From: Plumapathes pennacea
Lineage: Eukaryota; Cnidaria; Anthozoa; Antipatharia; Myriopathidae
Assembly (NCBI GenBank): GCA_964036295.1
Contig: OZ038463.1
Location: 5,943,274-6,007,273 of the forward strand
Reading direction: 5' to 3'
Length of the DNA: 64,000 nt
Positions 1 through 64,000 of the stretch are shown here, piece by piece. The notes under the pieces were generated by a model that made no database searches, had not been told where the DNA came from, and saw only the letters and a list, made by a program, of their open reading frames with translations. Made by a program: the position numbers and the translations under genes. The stretch's first letter is position 1, and each line of letters begins with the position of its first letter.

Positions 1-1930
1 GGTAGGCAAATTTTGAATAACGTACGTGACACAAACACCGCGTTTTCAATAAATTCAAAAGCGTTTGCAGTTTACGTCACTCTGCTTTAGACGCCGGCGT
101 CTGGTTTATACGCGATAGTTACGTAAATAAAACTTTTAAAAACCTTTTACCGTCAAAGGCAAGTTTGACTCAACCTTGAAAAATTTAAACTATCGAAGCG
201 TCACATGCAATTACCGGCTAAATGAAAGCTCTCAATAAGTACTTTCTAATTAATGTTTTGCATTTTTTTAATTAAACAGATGTATTTGCAATAACTTGAA
301 TACTAATAAGAGCAGCTCACGAGTCGAGATTTCCTGGTCCGATTCCATTTCATGGAGAAGTTTCACTGTAACGAAGGGGGCATGAGTGCAAAGAACTATG
401 ACTGGCCTCTGTGGCTAGGGTTCCAGGAGGTTTGTATTCAACCATATCCTTGTCAAAAACTGTAATCTATGTTGTACGCCTCTGATTGCACCCTTGATTA
501 TTAGTGATGTACCGATCAATTCGACTGCTCACACTTTTCTGATGGTAAAATTCCCCACCCTCGGGCCAAAAAGACTGTTCAAATACTCCGGTTTAAGGCT
601 GAATTTAGTGTTCAAATGCCCACCCCCGGAGCAAAAGAACCCTGAAAAACAGATAAACGTCTGACTAACTTGACTTGTTTTTGTGAATGTCGTGCCGCGC
701 GAATTACACTGAACCCGATGGTTTTAAGAGGAAGTAAAAAGTGATTTGCAAGACTGAATCAGATTTATAAACTAAATATATAAAAATATATAATACTGGG
801 CAAAGGGAAAAAATCGACAGGGAATTGACACGGAATTGTTATAGCTTAAAATTGGAAATCAATATCTTCCCGCAGTTGTGGAAGCGAATAAATTAGTGAA
901 TTGGAGTTCTTTTGTTGACAATATTGGAAGAGTTAGTATAGATGTTTAATCAAATATTATGTTGTTGTTAATTGCAGTGATTAACAATGAGGCCTTCCTC
1001 AGGAAATCTAAGTGATCTTGTTATTAATTGAAAATCTTGTCTTGGGAAATGAGCAACAGCAAGTGCGTGCACTGCCGTAGGCGTGCCAGCAACTTTCTCT
1101 TCCTTCAGATCTTAACTACAACCAATCATATCTATCAGAATCTGTTAGTGTTATTTTAGAATAAGTGTGTTCGAGTGTTAACGACATCCCAGCGGAAAAG
1201 TCCATTCGGAAATGTGAGTTCCGAGCGTGACTTTGATTTTGATCCTAACGAAAATCCATTTCCTATCCTTTTTGTTCTTCAATTCGGCTCGTGTGAAAAT
1301 CCATTGGAAACCGCTAGGATTACTCAACACTTGATGGCCATAAATACGTGAGCTCTAAACTAGAGAGTCACGACAAAGTGTACCAACGAGGCAAATACTA
1401 TCACGATTTTTGCAAACAAGATGATTTTCCATCAACAAACTTTTTTTTTTCTACTGGGGAATTGTAAAATGAAATCGCGTCTCCGGATAATCAGAGTCAG
1501 TGGGGCACTACATGTGAAGTCAGGAGTTGGAAGTATTTTGGTTTGTCAAATAAAACCAAAAGTGTTACTAAGTCGAATGAAAAGTTTCAAAGACTCTAGC
1601 GATAAGCACAAAACAAAATCGTCAGGACAGCTCCAAAACTCAGTCAGAAATCTAGAAATTCAGCTCAAAGCGGCAGCAAACACATTCTATGCGAAGTTCA
1701 ACTTTATACGTTGATAGATTATACGTTTTACCTCCACAACGACAGACCAATACTACGTAATTCTCACAGTTACTAGCATTCTACTGTATCCTCAGCTTAT
1801 TAAACACAAATAAAACTTTTTACAGCAATACGGCAACAAATACTTGGTCACAGAGAGGTCAAGCTGGGGAACAAATATCGATTTATTTATGTTTTTAACG
1901 TATATAGAGGACGATCTCTTACAATATTGA

Positions 1931-1961
<31 letters not shown>

Positions 1962-2247
1962 CCATTCTGCAAAAAAAAAAAAAAAAAAACAGAAAACTTA
2001 ACTACGGCGACACTTTAAAACAAGTGTCAGAGTCCGCTCATGCAAAGCTATTGCCGGTTCCCAAAATGTTTTCGTGGCTTATTTCGACACACAAAACGTC
2101 GATATTTTGTATGAAACACTCCCAGCGCGCGTGACACGAGCTGTTCTGTTCTTGCTTCTCAGTTTACATTGACATATTCGTTCCCAGTTTTCTTTCAACC
2201 GTTTAAGCAAAGCGCGCCAAAAGTTCGGAAACATTCTGACCCCGCCA
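1..2247. other. Left intergenic stretch, no gene seen
   Basis: No open frame here shows a recognisable domain or a coherent exon chain. The stretch is AT-rich, with a short ATT run near 1930-1955 followed by an A-run at about 1972-1989. The part nearest 2247 is probably the 3' UTR and flank of the TLDc gene on the minus strand; a minus-strand AATAAA signal reads as TTTATT near 1880. A gene lying mainly outside the window cannot be excluded. Confidence 0.5.
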
Positions 2248-5200
2248 TCATCGTTGGCTGTGATTGGTCGTTATTCCCGCCATTTCTAAGATGGCTTTGT
2301 CCGGGTTTTCATCCCACTCTCCTGGCAGTTTCACCTAAAACGAGAACGTTTTCGATTAACAGAATTCCGTTTATTCAAACATACAAACGAAAGAAAAAAA
2401 GGTAAAATGAGCAAAACAACCAAGTGACCTTTTGTAGCTTCTCGGCTTGCCTTCTTTCCCACTTCTGCTGTTCTTGTTGCTTTTGTTTCAGTGTGTCCCC
2501 TCCACAGCCCCACACCTGCAACAACATAAACACATATTGGACATAAACAGTGTATAACATAGCATAACATGACATGACATTACATGGCATTAGATGACAA
2601 ATAAAATCATAATTACAGACATAAACCTCAATATAGCATAAACATAGACATAAACATGTTCATCATCAACAAAAAAAGCATAAACACCAACAGAGTGGAC
2701 ATGGACATAAACACAAATAAACATATACGTAAAACAACCAACATACGTCTAAACAGACATAACCGCAAAGTAAATAACGTAAACAGTACCTTAACCATAA
2801 ACGTAAACATAAACATCACTAGCATCTAAACAAACATAAGGGAGTTGTAAGGGCGGCTGTTCATATTACCTCTATTCTTTCCACGGCATTCGTATCACTT
2901 TGCGTAACACTCTGGTAATGAAGTTTGGCTGAAGTTAGGCCTGGATCCAGCGTTATACACGGACGAGAGGTCTGCCCAAACACGATCCCGGAAGGCAAGC
3001 CTCGTGCTTTGGCGTTGAAAAACACCAGATTTGGACCGGCTAGAGAACGTGAAAATCATGTGAGGTGATTGAATTTTAAAGGAGCTGCTAAAATACCGTA
3101 AAGTTAGCCATGTGTAGAAGCCCATTGTCTGGAGGGTCATCTCCCATAAGAGGCCTGTTAAAAAGAACTGAAAGCGGGACAGGTTTTGGTCACACATATA
3201 ATGTAGATGGACAATCCGGGCTAATGTGCCTCTGGCCCTGAGATCATAACATGAGATTTTTGCATACTAATGTCATATGTCATATGCAAGCACCTAAAAG
3301 CGAGTCAAAGTAGCAAAGATGGACGGTGGAATACTTACTACGTAGCACTTGGAATTTTGGCCACAACTGAACAATCCGGCAGTCTGAATTTCCCCAGCTT
3401 GAGGTCGACTCTCTGAAATTTATACAAGACGGAGAACGTTTTCTTGTCCAATAGGCGTCTGTAAAGCATGATAATCGAGGGTAAAAAGCCCATGCACCTT
3501 TGCACGCCTCGAACCTTGTTTAGACAATGTACGGCCATATTGGACTAGAATGAAACACGAAAAAGGCTTGGACAGGATTTATTCCGTTTATTTGACTAAG
3601 CAAGTCTTTGAGGAAATGCGGCGACAAAAAAGCCCTAAACTAACTGCACAGAAAGTCCCTTCCCTTTGAGTCGCAATCTCGCCCAGAAAAAATATATACG
3701 GTAAGGCTTGAATTTTGAATTTCGAATCATTTGGTGTAATTCACCCCCTTAGCTGGTTTTCCGCCTGTTGCTTTGCGTTGGCCCAGGCGAACAAACCAGT
3801 TTCTTCCATTGGAAAGTTCACAAGTGTCTTGCACGATGTCTACAACTCCATCAAGCATGAATTTTTAACAATCACAAAACTAAATAAGTGTCCAGCAAAA
3901 ACAGCCCTCACCTCCACTCGACATCCAGAGCAATCGCGACAATAACGCCTCCTCCCAGTCTCATTAACGTAACAGTAGGTCCCCGGTACCCCATGCAGTG
4001 ATGCTTGAATCTAATTCGAAAAACAAACAAACAAATAAACAAACAAAAACAAACAAACAAAAAAAAGCGTCGTTAACATTCAAGTCCTCAGTTTAAAATT
4101 GGAAGACCTTGCCCAATGCTTGTTCCTGTGACCACTCTGTACCTAAAATCTGTTTCCTCTGGCCAAGGGTATTTCCTCTGATCTTACCCTGAGGTAGATC
4201 AGTAGCGAGTTGAAAGACACCCGGCCTATCAAATGGCATAAACAATCGCGACCAACCTGTTAAGACTCTGCCCGTGTTCCTGGCTGTCATACAAGATACT
4301 CCAGCTGGAGGGCTGCAACAGATAAAATATTAAAGGTTAAAGCCTTTCACTGCCGAAGACGAATTTGATCTGACCAGGAAACCAGCTTCTGCTGCGTAAA
4401 ATTGTGTCCACTCAAATTAGAGCTCTTCGTATGAGGAGGCATACCGGTAGCACTGAAGCAGTTGACTAATTTGAAAGAATCACTTAAATTAAACTTACGT
4501 TTCCACCAAGCTTGTGAGCGTCTGTCTTCGCTCCAGGCTGCATGCCTGATGGAAAACATCTTAGGAAACAAGGCGAAAGAGTCGTCGATAACAACCACAA
4601 TGACTCAGCATCCAGCAAAAAACTGCTAGAACGTTGCGTAGCAACGATCGGTAGGCTGCATGAAATGCTCTGAAGAACGAATAGATTATTTTTTTGAGGT
4701 ACAGTCAAATCTCTCTTAGGCGGACACCCTCAGGACTAGATTTAGTGTCCGCCTTAGAGAGAGTTCAGTTACAGAGAAACAAGTGAAAATTGGCAAGGAT
4801 CAAATCTGCATGCTGTCCGCCTTAGAGAGGTGTCCGCTTTAGAGAGAGCTGACTGTACAATGAATGCTGGTTATCCATCCGAGAGTGCTTATCCACTAAA
4901 CCTTGATGCGTATACACTATACGTTAGCCGTAATTAGTCTCTACAGTAGTACATATGGGGCGCAATCTTTTGTGACTGTTTGAAATGAAAATACATATAA
5001 TATAGGCCTTTTTGCAACACGAGGTTAAAAATTGAACACGTGAACGAGAATTCGTTTATGAGGATTATAAATTGAAAGAGCATAAAAATAAAAAAAAGAA
5101 TATGTAGTCTTGGGAAATTTCAGGTCCATAACATTAAAGCATGACGTTTGCCGATACCTCAAAGTTCGGAAATATCAAGGAAAGGTTGCTGGAGAGCCAG

Positions 5201-8200
5201 TATTTTGTGATACCCAATCCGTGAAACCAATCCAAACTTCCTTAAGGCGCGTTCGACTGGGTCTATTCCGGAATGGGAATATTGCTGCTGACCGGTAAGA
5301 TAATTTGGTTTGGAGCTGATTAAGGTTGGGATGTATCAGGAGCTGTTCGAAATGCAAGCATCAAGTCTTCCGCGTAATATTCAATTCGAGTCCCGTTTAA
5401 TAGATCATTCACCTCTTGTGTTGATTGGTCCTTGTTCAGCCTCTTTATTACCCAAAGGTGGACGCTGTTGAATAATCTGGGACAGTTTTGTGATACCCAA
5501 TCTGTGCACTGACTCATTCCCACTTCGGTGCTGGTCTCGCCCATCTGCAAGAAATAAATCGCACAAATTTAACGATTAGCTAGCGCAACAGCATACAACA
5601 GTTTTCGGATGACTGTCGTAGGTAATCGTGTGATTGCTTTGGTTTTACGATTTCTATGCTTTCAGATTGGTCCAAACAAGTTTAGCAGCATTTTTGGCCA
5701 ACCAGGAACAAAAGTAAAACCCGATCTTCTCACGCAAGCAAGAAAGTGACAATGGCGTTTCCCCGCACCGCGCTGATTGGTTTCTCCTTCGAAGTAATAC
5801 GAAATGTAAATTACTTTGGCGTCCGATTGGTTAAAAGTGTTATTTACAGCCTCTGTGATTGGTGGTGAAATTATTTTGGCTTTGGTTTTCGACAGTCATC
5901 CAAAAACTGCTCACGCTGTCATGAAAAATCGACCAGTGTGAGACTGAGCCTGAGAACTGATGTTAGAACACTGAAGCTGATGCTGTCTCGTTTCAAATTT
6001 ATATGAAACGCTTACCACCGACCGGGCCAACATGTCTGCGCTGATCTTCATCCCTGAGTTGTGCTCTTCTGGTTCTCCAGAAAGCTGCATCGCGAGAAGT
6101 TTTGAGATCTGGAACATTTCGACCAAACCTGACAGAAGAAAAGAAAATGTCCACTTTCTGGAGTAAGACTGACATCTCATGCAAACAAACTCTCACTCGT
6201 CCGACACGAATAGGATGTATTGGATCAACTAAAGTGTAACATGCGGTCGGATATGTCGAGTACCGTGATCATAGGGGACTGTACAACAAAGGCCCAAACT
6301 CATAACTCAAAACCTGCGTTCTTTAACGTACAGCTCGTGGCTACATCCTTTACCACGTGACTTCGTGTTCGAGTGAACACTGACGCAGACACGTGACTAC
6401 TGTGGAGGAGGCAAATGAAATATGCCCTGCTAGTCAGTGATGTTAAAAGAAAGTTGATCGAGGTACTGGAACGCCGTAAGAGTAACAGTAGCTGACGTTT
6501 CGAGTGTTAGCCCTTCGTCAGTGCAGAAACTTTGGGGAAGCTCTGACGAAGGGCTAAAGCTCGAAACGTCAGCCACTGTTACTCTTACGGCGTTCCAGTA
6601 CCTTGATCAACTTTCAGTTGATACACCAGCGTTTTTATCAAAACGCCGACGCAGTCAATCATTAGTTCTCTCTTAAAAGAGCTCAAGTGGTATCATACAT
6701 GATACCACATGATACATTAAGTGGTATCATACATGATGTTAAAACCCCGTTAGAACACACGGCTATTCCCCAAAATCCATGACCTGTGCTTTGTGACCTT
6801 TAAACTAGACCCATGATTATACATGACATGATTTGTATTCCGCACGACTTGTGACTCAAACTGCCCATTCTTTGGAGCACGTTACGTCACGATATCTAAG
6901 TTTGTGTCTTGTTTCTCTTGACTTACTGACAACATGCACTGACGGCTTGTGATTTGTTCCAAATGTCGATTGAATCTTTATCGACTGATGACCTGTGACT
7001 CTGCTGCATATTATCCAGATTTTTAGGTGCGCCCTTCGACTATTCCGAAATAACGAAATATTCCCTCGCCTTTACCTGTAAATGGCACAGTGCTCTCTCC
7101 GTCACTGAAGACAGTCGTGTAGAGCTCTAACCTCCCTCTAGAAGTTGACCCTGATGAATACAGGAATACATATTAAACAGACATCACCACACTGTATTAA
7201 GCCCTGGCCAAACGAGGTGCAAGTCAACGCAAGTCGATGCAAGTTTTCAAACTTGCGCGGACTTGCGTTTCGTTTGGCCACCAACTTGCACGGACTTGCA
7301 TCGACTTGCAGTGATTTGCATGGAATTTGAACATGTTCAAATTTTCATGCAAGTCGACACTTTACATGAAGAGAAAGAGGTCTACTACCTAACTACTACT
7401 GCAGCTACTAGTAGGTGGCGTGGCAAGGAGGTGGCGTGGCCGAGTGGTTAGGGCGTCAGACAGTAACTACTACTGCTGCTACTATTACTATGGTATTGTT
7501 ATAGGGTCTATATCTGTACCTTGGTCCATCAGCAGCTCAAATCCATGTCTGAACTCAGCTTTACTGAGCTCTGTTGCAGTTCGACCATGCCCACTAAGTT
7601 CTGCGATTTGTGAGAACAGCAGCTGACCAAAGTCATCCTGGTCCAGACACTGAAAATATCCCTAACAGTATGATAAAAAATTTAAAAAAAGGAACATAAC
7701 ATATACCAGTCATGAATACAGTATCTGTGACTTTATGGCAAGATGTTGTAAGTAAGAACACAACATGATTTCAATTCAGCAAGGTCTTATTGTACAAAGA
7801 TTAGACCATATTATTTATCCAAGGTTCATGTGAGGTTCAAGCCTGCCATTCCTAACAAACAATATTACATCTGATTGACTCCATTTCCTGAATAATATCA
7901 TGAGCCGAAACATCCCTGTTATACTAACTTCAACCCACTCATCTTATCTGTGGAGTTTTAACCCTTTCACTCCCAAGAGTGATCAACTCCCACCAGAGAT
8001 ACATCATACAGTATGGAGAATTTGGCATTTGATACCTTGCTCAAAAGACAGTTGATTAAAACATGAATTCTCATCTTATCACTCATACATTTTCTTATTT
8101 TATGGTTGGGAGAATTTGTATTTTGAGCTTGGGAGTGAAAGGGTTAATAGGGTACCACATGAGCTACTAACTGATCAGTAGTCACATATCTTGTTACCAT

Positions 8201-9211
8201 ACCTTCAGAGCTCCCCTTCTGATGCAAGTTAGATCATCTCTGTGCTTTTTGTGATGCTACAAAGAACAAATCAAGTTGGTGTATACAGTTAAACCCCACT
8301 GTTTTGAACTCGGTTAATTTGAAGTCCCTGTTATGTCAAAGTCAAGCCGAATCCCCTTGGATTAGCTTGCTGGCTTAGATATTTCAAAACCCCGCTATTT
8401 CTAACTTTTTTTCATGTCCCATGGGACTTTGAAATAGCAGGGTTCGGCTGTATGTGGGGAATCGATGCGACTACGTGAGAGATAGGAAATGAAACACATT
8501 ATGCAGGAGACTTCTGTACCAAATTGTTGGGCCTATGATTAGCCTGCAATGCAGGCATTCTCAGTTGTTCCAGGTGAGTTTTTCTTCAGGAGTAGAATGG
8601 GGCAAATCAAAAGCTATGGAGGGGGAGGGGGAGTTCCCTTCATGAAGAAGAAAAAAGTGCAATTTAGGAATAAGAATGGCTTATAAATCTTTTGAGGTCC
8701 TGAGATTTAGAGCACCTGCTGAACTGCATTTCCTTTGACGTCTTGTAGTTCCTGCAGTATGGACATAAATAAATAAATAAATATTATAATCATTTTTCCA
8801 TATTTCAGTAAGATCTCTAAAGTATCTAGGTTAATTTTCATTACAAAGAAAAACATAAATACCGTAAAATATTAATAGAACTTTCTATAACTTACACTTA
8901 AGTCGAATTAAGCACAAGGATGGAGGGATAAATAAAGATATGTACAGGATCAGTACGGTAAATGTAAACAATATCTATAGGATATTCTATTACATGAGAC
9001 CAAGAAATATGTACTCGATTTAAATCTCTTGTTTTTGACGAGGACACACCGCTGCAGATATCTCAAGCTTGCGAGAAAAACCTAACGAGATCTACGTCAT
9101 GCATGGACAAGAATTTTGCTCGAAATTTACCTCAAACAATCGTACTATTTGTTCATGAAAAGGTGAACGCACAGCTGGCGTCTCAGTGCTGCTCGATGAA
9201 TTATTGCCCAT
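2248..9211 (-). CDS. MEAK7: MEAK7-like TLDc domain protein, 13 exons, 429 aa
   Basis: Exons (minus strand): 9211-9131, 8751-8716, 8256-8203, 7649-7520, 6128-6016, 5544-5413, 4669-4499, 4312-4257, 4010-3912, 3412-3339, 3039-2870, 2515-2429, 2334-2248; phases match at every junction and the last exon ends in TGA. The protein begins MGNNSSSS, an N-myristoylation-type start as in MEAK7. An acidic helical region follows (about residues 58-100), then the TLDc domain (about 240-400) with PSSWSILYDSQEHGQSLNRF, GYRGPTVTLMR, SSWGNSDCRIVQLWP, ARGLPSGIVFG and IEVWGCGG. The tail reads WDENPDKAILEMAG. Human MEAK7 (456 aa, lysosomal, mTOR-associated) has the same order: MGN start, helical middle, TLDc, and a tail like DPEAQALLEISG. 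The family call is firm; exact orthology is inferred. Weak donors (GTTGGT after 4257, GTCACT after 2429, GTGCTC after 8716) should be checked with RNA. Confidence 0.85.
2530..2830. repeat. Degenerate CATAAACA-type tandem repeat
   Basis: A run of loosely periodic words built on ACATAAACAT/CATAAACA fills the intron between the TLDc exons 3039-2870 and 2515-2429. It is imperfect, with units of roughly 6-12 bp. The minus-strand open frame across it is compositionally biased and is not a gene. Confidence 0.6.
4700..4857. mobile_element. Small palindromic MITE with TACAGTC termini
   Basis: It begins TACAGTCAAATCTCTC and ends GAGCTGACTGTA, so the outer TACAGTC/GACTGTA ends are inverted. The internal phrase TTAGGCGGACAC recurs, inverted, as GTGTCCGCCTTAGAGAG. 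A second copy lies at 27915-28050. The element sits in an intron of the TLDc gene. TA-beginning termini fit Tc1/mariner-derived MITEs, which is inferred. Confidence 0.65.
5240..5345. mobile_element. Fragment of a GGGTCTATTCCGGAAT-type MITE
   Basis: The phrase GCGTTCGACTGGGTCTATTC, a CCGGAAT core and AATTTGGTTTGGAGCTGATT match, in altered form, the longer copy at 43210-43407. It lies in the intron between TLDc exons 5544-5413 and 4669-4499. Confidence 0.55.
6450..6616. repeat. Long palindrome (foldback repeat)
   Basis: Left arm AAAGTTGATCGAGGTACTGG and right arm CCAGTACCTTGATCAACTTT are inverted copies. The arms continue inward through ACGCCGTAAGAGTAACAGT and the paired phrases GACGTTTCGAG / CTCGAAACGTC. 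The arms are about 65-75 bp with a short spacer. It lies in the TLDc intron between exons 7649-7520 and 6128-6016. I see no coding capacity. Confidence 0.8.
7962..8148. mobile_element. TTAACCCTTTCACTCCC-type MITE, copy A
   Basis: The copy begins TTAACCCTTTCACTCCCAAG and ends TTGGGAGTGAAAGGGTTAA, an inverted repeat of about 19 bp. Related copies are split around the insertion at 10601-11700 and lie at 51840-52035 and about 53370-53520. Ends starting TTAA suggest a TTAA-targeting family; that is inferred. Confidence 0.7.
8284..8452. mobile_element. MITE with TACAGTTAAACCCC terminus
   Basis: Left end TACAGTTAAACCCCACTGTT and right end AGCAGGGTTCGGCTGTA are inverted. It is about 169 bp and lies just upstream of TLDc exon 8256-8203. 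Its end resembles the TACAGTC and TACAGTG families elsewhere in the window. Confidence 0.55.
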
Positions 9212-9391
9212 CCGTTAAGATCGCTCATTCATCACATTGCAGCTTTACGTACGTTATGTAAGTTCTCATATAGTGAAATAGAGCCCGCGGCATTGTTGAT
9301 CTGCCAGCGGACTTCCACGCGCTTCGTGGCGTTCTCTGAGCAAGATGGCTTCGTTTTTCAGTACTTAAATACATCGGCTTTTTAAACCAGA
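9212..9391. promoter_or_regulatory. Shared head-to-head promoter of the TLDc gene and dymeclin
   Basis: Only 180 bp separate the two start codons, which read in opposite directions, so the promoters must overlap or be shared. There is no clear TATA box. CAAGATGGCTTC at 9341-9352 resembles the YY1 core AAGATGGC common near TATA-less start sites. The same ATG (9345) opens a 7-codon upstream frame ending TAA at 9368, ahead of the dymeclin start. Sharing is inferred from spacing. Confidence 0.7.
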
Positions 9392-12300
9392 ATGGGGGCG
9401 AGACCGTCCTCCATCAGTGACCTGCAGCATAACCCAGTGCTCCAAAAGTTCACCTCCAAAGCTGCGGTCGGAAAAGATGAAGAGTTCTGGGAGAGTTTGT
9501 TAGCGTTTTCGTTCCATGCGCCGTACAACAGGTATTTTATAGATAATTTTATTATTCATATACATGTATACAGCTTGTCAACTGTTATATTCCTAGCACT
9601 TAATGGTGGTGTTTCAACATTTTTATATCACCCAAATTATAAACCAGAAAGAATTTCTGAAGCTTTAATAAATCACCTCCGTCTTATTTCATAGCACACG
9701 TTACGAATTATAGCCCAAAAATTAAGTATTGTCGCCTTGCAGGATGTGCACAGCATGGTCAAACAAATTTAATGTGTTAGCCAGGAAGTTTATTTTATCT
9801 ATTGATTGATTGAAGAGTTATCACTGTAATTATTTTTTGTAGTTCCGCTGCTCTGAGGGGAATTAATGGTTTAATGGTCAATTCAAACAAAAAGTCGCGA
9901 GTGTTGATATGCAGATCGAAACTGAAGTTCTGCAATTGTATTAAACGAAATTGTGCACTTTCAGTTTCATCATTCTCCTGTGAATTTCGTTGACAATGTG
10001 CAGTATCAATCGTAACATTTGCCAATAAAAATATTGTGAACAATATTTTCTTATTATACATTGCAGTGGGTATATATGTAAATTACAGTGTTGTAAATCC
10101 TACAGCATACAATATACTGATATATTTATTCAACTTTTGTTGTATACATTTACAAAAAAAAAAAAAAAAAGCATGAATTGTTACTGTACGCCGTGATACA
10201 GTATATTTTTCTGGGTTGAAAAGGATCTGTCAGATTGTAACTGCTGCCAGATCAACTCATTGTGTTGTTGAACAGGGATTTGTGGTGTGATCCTTCGAAA
10301 CAATTTCATATCATATATGATGCAAGTTAATATTCAATTTCTTTTAGTGCTGATGCCAGATTGTTAGAAGAAGCCACAGAACCAATATGCCAAACACTAG
10401 GTTAGTAAAACATGGGCAAGAAATGATGTATTCATCAAGTCAACAAGTTTATGGGGGAAATTGTGTTGACTGAAAATATCAAGTTGGGATAATGCATGTT
10501 TTTTTTTTTTTTTTTTCTAAGCTTTCATTTTTAACCCTTTCATTCTCAAAAGTGATCAACTTCAATCTCTTACCAAAGATTATATGATACAGTATGATAC
10601 TTTATTATACAACTCCCTTAGTAACGTGAAAATACCGCATAGTAACGTGCGAATAACTCCATAGACACGTAAAAAAGATACAGCCGTATTCAACGTTGCT
10701 AAGGGAAAAAAATTTTTTTTTCTTCATTCGCTGCCGTTAATTCTTTTCTTTTGCTTTTCGTATAAAAGTCGCCCTGTGCACAGCTGGTATTTACATCACT
10801 TCTAGAGATTATTAAGCAAAGAAAGAAGCACAGAATTTAAACTGACCTGGCTTACTATCCGATACGCAAAATCGAACACGGAGACCAGCTTCTTCGTCAG
10901 AAAATCAACTGAATTTGCCGCAACATAACTAATCTTCCGTTCCACAAAATGTCAGACCACACACCACAGTTCGGTTATCAGGCCATAGTGTTTCCAGCCA
11001 GATCAATATTTCTGAGAGCAGTTTAAGAATCCCTGTCAATCTCGAAACGAGTTCTTGTCGGCATTCAACACGACAGCCGTTGGATTTGCCTCGGCGTGTA
11101 ATTCCAGTCCAAGATCTATGGCATCGACTTGCAACAACAGGCAATAATTACCTCTATCGAGAAACGGCAATGCGAACTGTACCACCACTGGTCACAAGAT
11201 AAAGTCCTTTTCATACTTCATAAGCGGGGAGAAGGCGAGAAATGGCACTCGACGAAAATGAAAATGTTGACACATCTCGTTCGTCCAATTTGTTCTGTTT
11301 ATGACCACATTATGTAATGTAGTATCTCAGATCTCCCCGAAAACTTTGCTTAAAGTACCTCTTTCAGCTTCATTGTTACTCGGCTCAGAAAACAACGACT
11401 AGAAGTACTGCAAGTACAAAATCCGCACTTGCTTACACTGCACACGGCACTAAACTTGATTGACATATCGCGCGCGGAAAAGATGTCACTTTGGTCACAC
11501 AATGTACCGCGATTTAAAAATAATTTACATCTTTTACTAAGGGAGTTGTATAATAAATAGCTTATTAGACACTTAGGCGTGTAGTACGGCTGTATATTTT
11601 TACTCGTCGTTTGTATTTTGGCTCGCCGAAGCGGCTCGCCAAAATACTGCACGACTCGTAAAAATATACAGCCGTACTACACGCCTAAATGTCTAATAAG
11701 ATATATGTACTTGTACTCAGATGGAAGCTGATTTAGCTCTCAATTCTCACTACATCACTCACATATTTTCTTCTGAAAAGGTTAGGAGAATCTGTATTTT
11801 AAGCTTGAGAGCAAAAGGGTTAAATAGTCTTGCTCACCAAAGGTGTAAAAATAGAGCATTTTATGCACTCATTGTACCTTATTATATGAAATTTTTGTGA
11901 CACTTTAATTTCGCGACTGTGAAAAAATCGCGAAATTAATGTGTCGCAAAAAAAGAGTGTCACAAAATTTGAGTGCTGTGAAAGTTCAGTGCAACTTCGA
12001 TTATGTCCAATATAACTATGTTTGGCAACAACATGAAAAAAATCAGAGCTGTCAAACTTTCTTTCAAAGGATTCAATTTGGTTGTTAATGTTGACTATGG
12101 TGGCCCATTGTTATCATAGTAAAATTATATACAAACTCATTAAAATAGATTTAAATACCTTTAAAAAAATAAGTAAATTAAAAAAAAGCCAAAAAAAACA
12201 AATTAATTTGATAAAGAAATAAAAATAAAAATAAAGTAATTTAAATTAAAAGTTAAAATTAAAAATAAATAAAATGTTTTCAAAAAAAAAAACTGGAGTA

Positions 12301-15300
12301 AAAAATCCGAATGAAAAAAATGCAACCAAAAAAAGCTAAGTGAAAAACGAAAACGAAATCGATTTTCACATGTCCAACATGGCCCAGCGTTATCATAGCC
12401 CGCACTACATCAGGACAGCGACGGTCACTGACGTCACGTACCGTAGCCTGGAAGCCTCATCGCACGTGGTTTATCAAACAGCAATGCCGGCTAAACGACA
12501 AGGAGTTTGGGATGATTTACAAGCAAAAATGAGAGGGAAAAGGACCAGGGCCGATGCAATAGGTCGCCAAAAAAACAAGAAAGGATCTGCGCCCCATGAA
12601 GTTGTAGTGCAAAAGCTGTCGTCCGAGCCGGACAACAAGCAGACCTACCGTCCAATTCAACCGCGGGAGTTTGTTCCCTTCGAGTACGAGGAGCTTAACT
12701 TAGCTAACTTGAGAAAAGCGTGCGCTCGACATTTCAGTCTTCCGGCAAGCGCATGCGACATACTGGTTTCAAACAAGGGGCCATCTTGCACCAACATTGC
12801 TCAAATCCCCCACCGAAAGGACAAGGTATGTTACATCCTGAATGACAGCTTTACATATTTCACTCACTCACTTCAAAGCGGTCCTCATATTAATTATTGC
12901 CTCCCCCCCCCCGAAACCATATACATATACTATTATGTAAATGTATTGATCTATCTGAATCTTATCCAAATTATTACTTTTTTATTTCTATTTCTTTCTT
13001 ATTGTTTTATCTTTTGCTATTTCTTTGTTCAGGTGTATCTAGTGAGGTTTGTGTTAATGCAAGATCAGGATGGGGTGCAGGAAGAGGAAGAGGAAGAGGA
13101 AGAAGGAGAAATCAACAATTCTTTTGATAATTTTTTCTCTAATACTGGTAGCTTACCGGGGGGACGTAATGCACCACCACCACCACAGGCCAAAAAATTG
13201 AGTCAACACAATTTTGGCCTTACTGAAACAAAGTTTCCTGCATCTGTGTCCATAGATGCACTTCTTATGGCAGGAAAGCTAATTAAACCCCAACCAAAAA
13301 ACAAAGCAGTTCTTGAGATGGAAAAGTTTGATGTTGAAACCCGTGAATGGCAACAAGGTATGAAGTTGGAACTCCTGGTTGACACTCAAAAGTTTTCATC
13401 TGGTGCATTCAGAGATGCTTTTAAGGCTGTCACCACTGGTAATGTGGAAGGCCAAAGTCAGGTTTGGGTTCTAAAGATGTATAATGAAAAAGCCATGAAA
13501 ACAATAAAGGAGACCCTCAACACATCCATTGAAGACCACACACGCAAGCAGGTACAAATGCATGCTGTGGCAAGGCATCTTACCAAAAGCTTTGCCTCAA
13601 AGGTGCCTGCTGAATTTGAGGAGTGTTTTCACTACAACTATGTGTACTACACAGAGTACAATGACCAACCATGCACAGTGGAAACATTCGTCCCAGGCAC
13701 CTTCACAAAGTATGTGAACAACAATGGACTGTGCATTTCACCTCCAGCTGGATGCACCACAGAATGTCAACAGTTGTTTGACAAGGCACAATGCTTGGTG
13801 CACTACACATACTGTATGACAGACAAGAAGATGATGCTGACAGACATCCAAGGATCTGGATATCATCTGTATGACCCAGAAATTGCTACAGATGAGCTTA
13901 TTGACATGAATGCACAGGAAGTGTATTTCTGCTGTGGGAACCTCTCCAAGACTGGGATTAACAATTTCCTGCAGGAACATGCATGTAACAGTTACTGCAC
14001 AATGATGGGATTAGAATCATTTTAGAGTTATGCTGCCAGTCCCAAGCTAATGAAGGTGGTTGCATGTTGTCATAACCTTCCAGTTACTGTACTACATGGG
14101 ATTGTATGCAAAACTTACAATGTATTACTGTACATCTACTGTACATTTCAGATGGTAATGTTGTGAAATGGGTGTATGTCCATTTCTTTAAATATCTAGC
14201 ATATCTTCATAATTTTGTTACTGTTACATTAAGACAAGAATACATGTACCAGTCGCAATGCCTGGTGTTACAGCATGTACTATGCAGAACTTATTACTGG
14301 CCACATCTAATTTGTAAATTTGATTTTAGAAGATAAATTTTAATGCAGTAAGAAAGATTATGTTTCAGATGTTGTCCCTTTGCAATGGGCATATGGCCAG
14401 TTTTAATATCTAACATCTTCATAATTTTGTTACTGTTACAAAACAATAATTATTATTAATGGCGTTATTGTTCCATTTTGTAGAATATTCAACCAAAATA
14501 ATTTATGTTTCAGAACATAAGCCAAAAGTATTACAATAAAATGTTTGAATGCACCTTATTGTGGTGATATATAATGTGCCTTCAGGAATAGATAAGTGTC
14601 TGCTGCATCCCCTGGCTTAACACTGGTGACCTCTGGTATTATGCGTTCGCATTCTGTCCGTACAGCAGGTGGCAGGTAGTCAACGCCAACAGTCATTACA
14701 CCTGACAATTCTGCCACTTCATCCAGAGCCTCTTGCAAAACTGGCCAGCCTAAATGATTGAATAATGATGGTACACACATTTCAATATAGCATTACATAC
14801 ATTGTGCTACTGGTTTTTCCTGAGAAACAATAGATAGATGATGGTGCAGCTGTTGGTCCCATTTTATAAAATGCATCCTATTATCATTCCACAAGAAGGT
14901 TAGACACTGATAGATTAAGTGCTTTGATGTGTTGATATGTGCTTGTGGAGAGACAACAGTTTCAAGTTGTAGATTTACTGGATTCACCCGCTATTCAGGT
15001 ACATACCACAATCTTCAGCACCATATCTTTCAGGAAAGTTAAATAAATGATTAGGAATGCCCTTTGGTAACTGAGCATCCTTTTGCTTCCTGATCCGATG
15101 GGAGTTCCACACAGTTTCTTTGAAAATGTCCATCTATGCTTGGATCACAGGAATGAACACAAAGGCCAAAAGGTTTCTAGACCAAGGTGAGAAAACCAGA
15201 AGTAAAGTTTCAATTGGGGACCAGTTTATGAAGAGGGATGGGTTGAGTGACTAAAATATTATCCACGATAGACTTTCACAAGAATGGATTGATTCCTACC

Positions 15301-18300
15301 CAAAGAGGAGTGTGTGTTGCATTTCTTGGTTTCTGTGCCTCTTCCACTAGTGAATTTACAGTACATGGACTGGTGTAAACATTACCTGTCAGTCTCATCA
15401 TTTGGATCATAATGCCCTTGATCTAGCAACATGTTCAATTGTCGTTTGAAGTACTTCTCAAGACGATTGTGGAGCTCACGCCACCATCTCTCAATCTGCA
15501 AAATACAGAAATATAGGTGAATACATGTACAGTACATGATCATTAGAAGGTTAATTTTCTACAGGAGGCATATGGAGTGGTCATTATTATGTGAAAGTCC
15601 TATACAAAATAAAAATATTCCTGATACCCCACGGCACCCCCTGGAAATTTGGTGTTGACACATTGAAAGGTTTTTGGAAGCTAGTTGTACTTTACAATGT
15701 ACATGCTGTGAATACTGTAATTCTGAAAGAAAAATAAAACCACCCTTAGAAAAATGATGTTCAACCTTAAAAATATTACTTGATACCTTATTACTTGTTG
15801 AGGGACCATATTGAACAGTATCTGCAGGATCGGGTATGTCGCCATGACCACTTCTTAAAAATGAATGTATTGTTGCCATGTCTCCAGTTTCAGTTCCCTT
15901 ATCCAACCTCAAACGGTGACTGATGACTGTAATTGGATCAACATGGGTTGCACTTTAGTGCAGAATACAAAAGAGACTGCAGTACACTGTAGATACTGTA
16001 AGCGGATGTGTAGCATGAAGCAGCCGAGAGTACATGTCTTTCTACTCCCCTCCTGGATGGGTTGCTAGTCTATCGCAGGGTCACTGTCCCTACTCTATCC
16101 TCGTAATGCTGAATGCCAAACGAGGAAGCAGTCCATGTTTGGCATCCTGCAAATATATGTACTATCCCTCATGAAAGGCAGGGTATGCTTTGATGTTCTT
16201 TTTACCCAAAAAGAAATAAAACAGGGATTCGTTTATATTGAACCACTGTCACAACAAACATTTTACTAGTCCCTTGGCACTTTGATATATTGGGGTTCAA
16301 CTGTATTATTACATAAATTTGGTAGTAAAGGTATACTGGTACCCACCTTTGGACTCATATAGATACTCCAAGTACCACTTCCCAATTAGCTTAGGATTTG
16401 AATTCGATGTCCACAGTTTCAAATAAAGCAGACGTCCACTGAATACATCCATCATTCCATAGACAGCGAGGGGAAAGGTGTCTCTAATGAAGGCCATAAG
16501 TTTGTCATGACCATCTCCAGAAAATGTGTGATTTGGTCCCTGGAAGATTATAGGAGCAAGAAGGAGTATTGAATATTAAACATAAACACATGGGTTTTAG
16601 GTGATGATGATGATGATTTTCATTTGATAATTTCATTTTCAAGCAATAAAAATATCTGACTGACAACTCAAGAAATTGGACCTTTAATATCAAAGATCCC
16701 TTGTCTACTTACCAAAGAGGTGAATGTGCCAGTCGGGCCTCTTTTTCTTTTCTTTGGTGCACCAACATTGCGTCTGCATTCTAAACCCTCGGGGTCCACG
16801 TCTGTCATAACGTCATACACCAAGCCTCGAGGAACAGGTAGCTGGTGGTGCTCACGTATTTTTCTTTGCATACCCCGATATCCAAGAAGCCTCCCTGGCC
16901 CGTCATTTTCCAGTCTAACTGCTGCCTTGACCTCTTCTATGTCAACACCATAGTCTATATACTTGATGTTAAAGTGGGCGAGTCTTCTGCTTAGTGTAGG
17001 CAAGCTCCACGCGTACTGCGAAAAATCTCGTTGAACAAAATCCAAAATTTCTTCACGCTTCAGATTCTTCAAGACGTACTGCTGCAGATACGTCTTCAGG
17101 TCGTCGTCGTCTTTCCATTCGGGATTTCTTATTCTGGCCGCCATCTTGTTCTCGCGTTACGGCACGTGACATCGTGACCGTCGCTGTCCTGATGTAGTGC
17201 GGGCTATGATAACGCTGGGCCATGTTGGACATGTGAAAATCGATTTCCTTTTCGCTTTTCACTTAGCTTTTTTTGTTTGCATTTTTTTCATTCGGATTTT
17301 TTACTCTTCAGTTTTTTTTTTGAAAGCATTTTATTAACTTTTAATTTTAACTTTTAATTTAAATTACTTTACTTTTATTTTCATTTCTTTATCAAATTAA
17401 TTTGTTTTTTTTTTTGGCTTTTTTTAATTTACTTATTTTTTTAAAGGTATTTAAATCTATTTTAATGAGTTTGTATATAATTTTACTATGATAACAATGG
17501 GCCACCATAGTTGACCTTATGATGAAGGAAAAAAAAGGGGAAATGTTGTCTGTTGTCAGATTCACTTATTTGAAACAAATTATCAATAATGAATGTTCCA
17601 ATTTATTCCACACGTTTTGATTGAAAATCATGAAATTAAAGCTGTGTCATGAAATATGTACCCTCCAAAATCGCAAAATTAACATGTTTGCCCCACTATT
17701 CCCCCAACCCAGGTCTAACTGCACTATCCATTCAGAAGTGTCTCTCCCTAGCATTCATAACCATGTGACATTTATTTGTGCTTCCCTGTCTTGTCTAGCA
17801 AAAAACAACATACAGTCTGGAAACTTTGTAACCCTTGTGCAAGTATTTCTCAAGAGAGCAGAGGAACTCCATGATTCTACCAAACATGAAGAGTGAGTGA
17901 CTTGATCATTTTTGTTACCAAGATTGACTTATAAAGAAGATTCTGCATTGAAATATTTAGTCACTTGTTTATGATCCATGAGAAAATCCATTTTCAGAAA
18001 CATATGAGAGCTGAAGGCACAAGCTTCTTGGTGAAAAGAAATTCCAAATTCCAAAAATCTGAAAGCCAATCTGGATGAAAAATTACTTTACCTTGCAGTA
18101 CCTGTAGATCATTGATTCACTAGGAACAAACAAGAGAATTGTATTTGACACAAGAAGACAAAATTCATGTTTCCAAGTAAACAATATGGTTTGTTTATTG
18201 TATAATATTATTTATGATGAAATTTCCAGAAGGAGCAGATGTTTCATATCACTGATTACTTTATCAATAGCCAACCATATTTTGATATCTTTACATGTGT

Positions 18301-21300
18301 AGATCCAGAAAACATAATATTCTAGTCATCATGCCCAATTTAATGATATTACATAGAGGATATTACACGGCGGTGCAAAGATATGAATTTTATTTTTGAG
18401 TGATAAAAACAATATTTTACAAACGAGAGCTTCCCGAGTGAGTAAAATATTGTTTTTACCACAAGAAAATAAAATCCATATCTTCAAGCCGCCGTGTAAT
18501 TTTCTTTTTATTATATTAGACACGAGTGTTTTACAAGAAATTGCACAAACAACTGTGTAAGAGCGGGAAATGATGGCAACGATATCCTCACTAGTGAGGA
18601 TATGGAAAATACGCCACTTGGGTCCCGGATGTAGTTTCGTATGGATTTTACACATGGCATATTTTCCAGTAAAACACTCATGTCTATATAACAAAGAATG
18701 ATATAATTATTGAAGGGTGATACAAGAAATAAACTTTCTACCAAAACTTTGTTTTTGTTTTACACATTTTACTCTTCTTCTTCCAGTGAGGACTTCAGCT
18801 GGGAAACATACAATGCCTTGCTGCTGATTCGAAGTTTTTGTAAATACTTTATTGAATTGCTTCCAAATGAAGAAGTCATCCAGCATTTTGGGGGCAGGTT
18901 AGAAAAATCAGAAGCAGAAGAGAATGTTGCTGGGTACACAAACCAATCTGTGTATTGCTCAGGTAATGCATGAGGAGTAAAGCATGGTTGTCTTAGACAT
19001 GGAAGCAAAATCTTGACACCCCCCCCCCCCCCCCCCCCCCCACCCAAGATTTCTTCCTTGCTCCCAGGCTCTTTTCTCTACTGACTGAGTGAGGACCAGA
19101 CCCCTGGCCTCGCTGTGTATGTCATTGCACATTTTGAACAAAGAAAGTTCCGTTGTCAATACATGCATCAAGAGTTCCAGCTTTTGGTTGGATCACACTG
19201 TATTCTGGATAGGTTTGGCTCAGAAAAGTGAGCACCAACTCCACAATCCTGCCATCCCACCTATCCACCATTTTGCACTTAATGCGTGGAGCTCAGTCAA
19301 CTTCTATCCATTCTAAAGCGTACACATGTACCAAGCTCCAAGCCTGAAATGCAAAATGGTGGATATTGTAAAGTTGGTGCTTTTTTGAGCCAAACCTACC
19401 CAGAATACAGTGTGATCCAACCAAAAGTTGGAACTCGTGATGCATGTATCTCTTAGACCTAATCCAAAACATGGAAGTAAGATTTCCACCCTGTATCACA
19501 TTGATTTTTTGTTGTCATTTACTTTATAGACTTTGGTATTTTGGAGGATCTTATTGATGGCTTGTTGGATGTTTTGGTGAATGTTCCTGTCAGGTAGAGT
19601 ACAGTTGCACTGTTCTGGACATTAGGGTATATTCTTTTGGGTTTCATGGAAGGGGGAGGGGGGGGGGGGGGGGGGGGGGAGGAGAGTTTGTCTGGGGGTT
19701 GTTTACCATTTTACCCCAACTTTCTGGAAATTTCTGTTGGAACATAGAGGCAAAACACTTTTGGTTCGACTAGCCAAATCATCATAGGCACGATTTAGGG
19801 AACCAGATAATCTGTCCCAAAAGTAAGCCTTACTTTTGGGTTTTTCTTACTTTTGATCCCAGACCCCTCAAACTTTACAAAAGTAAGGGTTTTGTTTACC
19901 AAAAGTAATAGGTCTCAAAAACAGACCAGCCTTGATCTTTCTAACTGACTGGCATCTCAACTCTAAAAGACTGGCATCTAACTACTTATTTAGCCCAAAA
20001 AAAGCTTCAAATAAGAAAAGAAAAGAAAAAAATTATCTAGGTTGACTTTGGTTTGATACCAGCTTGGCCGCTCTGAGGATAAACGATTTCTGGTGCCTAT
20101 CTGTATGGGACATTGGAATCTTGAACTAAGCATTATGGCATTTATCTTGCTCATGTACACGTTTTGCTTCTTTAGTGACACCACGTACCCCTTGCATCTG
20201 GAGTCAATCAACACGCTGTTAGTTCTGTTATCGATTCAAATGTTCGACCCAGGAGCATCCACCAACAGCGTGTTTTATCAAGTAATCATGAAAGGGAAAT
20301 GGTGAGCTACATTTTGCTCCAGCTGTTCTCTTCTAAACTCTGTGGTGATTTTCATTTCTCTGCACTGCACTCTTCTCTGCTTTGATTTGCTCTTCTCTTC
20401 TGATCCTCCTCTTTAGCTTTGTTATTCTCTTCGGCTTCTCCATCTTTTCTTTGCTTTGTTGTTGTCTGTTCTACACTGCTCTATTTTCTGCTAGAATCTC
20501 CTTTTCGTTTGCTCATGCACAAAATACTCTGTTCTCTAGGAGTGGCGAATGGTAAAATCCGACACTCGCCGAGACCCTTGTTTGAAAATCCAAGACGGAG
20601 TCTTTAGCAACTTTAGAAAATCCGAAAAACAAAAACGAAACAAAAAAACACAAAAACGAGACTTTGTGACTCGTCACAAAGGCTTTCGAGATTTCGAGAT
20701 CGTATCAAAAGTTTCCGAGACCCACGATTTTCCAGGTACCATTCGCCACCCCTTTCTCTGCTAAGCTGCTGCTGCTTTCTGGTTCACCTTCTCTGCCGCA
20801 TTGCTGATGTAAAGTTCAAAGCTAGTCTCCGTTGACAGTCTTCTTCTGCTTCTCCATTTCACTCTCCAGCTGTTCAAAGTCTAACGACCTCGTCAAAACA
20901 CTTCTTAGAAATTTCATTAAACTGGACAAGCCGCCATCGTCACTATTACCAAGCAGCGGCAGGGGCTGGTTCTGTAAGTACCGAGACGAGTTGTTGAGGC
21001 GAGTAAGAACTGGACGGCAAACTTCCAAATTGAAATTACCCTAGGCATGACCCACTCTCCTCCACAGAGGCTCCCTAGGGGAGGGGGCAGGGTGGAAAGG
21101 AAGAGGGAGGGCGTGTGGGAGACGACGGGAAGGGAGAAGGGCCCGAGGGGGGCGGGGTAATAGAGTTTAGAGATAGGTCGAGGGCTTGGTTTGTCACACA
21201 CTCTGAAGTGGAAATTTTGGCGTATGCATTGTTTAGTCGCTAAATGGCGCATGGAGAACGTCAGGCGCGCAGGGGATTGTGGTTGAGCCTGCGGTCTTTT

Positions 21301-24300
21301 GTTGCAGCTGGCATCTGGTCCTGGTTTGGTGGCCAGAATGAGGAGGAGACAGAACATGAGCCTCCCCTAGCCAATCAGAGCCTCCTGTTGCTTCTGGTGT
21401 TGGTCAATCATTGTACACAGGATAAGAACAATGTCAACCCGTACAGGCGTGCCTTGTTCACCTGCACAAACAGGAAGGGCAGTGGTGAGGAGTTTAAACC
21501 TTCTCTTTCTTTTTTATTTTCAATTTAGTCTCATCTCATCGTCACCACCATCATCATCATCATCGTCGTCGGCGTCATCATCAACATCATCATTGCCATC
21601 ACCGTCTTTATCATCATTGTCATCTCCGTCATCTTCATCATTAACATCATCATTGCCATCACCGTCTTTATCATCATTATCATCATTGTCATCCGCCATC
21701 TACCATCGTCTTTGTGGTCACTGTCATCGTCACCACCACCACCACCACCACCACCACCACCACCATTTTCATCATCATCATCATTATCATCATCAACATC
21801 ACCATCATCATCATCATCATCTCCATTGTCATCGTCTTTGTCATCACAATAAGCATCATCGCCATCATCTTCAACATCTGATCATCTTTGTCGTTGTCAT
21901 CACCATTATTATTATTATTATTATTGTTAGTAGTAAATTAGTAGTGGCAGTAGTTATTGCAAAATGTGTTTTCTTCGTTTCTCCCTGACTCAATACGTTT
22001 CACGCTACCTATATGATCTACAACATGTTTTATGTAGTTGAACAACCTTCGCAAGATCAAGCGGCAGCTGCTACGACGCCGGCATCTTTTTCTCTTCATT
22101 TGGGGATGTTGTTTTCGTCACTTTGCAGGTTGGCACACAAAATATTTCTTGTTTCGGTCAAGTTAGTTGTTAGTCCGATTGATGCTTGTCGTCATCATTG
22201 TAGTTATTGTTGTTGTTCCTGTTGTTCTTTTCGTAGTTGTTGTCGTTGTTGTTGTTGTTATCATCGTCGGTGTTGTCATTGTTTTACCTATTCTTGTTGT
22301 TGTTCTTTTCGTAGTAGTTGTCGTTGTTGTTGTTGTTATCATCGTCGGTGTTGTTATTGTTTTACCTATTCTTATTCTTTTTGTTCTTTTAGTTGTTGTT
22401 CCTGTCGGCTTGTTCTTTTTGTTGTCGTCATTGTCGCTTATTTTTGCTCTTCTCGTTGTTGTTTTCGGTCTGGTTAGGGTGATAATGGTAGTTGCAATGA
22501 TGCTGATATTAATGATGTTTTTCTGACAATTTCTCCGTTTGCTCTTCAGAGATTTGCAAAAAGACCAGACAACACTGCTGCTGTACCTGATGTTGCACAG
22601 AAATCACAACGTGGCTTCTTTCATCCTGTCAAGGACGGACATCGACAACATGGTACGTTTGGGATAAACGCGCAAATTGGTTGAGATGTTTCCTTTGCCA
22701 AATGCGAACAACAGTACCGCTGATGATAGTGAAAGTGACCCTCGCAGCCCGGAAAAAAACCCGGGCTTGAATGGGAATCGAAACCATGACTGGCTTGCGC
22801 GATACCCTTGACCAGCTGCTTACAGCTTCATAGCTCAGTGGTTGGAGCGTCGCACCGGCATCGCGAAGATCATGGGTTCAATTCCCGTTGAAGCCCGGCT
22901 TTTTCTTCGGCCTATCCTTGCAACTGGGTCACTTTCAACTATCATTATGTTCCATAATTCACATATATGTGATTCATTATATGTACGGTGATGCTGAAGA
23001 CAACATTCGTTGCAGGTGACACCCATCTTGAAACTCCTGTACAATGCCGAGGAACACAACGCACATCACATCTACATGTCGCTGATCATTTTGCTGATCC
23101 TTAGTCAAGACGAGAACTTCAACAAATCTGTTCATGAGCTGGTGAGACATTCCGCTGATTATCTCTGAGTGATCAGCTGCAATTTTCTCTTTTAGTTTCT
23201 CCAGAAATATATTGCGACTTTGGCATTATTTGTTAACTTGCTAATATGATGAAATCAGCTTTCAATTTTTATCACATTATTTATACTTTATTTCTTGATT
23301 GCTTAAAAAGATTCATGTGTTAAACTCTAAAAATATGACTTTGAACCGAGAAAAATCTATGTTCGCGCACTTTGAAACACTGTACAATCTAATCACACAG
23401 AACATCCCAAGAAAGGTTGATATTTAAAAAAATAAAAAATGAGACGGTATGGAGGTTGCCATAAGCACATGTGCGACAGAGAACCTCAGCCAAAACAAAA
23501 CCACAAGTCAAAAGCAAAAGCAAAAGCAAAAACTAAGTGGTTCCCCTTTATTTGCCTCAGAAAATTCCAAGTATTCCCTGGTACACGGAGAGAGTCATCA
23601 CGAACATCACTCTGGGTGGCTTGCTAGTGCTGGTAGTGCTGAGGACGATCCAGTACAACATGACAAAGATGAGGGTAAGGCCAATCCTTTCCCCTGTCCC
23701 TCCCCCCTTCTCCCCCACCACACCCAACCCCACCCCATTTCCCCTTCTAACTTGGAACAGAGAAACACAGACTGGTATTTCCTGGATTCAGATGGGTTTA
23801 TGTCCTGGATCAAGTTAGACTTCTGCGCCCTCCCCTCCCTCCTCGTGATCACAGAATTAAAGTGGAGTGTCCCCCTCTTCCTCCCCACCCCCCCCCCCTC
23901 CCCCCCTCCAAAATGCAAGGAAACAAATAGCAAAAAGAAAAAGTTGAGATTGGCCAAACAAAATGTTACCTTAGTTTTCTTAAGCCCTTTATTTAACAGG
24001 CTTGCCCCATTATTTTTGTATACGCAGGACAAGTACCTTCACACCAACTGCCTGGCAACGTTAGCAAATATGTCGTCACACTTCCACGCTCTTCATCCTT
24101 ATGTGACCCAGAGAATTGTCAGGTTTGTGATTCTCGTACCCTCTCTCTCTCTCACGAGATATATCACAGAGTATTGGAGAACTTGGAATTTCAAAACAAA
24201 TATATATATACGATACTCACTTGATTTTGTTGTTGTTTTTAGTTTATACGCGTTGCTTTCCAAGAAGCATGCTAGAGTTATGGAAAACATCAAACATGCG

Positions 24301-25924
24301 GAAGCCAACCAGGACAAACCCGGAGAGAGCGCTCAAACCAGCGATTATGTAAGAGTACAGCCGCTGTTACCGTTTGTACACGTGAGCTCCTCCGAGGAGC
24401 CGAGGGTTGTTGGAGCAAATGTGCATATTGTATGTTTAATTCGCATGTGACAACAAAATATATAAGACGTCGCTGGCATCAACGTCCATGAAAACCAAGC
24501 ATGATTTGGTTCTGTCTCGCGCCTGATTGGGCGAGACGACAGACCCTCAACTCTGATTGGCGGAGACGAAAAAACTTTTAGTCTGATTTTCCGAGGCAAC
24601 AGTCTCAACTCCAGGATGCAAAACCACACAATACTTCAAAGCCGCTTTATGTGGCGTTAGGGACCTCCTAACATTTACACCTTCTAAATCCTTATGAATC
24701 CTGTAATGAAGGTTCAGCTTTCTCCAGTCAAACTCAACCAATAGATACGGTATATGATACATTAAGGAGAACGATATCTTACCGAGACAAAAACAAAAGC
24801 AAACACAAGGATACATTAAGGAGAACGATATCTTACCGAGACAAAAGCAAACACAAGGATACATTAAGGAGAACGATATCTTACCGAGACAAAAGCAAAC
24901 ACAAGGATACATTAAGGAGAACGATATCTTACCGAGACAAAAGCAAACACAAGGATACATTAAGGAGAACGATATCTTACCGAGACAAAAGCTGATGTAA
25001 TGATCAAGCTCCATCAGGTCACTCACACTATTCATGACACTGGTTGGGAGAGGTTGTACAGTATTTTAAATATAATTTTTATATTTGCTCCTGCAGCTCT
25101 CAGACCTGGCCATCTTGGAAGAAGTCCTGCGTATGGTGCTGGAGATCATCAACTCTTGTGTAACGAACACTCTTCATCACAACCCTAACCTGGTATACAC
25201 GCTGCTACATCGACGGGAGCTCTTCGCACAGTTTCGCACTCATCCGACATTTCACGACATCATCCAGAACATAGACACTGTAAGTTACTCGATCATCTCT
25301 TGAGATGTCGTCTTACAACTGATTCAACCAGAAATTCTCTTTACGTCGCCTATATCACCCCTTCTAAATAGTGGGGAGAATTTGTATGAGACCCCTCACA
25401 GTTTGGCTTTTTCCTTGTCAGGTTTTGGCGTTTTTTAGCGCCAGACTCGAACAGCATCCTGATCAGACGCTGTCTGTAGGCGTTGTGCTTGACGTCATCA
25501 GACAAGGCGCGCTACAGTGGCCACGAGACAGGCTCAAGGTAAGAACCCCCTCCTGTATTTAGTGTTTTGTATATGTTTAGCAGGGTGGAGATCAAAAGAA
25601 GTGAAACCAACCTTACAGTGGCCTCGAAACGATTCTTTGACGAATTTCTTGTTAGAAATTCCAGTATTCCTTCTAAGAAATTCCCGAATTCCTTCTTAGA
25701 AATGTCCGAATTCCTTCTCAGGAATTCCCGACCATCTTCTTAGAAATTCCCGACTTTCTTCTTAGAAATTCCCAGAGTTGAAGTTCAAATATGTGGAAGA
25801 GGAGCAACCAGAGGAGTTCTTCATCCCGTACGTCTGGTCGCTGGTTTTCAAGTCGTCCGCGCTTTACTGGAACCCAGAACACATCCAACTGTTCCAGCCC
25901 GAGCCTCTTGCGGAGGACAACTAA
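9392..25924 (+). CDS. DYM: Dymeclin, 17 exons, 675 aa
   Basis: Exons: 9392-9531, 10348-10400, 17799-17892, 18787-18962, 19530-19593, 20176-20301, 20870-20973, 21308-21484, 22038-22128, 22550-22652, 23016-23141, 23561-23674, 24028-24122, 24243-24348, 25097-25279, 25422-25538, 25766-25924. They sum to 2028 bp; every junction is GT-AG and phase-consistent. Human dymeclin is 669 aa. Diagnostic stretches: start [20 protein letters not shown] (Gly2 myristoylation), [58 protein letters not shown] and [20 protein letters not shown] near the end. Dymeclin is a peripheral Golgi protein, loss of which causes Dyggve-Melchior-Clausen dysplasia in human. Intron 2 is enlarged to 7.4 kb by a transposon; intron 16 carries a multiplied 3' splice site. 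Exon 9 ([14 protein letters not shown]) is the least conserved, but its phase fits both neighbours. Confidence 0.96.
10601..11557. mobile_element. Non-autonomous element with ~24-bp terminal inverted repeats
   Basis: The left end TTTATTATACAACTCCCTTA is repeated inverted at 11534-11557 (TAAGGGAGTTGTATAATAAA). The interior, about 950 bp, has only short frames with no recognised domain. The element sits in dymeclin intron 2 inside an older MITE. Its autonomous partner is not visible here. Confidence 0.65.
11558..11701. repeat. Near-perfect palindrome next to the nested insertion
   Basis: CTTATTAGACACTTAGGCGT on the left pairs with ACGCCTAAATGTCTAATAAG on the right. The arms continue through GTAGTACGGCTGTATATTTT and meet around GGCTCGCCGAAGCGGCTCGCC. 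Arms are roughly 65 bp. It may be a separate foldback element or a terminal part of the neighbouring element. Confidence 0.75.
12091..12094. repeat. Left target-site duplication TTGA
   Basis: TTGA directly precedes the transposon end CTATGGTGGCCC. The same four bases follow the other end at 17511-17514. The next bases out differ (left ...AATG, right CCTT...), giving a 4-bp duplication. Confidence 0.7.
12095..12445 (+). repeat. Left terminal inverted repeat (~351 bp)
   Basis: It begins CTATGGTGGCCCATTGTTAT and runs through a long A-rich block to CATCAGGACAGCGACGGTCA and a diverging GTCACGTACCGTA. It matches the reverse complement of 17157-17510 with few differences. The first in-frame ATG of the kinase (12340) lies inside it. 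Confidence 0.9.
12484..14025 (+). CDS. Transposon-borne alpha-kinase (MHCK/EF2K-type) protein
   Basis: Exon 12484-12825 joins exon 13033-14025; the 207-bp intron (GTATGT...TTCAG) is phase 0 and has no in-frame stop. The frame stays open upstream to an ATG at 12340 in the inverted repeat. I prefer 12484 ([12 protein letters not shown]) because it lies just outside the repeat; from it the protein is 444 aa. A basic N-terminus is followed by a conserved-looking module ([14 protein letters not shown]...SNKGPSC), a Glu-run, then the alpha-kinase domain over the last ~220 residues. The domain shows [10 protein letters not shown], the lysine stretch [11 protein letters not shown], the catalytic-loop [13 protein letters not shown], and the C-terminal signature [12 protein letters not shown]...HACNSYC. 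Alpha-kinases phosphorylate Ser/Thr and are unrelated in sequence to ordinary kinases. All visible motifs look intact. The role in the element is unknown. Confidence 0.88.
   Translation: MPAKRQGVWDDLQAKMRGKRTRADAIGRQKNKKGSAPHEVVVQKLSSEPDNKQTYRPIQPREFVPFEYEELNLANLRKACARHFSLPASACDILVSNKGPSCTNIAQIPHRKDKVCYILNDSFTYFTHSLQSGPHINYCLPPPETIYIYYYVNVLIYLNLIQIITFLFLFLSYCFIFCYFFVQVYLVRFVLMQDQDGVQEEEEEEEEGEINNSFDNFFSNTGSLPGGRNAPPPPQAKKLSQHNFGLTETKFPASVSIDALLMAGKLIKPQPKNKAVLEMEKFDVETREWQQGMKLELLVDTQKFSSGAFRDAFKAVTTGNVEGQSQVWVLKMYNEKAMKTIKETLNTSIEDHTRKQVQMHAVARHLTKSFASKVPAEFEECFHYNYVYYTEYNDQPCTVETFVPGTFTKYVNNNGLCISPPAGCTTECQQLFDKAQCLVHYTYCMTDKKMMLTDIQGSGYHLYDPEIATDELIDMNAQEVYFCCGNLSKTGINNFLQEHACNSYCTMMGLESF
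14556..17144 (-). pseudogene. DDE transposase with integrase (rve) core, broken by one in-frame stop
   Basis: Exons (minus): 17144-16713, 16539-16347, 15926-15787, 15495-15386, 15176-15007, 14749-14556; phases agree throughout (413 codons including terminal TAA). The start [20 protein letters not shown] leads into helix-turn-helix-like segments ([19 protein letters not shown]) and [19 protein letters not shown]. The catalytic core follows: Asp in GDGHDKL, Asp in RLDKGTETG, and Glu in NKIERWW about 39 residues later. Core context [30 protein letters not shown] and YGPSTSN is typical of an integrase-core protein family common in cnidarian and fish genomes. In exon 15176-15007 the frame reads ...VFIPVIQA, then TAG at 15136-15134, then [14 protein letters not shown]. 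This stop would remove the last ~130 residues but leaves the DDE residues encoded. One substitution explains it. Confidence 0.88.
17157..17510 (-). repeat. Right terminal inverted repeat (~354 bp)
   Basis: It is the reverse complement of the left repeat, ending ATAACAATGGGCCACCATAG. The transposase ATG (17144) lies 13 bp inside its inner edge, so the repeat probably supplies that gene's promoter and 5' UTR. Confidence 0.9.
17511..17514. repeat. Right target-site duplication TTGA
   Basis: TTGA directly follows the transposon end ...CCACCATAG and matches the four bases before the left end at 12091-12094. Confidence 0.7.
18356..18506. repeat. Foldback repeat with TTACACGGCGG ends
   Basis: ATTACACGGCGGTGCAAAGA on the left pairs with the GCCGCCGTGTAATT end on the right. 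GTAAAAACAATATTTTAC-like arms meet near CGAGAGCTTCCCGAGTGAG. It lies in dymeclin intron 3 and has no coding capacity. Confidence 0.7.
19165..19446. repeat. Inverted repeat pair of ~120 bp
   Basis: CCAGCTTTTGGTTGGATCAC at 19178 onwards recurs inverted as GTGTGATCCAACCAAAAGTT near 19430. The arms continue through ACCTATCC / GGTAGGTTTGGCTC-like text and CACCATTTTGCA / TGCAAAATGGTGG. It lies in dymeclin intron 4 beside a poly-C tract. Confidence 0.7.
20540..20752. mobile_element. MITE-like element with AGTGGCGAATGGTA ends
   Basis: The left end AGTGGCGAATGGTAAAATCC and right end GGTACCATTCGCCACC are inverted. Sub-phrases CTCGCCGAGACCC and CCGAGACCCACGA repeat inside. It lies in dymeclin intron 6. 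Confidence 0.6.
21538..21915. repeat. (ATC)n/(ACC)n compound microsatellite
   Basis: A long run of TCATCATCA with CACCACCAC and GTCATCGTC variants, ending in an ATT run. It lies in dymeclin intron 8. The apparent poly-His/Ser and poly-Met frames are by-products. Confidence 0.9.
22193..22450. repeat. (GTT)n-rich repeat with an internal ~75-bp duplication
   Basis: GTTGTTGTTGTTATCATCGT then CGGTGTTGT recurs twice with flanking TTACCTATTCTT, giving two tandem units in dymeclin intron 9. The frames across it are low-complexity. Confidence 0.75.
22825..22997 (+). mobile_element. tRNA-derived SINE-like sequence
   Basis: A tRNA-like head contains an A box TAGCTCAGTGG (22831-22841) and a B box GGTTCAATTCC (22875-22885), both matching RNA polymerase III consensus. 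GCTTCA and TGAAGC form most of an acceptor stem. The seventh acceptor pair is mismatched and the body continues with an unrelated tail (about 22898-22997), so this looks like a SINE rather than a working tRNA gene. It lies in dymeclin intron 10. Confidence 0.6.
24755..24990. repeat. 48-bp minisatellite, about 4.5 copies
   Basis: The unit starts GATACATTAAGGAGAACGAT and contains ATCTTACCGAGACAAAAGCA then AACACAAG. The first unit is 54 bp (an extra ACAAAA) and the following ones are 48 bp and nearly identical. It lies in dymeclin intron 14. Because 48 is a multiple of 3 the minus strand stays open across it, but no gene is implied. Confidence 0.9.
25645..25765 (+). repeat. Six-fold 22-bp repeat of the dymeclin exon-17 acceptor
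   Basis: AG dinucleotides end at 25655, 25677, 25699, 25721, 25743 and 25765, exactly 22 bp apart. Most are preceded by CTTCTT/CCTTCT and followed by AAATTCC or a close variant. The last one is the true acceptor, because exon 17 then reads [13 protein letters not shown] as in human. Each upstream unit is a plausible decoy 3' splice site. Confidence 0.9.
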
Positions 25925-27200
25925 GTCCCAAGCTCCTGACGGGGCTGGCTCACAAAGCTCACTTCATGCCATCGCGAACAAAGTAGTCGGAGCATCCTGA
26001 GATTAGGGACCCGATTTGCGCGCCAACCATTTCCAGTGAATCCGACTTCTTTAGAGTTCAGATTAGGTCTAGTTGACTTAAAAGTGATCGACCTTTTTTT
26101 AAATCGTCTATTTATCATGTTTCTCCTTGTTGGGAACTAAAACCAGCTTTTGCTTTTTTACACATTCCCGGATATAAACAAAACACCGGTTTGGCTGGGA
26201 CGGCTTCCTTTAAGGCAACGTGACAGGTTTTCCGTGCAGACATTATATATTAGTGGATCCCAGTTCGTCATTTCTTCAAGAAGTTTCAGCATTCTGGCGT
26301 CACACCATAGCGGGCTATATAATGACGTCATAACGTGTTGTCGACTGTGGCGTCACAACATATGGCCTCATGACGTCAATATTTGTCTTGCAACACAGCG
26401 TTTCTCTACTCTGAATTCACATAATGGTGGACTTTTCTAACGTCACATATTTGTCTTGCAACATGGCGGAACTGTATTCCGACCTCACAACATGGTGGCG
26501 GAACAAGACGTCAGAACATGATGGATGTCTATATTGATATCACCTCGTATTGGACTTCTTTTAGCGTCACAGCATTTGACGTCATAACATGGATTGGCGT
26601 ATCTCATTTCGCGTGTGAATTTTTAAATTCCAGCGAGCGTAACCCGAATTACGCTCTGTTTTCGCAGGAGATTTGCTTGCGCACTGGGCCCAGTTTTTCA
26701 AAGCACGATTAGGCTAATCCTGGATTAGGTCTAAACTTTCTTGTGATTTATAAGCCTAAAAACGTGAAAGTTTCGTCCACAACGACTTTCTTGGTAACGT
26801 TTTAAGCTGCAACACGCTTTTTAATCCATCTTTGAACAAAACCCTGCAGTTTATTGGCAGAGAGGTTGAGAGAAAGAATTTCGTTAATCCTGGATTAGCG
26901 TAATCGACTTTCGGGCCCTGTATAATGAATGTAAGAATAGGTAATTAAATCAATATAAAATAGATTGAATTTAAATACAGCAGCGCTCAAAATAAATGTT
27001 TTACAACCTCGGAACAGGACTGTGGAGCACCACGGTGTGGAGAAGTTAGCAACTCATCACGTGTTCACTGGGCACCCATAGTGTTACCCGAGGAGGGAGG
27101 GGATGCCTATTCTTGAATAATGAGGATAATAACGATAATAATAACAATAATATTGTAACTATAGTTATAACGATTTTTGTCTGGCTGAATCTAGAGTGTA
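25925..27200. other. Dymeclin 3' UTR and flank, no further gene
   Basis: A possible poly(A) signal AATAAA lies at 26991-26996, which would give a 3' UTR of about 1.07 kb. The stretch 26285-26600 has loosely repeated GCGTCACAACATGG phrases and three perfect TGACGTCA sites. No coding exon was recognised. Confidence 0.5.
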
Positions 27201-27224
27201 AAACTGTTTGTATGTTTTGATTGG

Positions 27225-27545
27225 AGAAATGTTAGGGTCCAGATGTTAGGGTCCGGATGTTAGGCCTGGATGTTAGGGTCCGGATGTTGGGGCCTAGATG
27301 TTAGGGTCCGGATGTTAGGGCCTAGATGTTAGGGTCCGGATGTTAGGCCTGGATGTTAGGGTCCGGATGTTGGGGCCTAGATGTTAGGGTCCGGATGTTA
27401 GGGCCTAGATGTTAGGGTCCGGATGTTAGGGCCTAGATGTTAGGGCCTGGATGTTAGAGTCAGGATGTTAGGGTCCGGATGTTATTGCCTAGATGTTAGG
27501 GTCTGGATGTTAGGGTCAGGATGTTAGGGTCAGGATGTTAGCTCC
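27225..27545. repeat. GATGTTAGGGTCCG minisatellite
   Basis: About two dozen units of 12-14 bp alternate between GGATGTTAGGGTCC, AGATGTTAGGGCCT and a short GGATGTTAGGCCT form. Higher-order alternation is visible, with a block of ~80 bp repeated. Nearly every unit contains TTAGGG or a one-base variant. Confidence 0.92.
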
Positions 27546-30480
27546 TTTAGCTCTATCTTTCGGCATTGAAGTTCTTGTATCATTCAGTGGTAGAGCAGTC
27601 TGTTGATGGACCAGAACTCGTAATGATTCTCTGAGCACCAGGAGCTCATCGGTTTGGTCCCCACCGCCAGCAGTCATGGGAGGGTTTCCATTGCATTAAT
27701 TTGCTTTTACTTTGTCAGCGTGCCAGCTTCCTTGTGTGAATCTTTTTGGTAGTATGTGCTTTAAACTGTTTTCCTGTTTCGCTTAAAAGAATGTGAAAGT
27801 TAAGTGGTTAGAAAGAAAAGTGTTAACATCTAAACTTAGCTATATTTGGACCTTTCAGAAGAAATTGTAGTGTGCTGCAGCTACCGTCCGAGATCTTATT
27901 TGTGATCAAGAGCACCAGTCAACTCTCTCTTAGGCGGACACTCAGAACTAGATTTAGTGTCCGCCTTAGAGAGAGTTCAGTTACAGAGAAAAATAGCGAA
28001 AATCGACAAGGACCAAACTCTGTATGCTGTCCGTCTTAGAGAGGACTGTATTAGTTCAGAACAGAGTGACAATATGAAGAATTCGGATAGTTTTATCACG
28101 TGACTGGCACATGGGTAAGAATGGATAAGTGAAAACCGCAGCTAACACATTATATACAAACAACAAATCTTCCAGGATATTACTCCTAACACCTCCGAAG
28201 GTTCATTTTTTGTTCAATTTTAATCGCAACACTTGGAGCACCAAGATTAAGTTTCAGGATCATCTTTTCGTTTTGTTTGAAGGACTGTTTTAATTTGGAA
28301 CACTTATCAGTAACACAGATACTTCCTGATACAAACCGAAAACACACCCTACTTTAATTACTCCTTCAGCAGGGTTTTGTCGTTTTTTGGTCAGGTTCGA
28401 CGGTGGGGTACGTATAGTTATTGTGAAATATTTCGTTTCCTGATATTGTGCGTGTTTTTCCCCCATTCCCTCCATATAAACGATGGTCATTTCCGAAGGC
28501 AAACAAAGCAACCCAACCTTCGTTTTTTGTCGACAAAGTGCTTTAAAAAGTCACGTTTTTAAGTGGCTCTAATCTGAGCGATCAAAAGTCGTGTACGGAA
28601 ATGCACACATTCGTCCAAACCGTTTGCTTTAAAACGCAGTTAAATACAAATTGAATCAAACGTACTCCTCGAAATAACTCTGTTTCCTGATTGTAACTGA
28701 ATCCCCGTTACAAATTCTATGAAACGCACGAGCCCCTTTAACGAGAGCTTTCCGTCGAGTGGCCCTAAACACACTTCAAATTTCAAGTTGACATATGTCA
28801 CGGGCAATATACACTTGTGGCGGTGAAACGGGTAATGAATGGCTACTATTGCATGCAAATAGAAATAAAAAGATACTATTGCGCGCAAATAGAAATGAAA
28901 AGATCGGAAACAGTTTGATTTGAATTTACACAATCGCGGAACAAAGATGTCGGATTTATGCGAACGACAAGCTATAATGAATCAAATTTTCTCGCCAAAT
29001 CGCATTATAACCCATGACGAGAATTCATCTAAATCGCAGTACTTTGTGAAATTACATTTATGACAAAAAGTTCCTTTTACTAATTTTGATGTGGTGCAGG
29101 CTTAAGAAGATAGAAAAGTAAATTATAATTGTACATTTAATTTTAAATTTGTTTTCAAGTAAAGCCAAAGCCTTTATTTTACATTCTTACGCCGTTCTTC
29201 AGTAACCCTAGTTTTACCGCCACGTTTTAGTCGTCCAAATTAAATTAAATTTTACAATGCAGCTGACCCCTGCCACAGCAACAACACCGCGTAAAAATTT
29301 GCTTTTCGCTGGATTTTCTAATACTAGAGCGTATTCAGCACAAAAGTGTACTCAGCAAGAGCCATTATTTGAGGAGTCACACTTCAGGTTCCAATCCCTT
29401 TTAGAGGTTTTCTTAGAGCAAACATATATACATTTTTGGCCCTCAGTTGATTGCAGCTCATTTTGTAGCTTCTGATTCAAAACGTTTCTAATCTCAATGA
29501 TAGCCTTTCCCTAATTGGAGGCTGCAACAAATTAATGAACGTAGTTTATCCTGATAATTAGGCCCAAAAGAGCTAAGTTCACACGAAGATAAAACGTGAA
29601 GATTGGAAGTACATCGCCAGAAATTCCGGACATTTTGCGTCCACGATTGCTTCCGGTCTTTCCCAGCGGCGTGCGGTATGAGCATGCGCCATTCACACAT
29701 TCAACATTGTTACGTACTTTGCCTCAGTGGGGTGGGGGAGGGATGGGTTTCTCCGGTTCAAAAAGAGACTGCTACGTTTAGGAGACGTGCCGCTGAACGA
29801 CCTAGTTGAAATTAGCTTTCGTTTGGTACAATTTTCATGCGATTTGGAGCTTCCCAGCCCAAAATATCAACATCCGAAGTCAGCGTATTTCACGGGAGGT
29901 ATTCGCCATGGCTGGCTGTGAACTGCAAATTCAAACACAAAAAGTACACATCGAATTTGCTCCAGGGGACTGACTGAGGCTTCACAGGAGATGTTCAATC
30001 CTTCGACAATCAGGTACGGGGTAGACATTTTGCGTTTTACCCAAGGTTCTTGTATTAAATGCAGCTTAAAAAGTGACAGTAGCCGGTTTTGAGCGTATTC
30101 TGCTATCAATCCCTTCTTACGTCGGCCGAAATTTTAAATTCAAAAAAGTACACATCGAATTTTACCGGAGATAAATATTTTTTGTACTGTTGTGTTTAGG
30201 AAGCTTTCCTCTTCCGAATGCTGCCTAGACATTTTTACGAACGTGCTTCAGTTAAGCGAAAAGCACAATTTATTATCAGATCCCATACATTTCTTTGTTA
30301 TTTCTTGAGCGGCTGTCGGCGTGAAACCTGATGCCTCTTCCGAGATGGCGCAACCGGATGTCTGAAATTTCTGGCGATGTGATTTCAAAATGGGATTTAC
30401 ACACAATGAAAACGCATGTGTTTGCTTTCACCAGCCTGCACAATTATCAATTAGATTGCCTTGTCACATTGAGTTCTCGA
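27546..30480. other. Intergenic stretch with repeats only
   Basis: Contents seen: a TACAGTC-family MITE copy at 27915-28050 and AT-rich unique sequence. Open frames up to ~97 codons show no recognised domain, no signal peptide with supporting context, and no coherent splice chain. Confidence 0.5.
27915..28050. mobile_element. TACAGTC-family MITE, second copy
   Basis: CAGTCAACTCTCTCTTAGGC to TTAGAGAGGACTGTA matches 4700-4857 nearly throughout, including ACTAGATTTAGTGTCCGCCT. The 5' end has lost the TA and the right-hand part is shorter. Confidence 0.7.
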
Positions 30481-30496
30481 GTTTCGAGTGTGAGCA

Positions 30497-30503
30497 TATA
30501 AAT
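30497..30503 (+). promoter_or_regulatory. TATA box of the Ly6-type gene
   Basis: TATAAAT lies about 103 bp upstream of the ATG at 30606, leaving room for a 5' UTR of about 70-80 nt. No similar element stands closer. Confidence 0.55.
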
Positions 30504-30605
30504 GGGCTGCTGACTTCATTAATTTACCGAAGAGAAAGCCTTCGTACTACTACTGCATTCAACTTTTGAAGCCATACTACTTCAGATCGCCCGAAGATTA
30601 TCACA

Positions 30606-31099
30606 ATGATGCTGCAAGGAATTACTTCCCTTTTCTTGATCCTGGGTAAGTGTAATGCACGTAAGCCTCGTGTACGTGTGCGAACCATTTTGTAACAGTG
30701 GGGTCCTCAAAACAAGAAACACACACACACTCAAAAGTCTCTCTCACTTTCCCGCAGTGGCTAGTGTGTGCATGTGCTTTGGCGCCCGATCCTCAATTTT
30801 TGCCTCTTGTTCGTTTTCTTGCAGTCCTGCTGAGTTCCTCGTCAGCTCTGCGCTGTTACGAGTGTAAGCTGTCCCCGTCCACTCAAGAATGTAACAAAAT
30901 AATGTTTAAAGCGAAATGCACCCACGGGGAGACACAGTGTGCCAGCTTCTTCGCATCTAAACCTGGGACTCCACTGCGCATGTTTGGTCGCGCGTGCGAT
31001 TCTCAGTCAGGCCGCGCCATGTTTCTAAGATTTTGTAATGCAGTAGGACTCTCCTGCCATATTTCGCCATGCGAGGGAGATTTGTGCAATGAAGAATGA
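30606..31099 (+). CDS. Secreted Ly6/uPAR (LU) three-finger domain protein, 104 aa
   Basis: Exon 30606-30645 joins 30825-31099 (phase 1, GTAAGT...TTGCAG). The signal peptide MMLQGITSLFLILVLLSSSS is followed by LRCYECKLSP, the classic LU start. The mature part has ten cysteines and ends SCHISPCEGDLCNEE, the CxxxxxCN signature just before the stop. There is no hydrophobic tail after the last Cys-Asn, so it is predicted secreted rather than GPI-anchored as CD59 or most Ly6 proteins are. The signal-peptide/LU split across an intron is typical of the family. ATTAAA at 31138 could be the poly(A) signal. The ligand is unknown; LU proteins include receptor modulators and inhibitors. Confidence 0.9.
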
Positions 31100-33194
31100 T
31101 GCAAAGATCAATCTCAAGCCGCTTTTTTCCATACAAAATTAAATCAGAAACTGCTGGCAATTAGGTTATTTAACTCGTTACAGTAACTATCCCAGCGTTG
31201 TAATTTACGGTAGACATTTAGCACAAGCAAGTGGATTAAATGGAGTGTTCAATCAGTCTATGGGTCTGGCTCACTATTGTCAGATTTGTTTCCAGCTCCT
31301 TCGGCTTTATTTCTCCTCGTTCCCAGGCTCTTTTCTCCACCGGGAGCGGGAGTAAGACTTACGACGAGCATCTCCGTCCCTTTTTATATAGAAGCCCCCC
31401 CCCCCCCCCCCCCCCCTCCCCCTCTCCCCCACCCAGAACGTACTGTAGATCCACTCGTTTTATAACCAACTGTTAAGATACTGTAGGTATAATAGCAGTG
31501 CAACTAGTGTGGGACAGCTTTGACATGGGTTCGAGGAAAGGTGAACCGCCGCTTGCAGTTTTCTACAAAGCCCTAAAGACCAAGTACCTGTTGAGACCAT
31601 CAACTAGATTTACCGGGTACCAACACTCTTGGTCTTTTATCTAGATGCCCACAGGCTCAGATTATTTCAAATAACTTTTCTTTCCTAGAACTGTAGGCCG
31701 TGCGGGGGCGGGGTGGAGATGAGAGAGATACCATTTTGAATCTTATTTCAGACCTGTATCCCAAGATTTCCCTAATATACCCAAATTTGCACCTATTTCA
31801 GGCCAAATGCTGAAAATTGATACCTCATTTGGGGCCGGGGGTTCAGTTTGCTGATCAGAACTAAACCGATTGGATGAAGCGCAGGCCTAAACTAAACAGA
31901 AGATTATCTTCCACACAAATCATTCTAATCAGTTTTTGTGACAAAAACACGTCATCATGAATAAAATGTCTGCTCAATCTTGTCTGTCGGCCCTGTCGCC
32001 AACTGGTCACGAACGCGTTTAACCAAAAACAACTTTGAAATATCGATCTGGTTCCCCGAGGGGGTTCAAAGTGGATCATTGTTACTCCACTAGATTATTA
32101 CTAAATTCGTTTCTTCAGCCTCGCGAAGAACCGCAAGGATCGTGATGTGGCCAAAAGATTAAAACGAGTTGAGACGTAATCCAGGAAGTACTAAACTAAA
32201 GCTGCAGGAGAGGCCCGCCCACCACAGTCACTTCCGTCCGTTTTCACAGTCCCGGCAACTGAAAAACGTATCGATCCCGATTTGTAAGAAAGCTGACCTG
32301 GCATGGAAGAATTCATCGCCCATTTCGCCACATGATTTGGTCCACCCTTGTATTTATCCCGTGTAATACGGCTAAGGCGGATAACGGTCAGATTTCCTTT
32401 TCTGTATAAATCATCAGTGACTGTCAAGGAGACACATACCGTCATTATTAAATGATTTTAAGATGGCCATGCATCTCTTTGCATGAAAAGAGCTTTTCAA
32501 ATCCATGACATTAGTAACTGAACAAGGGAACAAAGCGTTAGGTCCTTCATTTCAAAAACCAGAAAGGATTATTTATTAGCAGTTGAACTCAAAGAAAAAA
32601 AAAATTGTCGTCTTTATTGCTGGCAGACGTACGATACTCCAGAACATTAGTGTCGCTTTTCAAATGCGAAGCATCTAATATACTCTTCTAACTTTTTTGT
32701 GTATTCGGTATTTGTATATTTCTCATGGAATTTGGCTTTTTGCGTAAATAAATCGTATAATATTTAACGGAAACTCAGAGTTAACTGTTTGAATGCTTCC
32801 TTGTCTTTCTGTTTCATCAATGACTCTTTCTCGCTCTGTCTGGCTCTCTAATATTATTTCCTGCCCCGGCCTAATGAAGTGGCATGTCGCTATGGTTAAA
32901 GGATGATTTAATACTGGATGATTGCATTGTGATTTGTCGGCCCATTTCCCGAGTCTGAAACAGTCACAAGACGTGTGAATTTCCACGCCTGAGCTTCCCA
33001 CCTGGGCAACGACCACGCATTGACGTCGACAGACAGATTACAACTGAACGCCGGGCCAATACGATCACCCTCCCAGTGCGATTTAACGATATTACGCCGT
33101 TCACTTACATGCAAAAAATAGATAAATGAGGAAAAAAAACGACAAAAACATAATAATAATAATAATAATAGTAATAATAATAATAATAATAATA

Positions 33195-33255
<61 letters not shown>

Positions 33256-34350
33256 GTAATAATAAATGACAAACGAAACAAAAACAAAGATGAACTCCAC
33301 TCGAGGCAATGCACGTTGGCTATTACGCGAACTGTATTTCGTTTTATTCATTTTCTTGGTAGAGTCCGAATTCACTGAACTCAGTCATGAGAACAGTATC
33401 AAAAATATATAAGTATCCGGATAACTTTACTGTCACTGGTTAAGACCGAAAGATATGTCCGTTATATTGGAATTGTTAGTTACTCTGCATGGCTATATAT
33501 ATATACATATATATCAGCAACACTCTCAATCCGCGTAATATAAAAATTAAGCGGTTTACAATAGAAAAACTGAAGCCTGTCAACACGCATTGCGGTCTCA
33601 CACCAGTGCCGGCATGACTCCCAATCAAATGCGATAACTAAGAACATTCTAACTGCAATGTCACCACGTTGCTGTCGTGCGAGGCTATATTTTATGCGCC
33701 AGGGTTACTCCCATTTTCGGCCGCCACAAAGGAACGACTAGGATATTGATTTTACCGGTTTAGGTCTGGGATAGGGAATGATGTTGCCAGGAATCTGTCG
33801 AATCAGTGACATCTTTCGTTTTGTGTCGACTGTTAACTGACCAGACGCGGAATATTAAGGCCTCATTTTAGAATTATCTAAATTTGCTACTAAAAGCAGC
33901 AAACCGCAACAGACTACCGCTATCTATAAATAGAAACGTTCAGATATTCAAGAAAACAGTGAACATTTTCTTTTAATAATTGAGCGATTACGTCGTTCCT
34001 GTGTAATTCCTATGTCAAGCTTACACATCACATGATTGATGTATTGTACACACAAAAAAAAAACATTGCAGCGATTATCATGGAAAAGAAAAATATTCAT
34101 CAATTATTAAGCCAGCAGAGATTTCTTTAAAATTCCGTTTCCGACTTTATGGTAACATTGCGTGTTGGTCAGTCTTTGTAGATTATTGGCCAGAGAATCA
34201 TATGGTAGCAAAAAGGAGTTGTTAATACCCGGGAAAATTTTTAAAATATCTGACAACTCAGCATCCTGATCTATTTTTAGCTCAGACTTTGTTCACCTGG
34301 TTGGTAAACTACAATAGCTGTCGCTAAAAAACCTTGAGGTGGCTGATTCA
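31100..34350. other. Intergenic stretch with simple repeats
   Basis: A poly-C tract lies at about 31386-31415, beside CTCGTTCCCAGGCTCTTTTC, which also occurs next to a poly-C tract near 19058. An (AAT)n array lies at 33149-33264 and a (TA)n/(TATATACA) run near 33490-33515. No gene was recognised; the poly-Tyr and poly-Ile frames are the AAT array translated. Confidence 0.55.
33149..33264. repeat. (AAT)n microsatellite
   Basis: About 38 nearly uninterrupted AAT triplets, with GTA variants near both ends. Confidence 0.95.
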
Positions 34351-35495
34351 GTCCGTTTTACCCTGTAAGGCGTGTTTTCACTAGCGCATATGAGGACTCG
34401 GCGACTAGTCACGTTCCGTTCTTTATGCTTTGGCACAAGAGAGAGACAGTGGTGACATATGGACAGTGGTGACATAGGAACAGCGGGAACGAGTTCGATT
34501 CACTTGCTGATGTCGCTCTCTCGTGCAGTACGCTTTTTACCCAGTGATTGGTTCAACTCTAGTTTCTTCGTGACGACAAATGAAACGGCTGCAAAGGAGA
34601 CTAGTTTAACACCTGATTGAAGGACTTTTGAAATATGAAAGCCCAGAGCTTCCGTTCAGCTAGTTACGTCTGTACTATTGTTTCGCCAACCTATTTGAAT
34701 GAAACCAAGACATAATTTTTGAAAAGCTTTGTAGGGGGGGAAAGCCGCTTTTTAATTACGTAGTTGCTGATTAATTCATCAGTAAAATATGAGAAATTTT
34801 CGGTAAGCCACTTAGTCTTATCGACGAACTATTGACAAATAGTCTGTCTCCCCGCTAACAAGCTGAAAACGGCCGCGCGATCCGTGTCAAACAAAGCCGA
34901 AAAAAATCCAAGGACTATTAAAAATTCTGACCGATAGTGACATTTGTCGCATAAAAAGCCATTATGAGACGAAAGGACTGTCTGAGACAGTCTTGAGTAC
35001 GTAGTACTAAATTTGCATGTATTCCCGACAGAAAAGTGCACGGCTTGTTTTCGACCATTATAGGTTTTTGCGAATCGCCTGTTGTGAAACATATAGTTTG
35101 GGCAGGGCGAATTCAGATTGGATTTTTCGATGTATGAAGGGGTTTACGGTTATGGGACGGTTACACGTTTCCTCGATTTGATCTCTCGGTGGATAAAGAG
35201 CGGATATTTTGTTGCGATATATTGATTGTACCTTGTTACACTGGCGGATTAAGCAATGAGTTTTACGATTTAAGACATTTTTTTGTAGTCTGGAGGCCCG
35301 AATTGCATCTAGAGGTTTACAGTGCTAAATCAATCTCAGTTGGAGACAGTATCAGTGGACTATCGTAATATAAAAATCAAATGAACCTTATAATACCTCA
35401 TGTGTGTGTGTGTTTTACCTCTGCGCCGCTTCGGAAGCCACTGCCCGTCTGCCCGCCTCAACCTTAAAATTGGTGAATTTCATTCACTCTTCGTT

Positions 35496-35700
35496 AAGCC
35501 TTGTCCTCACTAGCGCATAAGCATAAGCATAAGCATAAGCATAAGCATAAGCATAAGCATAAGAATAAGAGAGCGACAGTGGCGACATAAGCATAAGCAT
35601 AAGGATCAAACATGTTCGTTCCTTATGCTTATGTTTATGTCGCCACTGTCGCTCTCTTATTCTTATGCTTATGCTTATGCGCTAGTGAGGACCAGGCTTT
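35496..35700. mobile_element. Foldback element with an expanded (CATAAG)n in one arm
   Basis: Left end AAGCCTTGTCCTCACTAGCG and right end CGCTAGTGAGGACCAGGCTT are inverted. Inside, AATAAGAGAGCGACAGTGGC pairs with GCCACTGTCGCTCTCTTATT around a short loop. The left arm holds about eight CATAAG units and the right arm only two or three. A degenerate relative lies near 34370-34500. Confidence 0.85.
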
Positions 35701-36804
35701 ACAAACGGCTATGTGTGGTATTTGTTTCTCACGCAATAGCAGAAGGAATAAACAAGCATACAAAGGGAATACTTTTTACGTTATACCTATGGTAATGCCT
35801 GGAGATCGAAACTTTAATTCGCAAAGCAGTGAGCCGGGCAAGCACTTTCAGAACTCACGCAAATATCTGTAGTAAACGGGAAAAACTCAACTATACAACA
35901 GACACTTTGTTTTGGGCCTCAAAGAACAGGAAACTATTTGTCTGAGTGGTGAACTGCTGACAAACTCAATCATGTCTGGCAATGACTTGCCAGCATACCT
36001 AATTTCCACGACTCTCGAGCTTCCTATTCGTCGTGCTGTGAAGCAAACGTCGAATAAGAAACGACGAGTGAGTCTGAAGGAAAAAACTGTTTCTTCAATT
36101 TCGCTCTCTCGGGGGTCTTTCACCAAAGTATTCACAGCATGCGTCAGGTTTGCGCGCGAGCGTTAATTAAGCCATATTTATATAACATTCTCAAATACGA
36201 TATAATCGACCCTTGGTTCTTAAAATTTTGGCCCAAACTGCATTCTTAGTGGTATTAGTTTGATATTTGAACAGCGATTGCCCAAACACAGGAACTTGCT
36301 CGAAGATATCGTACTTTCGTGTCATCGGCGGTCGCGTGCAGTGTGCTCAGACAGCGGTGCGACGTAACACGAGCACTTGGATATTTTATTTTCATTCACC
36401 AATCCTGGCCGATATTGTGCTAGGAACAGCTCAAGCAGAAATGATACTTCAGAAAAGAGGCAAAAAGTGTTCCTGTCTTTCTAACCTTTACAGAGGATTA
36501 AAATTCAGTTGAGTGGAAATAATGCGGTTTCAAAACCGCAAACCGTATACCACGACAAGAATGAAGGCTGCACCGAAATAGAGCGACTAAACGCATGCAA
36601 AACTCAAATGGGCTTTGTTCCAAATACAATATCTGCACTATTGCTTTGTTTGTTCGTTTCACTCTGCAGTGGAGCATTGCGCATAATAACTGACAATACA
36701 TCTTCTTGGAAGAAAACAGTCGCGTGGAGCAGAACTGCAATTTACCTCAATAAAGGACTTGGTCCGACGGTGTGTTCTTTTAAATTATATCTGAGAGTCA
36801 ATAG

Positions 36805-36810
36805 TTTATT
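36805..36810 (-). terminator. Possible poly(A) signal of the inhibitory SMAD
   Basis: AATAAA on the minus strand, about 127 nt after the stop codon at 36937. It is the nearest canonical signal; use is inferred. Confidence 0.45.
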
Positions 36811-36936
36811 TACAATATATAATATTATCTGCCCAATAACCTCACTTGCATTATTGCCTTTCTATCATGAGTGAAATCCGGAAAGATTTCGAGATCTTGT
36901 CGAAGTGGCTTGCGGTAAGTTTCAACTTCCAATAAT

Positions 36937-38362
36937 TTATCCCTTGGTCGGAGAAATACAGAAATGAACTTCGATCCAACACGGGCAGCATGTGATGTAC
37001 GGGCGCTTGTAATCTCTACCCCATCCTTTCACAAAACTGATACGAACCGTTTCAGGCTCCGAAGGCGAGATCGCGGAGGCACTGAAGAAGTCATACACCT
37101 TCAACGAAAAACTAGGCGGTATTTTGAACACGGGAAAATTGCTGCGTCTCGTTCTGCGACCCAGCGTTGGTCCATTTGCGAACAGGGCATGATCGCTTCG
37201 ATTGTAGAGCCAAATTCCATCTAATTCTCGCGATAACTGAAGTCCATAGCCGATACTAGTCAGCACTTGCTTCGTCTTGACCGATGCACCGGAGATTCGA
37301 TCCAAGGTTGCCAGACAGAATCCGTCCGGCACAGGAAGTGTTTCGAATACATTTATAACATCCGTAATCCCCTCGTAAAAAGGTCCAATTCGCTTGCTTT
37401 GCTCCCAATAAGCGATCAAACACCACGAATCCATCCGTTTTCTCTCTCGCATGAGATCTGAGAGAAGGAGAAACAAATTTGGGAGTTTATGTCTGTGCTT
37501 GTGAAGTGTACACATGCGGAAACAGGGATTTGATGCCCAGACTAGTTCATGAATGGCCTTACCTTGTGCTAGAGAGCAAACCGGCGGGTGAGGTGGTGAT
37601 CTCGATCTACTTCGGTCAGTCGGACACGTCGTTTCGGTTAGGTTGCTGATAAACCCTGCATGAGTCAGAATATGCAAGTAAGTTCTCGAACTCGGCGGTT
37701 TACCTGTTAGTTCCAGCTTACCTGAAGAACTTCTGTCGGGTGGTTTGTCGTTCGAAGAATACTTCGCACACATTTCCTCGTTCGTAATGGGGTCTGCGAT
37801 AGAGAGGCGCAAAATGTGCACAAATCAGCGGCACAAACATAAAAACCAAGACACCAAGCACAAAACGCAATGAATGTATGCAAATTAGCGGCGCAACTTT
37901 CAGACACAAAAGACGAATAATATTCACTATTGAAGGCGAATCGCTCAAAAACTTACCTCTGTTTAAGACCACTATGGCACTGTAATGATAGGGATTTATA
38001 CAGACTTTCCTGCTGTCTTCACAAGGGTCTGTGCAACAAGGCAGGCGTTTGAGATCGCTGTAGTTTCGAACCTTCGGGTGTCTGAACACACGAAAGAACA
38101 CAATTTGTGGAGGTGTCTCGGTGGCCACGCTTTTCTCTCCGTGGTCATGGCTTGGGTAGAGCACGCAGTCGGTCGTTACACCGCCTCTCGAGCTCAACGC
38201 TGCGTCGAGAGAAACGATGTCCCTTGCGACCAGCCGCTTCTCGATCGAATGCGAGAGGGCTTTCAGTTCCGTTGCGTCGCCGTCCGTGACAGGGGAATCG
38301 TCTTCGAGCGAATATCTCTTGGATAGCGACACTTTGGTGAATAACCTGAACAGATTTTTCAT
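36937..38362 (-). CDS. SMAD6/7: Inhibitory SMAD (SMAD6/7 type), 4 exons, 363 aa
   Basis: Exons (minus): 38362-37957, 37793-37722, 37655-37563, 37457-36937; every junction is phase 1. The first exon (start MKNLFRLFTK) encodes a divergent MH1 domain ending CCTDPCEDSRKVCINPYHYS, whose Cys/His pattern matches SMAD6/7. Two short exons form a Ser/Arg/Pro-rich linker. The last exon encodes MH2: SWCLIAYWEQSKRIG, PDGFCLATL, LDGIWLYNRSDHALF, and ISFVKGWGRDYKR near the end. The protein stops at EVHFCISPTKG, without the SSxS tail phosphorylated in receptor SMADs, as expected for an inhibitor. I-SMADs bind activated type I receptors and block TGF-beta/BMP signalling. No PPxY motif is present in the linker. 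An in-frame ATG at 38398 is an alternative start. Exon 3 has a weak polypyrimidine tract and is the least certain. Confidence 0.93.
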
Positions 38363-38480
38363 ATAACATTGGCTTTTGGGGTCGTCCTTTATACGCACGG
38401 CAGTTGCGAACGAAGCTGTCCGGCCTGGCGGTGAGAGTGAAATGTGTGGGAAATATGTAGATACCGCCAGCTATTGTGAT

Positions 38481-38488
38481 GTCTAGAC
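38481..38488. promoter_or_regulatory. SMAD-binding palindrome GTCTAGAC (proximal)
   Basis: A perfect GTCTAGAC lies about 120 bp upstream of the inhibitory SMAD start. SMAD3/SMAD4 MH1 domains bind GTCT/AGAC, and the human SMAD7 promoter carries the same 8-bp palindrome as its feedback element. Function here is inferred. Confidence 0.75.
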
Positions 38489-38598
38489 AGGGTATATGAA
38501 TCCTCGAGTCGACCTGCTGCGCCATAACAAGAGACATAAGCCCGGTAAAAACAAAGAGAAAGCACACCTGCCCATTGGCTAGTTTTAGCCACATGCAA

Positions 38599-38606
38599 GT
38601 CTAGAC
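38599..38606. promoter_or_regulatory. SMAD-binding palindrome GTCTAGAC (distal)
   Basis: A second perfect GTCTAGAC, 118 bp further upstream than the first. Two copies of an 8-mer so close together are unlikely by chance. Confidence 0.75.
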
Positions 38607-38825
38607 ACTGACGCTTTTCTCTTGTCTGATAGTGAATTGTGTAAATAACAATAACCAATAACGTTTCTCGGCCTCTCATTGGCCATTCGCTTCAATACGA
38701 CGGAAATCAGCTCTCACTCCCCTGCGAGATCGAATTTTTAATCAGCTCATTTCGTGTTGTTATTCCAGCGCTGTCTGGTTTTGGGAGTACCCGTTTTTAT
38801 GTCGCCCATGCGGTGGTCGCGGGAA

Positions 38826-39201
38826 AGTAGGGAGCTTAAGCAAACTAGGACGGCGACGGAAACGCGAAGAACCAGGAAAAAAGTGTCTCCGCATTCTTTG
38901 TCTTCATCACTTTGTCTACTCTTAAAATGCTCAAATTTGTCAGTTCCGTTTTTGCCGAAGTTCTATTGGTTTCATCGTCTCTTACTAAGAAGAACGACTA
39001 TCGTAATTTTTAAAAACGTCGTCTACGTCCTGACAACAGCCCAGAAAAGAAGCATTTGGAGTCCCACGCGAGAGCACGACAAGCCCGAGATCGTGTAAAT
39101 TTCACATATTCACGTGCGCCTTTCACCTTCTGCAATGAGTTTTATTGTTTCACCGACGTTGCCGTCGTCCTCTCCCGTCCTGGTGCTTAAGCTCTCTAGT
39201 G
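38826..39201. mobile_element. MITE-like element with GGGAGCTTAAGCA ends
   Basis: Left AGTAGGGAGCTTAAGCAAAC and right GGTGCTTAAGCTCTCTAGT are imperfect inverted repeats. Both are followed inward by matching GACGGCGACGG / CGTTGCCGTCGTC text. It lies upstream of the inhibitory SMAD. Confidence 0.55.
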
Positions 39202-40190
39202 AAAACACCGGCGCATTTGCTAGATAGTCATGTTCGCATCTAGCACAGTTCAAGTTCGAAGGCCAGCCAAGATAATGGTTGGAATTCCTTTTTGATTCGT
39301 GGCCCATATCCCCAGGCCGTCAACCTCGCTTATTGCATTTGCCTCAGTCGAACTGTGACTATATCTGAAAGGCGAGTATGGCGATACTCAATATTTCCCT
39401 GTTCTTTTTCTCGCCTAGTGATCGATTTTGTAACTCCCCAAAATAGGGATTTTTTTTAGAACGTGTCTATTTTTAACTTAACAGACGCTCGCAAAGTGCG
39501 AGCCATGCATGTCATGATCAAATATGTGTTTTATGTCTCAGCATGGGTTTATATCCGTTAGTGACGACCCCACTGAAACTTCTTTTCCCAAGAAACGTGC
39601 GTAAGGGTCTGGAAACTAGTTGAACGACTTTCAAGTGAATAACGACCCGGTCGCACTATGTTTGTTTATATAATAACTAGAAATACGACTAGTAGTAACC
39701 AGAGATTAGTCAGGTGCGTTCGACTTCTCTTTGTTTGCAGTTGTTTTTGTTCTAAAATACTTTTCCCTATAACGATCTCGAAAAGTTCGTGGGTTTCGTC
39801 TGAAACCGGAAGTGAGCAGCACGAAGACCGTTCGGTCCGCGTTCGAACCCCGGCAAAGCAATATTAAACCAAAACTTTTTCTTTCTTTCTTTTTCTTTTC
39901 TTTTCTTTTTCTTTCTTTCTTTTTATTTTGTTTTAATTCTTTGAAGATATACGAAAATTGTAAGACATGGTCAAGTGTGATTTTAGATCACACTTTTTCC
40001 TTCGTCGCCGAGAAATAAGTTGAGTTGCACACGAGAGTTTCACAATTCGACCATCCTGTGGTTTGCTATTGAATCACCGCGATACCTATGTCTCCACAAA
40101 GCCGTATATTTCTTCCAGATAAGTATCTGGAACATAAGTAAAGTGTCGGTTGCATATTGAGTATATTTTCATCAACGCAGAAACTGAAAT

Positions 40191-40505
40191 ACGGCAATCG
40201 CGAGTCGAGTTACATTTTTCTGTGGAATTCTTGCTGTCGTGCTGCCCTTATTATCCCAGATATTGGCTTCTTTCAGTGAACAGTAGTTGTCTTTGCCTTT
40301 GATAGACCTCAGTGTGATCTTCAGAGCCACTCGTGCGACACAAAGCGCGACGGCAATCGCGAGTCCATTACATTTTTCTGTGGAATTCTTGCTGTCGTGC
40401 TGCCCTTATCATCCAGATATTGGCTTCTTTTACTGAAAAGTAGGTGTCTTTGCCTTGATAGACCTCAGTGTGATCATTCAGAGCCACTCGTGCGACACAG
40501 AGCGC
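40191..40505. repeat. Direct tandem duplication, period ~158 bp
   Basis: ACGGCAATCGCGAGTC starts at 40191 and again at 40349. Both copies continue through ACATTTTTCTGTGGAATTCT to CACTCGTGCGACACA(A/G)AGCGC, with a few small indels. Confidence 0.9.
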
Positions 40506-41210
40506 TTATAGTAATTATTCAAAATGGCGCAGATTTGGAACATCGCCCACCAACGAAAAATCTCGATTTCTCGCGGCTACGGAAAGCACGTGACAGGTAT
40601 CCCATCGACCCCACGGTACCCAAATCCGGTTGAGATTAGGGTTGCGTTCTCCTTCGTCGAACGCAATAATCGCAGATACCCCCTCACTCTGCCATTGATT
40701 GGACTTTTACTTTAGTACCGCTCAACAAGAGCAGCCTTTGTTTTACCGAAATGTTGGCGCAATCTTTTCTTCGAAGTCAAGTGCTACACGCAAAAGAAGG
40801 AGAAAAAGAATGGTGTGTGTTATACTTTTGCGTTGAAAAAAGTGTCGAATGAGTGACGCCGTACGCATTTCCCACGGTCGGCACGTCAAATTAATTCATA
40901 CAATCTGCCAAGCACGTTCTCAAAATTTAATACTTAAATTTTGTAGTCGACCGCCGTAGTACGGGAAAAAAGGAACACTGATTTTCCAATTTTGAATTCA
41001 TAGGCAGTACAATTAAATAGGCTTCCTGTGCGATCTGTTTTTACTCTGGACTGCATGCACAAGACTCTGGCATGCATATTTTAATGAACTCGAATTGTTT
41101 TGTATTTGAACCCGCTCAAAACAGCATGATTTCTCCCGGCAGAACCAAAGCAAAACTTGAACGGTTTACTTCAAATTTACCCTGCTAGCAGAGTCTCCGA
41201 GTAAACGTCG

Positions 41211-41468
41211 GAGACTCTGCCAACGTCCTCGACTTTCTTCGTTGAGCATGCGTGAGCCGTTTATCCAAACTTTTGGATAAGTCAAACCAGTTTCTTTGTC
41301 TCAATAAACCGGTCATACGAGTCGGGGCTGCCCCGCACGTGCAGTTCGGTAAACTGCTGACTATTATTGTGCCCACGGTTTTCTTTGAAACGAGACTTCG
41401 ACAGGCTTGGTCGCATAGGGCTCGCGCATGCTCAACGGAGAAAATGGAGCTCGTTGGCAGAGCCTTCT
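41211..41468. repeat. Inverted repeat around CTCTGCCAACG
   Basis: The left arm ACTCTGCCAACGTCCTCGAC ... TTGAGCATGCGTGAGCC pairs imperfectly with GGCTCGCGCATGCTCAACGG ... CGTTGGCAGAGCC. The arms are about 50 bp and the spacer about 160 bp. Confidence 0.65.
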
Positions 41469-41859
41469 TATTCTTCCTTCGTTTCCAACGTAGAGAGAGT
41501 GAAGGAGGTTCTGCTCGCAGGGTACTTCAAATTATACACGGGCTTCAGACCTAGTCATACTTCTAAGGGCTTGTGAACGATTCTCGCTGCAATCACCGCG
41601 TGTCAGATTACAGCATTTGTTACAGTTTTTGTTTTGAAAGAAAAAATAAGACATCTAACTAAATCATTCAAGACTCTAAGTTCCGATTGCTCTGAGCGAA
41701 TACGGTAGCCGAAACTGACGACAGAAGAGTATTAAAACAATACTTCGAGGGAAAATGATCAACAAGCAGATTTTAATACATTCTTGAAGTGATCGAGTTA
41801 CAAACGGTGATTGTTCGATTTCCACTGACAGACCTTTGTTGCTTGTCCTTTCTGAATAA

Positions 41860-42102
41860 CTATCTGAATTTAACACAAAACGGCGTCTGAAGCTCCCGAT
41901 TTGCTTTCAAGCACTGTTCTCTTTGCGGAGTATTTTCTTCGGCCCGCCTTTGCTTCTGAAGCTCCCGATTTGCTTTCAGGCGCTGTTCTCTTTGCGGAGT
42001 ATTTTCTTCGGCCCGCCTTTGCTTCTGAAGCTCCCGATTTGCTTTCAGGCGCTGTTCTCTTTGCGGAGTCGTTTCTTCGGCACGCTTCGTGCTGTCGGTC
42101 AT
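41860..42102 (-). CDS. Short STPR-repeat frame (exon or remnant)
   Basis: An 80-codon frame holds three and a half 23-residue units of the type REQRLKANRELQKQRRAEEN + TPQ. The 69-bp DNA units are almost identical. A 23-residue repeat rich in Arg/Glu/Asn-Arg-Glu is the hallmark of the STPR domain, a DNA-binding repeat first described in the silkworm fibroin regulator FMBP-1. The frame starts MTDSTKRAEETT and ends FCVKFR. No adjoining exon is recognisable, so it could be a small gene, one exon, or a dispersed remnant. Confidence 0.45.
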   Translation of the reverse strand: MTDSTKRAEETTPQREQRLKANRELQKQRRAEENTPQREQRLKANRELQKQRRAEENTPQREQCLKANRELQTPFCVKFR

Positions 42103-43209
42103 AACATGATTGTCGTCATTTGGCGCTGTTCGATCGTTTCACAACTTCGCCTTGCCCGTACCTGTTCCCTTCTCTTTTGAAGACGAGCTTCGCGAGACTG
42201 TTGTGTTTCAAGTTTTCCAGTTTTCAAGTTTTCCATTTTCGTGAACACAGCTACGATATACTGCAGTTACTTCGTTCAATCTAATTTCTCTTATTGCGAG
42301 TAAAACTACAGGGCCACACGTGATCGATCCGGCCTTTGCTATTGGTTCTGCAGCGACGCGATAGGAACTGGGGACGAGGTAGCACGACAGACTGACAGAC
42401 TGACAGACGAACATTAGATTTCGAGATGGCGACCCGCTTGGAGTCTCCGATAAGGCGATAATACTACTGCATTAGCGTCGTGAGTATTTCCCTCACTTCG
42501 TTCGGGGATAATAACTAAGCACCCAGAGAAAAACGACGGCTTCTTCGACATATTCATTGGCAACAAAGTGCCTTTTGCACTTGAGAAGTTGTGAGCGGCA
42601 TCCGGACACATCACATCAGCGGCCATCTTGAAGGTGATGCCTGACAGCCTGATTTTATGATTTGGTTATATGTCGGATAGTTTTGCGGGAGAAATCGTTG
42701 CTTTATGCGAGCGATCAGGCTTAGCCCAATGCGGGAGCCAATGGCAATAAAACTGTGTGTGTGGGGGGGGGGGGGAGGGTGGGGGGGGTGTGATCGGCCA
42801 CTCCGGGGAGGTATAAGAGAGGCGGGATAGGAAAAAAAGAAAAACGACGCAATCTGGCATTTTTAAAGGGTCAGCTGACCAAGGTAAAATCGTATTTTCT
42901 CAAACTCGTACTCTGATTATAGAGGTCTTCGCAAAAGTTGGGCTGCCGAGTCGGTCGCGTGCGGCCCTATGGGTAGATATCTTCCCGTCCAAAGGCATAA
43001 AATGCTGGCATTTTTCCTACTAGAGGTATATAAAAGGGTCATTACTTCGAGCCAGCCCTAGGTACAAGTCATTCAAGAACCCCAGGTTTTATCGTGACCG
43101 TATTTCCGTTTGTTTAAATATTGTGCGGGATCCAGGGGAGGGGGGAGGGGGTTCGGCCGTTTATTTTTGCTCAAGAGAACCCTGAAAATCCAGGAAATGT
43201 CACTTTAAG

Positions 43210-43407
43210 GGTGCGTTCAATTGGGTCTATTCCGGAATAGGAATAGCTAAAATGACCCAAAGTTTTGCTTGTTCTGGGGGAGATTTTATTCGAAATTGTT
43301 ATAAAAACAGATCCTGATTCATCCAACCATAATCAGCTGCAAACCAAATAATTTTACCGAACAGCAGCGCTACTCCTATTCCGGAGTAGAGCCAATCGAA
43401 CGGCCCC
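43210..43407. mobile_element. GGGTCTATTCCGGAATAG-type MITE
   Basis: The left arm GTGCGTTCAATTGGGTCTAT + TCCGGAATAG pairs with CTATTCCGGAGTAGAGCCAA + TCGAACG. It is about 198 bp. A fragment of the same family lies at 5240-5345. Confidence 0.75.
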
Positions 43408-43981
43408 AGACTTCAAAAATTTCCTTGGGAGAATGCCCACGAACCCCAACCCCCCTCCCCCACCCTAGAAACTCGCGCCGTAATCCCCGAATGAAACTGT
43501 TAATCAATTTGCAATCAGGGGCGGGTTTAGGGAGTCAGATTGGATGGCTGGCCATCCCCCTTTTGGAGTAGGCTACGAATATTATGTGGGTAAGTCGGGG
43601 GAGATGGGGGGGGGGGGGGGGAGGGGAGGGGAGGGGAGCACTCCCTGTGATCGACTATACGGGGAGGCTCCGCCCAAAAGGGGTCCCTTTTCATGTAAGC
43701 CTTTGGTATTAAAAAAAAGGTATAGAAAAACGATGCTTTTTGGTATTTGAAGGCGTCGGTAAGAAGAGCTGGCCAAAGGAAAATCATATTGGCATTTCAC
43801 AGAGGTTCTGAAACTCGACGACTGAGAAGTTCGCAAAAGTAACGTTGCCGAGCAAGTTGCGTGCAGTTTTCTGGCCGGTTCCTGTTGAAAGGCGTGAAAA
43901 GGGTGCAATATTTTACTAGAGGTATGTGAAGGGGTTACCATTTCGACCCTAGAATGGTATTTGAAAGGTATTAAGGGATTT

Positions 43982-44012
<31 letters not shown>

Positions 44013-44060
44013 GAAAAAAAGCCTGGGCGGAGCCTCCCCGTTACAAATTCTTGAGTGGAA

Positions 44061-44456
44061 TACAGTGGAACCTCCCTTAAACGACCACCCTTTGGCTTTA
44101 AGTGTTCGCTTACGGGAATTTCTCACAATGTGAGGCCTAATGTGAGATACAGCTTTGAGCCACAACCAGTGTCAAATAATGCAGTTAAGACCTTGAGTTT
44201 TAAGAAACCAACGTGTTGCACGTACATGCTGCAAGGAAGTTAGTGCTTGCTCAGAAAATTGCTCTGTGGGAGCATAGAGCCGTCGCTTGCCGGAGGTAAA
44301 AAAAAAAAAAAAAATAGAAAAACGGTGAGCCTTAAAGGTGGTCGCGGACGATTACGAGAGGCTTTACTTAATAGAAATTTGATTGAGGGACCAATTGGTC
44401 ATTTGGTGAGTGGTCTTTAGACTCTGAGGTGGTCGCTCAGAGCGGGTTCCACTGTA
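44061..44456. mobile_element. MITE with TACAGTGGAACC termini
   Basis: TACAGTGGAACC at the left and GGTTCCACTGTA at the right are perfect 12-bp inverted ends, with ACGACCACC / GAGGTGGTCG just inside. Length is 396 bp with no coding capacity. Confidence 0.85.
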
Positions 44457-45783
44457 CATCATTATCACGCTTGTATCAAATAGCCACTTTCAGTTAAAGT
44501 TGAACGGTGCATAATTTTTCTGTATAATGTAAAGTTCAACTTCTGCAAACCGATTATTTGATACATCAAAGAGTATCGGCGCCCCATCCGTGCCCGCAAC
44601 TTGTCAACTCCGCTGCTCGCGTCCAGACCTCGACGTCCAGGCCTTTCTCATGCTATGATCTTTGGCCAGAAAACTCATGCGGGCGGATGGCGGGAGAGCA
44701 CGAATCGAACCTCTACTGAAAAATTAGCCTCCGTAGCGTTTCCCGTACAAAAACTTTCGATTTTTGACGGCGCGAGAATTGGGGCGAGCGCAAAAGGACG
44801 CTGGGGGCCGGGGGAGGGGGAGGGGGGGTGGGGAGAAGAAGGGGAGCCTTCAATTTTTGCGGTCGCTCTATTTTCCGCGCGGCGTATACGATTTTTGACC
44901 CTTCGTTCTGGCACTTACCCCACCCAAGTTTCTACGTGCGGCGGGAAATTGTGGGCGGATGCGTAAGAAGTTCGGTCGTGCGCGCATAATGGGCGGAAGG
45001 CGGGGTCATTTTTGTGACGCAGTGGCGGTCAAAATGCGGCCGTAATGCGGCCGTAATGCGGTGTGCTGGTTTCGCCTCAGTTCCGTCTAATGAGTCGGTT
45101 TATAACGCAATTTTTTTCATTAATCTAAAACGTACAGCTGAAAATTTTCCGCCCGATGTAGCACGTACGTGTGGGCGGGGCCTAAAATATATGTCAAGAT
45201 GTCCCGGGTTGGGGAGGGTGGGAGGTACTCCTCTTTTTTAGGTTAGTATCTACCCTATTTTAGATCAACATATGCGATTTTATCCAGTCTCAGACCATAA
45301 ATATGTTATTTTCGATCATTTGTAGACTCTCCCAACATTTACAGCCTAATTTCCAGACCAAATACCACCCCACCCCACCCCCCCCCCCCTCCCCCACCCC
45401 TTCCCGGGCAAGAAGTCCTGTTACTGACGCCCTCCAATAAGCCGACGCTTGGCACTGGAATTTTCTCGGGTGATCAAGATTATTTTCTGCGTTTTTAAGA
45501 AATATCCGGAAACGACGTGCTCCGTCGACCGTACGAGCCGGTTATTTTGGATCGCCCGCTATGACGTATGCTATTGTGTTTGCGCGTGGGCGTGGTCTTC
45601 CCGAGTACTTAATGTGTGATTGGCCAAGCGAGGCTTGACCTCCTGTCAATTATCAGAGCGAGCTTCGCTGTCAATCAAAATTGACTCAACACACAAGGGA
45701 AGAAGATGTTCAAGAGTCTCCATCACTCGCATTGCACTTTAACTTCAGGATTTTCTGTTCGTTGTACTAGATTCTCGGCCTGA

Positions 45784-52807
<7,024 letters not shown>

Positions 52808-55699
52808 CCCCGACCACATTGTTGGTTTGTAGATTTTATCACCTTTTTTCATTGTTTTTACAAATTTGACTGCCATTATATTTTGTATGAAAAAGAGTAA
52901 TCCTTTAGTTTACACTAAAAGAGGGCAATAATTATTTGAGAAAGATATATATGTATAATGCGAAGCATATGACCATAGAGTCTTGTAAGAAGCTACCCTT
53001 TCATCATCTAGAAATATCCTACTTTGTTATTTGTTTGACGGTTGTGCACATGAAAAATTTTCATGTATTATTCTTATGGATAGTGAAGGAACATTCCGCA
53101 ATACTGTCCAAAACGTTTTATTCTGTACATTGTTTTATTTTGCACAGTTAATTCACAATATTACCATGCTGCCAGAAGAAAAGAATTTTATTATAAGTTG
53201 TCTCTGAATGCTTCAAAAACTAAAAGTGGCTTGGTTCAACTGCTTTTAAAACTTTGTGAATCTCTTTGCACAAACAACAGAAGGGACCAAGTATAAAACT
53301 AATCTTACAGTAAGTCTCCTACTACCCAAGCAATCAGGAAGTAAATTTTCTTTACTCCAGATCCCTGTATGAGAGGTTTTTAGGTGAAAGTTAATGTTGC
53401 CAAGTAACCCCCACTTATGATGCAAATTCTCCCAACCCTGCAGGAAGAACAGAAAGGAGTGATGTAGTGAGAATTGATAGTTCAATAAGCTTTTATCTGA
53501 GCAGCTACATCTCTGATAACGTTTTGTCTGGTTCACGTGGCTATACACCGCATGAATAGGTATATACGTTTATAGTTTATTTATTTACTATTTAAGTTTG
53601 ATCTTGCTGTTATGAAAACCGCTGACTCGGATTCTCCGCCAGAACCGTCTCAACCTCTCCTTTGCACACCTGAAATTGTTAATCCGCCATTTTCAGATCA
53701 GACGAAAATTCACCCGAATGTGAGAAAAAGCCATCATTGTGACCTAAACTTTTTTTTACTCATTTTATCGATTTTAAATTGAATAATTATTTTTATCGAT
53801 TATATTCGTGTTTCTTTTTCGTCGATTTTTGTGGAGACGTGGTGTTTGTCAATTTTTCGTATTTTGTTCTTGCTTCTGTTTTTCTTTCTCCCCAAAAATT
53901 CGTTGCATATTCAAGATTGGATGACCTGACACTGTAAATAGTTTGCAAGTTCTAGTAGAACTAACAGTCCTGTACCGTTTCTCGTCCAATGATATGTGCA
54001 GCTTTTCCGTCAGGTATTCTCTCTGATCTCAAAACTACTTGTACTGATATTACAATTGCAAATTGTTGTGGGTTGTCAGACGCTCACCACTTTGCGACTT
54101 GCACGCAAGAAAAAAAAAGATTGCTTTCCCTGCATCTTGTCTCACAATTTTTTGTTGCGAGACAAGTTGCAAAGAGAGCGTGTAATGCGCAATTTCTTCT
54201 GCACCTTATCTCGCAGTGTCGTAGCCTCTGGTAGCAGCACCTTAAAAAGAACCATTAAAAAAATAAATAAAAAAACGAAAACTCGTCCTTCGGAATCTTG
54301 AGTGACGTGGTGAGAGTTTCAAGGTCAATCAGCTTTATCGAGCAAGGCTGAAATGATCTGTGTTTACTGTAATTAATTGTACTTGATCACTCCAAAATAT
54401 TACTCTACATTTTGTTCATGCCAGGTTGGGAGAATTAGGCCAGAATGGATACGAATTAGGATTCTTGTAATCTCTTTGTAATTAAGTAAAATAGAATTAC
54501 TGAATTCCTCTGTACAATAAATACTTAGATCACAGTGAACTTATTGTGTGGTCAGATTTTGTTCAACATTTTATTACAGTACTTGTCGGAGAAGATAATG
54601 CATAAACTTCTTCTGTGTAAAGAAGCCATTTCCGAGTGTTTTAAAACGAGGTCAAGTGCGAATCATTCCTTATGAAAATTAGTCTTCGTTTTCATGCATG
54701 TCAACTCATTTTCATAAGAAAAGTTTCGCATTAGGGCTCGGTTTCAACAGGTATTTTGGAAATGGCTTATGATGTGGTTTTGGGAAGTGAGCTAGTTCAA
54801 CATCAATGGTTTGCGCGTCTGGACGTGGGGGAGGGACAAATCCTTCATAAATAATGGGGAGTGCTCTTGGGAATTTTTCTTTTGACCCTTAGAAGTATTA
54901 AAACAGGCGTGGGCCGAGCTTATTTTGATCCCTAAAAGGTACGTATGATTTTAAACTTGGCGATCAAGCACCTCCTCTCTTGTTGTAAATTAATACCACT
55001 TTTGTCTGATGGCTAAGAGGTCCATTCGACTGACAACCGACCCCAAAACGTTACCGCATCACATAAATATGTCAGCCTTTGATGTTGAGGGCATTTGATC
55101 AGTCGACAAGATGTTGGTCAGCGGTCGCAAAGTAAAGTGATGATATCGTTTGAAATTGACTCGTACATTAATACCAGTAATTGAACTTCCACTCTGACAC
55201 GGGGAACTGGTAAAGAATTTTATTTAGTGCAAAGCAATATATCAAGTGATTCTTTTAAACTCGGCGACCGGTTTATTTTGTCGTGCCAATTTGACGGCAC
55301 ACATCGAATCCATCCGTATGATCCCGCTAATTGCATGTCAGTACGCTCCTCCGAATTGTTGGTGTTATATATAACGGCATCAAATCATATATATGTATGT
55401 GTGTGTGTGTGTGTGTGTACATATTTGCATTTTGAAGTTCATTACCATTTTTAAGTTTATTGGTCATCAAGTGAATAGCCACCATTAGGAGTCGACAGAT
55501 GTGTAACGTACAGTGGGCTCTATTAGCATTCTTTATTGATCTTTATGCATTCTAATAAGAAAACTGGAAATGGAAAGCTCAGGAAGTGTCACTATATTAT
55601 GCGCATAAAAGAACAAAGATATTTCACCGGATTTCACTTAGCAGAAGATCGCACTGACCAAAGATAAAAAAAGCTAAAGAGCCGATTTTCGCACCCACA
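52808..55699. other. SMAD2/3 3' region and intergenic, no further gene
   Basis: AT-rich, with a MITE fragment at about 53370-53520 and a possible AATAAA at about 54515. A (GT)n run lies near 55396-55420. No exon chain or domain was recognised. Confidence 0.5.
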
Positions 55700-56677
55700 A
55701 TGTGGAAGGCTAGCTTTACCTTTTTCTTCGTGGCCATCGCCTTCGGAGCGTGTGAATGGCAAGAAAATGATGATGAGCAAGGATTTCTCCTTTCAAAAAT
55801 AAGCGAGAATTTACCGAAGAAGTGTCATCAACCGAACGGGAAATCAAACGAACACGAATGTTCAGCGGTGGCGAATTCTGATGGCAAAATGTCGCCGGTT
55901 AATTTACAAAAAGACCTAAATGACGATAACAAGGATAGCAAAATGAAAACATCGGCAGCTGACAAGGAAGGCCCTGATGAGGTGTCTAATATCAACACAG
56001 GCGATGACAAAACTTTGAAAAACAACCGTGAACCACCAGTAGGCCATTTGAAGAAGCTGGGCGAGCATGGTTCGAAAATTATCGAAGATGAAGTCGAAGA
56101 ATTGGATTATGTGCCCAATGGAAAGGATTTTTATAGACATTTCTTGAGAAAACGTCGTCCTTTGATTCTGCGAGGGGCCGTCAAAGATTGGCCGGCTGTT
56201 CAGCATTGGTCAAATGAGTCGTATCTAAAAGAAAAATATGGCTCAACAGTTTTTGATGTTCAATTCAGCAAGACATACGAAGGAGAATTTCCGGTAAAAA
56301 GAACCATGAGCTTAGCAGAGTATCTGAATATTTACAAAACAAAAGACGTTTATCTGGATTGCCCCTTCATCCACAGTAAAATGATCGACGACATTTTAAT
56401 TCCACATTGCTTGCAGTGCGACGAGATTCTCGACACCATAGGTAGCGCACATTTGCTGTTCAGCAGCGGAAACACCAGCTCAAGCTGTCATTTTGATGGC
56501 TACGAGAACTTTCTCAGTGTCATAGCGGGAACTAAAGAGATTTTGATTGCGGACCCCGAGTACGTGGAGCTGTTCTACCCTCAAAATCACACTACTGTTA
56601 ACATCGAGTCACCCATAGACCCTGAAGCGGTCGACCTTGAAAAATTTCCAAGAATCGCGGAGATCCCTTTTCATAAG
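55700..56677 (+). CDS. Alternative or duplicated first exon of the JmjC protein (version A)
   Basis: A 326-codon exon starting MWKASFTFFFVAIAFGACEW (signal peptide), then an acidic, Lys-rich spacer, then PPVGHLKKLGEHG and the N-terminal two thirds of a Cupin_8/JmjC domain (RPLILRGAVKDWPA, SSCHFDGYENFL). It ends FHK just before GTAAGG, phase 0. The Fe(II) pair H-x-D (CHFDG) is present but the distal His is not; that residue is encoded in exon 60348-60497. No matching second exon was found between 56678 and 58849. The exon therefore either splices to 60348 as an alternative first exon or is a truncated tandem copy. It closely resembles the first exon at 58850-59809 and shares its phase. Codon use and open frame look intact. 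Confidence 0.85.
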
Positions 56678-57309
56678 GTAAGGAGATAATAATTTTGTGC
56701 ACCTGTTCACTTTTATCACTCGCTTGTTCCTTTCAATTCTGATAAATGATGATGAGACGTTTTGACACCTCACCCACATCCGGGACATCACTCAATCCAC
56801 TCACCCACTTCTACCTTTTCTCTGTGGCACCCACTCACTGACTCATCGCGCTCATTCGGTGAATTGGCAATCGCTACGCACTCTCTTATACTCATTCAAT
56901 CAATGCACTTATTGTGACTCACTCTCAATAACTTTCCCGAATCACTCGCCAACTCTTAGTTCACTCTCACCGTTCCAAGCGCAGAAAAACTGGCGCAAAG
57001 CTCTGGAGCGAGAACCCCCTTTCTGCTTTGCAAAACCACTCACGGCTTTATTCATCACCGATCCACTATCCAAACACTCACTGGCAACTTCCTCATCGTC
57101 ATCACCCATGACTTCGTCCCTCCGTTATCCCTCCCTCACTCAAGAACTCAGTCGAGGGCGCATCTATTCCAAAAATGAAAAATTATCCTTTACATTTATC
57201 TATTTCCTCACTGAATGTCTCCCTGTAGTCCACTATTCAAATTCAGTAGATGAGTAGCAGGTGGCGCATTTAAATTTGCAATGGCTGCATGCAAGACGTC
57301 GTCAGTGAA

Positions 57310-57620
57310 TTCCCCCCCCCCCCCCCGAGGGGGGGGGTGGGGGGTACTCCCATATATGAGCCATATAGGTATGTGCCGCTCCAAAGGGTATCATTTTCAA
57401 CATTTTAGTCTCAAATAGGGTATCGATTTTAACCTTTGGTCTGAAATAGGGTCGGAGATTTTGATATTTGGTCTGAAATAGGGTCGAACTATTGCGCATT
57501 TTGGTCTGAAATAGGGTCAAAAATTGCAAATTTTGGTCTGAAATGGGGTAAGGGTTTTCAGTCCCGGGCGGCACACTCCCCCCAAAATTTTGAGGAGTAC
57601 CCCCCTCGGGGTGAATCTCG
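57310..57620. repeat. Repeat element with five TGGTCTGAAATAGGGTC units
   Basis: Opposed poly-C/poly-G ends (CCCCCCCCCGAGGGGGGG and TACCCCCCTCGGG) flank tandem units of about 30 bp built on TTTTGGTCTGAAATAGGGTC. A related, diverged arrangement of GGTACTCC and AGACC phrases with poly-C lies at about 45210-45400. Confidence 0.75.
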
Positions 57621-58810
57621 CACTGCCACGAGCTTTGAAGCTACGAACAACTTTCAGATCGATCTTTTCTGTGTGCAGTACTGCGAAAATTTGTAACGCG
57701 AGATAGCAAGTGCTCTTACGAGCGCCACTCGTTCGCAGTTAATAAATTGAGTTAATATAATTTTACTCACCGCAGTGGCGGATCGGGAGAAAATCTGACC
57801 CCGGTTTCCGAATGCGCGAGCTTCTATGGGCCGGGAAAATGCATGTACCCCAAAAAATAATTCATAATTTGCTCTCTAAAACGCTATTTCTGGAGCCGCT
57901 GGGAACTAAACTAAAATCTGACCAGTTTATGTAAGATGCAAGACTTTTTCTTTTTCACTGCGCTATGCTTATTTTTTGACATCTGGGTCCACGTTTTCCA
58001 CGTCTTGAATTGAAGAGTTTGAGGTGAAAAAAATCATTTTTAAGTTTACACAGGTCAGGAGTCCTTTTATTTCTTTTCACATTTTATTTATGGAATTGCA
58101 TGTGCAATTTTTATTAAAAAATATTTTGCTTATTACTGATCTGAAGCGTTTATTTAATCGTTTTTTCATGTCATGTCTGCGAAAGTGAAGTACGGCTGTT
58201 CCACTAGTTCGCCCTATAGTGATTATTCTTCACGTACGAAACTAAAGTATCGCCGAAAAAGTATAACTTCGGAAAAATCGAAAATTGCAGGAATAAGCAC
58301 GGCTTAATCAAGGGATCCAAATTAAACGTCAGGTTTTGAGAAGGATGACAGATCTTTTAAATTGACAACTACGACGGAAAGTCCTGGACCCGAGCGTTCA
58401 AGACAGCAGCGCCTGCTTTTTTCTGTGATCGACCGCCTTTTCGTGTTTTGACTGGACAAGTCAGTTGCTCAAACTTGGACGCTTACCACTTCGTATCCAC
58501 TTTAGAGCACCACAACCCACGGACAAAGCAGCCGCATAAACACATCAGCCTTTGTCATTCCCAAATCTACTTCCGCTCGACAAATGCAACAGCTGGCAGG
58601 ATTTTAATACGTGTACGGATAATTGAGTGTTGTCACATTCATGCATTACCCATATTGTAGAAGAAGCTCTTTGTTGCCTTCTTGTCGGCTGGTCGAATTT
58701 GTTGGATAATTTTCTTGTGCGGAAGAAGAAGCGGTTGTGGATTTTGAAAGGTTCATTTGGTTTTCACAACCAAGTACTGCCCAATACAACTGGCGGCAGC
58801 GCGAAGTGGC

Positions 58811-58817
58811 TATATAA
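58811..58817 (+). promoter_or_regulatory. TATA box before JmjC first exon B
   Basis: TATATAA, 33 bp upstream of the assigned ATG at 58850. This close spacing would give a very short 5' UTR, so the transcription start may lie elsewhere. Confidence 0.4.
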
Positions 58818-58849
58818 TATTCGGCACCCTGCAGTAAAAACAGAAAGAT

Positions 58850-60713
58850 ATGTCATATACAGTTTGTTATGTCGTACTCTCTGCCTTTGTGTTGCTCGTC
58901 GCTGGTCCGTACTTCTATCAAGAACTCCATTTAAATACGAAGTCGCTGCCTGGTGTGACGATCGCTTATGAAACTTCTACACAGTCAAGAAGCGCAGTGC
59001 ATTCGTCGCACGATCCAACAAAAAAAGCAGAAGGTTCTTTTGCAAGTGAATCGAGCGAGGATAAAGCCGCCAAACTGGCGAAGGAAGGCCAAGAAAAAGG
59101 TGCGAAAAACACAGGTGATGATCAAGAAGAGGATGAAGCAACTGATAATCGTGTAACTACAGATCCACCAGTTGGTCATTTGAAGAAACTTGGAGAACAT
59201 GGCAGTCCGATTTTGACAGATTATGTTGAAGAGTTAGATTACATGCCTAGTGGCAAAGATTTCTACACTCACTTTGTACGTAAATTGCGCCCTGTTGTTA
59301 TTCGAGGCTCTGTTAAAGATTGGCCAGAAGTGGCTCTTTGGGGCAATGAGTCACACCTGGCAGAAAAATATGGTGACCTTATCTTTGATGTCGAATACAC
59401 CAAACGCTATGAGAACAAGCATCCAATAAAAAAGACAATGAGCCTGAGGAAATTCTTGGACATTTACAAAAGTCAGCCAGTGTATCTGGACTGTCCATTT
59501 CCTCAAACAAACATGACGCAGGATGTCAGAATCCCATACTGTTTACAGTGTGAGGAAATGGTGTCAACAATTGCGAGTACACACCTTTTGTTTAGCAGTG
59601 GTAACACCAGCTCAAGCTGCCATCATGATGGATACCAGAATTTATTGACTCTCATTTCTGGAACTAAGGTGGTCCTGGTAGCAGACAGTGACTACACAGA
59701 TTATTTTTATCCAAACAACTTCACCACTGTTCCTGGGTTGTCGCCCATTGATCCGGAGGCTGTTGATCTCCTTAAATTTCCTGATATAGCCAAGGTTCCA
59801 TTCCATAAGGTTGGGGGAATATGCTTCGTATTAGTTAGATGCTACAGGGCTGATAGTGGGTGTGTATTGAAGGGGTGTGTGTGTGTGTGTGTGTGTTTGG
59901 GGGAGGGGGGGGGGGAGGGCTGGAGGAGTAGCAGCTTGCAATAAAAACTGCATCTTGTCAGCTAGGCAGCTGTTGCAAATGCAGAATGAGCACCCTATTC
60001 TCCTGAGAGAAATTGACAGAGACATGCATTTTGAACAAAAGTTCCAGAATCTGATCTCTTAGCTAAACAATTTTGAGTGTCACCCTTCTATTGGGAGACT
60101 CATTAGGCACCCAACTTGAAAGGGACATATTTGTAGGCTGCAAAATTTGGTGTAAATAATATTAGTAGTTATTTACAGGGTACATAGATAGCAGAACATG
60201 TAGGAAGCTACTGCATGCACTGAGAGATTTTTCATCCCAAAACACAAATAATGCAATCTCTCCAAGCAAATGTTTTCAAATCAAATGTACGTTTTGTATT
60301 TTGATGTTGTATTCCTTAAATATACTCTTATTTCTTTACTTTGTCAGGTTGTACTGAAGGCTGGCGACATCCTCTATATTCCACAAACTTGGTGGCACCA
60401 TGTACGATCGTTTGATTGTCCTAACATTGCAATATCACTGTGGTTCCATCCTTTTCCAGATAAAGAAGAACTGCTCCCTGAAAACCCTGACACTGATGTA
60501 AGTTAATTACAGACAATCACTTTTTAGTAATCTGTAGTTAGCATCCTCTTCAGAAGACTACTGCACTACTAAATTAAAAAAATTGCCGATATCATGATGA
60601 CAGGCATTTGTCCCACCACTAGCTAGCTTGGTTTGATTATCCTTCACTCGTTTTAACTAGCCTGTCACAAGCTCGTTTCAGCAGTTGTAGCTTTTCATTA
60701 TTATTAGTTACTA

Positions 60714-60751
<38 letters not shown>

Positions 60752-60774
60752 GTTATTATTATTATTAATATTAA

Positions 60775-60824
<50 letters not shown>

Positions 60825-63800
60825 TATCCAAGTTTTCACATCTCCACCCACCAATTTTTGCCACTGACTTCTTCCCTTTCACACGTTTGGGCCTCTTATC
60901 TCCTTTTAGGGTTTAATAATAGCCTATCATTAAACAATTTTCAGGCCAAACAATTATCTCCTATCATTTTCTTCTCATTCTTCACCAGTAAGGTAAATAA
61001 TTTAGACTTTTGACTTCAATCAAAAATACTACTTGCGGTCTTAGTGGATGCAATGTGGTGATCTACAACCACTACACAAAATACTGACAGATAGATACCC
61101 TTTGACAGGTATAATATATACTGAGTTTATTATTTAAAAATATTGTGGATATACCAGCAATATTTAAAAAAATTTTATACCCCTCACTGAAAGAAAAACT
61201 ATTATTCATGCAGTACATAATACCTAGCCCATAAAGTCATATAAAAATTATATTGGAAAAGTCTCAAAATATTCAGGGTAATAAATTTTGCACCCTAAAA
61301 TCCTTGCATACTGCAAACCACTAGAAACACTGCATTACACCTGTTTACTCCATAGGTAGAGGACCAAGAAGATATGATAAAATTGACAAAGGAGTTCCAG
61401 AAAACTGTGATGACCTACCCAGAGACCATTGAGTGTAAATCACAAAATAAACCAATCACTGAAGTATTTTCATCAAGTTTTGAAACATGGGACTTTGCAA
61501 AGGAAGTGGATCCAGACCTTCACACAAATTTGATCAGTGGATATAAGAGTAAGCTCAACACAAGTTGTGAGAGATTGAGCAGCTGAAACATACAGACAGA
61601 CAGACAGACAGACAGTTGCAACTCACAGGTGTGACAGACAGACAGGCGATATATACAGATTTCCTGTAATGGATTGCTAATTCACTCGCATGTTTTTCAA
61701 GGGTTATATAATTATTCTTATTTTTCAGTGCCCAAGGTTGGTCTTGGAACTGCAGGCCTGTTTGAAGACACCAGATCAGCAGTTCTAACAGCTTTGAATG
61801 CAGGCTACAGGTAAAGAACATATTTCACATTAAATTCTGCCTCCTTGGTAGTTGTTTTATTCTCATTAGCATAAAACAACTTTTAAGTTTACAACAGACT
61901 CTGTAAATCAAAAGAAATCTGTTTGTAACTTGTTTGATTTATGCTAATGAGAAAAACATGTAAATGAAGATCCGCCTATGAAACGATGATTTCTTTTTGG
62001 GCCTTCCTTGCAACTGCTTAAGTTGCTTCATGACTGCGAGGGTCACTTTCCCTATCATTCAAAGACTGGTCAGCCTATTTATCACACAATATAGTGAAAT
62101 TGGCATTTGATAGTTTGTTGAACTTTTCTGTTAGGATGGTTGATTCAGCACAAGCTTACGACGAGGAAGCAGTGGGTGATGCATTAAAGGAGACCACAGT
62201 TCCCCGTGAAGATATCTTCATCACTTCAAAGGTCCACCCAAGGTTCCTTGGCTATGATGAAACTTTGAAGTCGGTAGAAGAATCCCTGAAGAAGCTCAAG
62301 GTAAGGGGATGGGTGGTACTTTTAAGTTCTGAGGATGAGTGTGTATTCTATCAAGTGCTCTGCTAACTGAGGCTAGTCCTCTTACTATTGACTTGTAATC
62401 ATTGTAAGCATGCATAGAATAACAAGATATGTGCCACAGAATAGCTATATAGAAGATGCCATTTTGACAAAATTAATTTTTGGCCAAAAGTCAGCTTCGC
62501 TCCAAATCAGCTAGGGTACCAGTCTATGCCCCTACTTCCACCCTAAAAGAGCCATGCCCCTAGACCGAATGGGTCCCAGTTCCCAAGCTGGAATCTTCCC
62601 CATGAAAGTTTGCTTGAGTTGGAAGTGAGTTTGCCTATACCACAAGACAGTACTGTTTCACCAGTTTATTTGTTTGTTTGTTGACAGGTGGACTACATTG
62701 ATCTAATGTTGATTCACTCAATGGACTGTGATGAAGGGCCTGGGGCACATTTGGTCTGCCAGGAGGGGGAGCCCAAAGGATCGTGGGAGGATTCTTGGAA
62801 AGCTCTGGAAGAAATGGTCACTCAAGGTAGGGTTTGTTTGTCATTTAGATAAATATCCGGTCAATCTGAAAAATCCGTTCCATTCCGCATCCCAATCATC
62901 ATTATCGTCATCGTCATCATCACCATCACCATCATACTCATCGTCATCATCACCGTCATCATCATCACCATCATCATTATCAGGTCCATCATCATCATCA
63001 CCACCACCACCACCGTCATCATCATTACCACCGTCATCATCATTCACCACCATCATCGTCGTCATCACCATATTGTCACCATCATCACCATAAGCCAACG
63101 TCATCATCGACTATCGACCATCATTGTGTGTAATTACTGTTATCTGTAGGACATTTTCGGTCTATTCATGCAAGGAATATTGTATTTGGTTTTCTCTATA
63201 CAGGTAAGATCCGCAGTGTTGGAGTGAGCAATTTTGAAGTCTCAGACCTCCAGCGACTGTTGAGCTTTGCAGTAAAACCCGTCTCAGTTGTGCAAAATTT
63301 CTTTGATCCGTTTTACCAAGACCACGAGACGAGAGATTTTTGTGCGAAAAGGAAGATTCGCTATATGGGTTACAGGTATGTGATGTGATCTCGTACTAGC
63401 AGTAGTGCACATTGCTTCACAATTCGTCGGCGAGCCAAGGTGGAGTGGGGAGGGGGAGGTACGGTGACGTCATGCCAACCTCGGTTAGGACGTACCGTCA
63501 TGTGTTAAGTTTCATAATTGATTTTGGAAAAAACTCATCGAACTACTCGCGACATTTCACTCAACAGTACACTCGGTGATTCATGGGTCCAAGAAGGGTT
63601 GAAAGACAATCCTGTCCTTGCAGACGAAGGACTTCGAAAAATTGGTGCGAAATTCGACGCATCCGTCGCCCAAGTGGTGATCACGTGGGCGCTAGGAAAT
63701 GACGTCATCCAAATCCCGCGCTCTCGCAACCCCAACCACATTCAAACGAACTTCCACCTGAGCCATGTCACTCTCGACGACGAGGACCGACTGTATATCG

Positions 63801-63976
63801 ATGGCCTTGACGGAAAACTGCAGCTGCCCGACGAGCCGAGCGAAACCACAACGACGACAACCGACGAAAGTGGAAGCGAAAGCGAAGAATTAGACGAAGA
63901 AAATCCCGAATCGAGCCGAACGGCTCCGAAAGCGACCGAGGAGGATGAGGCTGGCGCAGACGAGCAGAAAGCACCG
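58850..63976 (+). CDS. JmjC/Cupin_8 oxygenase fused to aldo-keto reductase, partial (continues past window)
   Basis: Exons: 58850-59809, 60348-60497, 61356-61548, 61729-61810, 62135-62300, 62688-62826, 63204-63375, 63568-63976; at least 757 codons, all phases consistent. A hydrophobic N-terminus (CYVVLSAFVLLVAGPYF) predicts secretion or membrane anchoring. An acidic linker precedes a Cupin_8/JmjC domain (about 110-370) with Fe(II) ligands His248-x-Asp250 (CHHDGYQN), Lys263, and the distal His near 337 (IPQTWWHHV). The chain then enters a complete aldo-keto reductase domain (about 435-705): MPKVGLGTAGLF, then the catalytic tetrad Asp465 and Tyr470 (DSAQAYDEE), Lys494 (ITSKVHP) and His527 (LMLIH), plus VGVSNFE and QIPRSRN. 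An acidic Thr/Ser/Glu tail follows. Donor GTTGGG after exon 1 is weak. The 63976 end is a predicted GTGAGA donor. JmjC enzymes are 2-oxoglutarate oxygenases; AKRs reduce carbonyls with NADPH. The substrate is unknown. Confidence 0.92.
60710..60823. repeat. (ATT)n microsatellite
   Basis: A nearly pure ATT/TTA array in the intron between exons 60348-60497 and 61356-61548 of the JmjC-AKR gene. Confidence 0.95.
61590..61616. repeat. (CAGA)n microsatellite
   Basis: About six CAGA units, 42 bp after the exon ending at 61548; a shorter GACAGACAGACAGG run follows at about 61633. Confidence 0.85.
62890..63110. repeat. (ATC)n/(ACC)n microsatellite
   Basis: Imperfect TCATCATCA/CACCACCAC array in the intron between exons 62688-62826 and 63204-63375. 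Both-strand Ser/Pro and Asp frames here are compositional. Confidence 0.9.
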
Positions 63977-64000
63977 GTGAGAGACCTAACCATAATCGAC

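What the first reader, a model, noticed from the sequence alone, without database searches (positions are those of the whole stretch)
12095..17510. DNA transposon carrying an alpha-kinase gene
Seen: ~350-bp inverted repeats, TTGA on both sides, a DDE transposase, and a convergent alpha-kinase gene with its catalytic ([13 protein letters not shown]) and C-terminal metal-site (HACNSYC) signatures intact. Alpha-kinases are a small family (eEF2K, TRPM6/7, MHCK) and are not a standard transposon cargo. Inference: the kinase could regulate transposition or host silencing, or the element may spread kinase genes and explain multiple alpha-kinase copies in such genomes.
Basis: partly seen in the sequence, partly recalled or inferred. 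Interest (0 to 1): 0.88.

Follow-up and report, generated by a model that had tools for sequence, protein, structure and literature searches.

The report
Jumping gene carrying its own kinase
This is a cut-and-paste transposon in an animal genome whose second gene is an unusual protein kinase; the same pairing has been noted in fungi, but what the kinase does for the transposon is, as far as I found, untested.

Summary
The element is real: 12096-17509, ~350-bp inverted repeats, a six-exon DDE transposase and a convergent two-exon alpha-kinase. The target-site duplication is 6 bp (GTTGAC), not TTGA; with TATGG..CCATA ends it fits IS3EU/GingerRoot. The kinase is not a one-off cargo: of 56 alpha-kinase genes in this animal genome, 32 lie within 7 kb of a transposase match (31 convergent; random mean 0.37) and 46 carry an element signature. 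All 19 two-ended copies read hold at least part of the kinase gene (sampling biased towards this), yet 22 of 50 close transposase loci show no kinase part within 7 kb. Between lineages synonymous sites are saturated or nearly so while catalytic residues are mostly kept: long-term selection. Most ends repeat their tip motif internally, upstream of both genes in the window copy. The window transposase has one in-frame stop; its kinase is intact. Kojima 2025 already states that TET+ IS3EU families of fungi carry a convergent alpha-kinase, so the kind is known; its function is not. Best reading: the kinase is the element's own accessory protein, aiding transposition or countering silencing (inferred, untested).

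The parts
12090..12095 (.). left target-site duplication GTTGAC
   Evidence: identical to 17510-17515
17510..17515 (.). right target-site duplication GTTGAC
12096..12445 (+). left terminal inverted repeat, begins TATGGTGGCCC
   Evidence: 24 matches genome-wide
17158..17509 (-). right terminal inverted repeat, ends GGGCCACCATA
12099..12119 (+). tip motif (left)
12378..12398 (+). internal copy of the tip motif (17 of 21 bases), about 85 bp upstream of the kinase start codon; proposed transposase site
   Evidence: function inferred
17486..17506 (-). tip motif (right)
17204..17224 (-). internal copy of the tip motif (17 of 21), about 60 bp upstream of the transposase start codon
   Evidence: function inferred
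12484..12825 (+). alpha-kinase gene exon 1 (most of the N-terminal domain)
   Evidence: GTATGT donor
13033..14025 (+). alpha-kinase gene exon 2 (end of N-domain, linker, kinase domain, stop)
   Evidence: GTTCAG acceptor
13399..13998 (+). alpha-kinase domain (PF02816, E 3.2e-33)
16713..17144 (-). transposase exon 1 (N-terminal region)
16347..16539 (-). transposase exon 2 (first catalytic D by position, SGDGHDK)
15787..15926 (-). transposase exon 3 (second catalytic D by position, LRLDKGTET)
15386..15495 (-). transposase exon 4 (catalytic E by position, KIERWW)
15007..15176 (-). transposase exon 5; holds an in-frame TAG at 15136-15134
14556..14749 (-). transposase exon 6 with the normal stop codon
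   Evidence: one search ran one codon past the stop

Best explanation
The window holds one copy of a two-gene IS3EU/GingerRoot-type DNA transposon. SHOWN: TATGG..CCATA inverted repeats; 6-bp duplications; a six-exon DDE transposase with an integrase-like core (broken by one stop here; that stop is absent from another near-identical copy); a convergent two-exon alpha-kinase made of an element-typical N-terminal domain plus a TRPM7-like alpha-kinase domain with catalytic and zinc residues kept; long conservation of both genes; the tip motif repeated inside each end, upstream of both genes. INFERRED: transposase binds tip and inner motifs, cuts the element out and inserts it with a 6-bp stagger; both genes are driven from the two near-identical inverted repeats and so expressed together; the kinase, aimed by its N-domain, phosphorylates the transposase or a host chromatin, silencing or repair factor, and so helps the element transpose or escape silencing. 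The kinase thus serves the element, not the host.
For: Pairing: 32 of 56 kinase genes within 7 kb of a transposase exon-1 match, 31 convergent; 1000 random placements give mean 0.37, maximum 3. Ends: of 19 two-ended copies 15 have exact 6-bp TSDs, 2 one mismatch, 1 an offset of 2 bases, 1 an 8-bp repeat. Core: PF24764 (rva_4, Integrase core domain) 83.1 bits, cut-off 26, for the C11 relative. Termini and TSD length as stated for IS3EU. Same convergent order in fungal TET+ IS3EU. Selection: between nine kinase lineages (18 rows) dS is infinite or 1.6-3.2 against dN 0.31-0.74. Co-inheritance: distance correlation over 10 lineages r 0.70, p about 0.001. Kinase: nearest PDB sequence TRPM7 1ia9, 3.3e-21; Foldseek 1ia9, 8.4e-19. 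Tip-motif repeats: 25 of 28 ends at p below 0.05. Recent activity: WIN, C1:40.47 Mb and C4:25.1 Mb kinase domains identical over the part compared; WIN and the C4 copy 99.8% identical over 5.4 kb.
Against: Of 50 close transposase loci (120 bits or more) only 26 have a kinase domain within 7 kb, 2 more only the N-domain; two with long transposase matches (C7:10311227, C3:10361091, each with one stop) have no kinase match near. With 7 lineages the distance correlation was weak (r 0.23, p 0.13), and the trees differ for C8a (kinase: with WIN/C5a 100/100; transposase: with C2b 86/86) and for C1a (with C11c 91/90; with C1b 88/90), so kinase genes may have been swapped. 34 of 37 low-scoring (distant or fragmentary) transposase loci have no kinase or N-domain within 20 kb, so relatives may do without it. 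A second relative's transposase, lacking the last part of the core, scored below the PF24764 cut-off (17.7). Catalytic activity, substrate and expression were not tested. A tree with Repbase members was not possible.
Confidence: 0.68

Rival explanations
1. The kinase is a passenger: a host gene captured once and carried without benefit to the element.
For: 24 of 50 close transposase loci have no kinase-domain match within 7 kb, and 34 of 37 low-scoring ones have no kinase or N-domain within 20 kb.
Against: Lineages diverged to 37-61% identity (7 representatives) keep catalytic residues at saturated or nearly saturated synonymous sites; the same convergent pairing is in print for fungi; the N-domain lies upstream of a kinase domain in 41 of 55 places and near transposase in 7 of the other 14.
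Confidence: 0.06
2. The kinase restrains transposition (copy-number control) or competes with other elements, rather than promoting its own movement.
For: Many transposons encode self-regulators (general knowledge); the inner tip motif lies upstream of both genes in the window copy, so feedback is possible.
Against: No direct evidence either way; near-identical copies show recent activity with intact kinases.
Confidence: 0.16
3. The kinase mainly serves the host and the transposon is the vehicle; some copies are domesticated.
For: C8:7655328-7655951 has kinase domain and N-domain (C8:7656525-7656782) but the nearest transposase match is 42.7 kb away; 10 of 56 kinase genes have neither transposase within 20 kb nor N-domain.
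Against: 46 of 56 kinase genes bear an element signature; kinase and transposase distances correlate over 10 lineages.
Confidence: 0.08
4. The element belongs to Ginger1/Ginger2 or another 4-bp integrase-like family.
Against: 6-bp TSDs in 15 of 19 two-ended copies and TA..TA termini; lengths given for Ginger1 and Ginger2 are 4 and 4 or 5 bp.
Confidence: 0.03

Closest known systems
TET+ IS3EU families of rust fungi and a truffle (Kojima 2025, PMC12730594; passages, sections 4.1 and 4.2, legends seen)
   Same: 6-bp TSD and TAYGG..CCRTA ends (stated for the rust families); transposase and alpha-kinase in opposite orientations
   Different: Those carry a TET/JBP gene between the two; none was recognised here. 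The host here is an animal (63 Wnt matches; that Wnt is animal-specific is recalled). Sequences could not be compared.
IS3EU/GingerRoot superfamily (PMC10045372, passages seen)
   Same: TA..TA termini, usually 6-bp TSD, DDD/E transposase without HHCC motif
Styx of Zymoseptoria (PMC10853768, passages seen)
   Same: Transposase said to share origin with IS3EU; a 6-bp TSD example; extra genes; the authors propose a two-protein IS3EU ancestor
   Different: Four ORFs described as transposase, GATA, CCHC and DUF3577; no alpha-kinase named in the passages
TRPM7/ChaK, eEF2K, MHCK-A, ALPK1 alpha-kinases
   Same: Alpha-kinase fold and conserved motifs
   Different: Here joined to an element-typical N-domain that gave no Pfam match

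Membership tests
IS3EU/GingerRoot | termini TA..TA (TAYGG..CCRTA) | tested here: met
   TATGGTGGCC at nearly all ends of the two-ended copies; one end reads TATGGTAGCC (C8a) and one TATGGTGGAC (C2e)
IS3EU/GingerRoot | 6-bp target-site duplication | tested here: met
   15 of 19 two-ended copies exact at 6 bp, 2 with one mismatch, 1 offset, 1 of 8 bp
IS3EU/GingerRoot | integrase-like DDE transposase core | tested here: met
   PF24764 rva_4, 83.1 bits against cut-off 26 for the C11 relative; below cut-off for a shorter relative (17.7) and for single window exons (best 16.2)
IS3EU/GingerRoot | no HHCC zinc motif before the core | tested here: met
   The 150 residues before the first catalytic D hold a single Cys
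IS3EU/GingerRoot | transposase groups with Repbase IS3EU in a tree | not testable with these tools
   No eukaryotic transposon library available
Alpha-kinase-bearing IS3EU as in fungi | alpha-kinase gene convergent with the transposase | tested here: met
   31 of 32 paired loci
Alpha-kinase-bearing IS3EU as in fungi | TET/JBP gene between the two (TET+ subset only) | tested here: not met
   Window copy: only ORFs under 90 aa lie between the two genes, and no TET/JBP match among the 7 window pieces scanned with Pfam; other copies not scanned for it
Alpha-kinase (PF02816) | HMM match over curated cut-off | tested here: met
   115.8 bits, cut-off 21.3
Alpha-kinase (PF02816) | catalytic Lys, Asp-x-Gln, metal Asp and His/Cys zinc motif | tested here: met
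   Aligned to 1ia9 and across lineages; residue roles recalled. One copy (C11c) has a changed zinc Cys, one (C11b) Glu for Gln
Alpha-kinase (PF02816) | kinase activity | not testable with these tools
   Needs a bench assay
Ginger1/Ginger2 | 4- or 4-5-bp TSD | tested here: not met
   6-bp TSDs

The most novel reading that the evidence does not exclude
An old transposon lineage, shared by fungi and this animal, controls its own movement by protein phosphorylation: it encodes a dedicated alpha-kinase whose N-terminal domain (modelled with a beta-grasp-like order of strands and helix) docks it on the transposase or a host silencing factor, and co-expression from the two matching repeats couples kinase dose to transposase dose. 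The lineage would then also be the main source of alpha-kinase gene expansions, including those reported in rusts.
Probability: 0.35. Interest if true: 0.8.

Novelty: new member of a known kind. Interest (0 to 1): 0.56.

Why it matters
It turns a short remark about fungal elements into a tested genome-wide association in an animal: alpha-kinase is a regular second gene of one IS3EU-like clade, under long-term selection. It offers an explanation for alpha-kinase expansions (PMC4469406 calls the family highly expanded in the rusts; its table shows 79 and 39 copies in two columns that I take to be rusts), warns annotators that such kinases can be transposon genes, and makes a clear question testable: does a DNA transposon regulate itself or its host through its own protein kinase?

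Tried and rejected
Four-bp duplication (Ginger-like): rejected by 6-bp TSDs. One-off capture: rejected by recurrence and selection. Viral origin of either gene: two pattern scans of viral contigs gave no confirmed relative; the BFVD fold search for the kinase gave no match at E 0.001 or better. The AlphaFold model of the transposase was poor (mean pLDDT 52.7) and not used. A second structural aligner was unavailable. The Mantel test with 7 lineages was inconclusive; with 10 it was significant, helped by one close pair (C2d/C3a). A relaxed end scan also gave three pairs with two TSD mismatches that I take as chance. Literature searches. Four papers hold both 'alpha-kinase' and 'DNA transposon'; going by listing and passages only PMC12730594 reports the kinase as a gene of a transposon (PMC3030534 is a piggyBac insertion in Alpk1; PMC3951200 was not opened). 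35 papers hold 'IS3EU', of which I opened three (PMC10045372, PMC12730594, PMC10853768). Exact phrases on transposon-encoded kinases returned 0. That a kinase-bearing animal IS3EU is unreported rests on these searches alone; Repbase was not available. The species was not identified; a fungal zinc-cluster family had no match, but its control did not ring, so that is no evidence.
Full report
WHAT IS THERE. The window (G000:C2:5943274-6007273 of a 290-Mb genome) holds a transposon at 12096-17509, 5414 bp, flanked by GTTGAC on both sides. The genome is an animal's: 63 Wnt matches (that Wnt is an animal family is recalled); the species was not identified. The outer 360 bases of the ends align with 335 matches, 22 mismatches and 6 gapped columns. 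The kinase gene runs 12484-12825 and 13033-14025 (one 207-bp intron, GT..AG, frame kept, 444 aa). The transposase runs on the minus strand in six exons, 17144-16713, 16539-16347, 15926-15787, 15495-15386, 15176-15007, 14749-14556, all five introns GT..AG and the frame kept (413 codons with the normal stop). The model rests on homology to an intronless relative (C7), not on transcripts. The window copy has one in-frame TAG, codon 306, at 15136-15134; the near-identical copy C4:25136744-25142153 has no stop there. Catalytic D, D and E are assigned by position (residues 153, 217, 257; 39 residues between the last two); the 150 residues before the first D hold one Cys, so no HHCC motif.

RECURRENCE. 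The left repeat matches 24 places, both window ends included. The alpha-kinase HMM matches 63 places, merged to 56 genes (same strand, gap under 2 kb); transposase exon 1 matches 128 places, merged to 109. 32 of 56 kinase genes lie within 7 kb of a transposase match, 31 of the 32 convergent; 1000 random placements gave a mean of 0.37 and a maximum of 3. The exception is a second, inverted kinase fragment inside an element that also has a convergent kinase (C11:8513018). Adding eight matches that I picked from a second transposase search gives 33 of 56, 32 convergent.

ENDS. I could read both ends of 19 copies: 11 with exact 6-bp duplications; one more (C3:6817654-6821948); three read from flanks, their middles only partly held (C1:40471940-40477351 CACAAG, C4:3597996-3603413 CAGTAG, C10:12552546-12559293 CATCAG); two with one mismatch (C2:22749218-22754490, C2:29848962-29853433); one with the duplication offset by two bases (C12:9894322-9898650); and one with an 8-bp repeat (C5:15523544-15525682). 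The scan covered the stretches then held, the 64-kb window included, and gave no other pair at its threshold; the looser scan gave three further pairs with two mismatches, taken as chance. By coordinates 18 of the 19 hold a PF02816 match; the 19th (C1:34183316-34186159, a 2.8-kb deletion copy) holds the first part of the kinase gene. These stretches were fetched through kinase, repeat or transposase matches and are biased towards complete elements.

AGAINST A SIMPLE STORY. Seen from the transposase, of 50 loci with 120 bits or more 26 have a kinase domain within 7 kb and 2 more only the N-domain; 22 have neither. A number of these carry stops or are short, but C7:10311227 and C3:10361091 have long transposase matches (one stop each) and no kinase match near; I could not fetch the rest of them. 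Of 37 loci with under 60 bits, 34 have no kinase or N-domain within 20 kb; part of these are fragments, but some have open frames of 330-495 aa. So the kinase marks one clade and relatives may do without it.

THE KINASE. The protein has an N-terminal domain of about 85 residues, a linker and an alpha-kinase domain (115.8 bits). Nearest solved sequences for the C12 relative are TRPM7 (1ia9, 3.3e-21), eEF2K, MHCK-A, a putative protein kinase (4kuj, of E. histolytica) and, weakly, ALPK1 (0.006); Foldseek ranks the same families. Residues that I recall as catalytic or zinc-binding are kept in the window copy and in nearly all aligned copies; C11c has a changed zinc Cys and C11b Glu for Gln. The AlphaFold model (14 rows, mean pLDDT 70.9) is good for the kinase domain and fair for the N-domain, with the order strand-strand-strand-helix-strand-strand, which resembles a beta-grasp; the only fold hints were weak BFVD hits to ubiquitin-like and CIDE-N proteins (E 0.07 and 0.34, aligned part not known), so this is a lead only. 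The N-domain has 58 genome matches, merged to 55; 41 lie upstream of a kinase domain within 6 kb, and 41 of 56 kinase genes have it. 46 of 56 kinase genes have a transposase match within 20 kb or the N-domain; 10 have neither and may be host genes or remnants.

SELECTION AND CO-INHERITANCE. Between nine kinase lineages (18 rows), dS is infinite or 1.6-3.2 while dN is 0.31-0.74; within lineages the ratios run from 0 to about 1 on few changes, as expected of decaying copies. For seven representatives kinase distances are 0.39-0.63 and transposase distances 0.29-0.54: similar constraint. The two sets of distances correlate over 10 lineages (r 0.70, p about 0.001) but not clearly over 7 (r 0.23, p 0.13). 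Both trees join WIN with C5a (kinase only 83/76, transposase 100/99) and C2d with C3a; they disagree on C8a and on the partner of C1a, so exchange of kinase genes is possible. WIN, C1:40.47 Mb and C4:25.1 Mb have identical kinase domains over the part compared, and WIN and the C4 copy differ at 12 bases and 6 gap columns over 5.4 kb: recent movement.

A REGULATORY CLUE. In 25 of 28 element ends (14 copies, several of one lineage) the 21-base tip motif recurs in the same orientation 149-345 bp inside (p below 0.05 against block-shuffled sequence, 300 shuffles; the misses are one C7a end and both C2c ends), and the inner copy changes with the tip from lineage to lineage. In the window copy it lies about 85 and 60 bp upstream of the two start codons. 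I read this as transposase binding sites that may also control both promoters; this is inference.

KNOWN OR NEW. Kojima 2025 (PMC12730594; abstract, find passages, sections 4.1 and 4.2 and figure legends seen, not the supplement) states that all TET+ IS3EU families have a TET/JBP gene between transposase and alpha-kinase, which are in opposite orientations, and gives 6-bp TSDs and TAYGG..CCRTA ends for the rust families. 'Kinase' occurs twice in that paper, in this remark only. PMC10045372 (passages) gives TA..TA ends and usually 6-bp TSDs for IS3EU and joins it with GingerRoot. PMC10853768 (passages) describes Styx, related to IS3EU, with four ORFs and no alpha-kinase named, and reports that a copy with a broken integrase gene was mobilised, which bears on the broken window copy. 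PMC4469406 and PMC5295586 (passages) report alpha-kinase expansion or enrichment in rusts and do not link it to transposons in the passages seen. Hence the element is a new member of a known kind; its kinase is a known but uncharacterised part.

MECHANISM. Shown: anatomy, recurrence, conservation. Inferred: co-expression, phosphorylation target, benefit to the element. I give 0.68 to the kinase being an element-serving accessory protein that aids transposition or evades silencing, 0.16 to a restraining or competing role, the rest to passenger, host role or misclassification.

Noticed in passing
G000:C11:8510106-8514828 (L064): Element with two kinase stretches: a full convergent kinase and an inverted, nearly identical partial copy beside the transposase exons.
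   Followed up: partly
G000:C8:7653828-7657451 (L006): Kinase domain with element-type N-domain, nearest transposase match 42.7 kb away; possible solo or domesticated copy.
   Followed up: partly
G000:C5:15523544-15525682 (L027, L030): Short two-ended derivative with an 8-bp direct repeat CTGGTGTG at its ends instead of 6 bp.
   Followed up: no
G000:C12:4819167, C2:22349053, C1:16276655, C9:8440786: Distant transposase relatives (about 30-34% identity, frames of 418-495 aa, one stop in the C9 copy) without any kinase match nearby: perhaps a kinase-free sister clade in the same genome.
   Followed up: partly
window 11557-11704, 11890-11970 and 18362-18500: Short near-perfect inverted repeats with small loops beside the element, perhaps miniature elements.
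   Followed up: no
G000:C12:6193741, C12:6649776, C4:12776804-12778639, C7:13921154-13924972, C8:13721692: Alpha-kinase matches without transposase within 20 kb or N-domain, some split over several stretches; candidate host alpha-kinase genes.
   Followed up: no
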